From contig JAQTOC010000008.1 of the NCBI GenBank assembly GCA_028713535.1, forward strand, positions 1 through 32,316: a stretch of DNA of 32,316 nucleotides, written 5' to 3'. Source of the DNA: Candidatus Nanoarchaeia archaeon. Lineage in GTDB: Archaea > Nanobdellota > Nanobdellia > SCGC-AAA011-G17 > JACPNG01. The notes below the pieces were generated by a model, which did not search any database, was not told the origin of the DNA, and saw only the letters and a list, made by a program, of their open reading frames with translations. Positions within the stretch are counted from its first letter, which is position 1. Each line of letters begins with the position of its first letter. The position numbers were made by a program, and so were the translations under genes. This document shows, piece after piece, positions 1-32,316 of this stretch.

Positions 1-2
1 TG

Positions 3-353
3 AATTTAATAAAAAGATTCAAGCCAAGCAAAGTATTCATACCTTCTTTTGGGGATTTTCATCCTACAAAAGATCATCAGGCAGTTGCAATGATTACCAC
101 AGATGTTTTAAAGAAGATGGATTATAATGGGGAAATTTACACTTATGAGTTATGGCTGCTTAAGAAAGAAAACCTGCCTTACATCTATGTTGATGTTTCC
201 AAGTACCAGAAAAGGAAAATAGACCTTGTAAAGTCATTTCATAGCCAAAAACATTTTACTTACCCCTTGTTGATAATTTATCTTTTAAAATCCAGGCTTT
301 ATGGCAGGAAAATCAAGGCCAAGTATGCAGAGAGGTTTTACAAACTACAATGA
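3..353 (+). CDS. PIG-L/LmbE-family deacetylase, 5' end outside window
   Basis: The ORF track starts this at an internal Met (position 90), but the frame is open back to the window edge, and the upstream residues (PSFGDFHPTKDHQAV) carry the Asp/His-rich segment typical of PIG-L/LmbE deacetylases (a D-x-H-x-D-H-like stretch followed by 'Y.YE.W'). So only the C-terminal ~116 residues are seen, and the N-terminal metal-binding motif is missing because of the window boundary, not a mutation. Members of this zinc-dependent family remove N-acetyl groups from GlcNAc-type sugars or related amides. The stop overlaps the ATG of the following glycosyltransferase (ATGA), which supports a shared role in making a surface glycan or glycolipid. 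Family call is fairly firm; the substrate is unknown. Confidence 0.7.
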   Translation, partial: NLIKRFKPSKVFIPSFGDFHPTKDHQAVAMITTDVLKKMDYNGEIYTYELWLLKKENLPYIYVDVSKYQKRKIDLVKSFHSQKHFTYPLLIIYLLKSRLYGRKIKAKYAERFYKLQ

Positions 354-1408
354 AAATCTTATTTGTTGTCACTGGTTTTGGCTATGGGGATTCAATAAGG
401 ATAGATTCTGTTATCAGCGAAATTAAAAAGTTAAGCCCAAAGGCAAAAATTCTTGTTCTTGGCTACTCTGTTTCTTACAACTACTTCAGTTCTAAATATC
501 CCTGCTTAAAGATGAACGGTTATAAGTTCCCTGACAGGGACATGAAATTCAGCACCTCAAGGTTTATGCTGAAGAACTTTTATCTGGTAAGCAGATGGAT
601 AAAAAGTTTCATGAAGCATAAGAAAGCAATCCTTGACTTTAATCCAGACATTGTTGTTTCTGACTTTGAGCCTCTGGGAATAATCATAGCTAGAAAAATT
701 GGTGTTAAATGCATCTCAATCTTTGGGTTTGACCCAGAAACATACAAAACCTATCCGCACAAAAACATGACTCTTAATCTCCAAGCAAAATATATTTCCA
801 GATTGTACAAAGAGTCAGATCTTGTCATTATTCCTTCTTTCAAAAAACAAGGTCGTGTTGGTAATATAATTTATGTAAATCCAATAGTCAGGAAATATTC
901 TCCAAAGAATGAAATAAATATTATGAGAAAACTAAGGCTGACTAAAAAACCAATACTTGTTATGCTTGGAGGGTCCAACTATGGAATTGGTTTGGCTAAT
1001 AAGATAGGCAAGATAAACCAGAAGCTGAAACAGGAACTTATTATTTTTGGCGGAAGAGAGCAGCTCCCTTACTTGCATTATGTAAGGTTTAAGGAAAATT
1101 TCTTGGACTATCTCCAGGTTTGCTCAGGTATTATTACTCTCGCAGGAAACCTGACGCTTTCTGAATGCCTTACCCTTAAAAAACCAGCATTGGTATTGCC
1201 TATAAAAGACCATGTTGAGCAGCAGATGAATGCATATTCTCTTAAGGATGTTTTTTTGGTTGAGACAAAGCAGAACAGCCTTGAAAAATCGATAAGAAAT
1301 TTTATAAAGAACAAGGAAAAATTAATGGTTAAACTTAATAAAATGAATGTCAAGCCGAACGGTGCGAGACAAACAGCAGAAATAATAATAAAAGAGGTGG
1401 TTAAATGA
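350..1408 (+). CDS. GT-B glycosyltransferase, MurG/GT28-like
   Basis: 352 residues with two Rossmann-like halves. The N-terminus (MKILFVVTGFGYGDSIR) is the acceptor-side loop after beta-1. The C-terminal half has a GGSNYGIG loop and a nucleotide-sugar site resembling GT28 proteins: an AGNLTLSECL stretch, then P-x-L-V-L-P, then EQQMNAYSL (compare MurG 'G..T..E......P.ilvP....dQ..NA'). No membrane segment is evident. ATGA overlaps join it to the PIG-L deacetylase upstream and to a secreted protein downstream. It probably transfers a sugar from a nucleotide donor to a lipid or surface acceptor; the donor and acceptor cannot be read. The 81-aa minus ORF inside it is a shadow. Confidence 0.78.
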   Translation: MKILFVVTGFGYGDSIRIDSVISEIKKLSPKAKILVLGYSVSYNYFSSKYPCLKMNGYKFPDRDMKFSTSRFMLKNFYLVSRWIKSFMKHKKAILDFNPDIVVSDFEPLGIIIARKIGVKCISIFGFDPETYKTYPHKNMTLNLQAKYISRLYKESDLVIIPSFKKQGRVGNIIYVNPIVRKYSPKNEINIMRKLRLTKKPILVMLGGSNYGIGLANKIGKINQKLKQELIIFGGREQLPYLHYVRFKENFLDYLQVCSGIITLAGNLTLSECLTLKKPALVLPIKDHVEQQMNAYSLKDVFLVETKQNSLEKSIRNFIKNKEKLMVKLNKMNVKPNGARQTAEIIIKEVVK

Positions 1409-1998
1409 AAAAAATTTTGTTTTTAATTGCATTCTTTTTAACATTAACTTTTGTTTTTGCTCAGGAAGATGAAGAAGGGGCAATTAGTGAAGCAGATATT
1501 CTAGCTGGTAACATAGGCGATACAGATTCTTCTGAATATGAAACAGATTATTCTTCTGAAGACGTTCCGGTAGATGAGCCTCTTGAAGGCCCAAGTTACA
1601 GCCAGGAAGAAACAGAAGGAGATATTACTCAAGAGTATAAAGAGGAATATAATCCTGAGTGCCCTGAAGGCTGTTTTTATAATGATAAATGCTACAGTGT
1701 TGGCAAACAGTTTTTGACAGCAGAAAATGGCAAGGAGATTTATTGCAGCACCTCACAAAAAATCGAGGATGCAAAAGCTTCTGGTTCAGTGTGCCAGCAG
1801 GATTTTGAATGCCTTAGCTTTTATTGCAAGGACAGAGTTTGTGAAGACAGTTCAATAACATCTGCAAGGAAAATCGGCTTTGTTAATATACTAATGGTTA
1901 TATTGGCAATAATCATATTAATTGTTGTTATATATGCTGTTAAGAATTTGCGTTTAAAAATTAAAAAACAGCAGGAAGGGCCTAAAGAACAGCAATGA
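1405..1998 (+). CDS. Secreted Cys-rich single-pass membrane protein
   Basis: 197 residues. An N-terminal signal peptide (KKILFLIAFFLTLTFVFA, cleavage near residue 19) precedes a long acidic, Ser/Glu-rich low-complexity stalk (to about residue 85). A small Cys-rich module follows (CPEGCFYNDKC ... C ... CQQDFECLSFYCKDRVC), probably disulfide bonded. A membrane helix (IGFVNILMVILAIIILIVVIYAV) and a basic tail that should lie in the cytoplasm end the protein. The start is supported by a GAGGTGG Shine-Dalgarno-like motif 4 nt upstream and by ATGA coupling to the glycosyltransferase. Its place beside a glycosyltransferase suggests a surface protein. No named family is recognised. Confidence 0.75.
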   Translation: MKKILFLIAFFLTLTFVFAQEDEEGAISEADILAGNIGDTDSSEYETDYSSEDVPVDEPLEGPSYSQEETEGDITQEYKEEYNPECPEGCFYNDKCYSVGKQFLTAENGKEIYCSTSQKIEDAKASGSVCQQDFECLSFYCKDRVCEDSSITSARKIGFVNILMVILAIIILIVVIYAVKNLRLKIKKQQEGPKEQQ

Positions 1999-2078
1999 TA
2001 GCAACACAAGTTATAAAAGACGGGGATTTATTAGAATTAGATACAAAAAAGAGTATTGTCAGAAAAATAAAAAAATGA
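1995..2078 (+). CDS. 27-residue mini-gene bridged by ATGA overlaps
   Basis: This ORF is too short for the supplied track. It reads MIATQVIKDGDLLELDTKKS followed by IVRKIKK and a TGA stop. Its ATG overlaps the TGA of the membrane protein (ATGA at 1995), and its own TGA overlaps the ATG of the HEPN-motif gene (ATGA at 2075). The same 4-nt coupling joins the two earlier junctions, so a real, translationally coupled gene is more likely than chance. It is charged and soluble, with an 'i.DGDllelD' turn of the kind seen at beta-strand edges. It could be a tiny peptide in its own right or a coupling leader for the next gene. Function unknown. Confidence 0.5.
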   Translation: MIATQVIKDGDLLELDTKKSIVRKIKK

Positions 2079-2542
2079 GAGAAATAAACATACTGGGGAC
2101 AAAAAGCGGGATACTTGATCCTAAGCACCTTAAGAGTTATACTCCTACTGTGGATATTATTAATGCTGTTGACAAGAAAGACTGGTTCAGGGCTTTATGG
2201 TATTCTTTTGCCCAGCTTGAATTTTATCTTAGAAGGCATGTTCTCTGGTATGTAACAAACTACTCAAAGGCACCAGAAGCAGAAATTTTTGATGAAATCA
2301 TGAACAAAACCGAGTTCTGGAAGATTATTGAAAAGGCAGAAAAAATAAAGTTGATTACAAAAGATGAGCAAAAAGAGATTGATTACGTAAGGAACGTAAG
2401 AAATGATATGGCTCATTCATTCTACTTAGTTTACAACCAGAACATAAACGAAAGAGAAGCAAGAGTTGTTATAGAGTTTGTGTTAAAAGTAATAAACAAA
2501 CTAAATAAAAAAGCAGAAGAGTTTAAGAGTATTATGAAATAA
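2075..2542 (+). CDS. HEPN-like helical protein with R-N-x3-H motif
   Basis: 155 residues, mostly alpha-helical, no membrane segments. Near residues 105-114 it has YVRNVRNDMAH, matching the HEPN signature R-[NDH]-x3-H (R109, N110, H114) that forms the RNase active site in HEPN toxins and defence nucleases. The flanking pattern (one helix around residues 33-60, another after the motif) also suits a small HEPN domain. It is the last gene of the ATGA-coupled chain and follows the 27-residue ORF directly. HEPN proteins often pair with a nucleotidyltransferase or small antitoxin; no MNT gene is present here, so any toxin role is speculative. It could also be a non-toxic RNA-binding HEPN protein. 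Confidence 0.55.
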   Translation: MREINILGTKSGILDPKHLKSYTPTVDIINAVDKKDWFRALWYSFAQLEFYLRRHVLWYVTNYSKAPEAEIFDEIMNKTEFWKIIEKAEKIKLITKDEQKEIDYVRNVRNDMAHSFYLVYNQNINEREARVVIEFVLKVINKLNKKAEEFKSIMK

Positions 2543-2609
2543 CAGCGAATATGTTTAATCGCTCAAAATTAGGGAAGATTTAAATACGTTAAGTAATAAA
2601 TGATTAATT

Positions 2610-2788
2610 ATGACAGAGATTGGCGGAGTTCCACCTGCGGTATTGATTGCGGGGGCATATACATTCTTGTACAAAAAGCGGAGATGGGATTTAATTTTTA
2701 TTTTATATTAGGAATCTTATTATTGCTGTTTGGTTGCTATATGCATATGGACTACACCAATATTTGGCCATTTAATAAAAATAAATAA
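2610..2788 (+). CDS. Small membrane protein split across two frames
   Basis: A TATA box (TTTAAATA, about 2578-2585) lies ~28 bp before the ATG at 2610, the usual spacing in this window, while the track's 62-aa start at 2600 is too close. From 2610 the frame gives 33 residues, MTEIGGVPPAVLIAGAYTFL plus YKKRRWDLIFILY, ending at 2711. The overlapping frame (usable ATG at 2684, stop 2788) gives MGFNFYFILGILLLLFGCYM and a short tail. One extra T in the run ATTTTTATTTTA would join them into a ~58-residue two-helix membrane protein with a KKRR loop. Options are a sequencing indel, a decayed gene, a -1 frameshift (CAAAAAG lies just before) or two overlapping mini-genes. Confidence 0.4.
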
Positions 2789-2862
2789 GTTTGCCTCGCA
2801 ACCCCTCCTTCAGATTTTACCCTATCAAAAACCTTAAAAATAAACCTTCATATTAATAACCT

Positions 2863-4188
2863 ATGGCTCCGGAATTATCAAAGTTCTTTGAGGAAAAACA
2901 ACCATCTTCAATCAGGTTAGCTCAGTTGCTTTTCCTTGAAAGACAGAAGAAAGAAGGAAAAAAAGCTCCTTATGTAATAAACGTAGCAATTGGAAATGTT
3001 TCTCTTAAAACCCATCCAAAAATGCTCAAGAGATATCTTAAACCAATTGACAAAGAACTAAAGCAAGGAATCTGGAAATATTCCCTAACATTTGGAAGAG
3101 AAATCTGCAATAATGTTTTCGTAAACATAATAAAATCTTTCCTTGATGATTCAAATGATCCAAAGTTATATTCTTTAATAGGAGATGGAAGTTCTGTCCT
3201 GATGAAATTAACCATCCTTGGAGTCTGCGGCAATCCAGGAAAAGATGAAAAGCCCTTGCTTCTAATAGACCCGGCATATGCAAACTACAGCTCAATCGCA
3301 AATGAAACAGGAAGGAAAATTGTGGCAGTCTCAAGGACTCTTAATAGCACTGGAAAATTCAGCGATGTCTCTCCAAAAGAAATTGAAAACGCAATTATTA
3401 AGCATAAACCAGGGGCTTTGTTAATCATACCTTATGATAATCCTTCTGGCCAGTTAATGAAGCAGGAAGTAATAAATGAATACGCAAGATTATGCTTGAA
3501 GTATAATATTTTCTTGGTTAGTGATGAAGCTTACAGAGGTCTTTATTACACAAAAGAAAAAAATGCCCCTTCAGTATGGCAGATAACTAATAAAGAAGTT
3601 CCAGGCATAGAAAACGCAAAAATAAGAATTAGCCTAGAAACAATGTCAAAAGTGTTTAATGCCTGTGGTTTAAGAATGGGCGCCCTAGTCACAGATAACA
3701 AAGAATTTCATACTAAAGCAGTGTTTGCAAGCACAACTTATTTATGCGCCTCAGTTACAAGCCAGCACATTGTTGAATCCTTGATTGATGAATCAAAGTC
3801 TGATATACAATCCTGGGTAAAAAAACAAAGAGATTATTACAGAAATATTTTTGATGATATGTATGTTCAATTCAAAAAATTAATGCCAAATTTAATAGTT
3901 TCTGTTCCAGAGGCAGCAATCTATCTTGTTTTGGATGTGAAAAACATTGCTAAACATAATTTTGACTCAGAGCATTTTGTTAAATACTGTGCAGAAAAAG
4001 GTTCTGTTAAAATAAACAACAAGCAAATGACATTGTTAGTTGCACCAATGACCGGTTTTTATAACACAAAAAACAACCCAGGAAAAACACAAATGAGAAT
4101 TGCATGCGTTCTTCCAAAAAACGAAATGAAATTAGTTCCTAAATTATTCAAGGAATTGTTTAAGCAATATGAAAGTAAAAGACCATAA
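2863..4188 (+). CDS. PLP-dependent aminotransferase, class I/II (fold type I)
   Basis: 441 residues, typical for class I/II aminotransferases. Visible landmarks: IPYDNPSGQ (the N-P-x-G motif contacting PLP and substrate), VSDEAYRGLYY (the Asp and Tyr binding the pyridine ring), and ETMSKVFNACGLRMGAL, where the Lys of S-K is the Schiff-base lysine and the R-x-G stretch binds PLP phosphate. A C-terminal Arg (MRIACVLP) would contact the substrate carboxylate. A TATA element ~27 bp upstream of the ATG supports this start and a leaderless mRNA. It probably moves an amino group between an amino acid and a 2-oxo acid; substrate cannot be assigned. It stands alone rather than in a biosynthetic operon. 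Confidence 0.85.
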   Translation: MAPELSKFFEEKQPSSIRLAQLLFLERQKKEGKKAPYVINVAIGNVSLKTHPKMLKRYLKPIDKELKQGIWKYSLTFGREICNNVFVNIIKSFLDDSNDPKLYSLIGDGSSVLMKLTILGVCGNPGKDEKPLLLIDPAYANYSSIANETGRKIVAVSRTLNSTGKFSDVSPKEIENAIIKHKPGALLIIPYDNPSGQLMKQEVINEYARLCLKYNIFLVSDEAYRGLYYTKEKNAPSVWQITNKEVPGIENAKIRISLETMSKVFNACGLRMGALVTDNKEFHTKAVFASTTYLCASVTSQHIVESLIDESKSDIQSWVKKQRDYYRNIFDDMYVQFKKLMPNLIVSVPEAAIYLVLDVKNIAKHNFDSEHFVKYCAEKGSVKINNKQMTLLVAPMTGFYNTKNNPGKTQMRIACVLPKNEMKLVPKLFKELFKQYESKRP

Positions 4189-4219
4189 ATCTTTTATATT
4201 GTTTTAAGTTATTAATTCT

Positions 4220-4759
4220 ATGATTCAAGGCCTAGACATTCTGAAAAAACTAGTCCAGGAAAATAACCTTGTTGAAAACTTATGTGAGAGAGAATTAAAT
4301 AACCCCGAGAATGCTGGTTTTGATTTAAGATTAGGTGAAGTTCATAGTTTGGAGGGAGATGCTTTTATTGGAATTAACGAAAGAAAAACCCCTTCAATAA
4401 AATTATTGGCAAAGTTTGAGGATAATAAAAATAATAAAATAACCATTAAACCAGGAGATTATTTTCTATGCAAAACAATTGAAAAAATAAACGTTCCAAA
4501 AGACTTGTTTGGAATTTATTTTTTAAGGAGTACATGTTGGAGATCAGGGGCAAAGTTAGTTTCTGGAATGCTTGGCCCAGGCTATAGCGGAGAGCTTATC
4601 TTTCCTTTGTCAAATGCAGGTCCGTTAAATATCGAGATGGAACTAGGAGCCAGAGTCGTCCACGTTTTCTTTGTTAAGATAGAAGGAAGTTCCTCAGAGT
4701 ATAAAGGCCAGTGGCAGGGCGGCAGGATATCCACTTTTGGAATTGAAAAACAAATATAA
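4220..4759 (+). CDS. dUTPase/dCTP-deaminase-fold protein, active-site residues altered
   Basis: 179 residues with the conserved order of the Dcd/dUTPase superfamily: NAGFDLRLG near the N-terminus, FLRSTCWRSGAKL (matching the RSS-x2-R-x-G motif), GPGYSGELIFPLSN (matching D-P-G-Y-x-G...N) and YKGQWQGGRIS (matching the C-terminal YxGxYQG motif). True enzymes dephosphorylate dUTP and/or deaminate dCTP. By eye the motif Asp (usually D-P-G-Y/W) is Gly here (LGPGYSG), and the deaminase Glu position (usually 'LE' before x-x-N) is Pro. The Arg-Ser and second Arg are kept. A TATA box lies ~24 bp upstream of the ATG. Fold is confident; enzymatic activity is doubtful. Confidence 0.75.
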   Translation: MIQGLDILKKLVQENNLVENLCERELNNPENAGFDLRLGEVHSLEGDAFIGINERKTPSIKLLAKFEDNKNNKITIKPGDYFLCKTIEKINVPKDLFGIYFLRSTCWRSGAKLVSGMLGPGYSGELIFPLSNAGPLNIEMELGARVVHVFFVKIEGSSSEYKGQWQGGRISTFGIEKQI

Positions 4760-4781
4760 ATACTGAATATTTATTATCACT

Positions 4782-5528
4782 ATGTTTATTCATGCAATTA
4801 ATCCGGTTTTATTGACAGTTTTTGGACTTGAGATAAGGTACTACGGTTTAATTTATGTTGTTTCTTTTATCCTTGCTTATTTTATTTTAAAAAAACTCTC
4901 CAAAGAAAAAGAGATTAACCTTAATGTTGAGGATTTTTTGTTCTACATAGTTATCGGAGCAATAGTCGGAGCAAGAATATTTTATGTCTTGTTTTATAAT
5001 TTAAATTATTTTATATTAAATCCAGAAGAAATAATTATGTTATGGAAAGGAGGCCTGTCTTTTCACGGAGGTTTAGTCGGAGCAATAATAGCCGGTATAA
5101 TTTATTCTAGAATAAAAAAACTGAATTTCTGGAAGCTTGCAGACATTTCTGTAATTCCATTAGCTTTCAGTTTATTTTTAGGGAGAATTGGTAATTTTAT
5201 TAACGGAGAATTATACGGAAGAATAACAAATGTTTCATGGGCAGTTAAGTTTCCTAACCAGGATGTTTATAGGCACCCTTCCCAGTTATACGAATCGCTA
5301 AAGAACCTGTTTATTTTTATAGTTTTAATTTTTACAAGGAAAACAGCACATAAACCCGGCTTCCAGTTTGCATTATTCATGGGTTTATACTCTGTGCTTA
5401 GGTTTATTGTTGAGTTTTTCAGGGCTCCAGACCCGCAAATAGGATTGATTTATGGTCTTACACTAGGGCAAATTTTAAATATCCCATTGTTTTTAATTTC
5501 ATTATACCTTTTAATAGTAAAGAGATAA
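4782..5528 (+). CDS. lgt: Prolipoprotein diacylglyceryl transferase (Lgt)
   Basis: 248 residues, multi-pass membrane enzyme that in bacteria transfers diacylglycerol from phosphatidylglycerol to the lipobox Cys of secreted prolipoproteins. Diagnostic motifs are present: RYYGLIYV in TM1, SFHGGLVGA (H-G-G), GRIGNFINGELYGR (the Lgt signature, with the catalytic-region Arg, Asn and Glu), HPSQLYES, and RFIVEFFRAPDPQIG near the C-terminus. Nothing obvious is missing. TATA box ~24 bp before the ATG. It heads a tight run with the HTH and PIN genes (1 nt gap to the next ATG). Most archaea lack a bacterial-type Lgt, so this looks acquired; a lipobox protein is encoded at 15998 in the same window. Confidence 0.92.
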   Translation: MFIHAINPVLLTVFGLEIRYYGLIYVVSFILAYFILKKLSKEKEINLNVEDFLFYIVIGAIVGARIFYVLFYNLNYFILNPEEIIMLWKGGLSFHGGLVGAIIAGIIYSRIKKLNFWKLADISVIPLAFSLFLGRIGNFINGELYGRITNVSWAVKFPNQDVYRHPSQLYESLKNLFIFIVLIFTRKTAHKPGFQFALFMGLYSVLRFIVEFFRAPDPQIGLIYGLTLGQILNIPLFLISLYLLIVKR

Positions 5529-5529
5529 A

Positions 5530-6099
5530 ATGAATGACTTAATAAAAAAGGATATTATAAATCTTATTAATGAAGCTCTAAGTGCTATTTCAAAAAAGGA
5601 TATTACTTTGTTAAAGGAAATTTCTGATCACACAATACATAATTCAGCAACAAGCCAGGATGATGCCTCAATAAGCATAGCAGTTGTTGTTTATTCCTTG
5701 TATAAAATATTTAACAATCCTTCCTTAACTCATAGTAAAAAATGGGAGAGGTTTAGCAAGGACCTTGTTTTGTATTTGGGAAAGGCAAAAGAAGGCCTTG
5801 AAAGGGATGATCTTTCCAAGTATAACAGCTCAATAAGTTTAATCTTAAAGAGTATGTCAAAAATAGAAAGTCAGCTTGGCCAGTATATTTTTTCTGTTAT
5901 AAATAGTGCTAAAGTAAAAAAGGGAACCAAGTTGTACGAGCATGGGATCTCAGCTTCAAGAGCAGCCCAAATCCTTGGGATATCTTCATGGGATTTGATG
6001 AGTTATATGGGAAATGTTAGTATTCCCGAAACAGAAAGAATTTTGACAAAAAAAACAAAAGAAAGGCTTGAAAGCGCAAGGAGACTGTTTGAGATATGA
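5530..6099 (+). CDS. Helical protein with C-terminal UPF0175-like HTH, PIN partner
   Basis: 189 residues. The first ~130 are alpha-helical with no family I recognise. The C-terminal part (LYEHGISASRAAQILGIS, then WDLMSYMGN) resembles the helix-turn-helix of small antitoxins such as UPF0175 ('g.iS...AA.laGis...f...l'). It begins 1 nt after the lgt stop and its own stop overlaps the ATG of the PIN gene (ATGA at 6096). The order (DNA-binding-like protein, then PIN protein) is that of VapBC-type toxin-antitoxin pairs, but both proteins are about twice the usual size, so it may instead be a conserved housekeeping pair. Confidence 0.55.
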   Translation: MNDLIKKDIINLINEALSAISKKDITLLKEISDHTIHNSATSQDDASISIAVVVYSLYKIFNNPSLTHSKKWERFSKDLVLYLGKAKEGLERDDLSKYNSSISLILKSMSKIESQLGQYIFSVINSAKVKKGTKLYEHGISASRAAQILGISSWDLMSYMGNVSIPETERILTKKTKERLESARRLFEI

Positions 6100-6800
6100 A
6101 ATCAATGGTTTTTGACTCAAGTGCAATCATTAGCATAGTAACTAATGACTTGCTTTGGAGCCTGTCAAAGCTTAAAGAAAAATTTAAAGGCCAGTTTTAT
6201 ATTCCTGAAGGCATAAAAGAAGAACTGATTGTTAAGCCCTTAGGATCAAAAAGATATAAGCTTGAAGCAATGCAGGTTTTGTCAGAAGTAAACAAGGGAA
6301 TCCTGGAAGTATATTCTAATCCAAGAGTTATTGAAAGAGGGAAACAGCTTGCTGACAGGGCAAATAATTTAATAAAAGCAAGAGGCAACTGGATAACCTT
6401 AGTCAACCAAAACGACATGGAATGTTTAGCTTTAACAGAGTATCTTAACTCAGATGCATTGGTCATTGATGAAAGAACAGTTCGATTATTAGTTGAAGAT
6501 CCAGGTTCTCTTATAAAATTGTTTGAAAGAAAAATACACACAAAAGTTGAAGTCAATAAAGACAACCTCAATTTCTTCAAGGAAGAATTTAAGAAAATAA
6601 ACGTGATAAGGTCAGCAGAATTGATGTCTGTTGCTTTTGAGCTGGGAATATTAGATGATTATGCAAAGCAGAATGGAGTCAAGATTGACAATGTTAATCT
6701 AAAAGAGAGTTTGATTGAGGGACTGTTATGGGGCTTAAAGTTAAGAGGATGTGCTATTTCTGAAGAAGAAATAGATGGCATAATGAAGTATTATCATTAG
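6096..6800 (+). CDS. PIN-domain protein with C-terminal extension
   Basis: 234 residues. PIN-type landmarks: MVFDSSAIISI (D7, first acidic ligand), IPEGIKEEL (an acidic position near residues 38-43), NDMECLALTEYL (E109) and ALVIDERTVR (D125, last acidic ligand after a beta-strand). PIN proteins are metal-dependent RNases, often VapC-like toxins that cut tRNA or rRNA. Residues ~150-234 form an extra helical domain not found in minimal VapC proteins. Coupled by ATGA to the HTH protein upstream and probably co-transcribed from the lgt promoter. Domain call is good; whether it is a toxin is open. Confidence 0.65.
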   Translation: MKSMVFDSSAIISIVTNDLLWSLSKLKEKFKGQFYIPEGIKEELIVKPLGSKRYKLEAMQVLSEVNKGILEVYSNPRVIERGKQLADRANNLIKARGNWITLVNQNDMECLALTEYLNSDALVIDERTVRLLVEDPGSLIKLFERKIHTKVEVNKDNLNFFKEEFKKINVIRSAELMSVAFELGILDDYAKQNGVKIDNVNLKESLIEGLLWGLKLRGCAISEEEIDGIMKYYH

Positions 6801-6838
6801 TAACATTTAAAAATAATCTTTATTTCTGAAAGTTGTAA

Positions 6839-6912
6839 GGGGGCGTAGCACAACCCGGCTAGTGTAATCGGCTCCAGACCGATTGATCCAGGTTCAAATC
6901 CTGGCGTCCCCA
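6839..6912 (+). tRNA. tRNA-Trp (CCA)
   Basis: A full cloverleaf folds: acceptor GGGGGCG with CGTCCCC (one G-U), D-stem GCAC/GTGT, anticodon stem ATCGG/CCGAT around the loop CTCCAGA (anticodon CCA), T-stem CCAGG/CCTGG with loop TTCAAAT, discriminator A. The CCA tail is not encoded and no intron is present, although archaeal tRNA-Trp genes often have one. A TATA-like ATTTAAAAATAA at 6804-6815 is correctly placed upstream. Confidence 0.93.
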
Positions 6913-6922
6913 TGTCCTTGTT

Positions 6923-7357
6923 CTAGATTATTCCTTCTATCCTTGATAATACTTCTTCATACCCTTTTTGGAATCTTTGGGTTCGGTCTGGGTGCAACAA
7001 TCTTTCAATTCGATTGATGCTTTTTTTAAGATCAAGACCTTCACTTTCTGAAATTAAATACATTTCTTCCAATCTCCCATTGAGCCTTCCTAAGTATCCT
7101 AATGAAAAGTCACATTTTTCTGTAAGGGTTATGTATATCCTAGAAGACGGAACAACCTCCTTGCCATCACTGATTCCATGCCTATTCTGATGATCATAAA
7201 CAGAAAGACCTACACGAGTTTCCCCATCTACTAAGTCAATATGATACCTAAAGGGTATGTCTGAAAAATAAATTTTATTTTTTTCTGGTTTCTCAGCAGA
7301 ATTTTTAATTACATAATCCATTATTTTTTTAGAAATTTTACAAATCTTTTTTCCCAT
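6923..7357 (-). CDS. Hypothetical protein, 144 aa
   Basis: Soluble mixed alpha/beta protein with no recognised domain. The central section (DGETRVGLSVYDHQNRHGIS) looks like a small beta-sheet, and the C-terminal ~50 residues look helical and charged. The track starts at 7363 (MFMGKK), but a TATA element (TTTAAATA near 7380-7387) is ~27 bp from the second Met (MGKKICK, 7357), and the AGGTG just upstream suits either start, so I prefer 7357. The gene faces the end of tRNA-Trp and lies downstream of the PurN-like gene with its own promoter. Confidence 0.5.
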   Translation of the reverse strand: MGKKICKISKKIMDYVIKNSAEKPEKNKIYFSDIPFRYHIDLVDGETRVGLSVYDHQNRHGISDGKEVVPSSRIYITLTEKCDFSLGYLGRLNGRLEEMYLISESEGLDLKKSINRIERLLHPDRTQRFQKGYEEVLSRIEGII

Positions 7358-7397
7358 AAACACCTTTCTTAAAAGAACATATTTAAATTTACTTATA

Positions 7398-8291
7398 CTA
7401 AAACAATACTAATTTATCAATATTATTTTCATTAAGTTGTTTGTCCTCGTAATAAATACCGCCCTTTCCGTCTTTTTTATAGTCCTGATTTGCAACTCTT
7501 GCTATTGTTTCTGGAAAAATTATCCAGTCTCCATTAACCTTTAATCTTTCCTGTAAATCTTTTGCGGTGCTATACACAGGGAACATCTTTCTTAATTGTT
7601 TATCAGAAGCCTCTGGATTTTCTTTTATGTATTTTTGGATTTCTTTAATATCATTAGCATCACCGCAAAGTTTTGTTATATTCGCTAAGTGATCCATGTC
7701 CAAATACTGTGGAGCAGAAACCGCAAGCAAAGGCCCACCATCTAATTCAGGTGTGACTAAATGAACAGAACTATGGCCTTTACTCTCTCCATTTAAGATT
7801 GCCTTGGCACTTGGAACCCAGCCCAGTCCAACATACTTTCTTTTGCCTTTTTCATCCCTGACTCTTAAGTCTCCTGGATGAACATTAAGAATTGTGGGGT
7901 AAGCATCTAATAATTCATTAGTAACAATCCAATCATATCCTGCCAAAGCAACCATATTTATACCATAATTTCTTATGATTTTGGCTGTATTTTCATCATA
8001 CTCTTTTCTTTTGTCTAGTTTGTCTGTAAACTTGCTTTTGAATCCTTTGATATCAACACATATAACAGGAATTTTTAATCCTCTTTCCTTAAAACTATTA
8101 CCTATTTCCTTGGCTTTTGAGTTAGGATTATCTGTAAAAATTAGATTTGGATAAAAAGTTGTCTTATTATCGTCCTTATCCATAATAAACCTTTCAAGAA
8201 TTTTTGTGGCGTTAGACCCAGTTCCAGACATGAAAATAGCGAGAATTACATCCTTTGTATTCACAAGAGGCTCTAGTCCCATTTTATCCAT
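7398..8291 (-). CDS. PurN-like formyltransferase
   Basis: About 297 residues from the first ATG. It carries the formyltransferase core shared by PurN, Fmt and related enzymes: the MSGTGSNATKI phosphate loop (compare PurN 'SGxGSN'), ALAGYDWIV, LNVHPGDL with the catalytic Asn and His (N-x-H-P), and SSVHLVTPELDGGPLL with the catalytic Asp. PurN transfers formyl from 10-formyl-THF to GAR in purine synthesis; the protein is longer than PurN (~210 aa), with inserts near residues 60-85 and a C-terminal extension, so the substrate may differ. The track's start at 8300 is a TTG; the first ATGs are 8291 and 8282. No other purine genes are adjacent. Confidence 0.7.
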   Translation of the reverse strand: MDKMGLEPLVNTKDVILAIFMSGTGSNATKILERFIMDKDDNKTTFYPNLIFTDNPNSKAKEIGNSFKERGLKIPVICVDIKGFKSKFTDKLDKRKEYDENTAKIIRNYGINMVALAGYDWIVTNELLDAYPTILNVHPGDLRVRDEKGKRKYVGLGWVPSAKAILNGESKGHSSVHLVTPELDGGPLLAVSAPQYLDMDHLANITKLCGDANDIKEIQKYIKENPEASDKQLRKMFPVYSTAKDLQERLKVNGDWIIFPETIARVANQDYKKDGKGGIYYEDKQLNENNIDKLVLF

Positions 8292-8430
8292 AAAATTCAA
8301 CTCAATAAATAGGTTTTTGGTGTTTTATTATATATGTTTTGGTAGTAAACTAATGAGTAGTAACAAAACAGAAAACTTTATAAATGACTTATTACCTCAT
8401 AATGGTAAATATATTTCATGAAATGCATGT

Positions 8431-8436
8431 TGGAGG
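8431..8436 (+). promoter_or_regulatory. Shine-Dalgarno site deciding the start of the MopE-like gene
   Basis: TGGAGG lies 5 nt before the ATG at 8442 and matches an archaeal anti-SD. It indicates that MLNLKKILLF is the real N-terminus, not the ATG at 8418. A TATA element (TTTATAAATG, about 8375-8384) would place the transcript start near 8405, leaving a leader of ~35 nt, unlike the leaderless neighbours. Confidence 0.7.
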
Positions 8437-8441
8437 CCAAA

Positions 8442-9671
8442 ATGTTGAATCTTAAGAAAATATTACTTTTTTTAGCAGTTTTACTCGTTACATTAGCCTC
8501 AGCCATGGCCAGCCTTGGCGTATGGGATAATGGGGACTGTACAGGAGTAGATAATACTGATTTAATCTCAGCTAGTACATTAATAAATAACGGCTGGGAT
8601 GTTTTAGACCAGCAAATGAAGCTTGGTCAATCACATAAAATCTCATTTAAGGGGATTTATAATGGCAATTCTGAGCCTATTACATTAGAATACCAGTTGT
8701 TTTACTGTGAAACCCATAAAAATCCTTGTTATGATGAGCTTATTTCATTAGTACCGGTTACAATCCAGCCTGGAGAAACCCTTGATGAATTTTCAATAAA
8801 GTTTAAGCCTAAATGGGTTGGAACCTACCAGCTTGATTGGGCAACCCAAGATAGCTCAATAAGAGGATGTACTTTTTATGCCTACCTTGTTGATGTAACT
8901 GAGAAAAACAAATGTGTTCCTACAGAAGAAGTATGTGATGGAAAGGATAATGACTGCGATGGTCAAATAGATGAAGATTGCTACGTTGCTTGTTATGAAG
9001 ACAGTGATTGCGGAATCTCTGGATATATTGGAGACCCGGTTTGTGTTGGAAATGATATCAAACAGATTTATGGGGTTCATACCTGTGTATTTAAGGGAAC
9101 ACCTGCTTCATATTGTGCATTTGATTCTTACCTTGAAACAGAAACTTGCTCATACATGTGTGTTGATGGAGAATGTATTGACGAGCCAACCTATGAGTGT
9201 TCAGATGATGCTGACAATGACAACGACAGTTTAATTGATGAAAACGACCCAGGATGTCACACAGACTTAAATCCTGATAACCCAGATTCATATGATCCTT
9301 ATGACAACGATGAGTATAATCACATATACACAGAACCAGTAATAAGCTATTGTGACAGCTCAGAGTTCAGTATATTTGGGTTTATGCCTGAAGAAGATGT
9401 AATGCCTGGAGAAGATCTTGAGATTTTGATTAAAGTAAAAAACAATGGCTGCTTTGATGAAAAAGATGTACAGCTTAAGGTACAGGATTTAAACTCAGGC
9501 TATACGGACATTGTTAATTACAATACAGATCTTGAAAGATTTGAAAGCAGATGGTATGATTACTTTTTCAAAGTTCCATACGACCAAGATACCGGAGCTC
9601 AGATATTGAAGCTCATAGTAAGCAACGACAACAATGAAGTTTCAAAGTATGTAACTTACTTTGTTCTTTAA
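8442..9671 (+). CDS. Secreted surface protein with MopE-like Asp/Cys motifs
   Basis: About 409 residues from the SD-supported start. A signal peptide (KKILLFLAVLLVTLASAMA) is followed by a beta-rich N-domain with paired Cys. Then comes EVCDGKDNDCDGQIDEDC, an almost exact copy of the MopE-type 'CDGxDNDCDGxxDE' metal-binding motif, and later a diverged second copy, CSDDADNDNDSLIDENDPGC. Such motifs are thought to bind Ca2+ or other metals in exported proteins. The last ~100 residues look like a CARDB/Ig-type beta-sandwich. No C-terminal membrane helix is present, so it is probably released or held through partners. The following gene also encodes an exported protein. Confidence 0.78.
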   Translation: MLNLKKILLFLAVLLVTLASAMASLGVWDNGDCTGVDNTDLISASTLINNGWDVLDQQMKLGQSHKISFKGIYNGNSEPITLEYQLFYCETHKNPCYDELISLVPVTIQPGETLDEFSIKFKPKWVGTYQLDWATQDSSIRGCTFYAYLVDVTEKNKCVPTEEVCDGKDNDCDGQIDEDCYVACYEDSDCGISGYIGDPVCVGNDIKQIYGVHTCVFKGTPASYCAFDSYLETETCSYMCVDGECIDEPTYECSDDADNDNDSLIDENDPGCHTDLNPDNPDSYDPYDNDEYNHIYTEPVISYCDSSEFSIFGFMPEEDVMPGEDLEILIKVKNNGCFDEKDVQLKVQDLNSGYTDIVNYNTDLERFESRWYDYFFKVPYDQDTGAQILKLIVSNDNNEVSKYVTYFVL

Positions 9672-9701
9672 TTTTTTCTTTTTAATATCTTTTTTATAAT
9701 A
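9672..9701 (+). terminator. T-rich archaeal-type terminator
   Basis: Several T tracts (ATTTTTTC, TTTTTAATA, TTTTTTATA) follow directly after the stop of the MopE-like gene, without an obvious hairpin. Archaeal RNA polymerase stops efficiently at such runs. The next gene has its own promoter at 9722-9731. Confidence 0.5.
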
Positions 9702-9721
9702 TATCCTTTTAATGCAATAAA

Positions 9722-9781
9722 TCTTTAAATACTATTCTGACTCCCGAATGATAACAAATTTTACCAACTTAGGGGGGAATT
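9722..9781 (+). promoter_or_regulatory. Promoter, leader and strong SD of the S-layer-like gene
   Basis: TATA-like CTTTAAATAC near 9723-9731 predicts a transcript start about 9750-9755. The leader ends in AGGGGGGAATT next to ATGATG. This SD-bearing leader of ~30 nt contrasts with the mostly leaderless genes of the window and suggests high expression. Confidence 0.55.
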
Positions 9782-11050
9782 ATGATGAAAAGGCTAAACA
9801 TAATGCTTTTAACACTGGTGTTTACAGTGTTGGTAGCCGCATCTGTATCAGCTGTTGGCTATGAAATCTCAGAAGTAGAGATAGATGGTATTGAAGCTGC
9901 CTCAGGAACTGTTGTCTATGCAGAAGCAGACAAAGAGCTCGGGGTAGACGTATTTATAAATTATGACTCAGGCAACACCACCTATGACAATGTCAAGGTT
10001 AAGGCATGGATAGGCGGTTATGAATATGGTGATGTTGAAGAAACAACAGATCCTTTCGTTGTTGAGCCTGGTGTTTCTTACAAGAAAACAGTAAGCTTGT
10101 ATCTTCCTGATGATATGGAAGGGAACGAAGACTACACACTTCATGTAAAGGTATATGATGAAGTTAACAGCAAAGAGTATATGTATACTTTAAGTTTAAG
10201 AGTCCAGTCTAGAAGGCACTCATTAAAGATTCAGGATGTTATTGTAAGGCCAAGTACCTCTTTCGAAGCAGGTATGCCTTTGTTTGTAACAGTAAGAGTT
10301 GAAAACCTTGGGCAGAAGAAAGAAGAAGATATCAAGGTTACTGCAACAATACCTGAATTAGGTGTTTCAGCAAGAGATTATATTGACGAACTAACTGCAA
10401 ATGAAGATGCAGATATCTCAGAAGACAACGAAGACGAAGAAGATTCTGCTTCAAGTGATGAATTGTACTTGAAACTTCCAGACAATGCTGCAGCAGGAGT
10501 TTACACTCTTAATGTGGATGTTGACTACAACAGGGGAAACGACAGGATAACAACCACAAAAACAATTACAGTTGTAAAACCTGAAGAAGCAGTTGTAGAG
10601 GAAAAGCCACTTGTAAACTTTGACTCAACCTCAAAGAGTGCAGCTAAAGGCGAGGAAGTGACATACAAGGTTACAATTGCAAACATGGATAAAGAAAGCG
10701 GAGTTTATTCAGTGGAAGTTGAAGGCACAGACTTATTTGCAAATTCAAGAGTTGACCCAGCATTTGTTTTGGTTCCAGGAGAAGGAACAGCATCAGCTAA
10801 CCTATTCCTTATGGCCAAAGACAGTGCAACATCTGGAATGCACAGCTTCACAGTAAAAGTATTGAAAGCTGGAGAGTTAATTAAGGAAGAGACATTGACT
10901 CTTGAAGTTAGCGGTGAAACTTCTGAACCAACTTCAACACAGACTTACTTGGTGATAGGATTTATAATTTTGGTTGTAATCCTTATCATACTGGGAGTAG
11001 CTGTTTTGGTTGGCAGGAATAAACCAGAAGAACCAAGGCAATATTACTAA
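9782..11050 (+). CDS. Putative S-layer-like membrane-anchored surface protein
   Basis: 422 residues. Signal peptide (RLNIMLLTLVFTVLVAASVSA), then a chain of beta-sandwich domains: residues ~25-145 unknown, ~145-270 CARDB-like (FVTVRVENLGQKKEEDIKV) with a very acidic insert (SEDNEDEEDSASSDE), ~275-380 a NEW3-like domain. A membrane helix (YLVIGFIILVVILIILGVAVLV) and a short charged tail end it. Nin-Cout anchoring would put the domains on the outside. ATGATG gives two possible starts, 9782 or 9785. Proteins of this build are often called putative S-layer proteins in DPANN genomes, and the strong SD fits an abundant product. S-layer function is inference. Confidence 0.72.
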   Translation: MMKRLNIMLLTLVFTVLVAASVSAVGYEISEVEIDGIEAASGTVVYAEADKELGVDVFINYDSGNTTYDNVKVKAWIGGYEYGDVEETTDPFVVEPGVSYKKTVSLYLPDDMEGNEDYTLHVKVYDEVNSKEYMYTLSLRVQSRRHSLKIQDVIVRPSTSFEAGMPLFVTVRVENLGQKKEEDIKVTATIPELGVSARDYIDELTANEDADISEDNEDEEDSASSDELYLKLPDNAAAGVYTLNVDVDYNRGNDRITTTKTITVVKPEEAVVEEKPLVNFDSTSKSAAKGEEVTYKVTIANMDKESGVYSVEVEGTDLFANSRVDPAFVLVPGEGTASANLFLMAKDSATSGMHSFTVKVLKAGELIKEETLTLEVSGETSEPTSTQTYLVIGFIILVVILIILGVAVLVGRNKPEEPRQYY

Positions 11051-11075
11051 GCCTTTTTTCTCTTTTTATTTTAAA
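11051..11075 (+). terminator. T-rich terminator between convergent genes
   Basis: CCTTTTTTCTCTTTTTATTTT directly follows the surface-protein stop, in the short gap to the convergent smc gene. No clear hairpin. Confidence 0.5.
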
Positions 11076-11098
11076 AATATATTTAGATAAACAAATTA

Positions 11099-14000
11099 TT
11101 AAACCTTTAAGCTGACTAATTTTGTGACTCCTTCCTGCATTGAAACTCCATATAGTTGGTCTGCTTCAGAAATTATTGCATCATTGTGGGAAATAACAAT
11201 GTACTGTGCATTGCTTGCATATCTTGCGATTAATTTGCTTAGTAAAGCAGAATTTCTTTTGTCTAATGCAGCATCAACTTCATCAAGCAGGTAGAAGGAA
11301 GCAGGGCTGTATTCCTGTATTGCAAATATGAATGACAAAGCAGTTAATGTTTTTTCTCCGCCTGAAAGAGATTTAATGTCCATGAACTTGTTTCCTGTCA
11401 GCTTAACCTTCATTTCAACCCCGGATTCAAACAAGTTTTCTTCGTCTTCAATTTCAAGATGAGCCTCCCCCTTAGTGGATAATGATGCAAAGATCCTCTT
11501 GAAATTCTCTGCAAGCGACCTGTATGTTTTCATGAACAATGATTTTTTCTTCCCCTCTATTTCCTGCATTAACGTTAATATGTTTTCTTTCTCAACTTTT
11601 AGTGTTTCAGCCTTTCCCATTATTGAATCATACTCTTCATTAACCTTGTCGTAAACTTCAAGGGCTCTCATGTTTATGTTTCCAAGCTGGCTCATCAATC
11701 CCTCGAATTTCTTGATCTCAAACTTTAATTCTTCAATCTCAACACCTTTCCTTAAAGAAACCCCCGCATAATCTGCAAATTCTACATTAAATGCTTCAAG
11801 CTCTGCAACGATCTTTGCTCTGTCTATGTTTATATTGTTGATCCTGTATTCTATTGCCTTTACTCTTTCTTCTTCCCTTAGAAGCTGGTTTTCTTTTTTA
11901 TTCTTTATCTCATCAATGGTGTTTCTCTTGCCGAATAGGTTCTTGAAGGTATTATAAAATTCCTTTTCTATTTTTTCTTTTTCTTTTAATGCCTGATTGC
12001 TTTCATTAATCTTTTTGTCTAGTTCAATCATTTCATTCTTGAAAGACTCAAGTTCCTTGCTTGAATCTTGTATTATCTTCTGTGTTTTTTCTTTTTCCTT
12101 GATATAGATTTCATTTATCTGGGCATTAATTGTTTCAGTTTCCCCTTTAATCTTTAAAATCTTAGAGGTGATCTCATCTCTTTTGTTTTCCAGGTTGCTG
12201 AGCTGTTCATTCTCTTTTGTATTCTTTGTTTTTTCAATGAGTTCGTTCTTCTGTGTTCTCAAGCTCTCAAGTTCCTGAGACTTTATTTTTATTTTTTCTT
12301 CTGCTTTTTCTATGTCCTTGGCAGCAGTTTCTATTTCATTCAATATTTGTTTCTGCTTCTTTCTTATTTCCTCAAGATCCTTGCCGCCAGTAAGATTGTC
12401 AAGCTTGATTATTTCTGCCTCAAGCTCAGCCTTCTTGTTCTTTAATTCGTAAACCTTGTTTTCATTTTCAATTCTTTTTTGGTCCAGTAAATTAACAGTT
12501 TCTTTTAATCGGGTTATGTCCTCTTCTAAATGAGTTATGCCTGCTGAAAGATCTTTTTCCTTGAAAGTGTTTGTTAGTTTTCTGTAACCTCCGACCATCG
12601 CCCCGCTGCCTTCCATCAGGTCTCCATCCAGAGTAACCATCCTTATTTCGCCAACCCCAATCTTCCTGGCGTTTGTTAAACTGTCCATAACCAATGTTGA
12701 TCCAAAAGTGTATGAGAATATATCTTTGTATTTTGGGTTAAACTTGACCAGATCCATTGCAAACCCGACTGCTCCAGGATTTTTTGAAAACTGCCTGTCC
12801 GAGTTTGTTATCTGCCCACCTTTTATTTTGTTCATTGGAAGGAACGTGACTACTCCAGTTTTTGTTTGCTTGAGGTACTCAATGCATTCCTGTGCAATCT
12901 TGTCATCATCCACAACAATGCTGTTTAATCTTGGTCCTGCAGCTACAGAGAGTGCAGTATTATACTTGGAGTCTACCTCCCCAAGATCAGAAACAGTTCC
13001 ATGAACTCCTTTTTTGTTTAATTTTATTATGTTCTTGATTGCAATGTTCTGTTGCGACAATACGGTCTGCGTGAACTCTTTTGCATTAAGCCTTGTTAAT
13101 TCTTCATTTGTCTTGACTAAATTTTCTCTTGCCTTGGCTAATTGGCTGCTTATCTTTGAGCTTTCATTTAGTTCTTTTGTTAAATCTGTTGTTATTTGTT
13201 TGAAATTTTTTCTTGCTTCAATCAAGGTTGAGAAACTATCCTCCCCCCCAGGGTTGATTAAGCTTTGCTGATGCTCCAGATTGTCTTTTTTCCTGAGCAA
13301 TTGTTGCTGTTTTTCTTTCTCTAACTCAACCTCAACTAATAATTTTTCGAATTTCTTTTCTAATTCTTCAAGGTTTCCAAACCCGGAAAACTTGCCCTTT
13401 AACTGAATAAGCTCCTTCTTTACTTTTTCTTCTTCTGATTTAAGCAGGTTGTTTTGTTTTTCAAGCCTGGATTTTTCCTCTCCAAACGCTTTGATTTTGT
13501 CCTCAATGTCCTTGATATTCTTTAATAGCTGTATTTTCCTGCTGTCTATCTTTTTTATTTCTGTTTCACAAACTTCTTTTCTGGATTTGTCTTTTGTCGA
13601 GGAAATCTTAAGATCTTCAATATCAGAATGCAGTTTTTTCTGTTCTATCTCACCTTTTTCTTCAATATGTTTGTTTATGTTTTCAATCTCTTGCTTCTTG
13701 GCCTCAATTTCTCCTTTTAATTCAACTGTCTTTTTCCTTATTGAGTCAATCTCATCCTGGCTTGATTTTATTTTTTTATCAATCTCTTCTTTTTTTGTTT
13801 CCTTGTCTTTTATCTGTAAATGTAAGTATGTTGCCTTGTTTCTTTTGATGTCAGCCTCAAGCTCTTTGAATCTCACTGCCTGGTCTCTGTCTTTTTTTAG
13901 TTCTCTTAGGTTAACCTCTTTTTCATGAAGAATTATCCTTGCTTCGTTAAGCTTCTCATCTACTTTGTTTAATTCTAATAATGACCTCTGTTTCTTTTCC

Positions 14001-14515
14001 TCATAAACCCCTATTCCAGAAACATCTTCTATTATTTCTCTTCTTTGTTCAGGTTTCATTTCCATAAATCTTATGATGTCTCCCTGCAGTACTATGTTGT
14101 GGCCGTCAGGGTCAACCTTTGCCTGGCTTAGTAATTCAATAACCTGTTGCCTTGTAACAATCTGGTCCATTAGCATGTAAACAGAATTCCCGTTTTGTTT
14201 CACAACCCTTGTTATCTTTATTTCCTTGTCTTTTAATGGAAAACTTTTGTTTGAGTTGTCAAAAATAATGCTTACCTCTGCCTCTTTGGCAGGGCTTCCT
14301 TTTTTGCCGCCATTGTAAATTAAATGTGATGATTTTTCTGCCCTCATGCCCTTTGCAGAGATTTTTCCTAGAACAAAACATAAAGCATCAACAATATTGC
14401 TTTTTCCAGAGCCGTTTGGACCAAGAACACAATTAAATTTGTCTCCAAAGATAATGTCTGTTTTCTTAGCAAAAGACTTAAATCCACGTGCAGTCATAGA
14501 TTTAATAATTGTCAT
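11099..14515 (-). CDS. smc: Chromosome segregation ATPase SMC
   Basis: 1138 residues, normal length for an SMC. Residues 32-39 (GPNGSGKS) are Walker A; long coiled coils run ~170-480 and ~660-990. They flank a hinge (~490-640; VHGTVSDLGEVDSKYNTALS, and a Gly-rich segment MEGSGAMVGGYR). The C-terminal head has the ABC signature LSGGEKTLTALSF (from ~1050), Walker B FYLLDEVDAALD (~1074-1085) and a D-loop/switch region ending VISHNDAII. It forms the ATPase dimer that organises and segregates chromosomes. TATA box (ATTTATAAATT) ~26 bp upstream supports the start. No scpA/scpB-like genes are adjacent. The several plus-strand ORFs inside are antisense shadows. Confidence 0.95.
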   Translation of the reverse strand: MTIIKSMTARGFKSFAKKTDIIFGDKFNCVLGPNGSGKSNIVDALCFVLGKISAKGMRAEKSSHLIYNGGKKGSPAKEAEVSIIFDNSNKSFPLKDKEIKITRVVKQNGNSVYMLMDQIVTRQQVIELLSQAKVDPDGHNIVLQGDIIRFMEMKPEQRREIIEDVSGIGVYEEKKQRSLLELNKVDEKLNEARIILHEKEVNLRELKKDRDQAVRFKELEADIKRNKATYLHLQIKDKETKKEEIDKKIKSSQDEIDSIRKKTVELKGEIEAKKQEIENINKHIEEKGEIEQKKLHSDIEDLKISSTKDKSRKEVCETEIKKIDSRKIQLLKNIKDIEDKIKAFGEEKSRLEKQNNLLKSEEEKVKKELIQLKGKFSGFGNLEELEKKFEKLLVEVELEKEKQQQLLRKKDNLEHQQSLINPGGEDSFSTLIEARKNFKQITTDLTKELNESSKISSQLAKARENLVKTNEELTRLNAKEFTQTVLSQQNIAIKNIIKLNKKGVHGTVSDLGEVDSKYNTALSVAAGPRLNSIVVDDDKIAQECIEYLKQTKTGVVTFLPMNKIKGGQITNSDRQFSKNPGAVGFAMDLVKFNPKYKDIFSYTFGSTLVMDSLTNARKIGVGEIRMVTLDGDLMEGSGAMVGGYRKLTNTFKEKDLSAGITHLEEDITRLKETVNLLDQKRIENENKVYELKNKKAELEAEIIKLDNLTGGKDLEEIRKKQKQILNEIETAAKDIEKAEEKIKIKSQELESLRTQKNELIEKTKNTKENEQLSNLENKRDEITSKILKIKGETETINAQINEIYIKEKEKTQKIIQDSSKELESFKNEMIELDKKINESNQALKEKEKIEKEFYNTFKNLFGKRNTIDEIKNKKENQLLREEERVKAIEYRINNINIDRAKIVAELEAFNVEFADYAGVSLRKGVEIEELKFEIKKFEGLMSQLGNINMRALEVYDKVNEEYDSIMGKAETLKVEKENILTLMQEIEGKKKSLFMKTYRSLAENFKRIFASLSTKGEAHLEIEDEENLFESGVEMKVKLTGNKFMDIKSLSGGEKTLTALSFIFAIQEYSPASFYLLDEVDAALDKRNSALLSKLIARYASNAQYIVISHNDAIISEADQLYGVSMQEGVTKLVSLKV

Positions 14516-14547
14516 TCCTTTAGGAAATTAAACTTTAATTTATAAAT

Positions 14548-15174
14548 TTATTGATTTTTGTTATAATCTTGTTTTATATGGTTGATTATATCCTTGATGG
14601 AAATTATTTTTAAATTATGCTCTTTTGCTAATTTTTCTATGTCTTCTCTCTTGGCTGTGTTCCCATCTTCCTTGAGTATTTCACACAAAACAGCAGCAGG
14701 ATAAAGCCCGGCAAGCTTGCATAAGTCCACTCCTGCTTCAGTATGGCCGTCTCTTTTAAGAACCCCGCCTTCCTGATACCTTAAAGGGAATATATGCCCT
14801 GGACGATTGAAGTCTTCTGCTTTGGCAGACTTGTTAGTTAATTCTTTTATGGTTTTGCACCTGTCAAATGCACTTATTCCAGAACCCTTTCCTTTAAAGT
14901 CAATAGATACTGTAAACTTACACCCCATCTTTCCACTATTATTTTTATTTTCAACCATTAAAGGAATTTTTAATTCATCAAGTCTTTTCCCTATCATTGG
15001 AACACAAATTAATCCACCGCCTTTTTTAATCATAAAGTTAACATTAGAAGGAGTTGCTTTTTCAGCTGCCATGACAAAATCCCCTTCATTCTCACGATCC
15101 TCATTATCTGTAACAATTATTAAATTGCCTTTCTTTAGTTCTCGTATCCCTTCTTCAATTGTAGAAAGTGGCAT
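14548..15174 (-). CDS. ribB: 3,4-dihydroxy-2-butanone 4-phosphate synthase (RibB)
   Basis: 208 residues, the usual size of a monofunctional RibB. It turns ribulose 5-phosphate into the four-carbon precursor of riboflavin plus formate. Signature motifs: DNEDRENEGD (residues 23-32, acidic metal/substrate loop), FNRPGHIFPLRY, GGVLKRDGHTEAGVDLCKLAG and PAAVLCEI. No fused GTP cyclohydrolase II (RibA) domain. TATA element (CTTAAATC) ~26 bp before the start. No other riboflavin genes are in the window, so the pathway is dispersed or incomplete. Confidence 0.93.
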   Translation of the reverse strand: MPLSTIEEGIRELKKGNLIIVTDNEDRENEGDFVMAAEKATPSNVNFMIKKGGGLICVPMIGKRLDELKIPLMVENKNNSGKMGCKFTVSIDFKGKGSGISAFDRCKTIKELTNKSAKAEDFNRPGHIFPLRYQEGGVLKRDGHTEAGVDLCKLAGLYPAAVLCEILKEDGNTAKREDIEKLAKEHNLKIISIKDIINHIKQDYNKNQ

Positions 15175-15245
15175 ACCTAAATTTAATAGTTTTGATTTAA
15201 GAATTTATCTAAGTTGGATTCAGGATATTCTCCTATAATATGATT

Positions 15246-15893
15246 TTAGAACTCGTTTAATTTTTTCTGTTTTTTATTATTTTCTTGGTTTTTCCATGTA
15301 GCCCAGCTTTTCCTGAAAATCTCAGGATATTTTTCAAAATTTTCTTCAGTGTATTTTTGTGTTATTGCATTGGAACTGTATCCAGGCCCGAAATCACCAT
15401 ACTCTTTTTTCATTTTCTCAAGTATTATCTCTCGTGTTTCTTTTGCAAGTATTGAAGCAGCTCCAACAATAACATAGTTCAGGTCTGCCTTATGTTCACA
15501 TATAATTGGAATCTCCTTGTTTTGTAAGTGCTTTCTTAAATATCGTTCATATGCCTTCAAGTTAGGGGAGGGGCAATCCAAAATCACTTTGTCAGGATTC
15601 ATAATGTTAATTATTTCTGCTGCTTTTATTGCTTCCAGCCAGTTTAGGTTTAAGTTTGCTGATTCAACTGCCTCATCAATTTCTTTTGGGTTTATGACAA
15701 TTGTGTGGCTCACGGTAATCTTTTTTAATTTTTTGAATAACTCAGCCCTCTTCTTAGGCAATACTAACTTAGAATCTCTGACTCCTAACTCTTTTAGTTT
15801 TTCTAGATCATTTTCATCAGTCATTGTGCCAGCTATCACTAATGGTCCAATTACAGGTCCTCTTCCAGCCTCATCAATGCCTAAAATCATCAT
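15246..15893 (-). CDS. rnhB: Ribonuclease HII
   Basis: About 215 residues from the chosen start. ILGIDEAGRGPVIGPLVIAG holds the first catalytic Asp-Glu pair (D-E-A-G-R-G); VILDCPSP and HKADLNYVIVGAASILAK provide the other acidic residues; GYSSNAIT and a W-rich tail (KSWATWK) are also family-like. It removes RNA from RNA-DNA hybrids. The track starts at 15941 with 16 extra residues, but a TATA box (TTTATAAATA, ~15914-15923) is ~25 bp before the ATG at 15893, and the family starts right before 'GIDEAGRG', so the extension would overlap the promoter. ATGATG allows 15893 or 15890. Confidence 0.93.
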   Translation of the reverse strand: MMILGIDEAGRGPVIGPLVIAGTMTDENDLEKLKELGVRDSKLVLPKKRAELFKKLKKITVSHTIVINPKEIDEAVESANLNLNWLEAIKAAEIINIMNPDKVILDCPSPNLKAYERYLRKHLQNKEIPIICEHKADLNYVIVGAASILAKETREIILEKMKKEYGDFGPGYSSNAITQKYTEENFEKYPEIFRKSWATWKNQENNKKQKKLNEF

Positions 15894-15997
15894 CTGACAA
15901 GTCATATAAGGTTTATTTATAAATATTCCGAGTGCTGTCAAATTATTTTCAGGCTTTTTTACTAAACGTTATTTAAGCGATTTTTCATGTTTATGCT

Positions 15998-16480
15998 ATG
16001 AAAACAACAAGGAAAATTGGTTTATATTTAGCCTTTCTTTCTCTTCCTTACCTAACAGGCTGTTCCAGCCCAGAAACTAAAAAACAAGATCTTTTGGAAA
16101 AGTTTGCAGAAAATCCAAAACAATACGAAGAGCAGATAGATTCTATGATTAATGAGCTGTACAGATTAAAAATAAATGCTAACAATGGCCATATTGTCAA
16201 GCAAGGGTATGTAAATCCCGGAGATGTTTTTCTTGTCTATTGTAGCTCTGGAGAAGGAGATTATCTAATGTTAAAAAATTCCAATACAAATGAATTGCTT
16301 GATCTAAGGTATGTAGACGGAACAACACAACTAGGAAGTCTTGGTCATAGAGCCAAAGGCCTTAAGAAAGAACTTGTTAATGGCTTGTTTGACAAAGCAG
16401 ATGGTCTTTTTGAGGGCATTGACAAGATCGGAGATAAGGGAAAAGACATACTCTTTATCATAGAAAACGGAGGTTTTTAA
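15998..16480 (+). CDS. Lipobox lipoprotein, unknown function
   Basis: 160 residues. The N-terminus is a textbook bacterial-type lipoprotein signal: basic n-region (MKTTRK), hydrophobic GLYLAFLSLPYL, then the lipobox L-T-G-C with Cys22, followed by SSPETKKQ. Mature part is a helical charged stretch (~25-65) and a small beta-like segment (PGDVFLVYCSSGEGDYLML, DLRYVDGTTQLG). No known domain is recognised. TATA-like ATTTAAGC is ~26 bp upstream. It is the likely first gene of a two-gene unit with the small membrane protein. It would be a direct candidate substrate for the Lgt encoded at 4782. Confidence 0.75.
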   Translation: MKTTRKIGLYLAFLSLPYLTGCSSPETKKQDLLEKFAENPKQYEEQIDSMINELYRLKINANNGHIVKQGYVNPGDVFLVYCSSGEGDYLMLKNSNTNELLDLRYVDGTTQLGSLGHRAKGLKKELVNGLFDKADGLFEGIDKIGDKGKDILFIIENGGF

Positions 16481-16481
16481 A

Positions 16482-16697
16482 ATGTCAAAACTGGGTAAGG
16501 TTGTAAAAACTCTTTTTGCAGGATATCTTGTTTTTAAACTTGGTTCTTGTTATGGCGCGTATAAGACTGCTAAGGAATATAAGATGAGAGAGCAAAGAAA
16601 CATTATTGGATATAATCTTATTGAAGACAATAAATATCTTGCTGAGAATAAACTTGAAACAAAGCTTGCTGATTATGAAATTCTAAACAAAATTTGA
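16482..16697 (+). CDS. Small membrane-associated protein, 71 aa
   Basis: Begins 1 nt after the lipoprotein stop, so probably co-transcribed. A short hydrophobic segment (VVKTLFAGYLVFKLGSCYGA) is followed by a charged helical tail. LGSC at residues 20-23 loosely resembles a lipobox, but Lys19 interrupts the hydrophobic core, so lipidation is doubtful. Function unknown. Confidence 0.5.
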   Translation: MSKLGKVVKTLFAGYLVFKLGSCYGAYKTAKEYKMREQRNIIGYNLIEDNKYLAENKLETKLADYEILNKI

Positions 16698-16702
16698 AAG
16701 AA

Positions 16703-16777
16703 TAGCGGGAGGTGGATTTGAACCACCGACCTCCGGGTTATGGGCCCGACGAGCACTCCTGGCTGCTCCATCCCGCT
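16703..16777 (-). tRNA. Initiator tRNA-Met (CAT)
   Basis: On the minus strand: acceptor AGCGGGA with TCCCGCT (A1:U72, the archaeal initiator pair), D-stem GAGC/GCTC, anticodon loop CCCATAA (CAT), and three consecutive G:C pairs (GGG/CCC) next to the loop, an initiator hallmark. T-stem GGTGG/CCACC, discriminator A. The CCA tail is not encoded and there is no intron. A TATA-like CTTTAAAAAC sits ~26 bp upstream. Confidence 0.93.
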
Positions 16778-16853
16778 GAGCTTTAAGAGAAAACAGCTGT
16801 TTTTAAAGGTTTTGAATCAAAAATCTTAAATAACTCCAATCCATAGTAATTTT

Positions 16854-17081
16854 ATGTCAGGTCCTGGTGAAGGTAAAAAATTACTCAAAAGAGTTAAAGT
16901 TTACATTCATGAAAAAGGAAAATCCGGTGCTTCTGTCACACATTTAGATATTGAAAGTCCTGATATTGCTAAGATAATAAAAGAAAACGAGATAACGTTT
17001 GTCAAAGGAAAGTCTGGAGGAATTTTTATAGCTCTAAAAAAACCAATGATTGAAAGAGCAGAAAAAATAATTAAAAAATGA
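16854..17081 (+). CDS. Small basic protein, 75 aa, unknown
   Basis: Soluble and Lys-rich; alternating beta/alpha pattern (RVKVYIHEKGKSGASVTHLDI, then a helix, then ITFVKGKSGGIFIAL, then a C-terminal helix). Two GKSG repeats, each before a beta-strand, suggest a small duplicated fold, perhaps nucleic-acid binding. TATA-like CTTAAATAAC is ~23 bp before the ATG. Its TGA overlaps the ATG of the SdpI-family gene. Not recognised as a named family. Confidence 0.55.
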   Translation: MSGPGEGKKLLKRVKVYIHEKGKSGASVTHLDIESPDIAKIIKENEITFVKGKSGGIFIALKKPMIERAEKIIKK

Positions 17082-17749
17082 AGAATAAAATAAAACTAAT
17101 AATCTGTGTAATGTTAATCATACTAATGTTTGGGTTTGGCCTTCTTTTGTACAACAAGCTTCCTGATAAAGTTCCAAGCCATTTTAATGCAGAGGGACAA
17201 GTTGATGGCTATTCTTCAAGGATGGCTTCAGTAATTATGATGCCAATTCTGACCATAGTCCTTCTTGGATTTTTTCTTCTAATCCCAAAAATTGAGGTCT
17301 TTAAGGAAAATCTCAAGAGCTTTATTAAACAGTACTATAGTTTTATTGTTGCTTTTACTTTGTTTATGTTTATGATTCACATAACACTCTTGCTAAACGC
17401 AGTAGGTTATAATATTAATATGGCTGATTTTATTACCTTCCTTATTGCTTTGTTGTTTGGTTATATTGGTTTAATTATGCAGAAATTCAAAAGAAACTTT
17501 TTTATTGGAATAAGAACTCCCTGGACACTGTCCAATGATAATGTATGGAAAAAAACTCACGAGTTAGGCTCTAAAACTTTTATTATAAACTCTTTGATTA
17601 TTTTATTGTCCTTGTTGCTGCCTCCTGGCTTGGCAATCTGGATATTAATTATATCTGTTCTTTTGAATGGTATTATTCTTGTTGTTTATTCCTATGTAAT
17701 TTATGATAAAGAGATTAAAAAGCTCAAGAGTAGTAAACCTTATAAATAA
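17078..17749 (+). CDS. SdpI-family membrane protein (DUF1648 plus SdpI domain)
   Basis: 223 residues, about six membrane helices. YNKLPDKVPSHFNAEGQVDG is the DUF1648 loop, and RNFFIGIRTPWTLSNDNVWK is the SdpI signature (R-N-x-F-I-G-I-R-T-P-W-T-L). In Bacillus, SdpI is the immunity protein against the SDP toxin; many archaeal relatives have unknown roles. ATGA overlap with the 75-aa gene upstream. No toxin gene is visible next to it. Confidence 0.82.
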   Translation: MKNKIKLIICVMLIILMFGFGLLLYNKLPDKVPSHFNAEGQVDGYSSRMASVIMMPILTIVLLGFFLLIPKIEVFKENLKSFIKQYYSFIVAFTLFMFMIHITLLLNAVGYNINMADFITFLIALLFGYIGLIMQKFKRNFFIGIRTPWTLSNDNVWKKTHELGSKTFIINSLIILLSLLLPPGLAIWILIISVLLNGIILVVYSYVIYDKEIKKLKSSKPYK

Positions 17750-17772
17750 AGCTAAGGTTGTTTTCCTTTATT

Positions 17773-17856
17773 GCCGGGATCGCATAACCTGGTATTGCGC
17801 AGGTTTGCTAAACCTGTTTCCGCAAGGATATCTGGGTTCAAATCCCAGTCCCGGCG
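17773..17856 (+). tRNA. tRNA-Ser (GCT)
   Basis: Class II tRNA: acceptor GCCGGGA/TCCCGGC, short 3-bp D-stem, anticodon stem CAGGT/ACCTG around TTGCTAA (anticodon GCT), long variable arm (TTTCCGCAAGGATAT, stem TCC/GGA), T-stem CTGGG/CCCAG, discriminator G as expected for Ser. Confidence 0.93.
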
Positions 17857-17895
17857 TATCAACATTTAAAAAGAATAATTTCTTTGGTTTTATAT

Positions 17896-17977
17896 GCCGA
17901 GGTGGCACAATGGTACTGCGCAAGTCTCGAAAACTTGTTTCCGTAAGGATATTCAGGTTCGAATCCTGGCCTCGGCG
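17896..17977 (+). tRNA. tRNA-Ser (CGA)
   Basis: Class II tRNA: acceptor GCCGAGG/CCTCGGC, anticodon stem CAAGT/ACTTG with loop CTCGAAA (anticodon CGA), variable arm TTTCCGTAAGGATAT, T-loop TTCGAAT, discriminator G. It lies 39 bp after tRNA-Ser(GCT), with a possible TATA element (ATTTAAAAAG, ~17864) between, and its 3' part is antisense to the end of the Nudix gene. Confidence 0.93.
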
Positions 17978-18408
17978 TTTAATTTGTTATTAACAATTTT
18001 CAGGCATTCTTTTTGATTCTTCCATGTTATTAATTTTCTTGCTTTATTATAATCTAACCACTTATAACTTGAATGCTCTCTTTTATCAACCCCGGTTTTA
18101 TTTCCTTTTACTTCCACAGCAAATAAACTATATTCTTGGCCAATGTGTTTTGGCCTGTCTCTCAGAGTTTTTGGATAGTTAAATTTTCCTTTTTTATGAA
18201 GATTAATCATCCTTATTGGTTTTTCTTTCGTTTCCTCAGAAACTTCTCTTCTTACAGTTTTGATTAAGCTTTCGCCTTTCTCAATCCCGCCTTTTGGAAA
18301 TTCATAGCCATTCCAATGCAGTTTTCTTTTTAATATTAAATATTTTATTTTTTCTTTCTTCTTTTTGTATACAACAACAAAAACCCCTTTTCTGTAACAA
18401 AGTTTCAT
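17953..18408 (-). CDS. Nudix hydrolase
   Basis: About 151 residues from MKLCYRKG. The Nudix box is GGIEKGESLIKTVRREVSEE, matching G-x5-E-x7-R-E-U-x-E-E, with Lys instead of the usual later Gly (EETKE). Such enzymes hydrolyse nucleoside diphosphates linked to another group. The track start (18444) overlaps the phosphatase gene; the ATG at 18408 is 1 nt past that gene's TAA, so it is preferred. The last residues (AEARIRT) and the TGA are read antisense inside tRNA-Ser(CGA). Substrate unknown (bis(5'-nucleosyl) tetraphosphate or other). Confidence 0.85.
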   Translation of the reverse strand: MKLCYRKGVFVVVYKKKKEKIKYLILKRKLHWNGYEFPKGGIEKGESLIKTVRREVSEETKEKPIRMINLHKKGKFNYPKTLRDRPKHIGQEYSLFAVEVKGNKTGVDKREHSSYKWLDYNKARKLITWKNQKECLKIVNNKLNAEARIRT

Positions 18409-18409
18409 A

Positions 18410-19075
18410 TTAAACCTTGATTTTATATGTAAACACCTTGTCATAAGGAATAAACCAAGAACAAGTGTCCCTTATTGAAGACTTTTCCATTATTTTCCTG
18501 AATAACCTTATAGAATTTCCATGAGCAGAAATGGCAACATTAACCTTGTTTTTCTTGATGTATTTAGTTAAATCATTGATGAATGGTTTGACTCTTGTTT
18601 CTACATCGCTGAATGATTCCCCTCCAGAAGGCCTTACTTTCCATGACCTGTGAACAAGGTCAAACTCTGCCTGGCCGATTGCATGTATGAACTTTTCTTT
18701 CTCCGCTCCTTGCAGATGGTCAATTTTATGCCATCTTAGTAAGGTCTTATAGTCATCACTGCCCTCTTTTTCTATAAAGTTTTTATGTGTTTTCCCCTCT
18801 AGCCTTCCATAACTTCTTTCAATTATTCTGTCATCAGTGATTATTTTTTTGCATTCAGGATGACCCCTTAAAACATATTTTAATGTCTGTTTGGATCTTT
18901 TTAACGTGGTCTGAAAAGCAACATTGATTTTTTTGTTTTTTAGCTGCTCAGCAATCTTTTTAGCCTGTCTAACCCCTTCAATCGTCAATCTAGAATCTTT
19001 CCATCCTGTAAACTTATGGAATGTGTTATAGTAAGTTTTTCCATGCCTGAAGATATAAATATAGCGATACACCAT
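18410..19075 (-). CDS. Histidine phosphatase, 2,3-BPG-dependent phosphoglycerate mutase-like
   Basis: 221 residues. Catalytic motif FRHGKTYYN (R-H-G near residues 10-12), the TTLKRSKQT segment, ERSYGRLEGK (compare PGM 'ERhyGaLqG') and SAHGNSIR (second catalytic His) match the dPGM clade, which interconverts 3- and 2-phosphoglycerate. The length (~220) also suits PGM. Many archaea use a cofactor-independent mutase instead. TATA box (CTATATAAATA) ~28 bp upstream; transcribed with the Nudix gene. A nonspecific phosphatase is possible. Confidence 0.75.
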   Translation of the reverse strand: MVYRYIYIFRHGKTYYNTFHKFTGWKDSRLTIEGVRQAKKIAEQLKNKKINVAFQTTLKRSKQTLKYVLRGHPECKKIITDDRIIERSYGRLEGKTHKNFIEKEGSDDYKTLLRWHKIDHLQGAEKEKFIHAIGQAEFDLVHRSWKVRPSGGESFSDVETRVKPFINDLTKYIKKNKVNVAISAHGNSIRLFRKIMEKSSIRDTCSWFIPYDKVFTYKIKV

Positions 19076-19156
19076 CTTTTCTCTATTGTATATTTTAGAT
19101 TATTTATATAGCTTTCTAAACCAAACTTTTTTATAGTCAAACATCTAATTAGGAAT

Positions 19157-19381
19157 ATGCGTTTGGGAGAAGATTTTAAGGAAAAATACAGGAATATAAA
19201 ACCCCTTAAGTCTGCAATCACAGTCTCATTGATCTACCTTGTTATTTTTGCTCTTGTGGATTTTGTTATCTATAACAGGTTTTTGTTTTGGAGCTATCTT
19301 TTTTTGACTTTAGTTTTCTTTGTGGTTTATTATCTGCTCCAGCTTTTATTGCATAATTGGGCTAAGAAATCAAAGAAATAA
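19157..19381 (+). CDS. Small two-helix membrane protein, 74 aa
   Basis: Two hydrophobic helices (SAITVSLIYLVIFALVDFVI and FLFWSYLFLTLVFFVVYYLL) between a charged N-terminus and a KKSKK tail. TATA-like TTTTTATAG ~28 bp upstream. Divergent from the phosphatase gene; its 3' end overlaps the zinc-finger gene by 12 nt. Function unknown. Confidence 0.6.
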   Translation: MRLGEDFKEKYRNIKPLKSAITVSLIYLVIFALVDFVIYNRFLFWSYLFLTLVFFVVYYLLQLLLHNWAKKSKK

Positions 19382-19510
19382 TCCAATGCACTCTTTGCAG
19401 AGTTTTTTCTCGCTTACATAACAATTCCTGCAGACCAGTCTTCCGCATTTTATGCAGGTAAATGCCCCAATTTTTTCAGAGCACAGCCGGCATGTTTTTT
19501 TGATATCCAT
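19370..19510 (-). CDS. 46-residue zinc-finger protein missed by the ORF track
   Basis: Minus-strand ORF too short for the track. It starts MDIKKTCRLCSEKIGAFTCI and contains four CxxC pairs (Cys 7/10, 19/22, 27/30, 38/41), reading C-R-L-C, C-I-K-C, C-R-N-C, C-K-E-C, which would bind two Zn ions and resembles B-box/HIT-type fingers. A TATA element (CTATTTAAGT on the minus strand, 19531-19540) is ~25 bp before its ATG, consistent with a leaderless mRNA. It overlaps the membrane gene at its 3' end by 12 nt and faces the JAMM gene across 33 bp. Role unknown; protein or RNA binding likely. Confidence 0.65.
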   Translation of the reverse strand: MDIKKTCRLCSEKIGAFTCIKCGRLVCRNCYVSEKKLCKECIGLFL

Positions 19511-19543
19511 AAACTTATAATATATTAAAAACTTAAATAGTTT
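19511..19543. promoter_or_regulatory. 33-bp bidirectional promoter with interleaved TATA boxes
   Basis: Between the divergent ATGs at 19510 (minus) and 19544 (plus) lie TTATAATATA (19515-19524), 25 bp before the plus start, and ACTTAAATAG (19531-19540; CTATTTAAGT on the minus strand), 25 bp before the minus start. Each TATA therefore sits in the initially transcribed side of the other, implying shared or mutually exclusive expression. Confidence 0.55.
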
Positions 19544-20080
19544 ATGATTGAGGAACCTGTTGAGTTTGAGGAAGTTAAACCCAGTCCAATCAAAAAAATA
19601 GTAACTATCTTCTTAGGTATTTTTTTAATAGTTTTGTTTCTTACCTTCTTGCTTACAGATTCCCAGTTAAGGTCTAATATTAAAGGTTTATTTGAAAGCT
19701 CTAAAATTAAAGATGAGATAATAACCTCAGGGGATATAACCATCATTTTTAATAATGAACTCTATAAAGAACTTCTGGACATAAGAAAAGAAAATATTGA
19801 TGTTGAGTTTAAGCTTTGTTTATTTGCAGACTACAGCAACAAAACTTATACAGTTAAAGAACTTTACAAGCCGATTACCTATACTCAGGAGTATAATAAA
19901 GTTGTTTCAGAGCCATGCCCAAAAGAGACTTTAATAGACCTGCATTCTCATCCATACAAACACTGCTCATTTTCAGAACAGGACGTAATCTCCTTTAATA
20001 AATTCAAAGAGCTAAGTAAAGATGCAATCATGATGGTTATGTGCGAGGAAAACAGGTTTAACATATATCCTTTTGAATAG
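19544..20080 (+). CDS. Membrane-anchored JAMM/MPN+-motif metalloprotease-like protein
   Basis: 178 residues: an acidic N-terminus, one membrane helix (KIVTIFLGIFLIVLFLTFLL, ~19-38), then a soluble domain. LHSHPYKHCSFSEQD gives H134-x-H136-x7-S144-x2-D147, exactly the JAMM zinc-site spacing, and E88 (DVEFKLCLF) is a reasonable catalytic Glu on the preceding strand. JAMM enzymes cut isopeptide or peptide bonds after ubiquitin-like modifiers, or process sulfur-carrier proteins. Topology (KK before the helix) suggests the domain is outside, unlike known cytosolic JAMM proteins. Divergent from the zinc-finger gene. The motif is clear; the substrate is unknown. Confidence 0.68.
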   Translation: MIEEPVEFEEVKPSPIKKIVTIFLGIFLIVLFLTFLLTDSQLRSNIKGLFESSKIKDEIITSGDITIIFNNELYKELLDIRKENIDVEFKLCLFADYSNKTYTVKELYKPITYTQEYNKVVSEPCPKETLIDLHSHPYKHCSFSEQDVISFNKFKELSKDAIMMVMCEENRFNIYPFE

Positions 20081-20108
20081 GAATATGTAAGTTAAAAAAA
20101 AGAAAAAA

Positions 20109-20774
20109 TTAAAATTTCTTTTTCATCTTCTTGATATATTCTGCAGCTTCTTCTTTTCCGCCCAGTCCAAAGCTAATCCCTATTGCTAATGCTAATCCAA
20201 CTCCAATTGCCGCAACCAAAACAAGGATTAAGTCTTTAAGGAATGATATCTCGATTCCAATCTGGTCCAGTGCAATCACCACAGCTATGATAATTATTGC
20301 TGTTCTAAGCACGTTGCCTAATGAGAGAGTCCCTCTGATATCAGAAGTTTCCTTGACTTTGTGATATAAAACTTGTGCTAGTAGCAATCCAGCAAATAAT
20401 ATGATTATTGCCGCAAGCAAGTTAGGCAACCATAAAACAAAGCTGTTTAATATACTTGACAATGCTCCAAGTTTCAGGACATCAGACCCCGCCTGCAGGA
20501 ATACTATGAATATATACCATTTAACAATCTCGCCTACAAGTGCAGATAATTTGAATTTTCCTATTGATTTTAGAACTTTTGTTTTCTCTAACTTTTTATC
20601 CAAACCAATTTTCTCCAGAAGAAGCCTGATTGCATGTCCTATTAAGTAGCCTATTCCATATCCCACCATTAATATAATTATTGCTACTATGACTCCAGGA
20701 AGAATTTCTACAAAGCTGTTTCCCAATTCTATTAACGGATTTAGTAACTCAGATCCACTAATCAAAAGCCCCAC
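20109..20774 (-). CDS. MscS-type conserved TM-helix protein (mechanosensitive channel-like)
   Basis: 221 residues with four or five hydrophobic helices; segments such as GVIVAIIILMVGYGIGYLIG and LPNLLAAIIILFAGLLLAQV are repeats of the 'conserved TM helix' unit found in CmpX/MscS-like proteins (P-N-hydrophobic-A-hydrophobic-I-hydrophobic-G). A Gly-rich end (GVGLALAIGISFGLGGKEEA) resembles the pore-lining helix and start of the MscS beta-domain, but the large cytoplasmic domain is absent. The start is GTG; the TATA (ATTTAAAT, ~20797-20803) ~26 bp upstream supports it. Confidence 0.68.
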   Translation of the reverse strand: MGLLISGSELLNPLIELGNSFVEILPGVIVAIIILMVGYGIGYLIGHAIRLLLEKIGLDKKLEKTKVLKSIGKFKLSALVGEIVKWYIFIVFLQAGSDVLKLGALSSILNSFVLWLPNLLAAIIILFAGLLLAQVLYHKVKETSDIRGTLSLGNVLRTAIIIIAVVIALDQIGIEISFLKDLILVLVAAIGVGLALAIGISFGLGGKEEAAEYIKKMKKKF

Positions 20775-20854
20775 CCCCAGATTGCTTATCTCTTATAATT
20801 TAAATATCTTATCATTTAGAAAGTTATATATATTTTGGATTTATAGGATATTTT

Positions 20855-21301
20855 ATGCTAGACTACCTGTCTTTGATAATGGTTGTAGCCTCAAGTTTAG
20901 TTGTTGGCTACTTTATCGCATATCTCTCACGGGATGAACTAAAGCAAAGCAGAAAAACAGTCATAGTATTAAATAAGATTGTTATAGCAATAATAATCCT
21001 AATTTCAGTTTATTTGTTCTTTGATTTGACTTTCTTTCTTGGAGTGTTAGTGGGATATTTTTACAAGGAACACACATTCTACCTAGGTATGATTCTTGGA
21101 TCTGCTTTATTTGTAAAGCACGGTTTATTGTATTCTCTGTTTATTTTTATTTCTGGGATATTTTCAGGAATTTTAAAATATAAAAACAAGCTTGAATTAG
21201 TTTCAGCTTGTTTGTTATTCCTATTGCCAATAACATTATATTTTTTAAACGTAAACTTAATCCCATTTGCAGCAGGGGCATTGATTTGGAGCTTAAAATG
21301 A
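20855..21301 (+). CDS. Multi-pass membrane protein, 148 aa
   Basis: About five hydrophobic helices, few charges, no motif recognised. A TATA box (TTATATATA, ~20824-20832) is 26 bp upstream of the ATG, and its TGA overlaps the ATG of dphB, so it heads the dphB operon. Function unknown. Confidence 0.65.
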   Translation: MLDYLSLIMVVASSLVVGYFIAYLSRDELKQSRKTVIVLNKIVIAIIILISVYLFFDLTFFLGVLVGYFYKEHTFYLGMILGSALFVKHGLLYSLFIFISGIFSGILKYKNKLELVSACLLFLLPITLYFLNVNLIPFAAGALIWSLK

Positions 21302-22038
21302 GTCTAAGTTTAATCAGCCTTGGTTTGTATGACTTAAGGGATATAAGCAAAAAAGCATTAGATGAAGCGAGGTTATGTAACATCCTTTATTTTGAAGATT
21401 ACACAAGTTATTATGATAACTCCTTGGAAGAGATAGAAAAAGCAATTGGTCTTTCTATTGAAAGGTTGTCCAGAGAAGGAATAGAAAATAACTCAGGAAA
21501 ACTTATCCAAGAAGCTAAGCAGCACAAGGTTGGAATCCTTGTGATAGGGGATGCTTTGTCAGCAACAACCCATTCTTCTTTGTTGTTGGAAGCAAAGCAA
21601 AAAGGTATTAAGACAAAAGTGATTCATGGCTCCTCAATCTTAACTGCAATATCAGAAACAGGCCTGTTTTTATATAACTTTGGGAAAACAACGTCTATTC
21701 CTTTTGAAAACAAGGAGATTTATGAACCTTATGAAGTTATTAAAAGAAACAAACCACTACATACCTTGCTTTTACTTGATTTAAAAGATGGAAGCTACAT
21801 GAATGTACATGAAGCAATGGAATATTTATTAAGAATTGAAGAAGAGAGAAAAGAAAAATTGTTTACAGAGGATACTTTATGCGTTGTTTGTTGTGCACTT
21901 GGTTCTGATGATTCAATTATTAAAGCAGGCAAAGTTAAAGATTTAATTAAACTAAACTTTGACAAGTATCCTCAATGTTTGATTGTTCCTGGAAAATTAC
22001 ATTTCCACGAAGAAGAATTCTTGGAAACTTTAAAATGA
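21298..22038 (+). CDS. dphB: Diphthine synthase (Dph5/DphB)
   Basis: About 246 residues from MSLSLISLGLYD. It methylates the modified histidine of EF-2 on the way to diphthamide, an archaeal/eukaryotic pathway. Motifs: LGLYDLRDIS near the start, VIGDALSATTHSSLLLEA (compare 'GDPlxATTH'), VIHGSSILTAISETGL and LCVVCCALGSDD. The track start (21208) adds 30 residues that overlap the upstream gene; the ATGA at 21298 is clearly the start. ATGA coupling also at its end. The other diphthamide genes are not in the window. Confidence 0.92.
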   Translation: MSLSLISLGLYDLRDISKKALDEARLCNILYFEDYTSYYDNSLEEIEKAIGLSIERLSREGIENNSGKLIQEAKQHKVGILVIGDALSATTHSSLLLEAKQKGIKTKVIHGSSILTAISETGLFLYNFGKTTSIPFENKEIYEPYEVIKRNKPLHTLLLLDLKDGSYMNVHEAMEYLLRIEEERKEKLFTEDTLCVVCCALGSDDSIIKAGKVKDLIKLNFDKYPQCLIVPGKLHFHEEEFLETLK

Positions 22039-22379
22039 ATCTCTGTCCAAAATGCAAATCCATAAATGTAAAATGTCTGAATAATGTAGATTATAATGTT
22101 GTTGCCCTTGGCGCCTCTGTCATTTTTAAGTGTCTTGATTGTAATTTTCAAGGCGAAATTTTTCCAGAAGTTAAAACCTTAAACATTAAAGTCAAGCCAA
22201 ACTCAAAGAAAAATGAAATTAACCTGAAAGATGGAATTTATGAAATTAAGATTAAAGCTCCACCAGAAGACAACAAGGCAAATCTAGAACTTATTAAGTT
22301 TCTTTCAAAAAAATTTAACACAAAAGTAAAAATTAAGTCTGGATTAACAAGTAAGAACAAAGTTATTCAGTTTGTTTAG
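22035..22379 (+). CDS. Zinc-ribbon plus DUF167 (YggU) fusion
   Basis: 114 residues starting MNLCPKCKSINVKC at the ATGA overlap with dphB (the track's 21975 start is spurious). The N-terminal ~45 residues are a zinc ribbon (C-P-K-C ... C-L-D-C); residues ~48-114 are a DUF167/YggU domain (VKPNSKKNEI, YEIKIKAPPEDNKANLELIK, KSGLTSKNKVIQ). Normally these are separate proteins, so the fusion is uncommon. The last 17 nt overlap the convergent gene on the other strand. DUF167 function is not well defined. Confidence 0.78.
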   Translation: MNLCPKCKSINVKCLNNVDYNVVALGASVIFKCLDCNFQGEIFPEVKTLNIKVKPNSKKNEINLKDGIYEIKIKAPPEDNKANLELIKFLSKKFNTKVKIKSGLTSKNKVIQFV

Positions 22380-22890
22380 GGTCAGGAGCCTTAAAGCTCA
22401 TTACAGGTTCAAAAAGTTCATTATCAAACTTGCCATTGACAGCATTTACATCTAAATGTAGCATGTTCAATCCTGTCGTAATGTAAGTTATGTTCCAGTG
22501 AGGCTCATTGGTCTTTTGTATGACAACAATAACATCCATCTCTTTTTCTTTTGGATATTTTTCATCCCTGAATTTATTAAATATTTTCAAGGCTTTGTCA
22601 AAATCAATCTTAATCTCGTTAAGTTTTAGTTCCTCAAGGTCTTTTTTTACTTTCTGGAAAATTTCATTTGTTTCCTTAACAATTATTTTGCCCTTTTCAG
22701 AAACAAATGTAGCTATCTTTTTGGTTTTTTTATTGTAAATATCAATCTGCCACTCTGATTCATTTTCTTTTTCAGGCTTATAAATAATAAATCCTGCACA
22801 TAAGTAAGAATCCTTGTTTTTTTTAATAAAATCCTTGTATTCCTGACTCTTCTTTAATCTTTCCCAAGAATCTTTTAATTTATTCAACAT
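22363..22890 (-). CDS. Conserved-looking hypothetical protein, 175 aa
   Basis: Soluble alpha/beta protein with a charged N-terminal helix. Two similar segments (EWQIDIYNKKTKKIATFV and HWNITYITTGLNMLHLDV) have a W-x-I-x-Y pattern, as in PepSY-like domains, each after a helix that could act as its partner, suggesting an internal duplication. Its ATG lies in the last codons of thrS (11-nt overlap), so it is translationally coupled. It converges with the DUF167 gene, overlapping 17 nt. No certain family. Confidence 0.55.
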   Translation of the reverse strand: MLNKLKDSWERLKKSQEYKDFIKKNKDSYLCAGFIIYKPEKENESEWQIDIYNKKTKKIATFVSEKGKIIVKETNEIFQKVKKDLEELKLNEIKIDFDKALKIFNKFRDEKYPKEKEMDVIVVIQKTNEPHWNITYITTGLNMLHLDVNAVNGKFDNELFEPVMSFKAPDPKQTE

Positions 22891-24583
22891 CTTTATTCTC
22901 TACCTTGTCTAAAATTTCTTTTATCAAGATGCCAATTTTAATCCCAAATCTTACTTTTCCATCTCTTGTTCTTACAGCAAGAGTTTTGTTTGCTTCTTCC
23001 TTGTCTCCGATAGTTACCATGTAAGGTATTTTTTGCAGCTGAGCATCTCTTATCTTTCTCCCTGCTGATTCAGCTCTGAAGTCAGTATCAACACGTATGC
23101 CCTCTATTCTCAATTGATTGACAATGCTCTCTGAAAAAGCAACATTCCTGTCAGTCAGGCTCATTACTCTTACTTGTACTGGAGAAAGCCATAATGGGAA
23201 ATTTCCAGCAAAATGCTCTATCAAAACTCCAATAAATCTTTCAAGGCTCCCGAATATTGCCCTGTGAACCATCACAGGTCTGTGTTTCTTTCCGTCCATC
23301 CCTTCATATGTTAAGTCAAATTTCTCAGGCATTGAAAAATCAACCTGAATTGTACCGCACTGCCATTTCCTTCCCAATGCATCTTTAATGTGAAAATCTA
23401 TTTTTGGCCCGTAAAATGCGCCTGCTCCCTCGCTTATGCTGTAAACCACTTTTTTTATTTTTAATGCCTCTTTCAATGCTTTCTCTGCCTTGTCCCATAC
23501 TTCCTGAGAACCCATTGCTTTTTCCGGTTTTGTGCTTAATTCTAATTCGTAGTCAAACTTGAATGTTTTGTATATAAAGTCACATAGGTCAATGAGATTG
23601 ATTATCTCATCTTTTAATTGGTCTTCCTCGCAGAAAATATGAGCATCATCCTGTGTGAAACATCTGACCCTGAATAATCCGGTTAAAACTCCGCTGAGCT
23701 CATGCCTGTGAACAATTCCAAATTCTCCTGCTCTTAATGGCAGTTCTTTGTAAGAATGAACTTTTGTTTTATAGACTAATAAATTTCCAGGGCAGTTCAT
23801 TGGTTTTACTGCAAAATCCAGCTTGTCTATCTTTGTGAAGTACATGTTTTCTTTGTAATGATCCCAATGCCCAGACCTCATCCATAATTCTTTGTTTAAT
23901 ATCAACGGAGTTTTGTTTTCCTCATAATTTCTCTTGGCTAACTCCGCTCGCATAAAATTGATTAATGTGTTGAATATGAATGTTCCTTTATTATGGAAAA
24001 AAGGCATGCCGGGTGCTTCTGGATGTATTGAAAATAATTCAAGCTGTTTGCCAATCTTAACATGGTTTCTTTTTTCAGCTTCTTCCCTTAATGTAAGGTA
24101 TTCTTTAAGTTCTTTTTCAGAACCGAATGCAATCCCATAAATTCTTTGGAGCATGTCATTGTCAGAGTCTCCTTTCCAGTATGCTCCAGCAACCTTTGTT
24201 AATCTGAATGCCTTTATTTCCTTTGTTGAATCTACATGAGGCCCCTTGCACAGATCAATAAAATCTCCAGTAGTATAAAAACTAATTTTGCTGTCCTCCA
24301 AATCTTTTAATAAATCCAGCTTGTATGGTTCATCCTTAAGAATCTTTTCTGCTTCTTTTCTTGAAACCATTTTTTTAATAAACTTTTCATCTTTCTCAAT
24401 GATTCTGCGCATTTCTTTTTCTATTCGATTAAGGTCTTCTTCCTTGATGTTTAAATTTCCAAAATCATAATAAAAACCGTCTTCAATTGCAGGCCCTACC
24501 CCCAGTTTGATATCTGGGTAAATCCTCTTTACAGCCGCAGCTAATACGTGTGATGCTGAGTGTCTTAGTGTCCCAATCTCCAT
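22880..24583 (-). CDS. thrS: Threonyl-tRNA synthetase, bacterial type without TGS domain
   Basis: 567 residues, about 75 fewer than the ~642 of E. coli ThrRS, which has an N-terminal TGS domain. It starts directly with the editing domain: HSASHVLAAAV (H-x3-H) and LCKGPHVD (C-x3-H), so both editing motifs are intact. The class II core follows with MNCPGN, TQDDAHIF and PVMVHRAIFGSLERF (the zinc-site Cys and two His). A C-terminal anticodon domain ends it (VRVMSLTD, SAGRKIRDAQLQKIPYMVTIGD). The TATA (TTTTAAATAG, ~24606-24615) ~27 bp from the ATG shows TGS is truly absent. Most archaea have a different editing domain, so this is likely a transferred gene. Confidence 0.95.
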   Translation of the reverse strand: MEIGTLRHSASHVLAAAVKRIYPDIKLGVGPAIEDGFYYDFGNLNIKEEDLNRIEKEMRRIIEKDEKFIKKMVSRKEAEKILKDEPYKLDLLKDLEDSKISFYTTGDFIDLCKGPHVDSTKEIKAFRLTKVAGAYWKGDSDNDMLQRIYGIAFGSEKELKEYLTLREEAEKRNHVKIGKQLELFSIHPEAPGMPFFHNKGTFIFNTLINFMRAELAKRNYEENKTPLILNKELWMRSGHWDHYKENMYFTKIDKLDFAVKPMNCPGNLLVYKTKVHSYKELPLRAGEFGIVHRHELSGVLTGLFRVRCFTQDDAHIFCEEDQLKDEIINLIDLCDFIYKTFKFDYELELSTKPEKAMGSQEVWDKAEKALKEALKIKKVVYSISEGAGAFYGPKIDFHIKDALGRKWQCGTIQVDFSMPEKFDLTYEGMDGKKHRPVMVHRAIFGSLERFIGVLIEHFAGNFPLWLSPVQVRVMSLTDRNVAFSESIVNQLRIEGIRVDTDFRAESAGRKIRDAQLQKIPYMVTIGDKEEANKTLAVRTRDGKVRFGIKIGILIKEILDKVENKDVE

Positions 24584-24662
24584 TCAAAAATTGAAAATAT
24601 TAAACTATTTAAAAGTAACTGATACGCAAACTATTTAAATAAAAACTATAATCATAGTTAAC

Positions 24663-26552
24663 ATGAAAAAGAGGTTGTTTCTTATATTTGCCATAATTTT
24701 TGTATTGCCTTCCGTTTATGCGACCATAACTTTAGACACATTAACGAAAACAGAATATAACATTGGAGATTCAGTAACAGTTTCTGGTTCAATAGAATCT
24801 GACACTGAAATCGATGGTTTTTTTGAAATAACTTTTTTGTGCGGTGAAACAATCACAATGCCGAGAGTTCAGCTTTATATGACTGCAGGCCAAAAAAAAT
24901 TATTCCCATCAGATATCCCTTTATCTGAATTGACTACTTCAAGTTCAATGGTTGGCTCTTGTCGTATCAGGGCAACAGTTATAGAAGATGGGCTAACAAA
25001 GGAATCTGAAGAAAGTTCCTCATTCACGGTTTCTAAAGATCTTAAAGGTTCAAACTTTAACATAGATAAAACAAAGCTTCAGATTGGCACAGAGTTTGTG
25101 CTTACAGGCTTGATAACCAAGATAGATGGCAAGAATGTAGATGGTTCTGCTGAGATTTATTTAATTGGAAGTAATGCAACTGCCTCGTCCTTATTCCTTG
25201 GAACAACCCCCATAAGCGATGGCAGAATCGAGTTTAAATATAAGGCAACAGCAATCCCTGCAGGGTCGTATGATATTACCGTTATCGGAAGAGATTTATT
25301 TACAAACCAGTATACATTTGATCAAGTCTCTGAGTTTGAACTCACAGACCAGCTAAATCTTAATGTAAAAATTGATTTTCCAGAAACATTGCCTGGTAAA
25401 ACAGTAAATGCAATTGGGGATGTAAAGGATATTTTTGTTTCTCCAATCAGCAGAGGAAACCTAGAAGTAAAACTTGATGACTCAGTTTATAAGACTGGAT
25501 TTTCAGATGGTTATTTTGAGTACCAACTTAATATTCCGTCTACAATAAAAACAGGTAAGCATACAGTTTATGTCAAAGTTGACGACGGAATTGGAAATAA
25601 AGCAAGCAGGGAGATAGGAATAACTGTTAACCCAATACCAACAGTCTTGGCAGCAATATTAAACAACAAGGAGCAGGAACCAGGAAGCACATTGGAGATT
25701 ACTCCTGTCCTGTATGATCAGGCAAATGATATTATGGATGGAAATGTTGCAATAGAAGTCTATGATACAAAAAACAATCTCTTATACAAAGATACTAAAA
25801 ATGTAAACACCAAATCTACTTACAAACTTGGGGAATTAGCTTTACCAGGTTCATACACAGTTAAGCTGGCTTATGGCAGTCTTAAGGTGGAGGATACTTT
25901 TGCAGTAGCATCAATAACAGGCTTGGATATACGATTGGATAACCAAACGATTGTAGTAACTAACATTGGGAATATCCCATTCAATGACGTAGTTTACCTT
26001 GACTTTAATTCTGGAACCTATGTCTTTGATGAAAAGCTTGGGCTTGATCCTGGAGAAGGAAAGAACTTGTTATTGTATGATATGGTTGAAACCGGAACTT
26101 ATGATATCATTGTTAAGTATGGCACTTCTGAAAAAAGATTTTCAGGGGTTTATATTGAAGGCAAGAAAAGGGTCAAGTTAAATATATTTTATATTATACT
26201 TGTAATCCTTGTAATCTTGATAATAATTTATTCCTTGGTCTTGAAAAACAGGAAACTTTTCAAAATAAAACTTCCAAAGTTTGAAGGAAATTCCCACAAA
26301 TTAAGTCACAAACGCAGGCATGAAGATTCTAAAGATATTTTTATGAAGGAAAGACCGAGAACAAGCATAAAACACCAGTTAGGCAAGGCAAACCCAGGGG
26401 ACATCGAATATTTCAAAAAGAAAGTTGTTGATGACATCAAACAAACCCAGCAGTTTGGATCTGATAAAAAAGGAAGCATGTATCTAAGTGATTCACAGCC
26501 AAGAAACTCAGACAATAAAGGCAAGGGTAATTTATTTAACCTGTTTAATTAA
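24663..26552 (+). CDS. Large secreted surface protein with Ig-like repeats and C-terminal anchor
   Basis: 629 residues. Signal peptide (KKRLFLIFAIIFVLPSVYA), then successive beta-sandwich domains (~20-125, 130-230, 235-325, 328-415), each with a phrase like 'iG..v.vsG.i' or 'PG.tv.a.G.v' typical of bacterial/archaeal Ig-like adhesin modules. A short domain (~420-500) and a membrane helix (LNIFYIILVILVILIIIYSLVL, ~508-529) follow, then a ~100-residue basic, Ser-rich cytoplasmic tail that is unusually long for such proteins. TATA (CTATTTAAATA) ~26 bp upstream. The stop region overlaps the methyltransferase gene by 21 nt. A role in the cell surface is likely; the tail may bind a cytoplasmic partner. 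Confidence 0.7.
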   Translation: MKKRLFLIFAIIFVLPSVYATITLDTLTKTEYNIGDSVTVSGSIESDTEIDGFFEITFLCGETITMPRVQLYMTAGQKKLFPSDIPLSELTTSSSMVGSCRIRATVIEDGLTKESEESSSFTVSKDLKGSNFNIDKTKLQIGTEFVLTGLITKIDGKNVDGSAEIYLIGSNATASSLFLGTTPISDGRIEFKYKATAIPAGSYDITVIGRDLFTNQYTFDQVSEFELTDQLNLNVKIDFPETLPGKTVNAIGDVKDIFVSPISRGNLEVKLDDSVYKTGFSDGYFEYQLNIPSTIKTGKHTVYVKVDDGIGNKASREIGITVNPIPTVLAAILNNKEQEPGSTLEITPVLYDQANDIMDGNVAIEVYDTKNNLLYKDTKNVNTKSTYKLGELALPGSYTVKLAYGSLKVEDTFAVASITGLDIRLDNQTIVVTNIGNIPFNDVVYLDFNSGTYVFDEKLGLDPGEGKNLLLYDMVETGTYDIIVKYGTSEKRFSGVYIEGKKRVKLNIFYIILVILVILIIIYSLVLKNRKLFKIKLPKFEGNSHKLSHKRRHEDSKDIFMKERPRTSIKHQLGKANPGDIEYFKKKVVDDIKQTQQFGSDKKGSMYLSDSQPRNSDNKGKGNLFNLFN

Positions 26553-26996
26553 TATCAGATCTTTTTCTGTATCTATTTCTTTGTTAAACTCAAACTCTTC
26601 ATTCAATCTTGAAACAATCTTGTTAAAACTTTGAGTTCTTTTTAATATTGAAAAAACAAAATTTTTTTTACAGACCCGTTTCATTTCACTGATTGCTTTA
26701 TTTATGTCTTCTACATTTTGTAAAACTGTGATGCATAGAACATTGTCAAAGGAATTATCGTTAAAAGGAAGTCTCTCAGCTCTGCCTAAAAAAGCATCTT
26801 CTTTGTTTTTTATTAATGCCTTGCAGGGATCAATGCCTATTACATTATCAAAAAACTCTCTTGAAATCAGGCTCCCACACCCCACATCAAGAGTTTTGCC
26901 TTTTAGATTAATGTTCTTTTGTATTATTTCAAACTTCTTTCTCTGTTCATTTCCATATAATTCTTCATAGCCCTCTATAGAAAGTTTATCATACAT
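26532..26996 (-). CDS. Class I SAM-dependent methyltransferase
   Basis: About 154 residues from MYDKLSIEGYEELYG. TLDVGCGSLISREFF is motif I (SAM-binding loop), VIGIDPCK the acidic residue after beta-2, and AERLPFNDNSFDNVLCITVL the motif II/III region, as in small-molecule methyltransferases of the Methyltransf_11 type. Short for the class (usually >200), so the C-terminal sheet is minimal. The track's 27044 start lies inside the MBL gene; the ATG at 26996 is preferred and overlaps that gene's end by 8 nt. Substrate unknown. Confidence 0.75.
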   Translation of the reverse strand: MYDKLSIEGYEELYGNEQRKKFEIIQKNINLKGKTLDVGCGSLISREFFDNVIGIDPCKALIKNKEDAFLGRAERLPFNDNSFDNVLCITVLQNVEDINKAISEMKRVCKKNFVFSILKRTQSFNKIVSRLNEEFEFNKEIDTEKDLILIKQVK

Positions 26997-27576
26997 TTTC
27001 GTATTCATGCCCTGGAGCAAGCACAATGTATGGAATCTCAGCAATTTTTGTTATTGATTCTTTAATTTTTCCTGGCACAGAGGTTGGTAAGTCTGTTCTG
27101 CCTAATGTCCCATTCTTGAATAATGTGTCTCCTGTAAATAAGACCGCATCCTCTTCATACCACAAACAGACAGATCCTCTTGTATGTCCTGGTGTTAAAT
27201 AAACTTTTATGCCATTAAACATATCAGGTAGCTTATTTAATTTGATGCCTTGCAATGTTTCAAAATTTTTTATGCATGTTTTTTCTGCAGCAAGATTATA
27301 GCTTAGAATTTCCTGTTCAGAAGCATAAAGCCTTGCATTAGGAAATTTTTTTGGGTCCCCGATGTGGTCATAATGCAAATGTGTATAGATTATATGTTTT
27401 ATTTTTTCTGCAGGAAACCCGATAAGTTTTAATGCTTTCATTATAATATCTGAATTTCCTTTCTGCCCAAGATCAATCAGGATTGGCTCTTCTTTGGTTA
27501 TTAAGTAACAAATGGAACTTGGTTCTAACGATCCCTGGATTGCCCAGACCGAATCAGAAATTTTTTTTGTTTTCAT
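26989..27576 (-). CDS. Metallo-beta-lactamase-fold hydrolase (glyoxalase II-like)
   Basis: 195 residues. THLHYDHIGDP gives the H-x-H-x-D-H metal motif; further ligands are in TPGHTRGSVCLWY, FTGDTLF and APGHEYEN. Such proteins hydrolyse thioesters (glyoxalase II, persulfide dioxygenase relatives) or act on other substrates. TATA (CTTATAAAGG) ~24 bp upstream. Overlaps the methyltransferase at its end and is divergent from the isc operon, which suggests a sulfur- or thiol-related role, though that is inference. Confidence 0.8.
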   Translation of the reverse strand: MKTKKISDSVWAIQGSLEPSSICYLITKEEPILIDLGQKGNSDIIMKALKLIGFPAEKIKHIIYTHLHYDHIGDPKKFPNARLYASEQEILSYNLAAEKTCIKNFETLQGIKLNKLPDMFNGIKVYLTPGHTRGSVCLWYEEDAVLFTGDTLFKNGTLGRTDLPTSVPGKIKESITKIAEIPYIVLAPGHEYENV

Positions 27577-27628
27577 ATCTCTTCTTCAATTTTCAACCTT
27601 TATAAGTATTATTATGATAAACAAAAGA

Positions 27629-27660
27629 TTTATATATCGTTAAGTTCACTATCGTGAACT
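27629..27660 (+). promoter_or_regulatory. Promoter and perfect-palindrome operator of the isc operon
   Basis: A TATA element (TTTATATATC, ~27629-27638) is followed by AGTTCAC-TATC-GTGAACT (27643-27660), a perfect 7-bp inverted repeat with a 4-bp spacer that ends exactly at the ATG (27661). With the usual ~26-bp spacing the transcript starts within the palindrome, so a bound dimer would block initiation. The regulator encoded immediately downstream is the obvious candidate, giving autoregulation. Not tested here. Confidence 0.68.
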
Positions 27661-28014
27661 ATGAAAACCACGCAAGAAATGGAAGTCTGGTATACTCTAC
27701 CCGCATTAAGGAAGCAGTTAACTATTGAGCTAAAAAGAATAGGATTATCTCAAACTGAAATCGCAAAGATACTATGTGTGAGACCCTCTGCTGTGTCTCA
27801 GTACATAAAAAATAAAAGAGCAACCAATTTTGAGTTTAATGAGGCTATAAAAAAAGAGATAAACAAGTCAGCAAAAAAACTCAAGGAAGGAACATGTGGC
27901 CTTATTGAAGAGTTAAATAGACTTTGTTTGCTTATAAGAAGGAATGGTCATTTGTGTAGTCTTCATAAACAAACCGAACCAACATTAAAAAACTGCAAAG
28001 CCTGTCTAAAATGA
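27661..28014 (+). CDS. HTH regulator with Cys-rich C-terminus, first gene of isc operon
   Basis: 117 residues. Residues ~13-57 form an XRE-type helix-turn-helix (GLSQTEIAKILCVRPSAVSQ, then YIKNKRATNF), and the tail has five Cys (79, 89, 99, 112, 115) and His97/His102: spacing C-x9-C-x9-C-x12-C-x2-C, suitable for Fe-S or Zn binding. Its own start abuts the palindrome, and its TGA overlaps the ATG of iscS. By analogy to bacterial IscR it would sense cluster supply, but the domain build is different from the Rrf2-type IscR. Similar Cys-tailed HTH proteins occur in archaea; I cannot confirm the family. Confidence 0.68.
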   Translation: MKTTQEMEVWYTLPALRKQLTIELKRIGLSQTEIAKILCVRPSAVSQYIKNKRATNFEFNEAIKKEINKSAKKLKEGTCGLIEELNRLCLLIRRNGHLCSLHKQTEPTLKNCKACLK

Positions 28015-29141
28015 GAGTCTACCTTGATAATGCGGCAACAACCAAAGTGGATGATGAAGTAATCAAAGCTATGAATCCTTACTTTAACAAAATTTATGGG
28101 AATGCATCTTCACTTCATTCTTTTGGAAATGAGGCAAAAAACGCACTTGAAAACTCGAGAAGGATAATTGCTGAAAAAATAAATGCAGACACCTCTGAGA
28201 TTATTTTTGTTGCATCAGGGACTGAAGCAGATAACCTTGCAATTCTTGGAACAGCATTCTTAAAAGAAAAAGGCCACATCTTAACAACAAAAATAGAGCA
28301 TCCTGCGGTTTTAGAGACCTGCAAAGAACTGGAAAAAAGAGGATTTCAGGTAACCTACCTGGATGTAGATAAAGAAGGATTTATCAAAAATTTTGAAGAT
28401 AATTTGAGAAAGGATACAATTCTTGTTTCTGTCATGCACGCAAATAATGAAATTGGAACTATCCAGAATATTGAGAGAATAGGAAAGATTTGCAGAGAGA
28501 AAAATATTGTTTTTCATTCAGATTGCGTTCAGAGTTTCACAAAAGAATCCATAGATGTAAAAAAGATGAATCTTGATTTGGCTTCATTTTCCAGTCATAA
28601 GATTCACGGCCCAAAGGGCGTTGCAGCATTGTACATCAGAAAGGGAATCAAATTAAAAAGAATAATTTATGGAGGCCACCATGAGCTTAATATCCGGCCA
28701 GGCACAGAAAATATCCCTGGAATAGTTGGTTTTGCTAAAGCCTCTCAGCTGTTAAATAAAAATGAAATTGAAAGAACAACAAAATTAAGAAATAAACTCA
28801 TTGATGGTTTGCTTAAAATTCCAGACACAAAGCTGAATGGAAGCAGGGAAAGAAGATTATGTAACAATGTTAATGTTTCCTTTAAGTATGTCGAAGGAGA
28901 ATCTTTGCTGTTGTACCTTGATGAAAAGGGAATTGCAGTTTCAACTGGATCCGCATGCTCTTCCCAGACACTCGAGCCAAGTCACGTCTTGCTTGCTATC
29001 GGATTGCCCCACGAGATTGCCCACGGAACAATAAGATTTTCATTAAGCAAGTATACAACAGAAAAAGAAATTGATTATACGATTAAGTCAGTAAAAGAGG
29101 TTGTTGAAAAGCTAAGGAAAATAAGCCCAATAAGGAGGTAA
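28011..29141 (+). CDS. iscS: Cysteine desulfurase (IscS/NifS)
   Basis: 376 residues, slightly shorter than E. coli IscS (404). It takes sulfur from cysteine and passes it as persulfide for Fe-S cluster and tRNA thiolation. PLP residues: YLDNAATTKVD, ASGTEADNLA, HANNEIGT and ASFSSHKIHGPKG (the K of SHK is the Schiff-base lysine). STGSACSSQ holds the active-site Cys of the mobile loop. ATGA overlap with the regulator, and iscU begins 1 nt after its stop, so the three form one operon. Confidence 0.92.
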   Translation: MRVYLDNAATTKVDDEVIKAMNPYFNKIYGNASSLHSFGNEAKNALENSRRIIAEKINADTSEIIFVASGTEADNLAILGTAFLKEKGHILTTKIEHPAVLETCKELEKRGFQVTYLDVDKEGFIKNFEDNLRKDTILVSVMHANNEIGTIQNIERIGKICREKNIVFHSDCVQSFTKESIDVKKMNLDLASFSSHKIHGPKGVAALYIRKGIKLKRIIYGGHHELNIRPGTENIPGIVGFAKASQLLNKNEIERTTKLRNKLIDGLLKIPDTKLNGSRERRLCNNVNVSFKYVEGESLLLYLDEKGIAVSTGSACSSQTLEPSHVLLAIGLPHEIAHGTIRFSLSKYTTEKEIDYTIKSVKEVVEKLRKISPIRR

Positions 29142-29142
29142 C

Positions 29143-29511
29143 ATGTACTCAGAAAGCATAATTAAAAGATTCAGAAACCCAAAATTTGCAGGCGAGATAA
29201 AAAACGCAGACGGGGTTGGAGAAGAAGGCAATATCAGATGTGGAGACATAATGAAAGTTTACATTAAGGTTAAAAATAATAAGATTACTGATGCCAAGTT
29301 TAAAACCTTTGGGTGTGCAGCAGCGATTGCAGCCTCAGATGCATTGTGTGAATTGTCAATAGGAAAAACAATAGAAGAGGCATTGAAAATAACAAAATCA
29401 GATATAATCAACTTGCTTGGAGGCGATGTACCGCCCATAAAACACCACTGTTCAATTTTAGGAGTTGAAACATTGCATAAAGCAATTGAGAATTACAAAA
29501 CTAAATCTTAG
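29143..29511 (+). CDS. iscU: Fe-S scaffold protein IscU/NifU-N
   Basis: 122 residues. The three conserved ligand Cys are present: RCGDIM, FGCAAAIAASD and KHHCSILG; the usual Asp next to the first Cys (CGD) is there, and the Lys-rich segment near the third (PPIKHHC) replaces the LPPVK of bacterial IscU. It assembles [2Fe-2S] on sulfur from IscS. SD-like GGAGGT just before the ATG lies in the last codons of iscS. The final 11 nt overlap the convergent trxB gene. No iscA, hscA/B or ferredoxin follows. Confidence 0.92.
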   Translation: MYSESIIKRFRNPKFAGEIKNADGVGEEGNIRCGDIMKVYIKVKNNKITDAKFKTFGCAAAIAASDALCELSIGKTIEEALKITKSDIINLLGGDVPPIKHHCSILGVETLHKAIENYKTKS

Positions 29512-30415
29512 GATTTTCTCTTTTTATTCTTAAATAGTTAAAAGCAGAATTAGCAGCGATAGCACCTTCAGCAGCAGCAGTTATTACCTGCCTTAGTCCA
29601 CCGCTTCCTGTAGTAACATCGCCTGCAGCAAAAATCCCATCTATGTTTGTTTGCATTTTATCATTAACTTTGATGTACCCGGTTTCATCCAAACCTACTT
29701 TAACTCCCTTTACTAATTCTGTAGATGGAATTGATCCAATCTCTACAAACAAAGCACGAACATCCAACCTTTTGCCATTGCTCAATGTAACTGATTCAAC
29801 CATTTTACTGCCGTCAATCTTGCTGACGACAACATGCTCTAAAATTTCAATATTTTTTTTGGATCTAACTGAGCTGATATTATAGGGTTCTCCTCCAAGC
29901 CCCTCTTTTGCAATAATATAAACCTTCGGACAATATTCAGACAAGAGTCTTGCAGCAGCACATGCAGAATCTCCTCCGCCAACAACAGCCACATTCATCC
30001 CTTTATAGAATGGCGCATCGCATGTATAGCAGTATGAAATTCCTTTTCTGGAGAATTTTTCTTCGTCTTTTATATTTAATTTCCTTTTTTGCGTTCCTAA
30101 AGCAAATATGATTGCTTTGCCTCCAATCTTTTCTGCTTTGTTTGTTGTTGCTAAAAATCCGTCTTTTGTCTTTTTGATATCGATTACACTCTGTTCCTTG
30201 ATTTCAACATTGAAATATCTGACATGCTCCTCAAATTTGCTCATCAATTCCATCCCGCTGAGTTTATTTAACCCAGGGTAATTTTCAACTTTGTGTGCGT
30301 CAATGATTAATCCTCCAAGATTTTCAGAAATCAAAATTGGTTTAAGGTTATATCTTGCAGAATAAATTGCTGCAGTCATCCCTGCAGCTCCCCCTCCAAG
30401 GATTATAATGTCATA
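29501..30415 (-). CDS. trxB: Thioredoxin reductase (TrxB)
   Basis: About 304 residues. FAD site DIIILGGGAAGMTAAIYSAR at the N-terminus, redox motif YCYTCDAPF (C-Y-T-C), NAD(P) site AVVGGGDSACAAA, and the second FAD motif GIFAAGDVT near the C-terminus. It reduces thioredoxin or a related disulfide carrier. The track start (30439, GTG) is 24 nt too early: the TATA (ATTTTTAAATTG on the minus strand, ~30440-30450) leads to the ATG at 30415. Convergent with iscU with an 11-nt overlap, and next to the histidine phosphatase gene on the same strand. Confidence 0.9.
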   Translation of the reverse strand, partial: YDIIILGGGAAGMTAAIYSARYNLKPILISENLGGLIIDAHKVENYPGLNKLSGMELMSKFEEHVRYFNVEIKEQSVIDIKKTKDGFLATTNKAEKIGGKAIIFALGTQKRKLNIKDEEKFSRKGISYCYTCDAPFYKGMNVAVVGGGDSACAAARLLSEYCPKVYIIAKEGLGGEPYNISSVRSKKNIEILEHVVVSKIDGSKMVESVTLSNGKRLDVRALFVEIGSIPSTELVKGVKVGLDETGYIKVNDKMQTNIDGIFAAGDVTTGSGGLRQVITAAAEGAIAANSAFNYLRIKRENPKI

Positions 30416-30457
30416 CATCTGATACCAATTTGGATTCACAATTTAAAAATGTTGTTG

Positions 30458-30988
30458 TTAAAGAAGATATTCTAAAACTTCACAATTACTCACTCTTCTG
30501 TGCCACATTTCTTCATCAGTTAAATTTTCAAAAAAACCAATGATGATTTTCATAGTCTCATGGTGGCTTACAACAAGCAAGTTTTCAAGGGGCATTTTCT
30601 TTAAACTTTCTAAAAAAGAAAAGATTCTCTGCTTTTCGTCTTGAAATGATTCTCCTCCTGGAGCATGCATCCCAAACAAATCTTTTTCTATAAATCTATG
30701 AAATTCTTCTTCTGGCTTACCCTCAAAGCCTGTTTTTCTGTCATTTATTCTAGGGTCAACTTCGATAGAAACTCCATGAAATTTGTTAATTATTTCTGCA
30801 GTTTGTTTTGTTCTTGGTAACTCAGAAATAAATATTTTTTCTATTTTTTTTCCTTTTAATTTTTCTGCAACTTCCTTTGCCTGATTTAAACCCAATTCAG
30901 TGAGATAAACTTTTTTTGTTGGATCATCATTGCATAGGTGTTTCTCATTATAGTTTGTTTTGCCATGCCTTACAAAAAAAATTTTCAT
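30458..30988 (-). CDS. Histidine phosphatase family protein
   Basis: About 176 residues from MKIFFVRHGKTNYNEKH. FVRHGKTN holds the catalytic His; ISELPRTKQTAEI is the second Arg segment, and VVSHHETMKIII the second His region. Shorter than the protein at 18410 and lacking its 'ERSYGRLEGK' motif, so likely a small-molecule phosphatase (CobC/SixA/RNA type) rather than PGM. The ATG at 30988 is 1 nt past the stop of the upstream unknown gene, so they form an operon. Confidence 0.75.
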   Translation of the reverse strand: MKIFFVRHGKTNYNEKHLCNDDPTKKVYLTELGLNQAKEVAEKLKGKKIEKIFISELPRTKQTAEIINKFHGVSIEVDPRINDRKTGFEGKPEEEFHRFIEKDLFGMHAPGGESFQDEKQRIFSFLESLKKMPLENLLVVSHHETMKIIIGFFENLTDEEMWHRRVSNCEVLEYLL

Positions 30989-30989
30989 T

Positions 30990-31613
30990 TCAAACCTCAT
31001 GGTCGTTTTTATACATTAATCCCAATTCACCAACAAGATAGATTGGTTTATTAAAGTAATCTACCTTTTCCGGACTATGTTGGGACTGGACACTAGTATA
31101 ATCTTCGCCAACCAGCCTACCAATTATAAATTCTCGCTCAGCTAAATACGCTCCAACCCCCCTATGTCTCCCCTCATATATCAAAAGAACTTTCTCAACA
31201 TCCATAATCTTTTCTGTAATTTTAGCAATATCATTAAAAGACACATCTGAAATCATTTCGATTCGGTCAATAATATTTTTCTTTATATCCTCAGATATAA
31301 TTTCATAATGACAGAAAATAGGGAATGAATTAAATTCAGGAAATTCTTTATAGGTTTCTGATATTTCATGTATAGAAGGAGTAATGTCATTTAACAGGAT
31401 CCCGTGAGGATTTTGAGGAGTGGAGAGTTTTTGAGGCTCACCTTTTTTTCTTAACCTAGAACTTCTCAGATATAAATCTTTAACTTTAAACCAAACATCT
31501 TCAGAAACTGCATTGTCTGGAAGTTCTGGAATTTTTTTTGGGTCAAAAAAAGGAATACCCCCTCCCCCATTTTCTACCAGTTTGTATAAACTACTCTCAG
31601 GATAATTTATCAT
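30990..31613 (-). CDS. Hypothetical protein, ~207 aa, partner of histidine phosphatase
   Basis: Soluble mixed protein; a Gly-rich loop (VENGGGGIPFFDPKK) near residue 15 and a C-terminal beta-rich half (VEKVLLIYEGRHRGVGAYLA, IIGRLVGEDYTSVQS, KPIYLVGELGLMY). No named family. The track's start at 31631 is TTG; GGAGG lies 5 nt before the ATG at 31613, which decides the start. Placed directly upstream of the phosphatase with 1-nt spacing, suggesting a shared pathway, perhaps on a phosphorylated metabolite. Function not determinable. Confidence 0.5.
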   Translation of the reverse strand: MINYPESSLYKLVENGGGGIPFFDPKKIPELPDNAVSEDVWFKVKDLYLRSSRLRKKGEPQKLSTPQNPHGILLNDITPSIHEISETYKEFPEFNSFPIFCHYEIISEDIKKNIIDRIEMISDVSFNDIAKITEKIMDVEKVLLIYEGRHRGVGAYLAEREFIIGRLVGEDYTSVQSQHSPEKVDYFNKPIYLVGELGLMYKNDHEV

Positions 31614-31631
31614 AAAATCCTCCGCAAGCAA

Positions 31632-31958
31632 GATATTAAACTTTCAATACCTCTTAATTTTATTAATTATTAAATTAATCTATTAAAGTTTTTTTATTTT
31701 GCAGGCCATATTATTAACCAAAACATTTATAAAGGGTAGATTTCTCACATTCCTTCTATGAAAAAAGATAACATGGCATTGTCTTTTTGATTAACTTTCT
31801 TAGTTCATGTTCATATTTTTCGTTTTTTTTAAGAACATATCCCCACAAAGGATATGTAATACACAATGATTCCTCGATTGAACAATCAAGGATGATGTAT
31901 GAAGCAGAGGTAAATGTTGTAGATGCAATATATTCCTAAAAATGAATGCGACCAAATT
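31632..31958 (+). promoter_or_regulatory. rRNA promoter and 16S leader (no gene seen)
   Basis: This 327-bp gap holds a TATA box (ATTTATAAAG, 31725-31734; predicted start ~31755) and then a ~200-nt leader with T-rich tracts and an imperfect hairpin (CCTCGATT-GAAC-AATCAAGG, ~31872-31891, one C/A mismatch). Such leaders usually carry the 5' half of the pre-16S processing stem; the 3' half would lie beyond the window. A T-rich frame is open across the leader but lacks a convincing start. Confidence 0.55.
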
Positions 31959-32316
31959 ATTACCCGTTGATCCTGCGGGAGACCGCTGCTATTGGGTTCC
32001 GCCTTAGCCATGCAAGTCAAGGGGTTCTTCGGAACACCGGCGAAAGGCTCAGTAACACGTCGATAATCTGCCTTACAGTTCAGGATACCCTCGGGAAACT
32101 GAGGCTAAACCTGGATAGGGGATTTGTGCTGGAATGCTATTTCCCTGAAAAGCAATGCTGTAAGATGAGTCGGCGGCTGATTAGGCTGTTGGTGAGGTAA
32201 AGGCTCACCAAACCTTGGATCAGTAGGGGGAGTGAGAGCTCTAGCCCCGAGAAGGACACTGAGATAAGGGTCCTAGCCCTAAGGGGTGCAGCAGGCGCGA
32301 AAACTTTACAATGCAC
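31959..32316 (+). rRNA. rrs: 16S ribosomal RNA, 5' part, runs off the window
   Basis: Begins ATTACCCGTTGATCCTGCGG, a DPANN-like variant of the archaeal start ATTCCGGTTGATCCTGCCGG. It continues through conserved regions GCCATGCAAGTC, GGCGAAAGGCTCAGTAACACG, GGTAAAGGCTCACCAA and GGTGCAGCAGGCGCGAAA (the archaeal 344F region). The 5' variant and TTGGGTTCCGCCTTAGCCA suggest the Woesearchaeota/Pacearchaeota side, but a tree is needed. ~358 nt visible. The 84-aa ORF in the track is a shadow. Confidence 0.95.

Follow-up and report, generated by a model that had tools for sequence, protein, structure and literature searches.

In DPANN archaea, the biogenesis of iron-sulfur (Fe-S) clusters is very probably regulated by a family of small operator-binding proteins, which combine a helix-turn-helix (HTH) of the XRE type with a tail of three conserved cysteines and a histidine (Cys3His). 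We read the representative described here, whose gene precedes iscS and iscU, as a dedicated, autoregulated regulator of Fe-S biogenesis that would repress its targets and hold a labile Fe-S cluster on the Cys3His tail, and we give this whole chain a probability of roughly one half. A preliminary description of the locus had proposed an IscR-like circuit built on an unrelated fold; comparative genomics supports this circuit well through linkage and operator, whereas the five conserved cysteines that were part of the proposal did not hold up.

The window analyzed, 32,316 nucleotides long, corresponds to one contig (G000:C8) from an archaeal genome of 873 kb whose near relatives are labelled Nanoarchaeia/Woesearchaeota; an archaeal 16S rRNA gene starts at the end of the window. 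The regulator gene (27661–28014, plus strand) overlaps with its stop codon the start of iscS as ATGA (28011–28014). The latter encodes an iscS/nifS-type cysteine desulfurase (28011–29141, plus strand; PF00266; TIGR03402 at 518.5 bits, below the cut-off of 530.75) and is followed, 1 nt after its stop, by a gene for an IscU/NifU_N scaffold (29143–29511, plus strand; PF01592, 137.3 bits). Sequence and profile matches thus bear out the earlier account of a palindrome, an HTH gene, iscS and iscU in this order, with ATGA coupling. Downstream of iscS-iscU lies a convergent thioredoxin-reductase-like gene. Upstream of the regulator, a divergent gene encodes a metallo-hydrolase of the MBL fold (26989–27576, minus strand); such a gene adjoins the regulator also in both congeners and in locus L027, and it may have the operator region in common with the regulator.

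The regulator, 117 residues long, matches the Pfam family HTH_3 (PF01381) with 30.5 bits against a gathering cut-off of 23. Its AlphaFold2 model is all-helical (mean pLDDT 90.6), with the HTH at residues 31–49 (27751–27807, plus strand) and the recognition helix at H42-49. No other ligand or sensory domain was found in the Pfam search or in the model. Searches of the PDB returned generic HTH matches only, both by sequence and by fold, the latter without a match at E<=0.001, so that no solved structure informs the cysteine tail.

The five cysteines noted previously in this tail (C79, C89, C99, C112 and C115) are all present, but among 109 homologues conservation singles out three of them together with H102. 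C112 is kept in all 109, C99 in 108, C115 in 107 and H102 in 100, with cysteine in place of the histidine in 6; C89 (37/109) and C79 (6/109) are lineage-specific. The conserved set, C99-x2-H102-x9-C112-x2-C115 (27955–28005, plus strand), consists of putative metal or Fe-S ligands with conservation of 99, 92, 100 and 98%.

Homologues of the regulator are found in 29 of 40 near relatives and in 107 of 148 sampled genomes of the phylum. From a set of 109 non-redundant DPANN copies, two have no room downstream, and in 91 of the other 107 the gene directly next is one for Fe-S biogenesis: iscS in 50, sufB in 25, sufC and a DUF1858 gene in 6 each, a DUF1858-HesB gene in 2, and iscU and iscA in 1 each. 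Likewise, in an unselected sample, 85 genomes have both a full-length regulator and NifU_N, and in 70 of them the two genes share a strand and lie no more than 9 kb apart. By script, 16 of the 107 homologues have no such Fe-S gene within 700 nt, yet in at least 3 of these, iscS or sufB genes lie no more than about 1 kb away; in L044 and L121 an alpha/beta-hydrolase-like gene is followed by iscS, and in L122 iscS is directly next. Most other unlinked regulators form one group with similar tails (SKALCKIHxxxEExLxxCDICY) and no coherent downstream gene (L048, L057, L085, L087, L088, L089, L094, L101 and L103). Ten homologues were read in the phylum to which a Micrarchaeota-labelled genome belongs; most are much weaker, yet 8 of the 10 loci adjoin iscS-iscU, SufS-like or sufB/sufC genes. 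Finally, locus L042 (3972–5494) encodes an in-frame fusion of regulator and IscS of 507 aa, with an operator-like site upstream.

Two side observations concern these neighborhoods. A homologue from the Micrarchaeota phylum with the canonical ThiR-like form (L146) adjoins a frame of the ThiI-like sulfurtransferase type, a hint that sulfur metabolism may be a broader theme of the family. Furthermore, some NifU_N matches lie inside frames of 512–562 aa, some of them split in two (G032:C56, G124:C29, G154:C41, G120:C71, G107:C14 and G090:C18), suggesting inteins or insertions in IscU, and the SufB frames in several loci also appear to bear inteins.

The promoter of regulator-iscS-iscU contains a TATA-like box, TTTATATAT (27629–27637, plus strand), and many homologous loci have a TTTATAAA-like box that is similarly spaced. 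A perfect palindrome of 18 bp, AGTTCAC-TATC-GTGAACT (27643–27660), starts 14 nt downstream of the first position of this box and ends directly before the ATG at 27661. Given the usual archaeal distance from TATA box to start, transcription should begin inside the palindrome, which predicts a near-leaderless mRNA. The palindrome occurs as a single exact copy in the 873-kb genome; the next-best match (2 mismatches, C1:109089) lies inside a coding gene and was rejected as an operator.

This element is kept in position and sequence before the orthologous regulators, with the consensus TTMAC-N4-GTKAA. Of 108 regulator genes, 72 have the exact core TTNAC-N4-GTNAA upstream. Its density in the remainder of these loci would predict about 0.6 such cases, so its recurrence is above chance; about one third of the homologues have no exact core upstream. 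When the operator was scored, at least 11 of 12 positions agreed in 48 of the 108 upstream windows versus 19 of 2160 dinucleotide shuffles. The arms vary jointly, with A/T in 47 sites, C/G in 15 and mixed pairs (A with G or C with T) in 6. Among homologous loci, the operator typically follows the TATA box by 8–16 bp. Its commonest place is just downstream of this box and over the start site, sometimes including the start codon; its position relative to the start codon varies, and a few loci have more than one site.

The site also tracks the regulator genome-wide, its enrichment being confined to genomes in which the regulator is present. In 148 genomes, TTMACNATNGTKAA was counted with the reversed pattern as control. 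The 94 genomes that encode a full-length regulator have 190 sites versus 35 control sites, and the other 54 have 32 versus 28. This comparison is partly independent, as some of the loci from which the operator pattern was derived overlap the genome sample. Away from the regulator gene, operators precede sufC (G101, G038), sufB (G160, G130) and a DUF1858-HesB gene (G038). In the genome described here, the sole other exact TTCAC-N4-GTGAA lies in the promoter of the gene for an Fe/Mn superoxide dismutase (SOD), between a TATA-like box and the gene start (G000:C2:51618-51631; L152 1501-1514). The congener G001 has TTAAC-N4-GTTAA at the same place before sod, despite a TTCAC-type regulator. In the congener G002, an operator precedes a glutaredoxin gene (L212, G002:C1:279403), of which this genome has a counterpart with a degenerate operator copy (L259, G000:C2:49966), situated two genes upstream of sod. 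SOD was rejected as a general member of the putative regulon and is an occasional one, since just 3 of 30 SOD promoters contain the site.

Several further sites were noted in passing. A second TTCAC site in G002 was discarded because no long frame with a promoter-like start lies near it. Single operator sites before a ferredoxin gene, a radical-SAM gene and two FAD-oxidoreductase genes are leads rather than claims. Operators were also seen near genes for geranylgeranyl-reductase-like FAD proteins (L202 and L203, from G136 and G131) in two genomes that belong to one family.

On the protein side, operator type appears to be mirrored at residues 41 and 43, located where the recognition helix begins in the AlphaFold2 model. 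S43 together with a residue other than threonine at position 41 is found in each of the 15 proteins that have TTCAC operators, and in 1 of 47 proteins with TTAAC operators. This covariation is suggestive only, because the 8 parsimony changes on the operator-type tree include only 2 independent pairs on supported branches, which leaves it under-powered given the phylogeny.

From these observations we propose the following mechanism. At the head of isc or suf operons, the regulator would bind as a dimeric HTH protein to the palindrome TTMAC-N4-GTKAA that separates TATA box and start codon; unlinked suf, sod and glutaredoxin promoters would be reached in trans through the same site. On the palindrome, the dimer would block initiation and thereby establish negative autoregulation of regulator-iscS-iscU, keeping the regulator and iscS-iscU at a basal level that could be induced on demand. 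As the operator covers the initiation region, the protein is probably an autorepressor. With less certainty, the Cys3His tail would carry a labile Fe-S cluster supplied by the very system under its control, so that cluster shortage or oxidant damage would alter DNA binding and derepress the operon, as in the IscR loop. For the Fe-S cluster as effector we see about even odds: the stand-alone protein offers no sensory part besides this tail, and it targets cluster-making machines.

By itself, the Cys3His motif is not diagnostic of an Fe-S sensor, because C-x2-H...C-x2-C is also found in haloarchaeal ThiR-like proteins fused to ThiN. In these proteins, the motif suggests an ancestral, possibly structural zinc site, and with the same tail placed before ThiN, it would either predate the Fe-S role or serve more than one use. 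This makes zinc a serious alternative, if on balance an unlikely one: the protein would still be an operator-binding regulator of Fe-S operons, but its Cys3His set would be a structural zinc knuckle and the signal something else, for instance an interaction with IscS/IscU or a product-independent autoregulation that buffers expression. The zinc-knuckle-like spacing and the exchange of H102 for cysteine in 6 homologues fit this view, and the regulator-IscS fusion in L042 would suit a different signal. Such a signal, however, has no other sensory domain in the regulator to act on, and the strong linkage to Fe-S genes even in divergent homologues also speaks against this alternative.

Operators at SOD and glutaredoxin promoters could also point to a thiol or oxidant switch, in which oxidation of the conserved cysteines, with or without release of zinc, would join Fe-S repair to these two functions. 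We consider this improbable, given that the SOD sites are patchy and that the main targets are Fe-S genes. Less probable still is a regulator that activates, or that alternates between activation and repression. The variable place of the operator relative to the start codon and the few loci with more than one site would be compatible with such a role, but archaeal activators usually bind upstream of BRE/TATA, whereas the commonest place of this operator is on the other side of the TATA box. We thus retain the repressor with a labile cluster as our main reading. Its broadest form, a DPANN-wide family of Fe-S sensors with a ThiR-type XRE fold, a Cys3His-ligated cluster and a palindrome-defined isc/suf/sod/glutaredoxin regulon, amounting to an IscR-like loop of independent archaeal origin, is offered tentatively.

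If correct, this reading would provide one regulator family together with its operator and a candidate effector site, and would open a way to study how minimal symbiotic archaea keep Fe-S assembly in balance. No description of a dedicated regulator for the Fe-S biogenesis operons of archaea was found in the open-access literature, subscription journals lying largely outside the search, nor was anything on the family COG2522; absence from this literature is no proof of novelty.

Among known systems, IscR offers a close functional parallel on genomic evidence. Like IscR, the regulator is encoded by the first gene of an isc operon and has an operator at its own promoter, pointing to autoregulation; it has a candidate Cys3His ligand set, and its regulon touches suf and oxidative-stress genes. 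In contrast to the bacterial IscR, a member of the Rrf2 family, it has an XRE/HTH_3 fold and an archaeal promoter, and in Pfam it has no match to the Rrf2 winged HTH at E<=1, the best match being HTH_3. The ligands of IscR are three cysteines and one histidine with the spacing C-x5-C-x5-C-x2-H, which differs from the C-x2-H-x9-C-x2-C conserved here; in IscR they hold a [2Fe-2S] cluster through which DNA binding is altered.

Bacterial SufR is similar in being an autorepressor that heads a suf operon; Rv1460, for example, is described as repressing its own suf operon (PMC6034842). In the regulator described here, neither Pfam nor NCBIfam gave a match to a SufR-type (DeoR/ArsR-like) winged HTH. 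SufR belongs to another HTH family and has another ligand arrangement. With no Rrf2 or SufR-type domain found, the regulator works like IscR and SufR and belongs to neither, and would be their convergent partner. Among the archaeal thiol-based regulators, MsvR is likewise cysteine-based; it is described as redox-responsive and unique to methanoarchaea, in an abstract that mentions no link to Fe-S operons (PMC3729527).

By descent, the nearest relative is ThiR, the archaeal regulator of thiamine genes (PF0601 in P. furiosus; PMC10746257; see also PMC12029414), which has a homologous XRE HTH and the same C-x2-H-x~10-C-x2-C tail. Haloarchaeal ThiR-like proteins align with 98% of the length of the homologue L146. 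They are encoded on megaplasmids and have an HTH of the same kind, a C-x2-H-x10-C-x2-C tail and then ThiN; with one of their genes adjoining tenA genes, they look like ThiR-type thiamine regulators. ThiR thus differs in its C-terminal ThiN domain (PF10120) and, for one copy, in its location by thiamine genes, whereas the regulator described here ends after the Cys3His tail, without ThiN, and adjoins isc genes. It belongs with the N-terminal part of ThiR, and this link leads one to ask whether a metal or Fe-S center is present in ThiR proteins as well.
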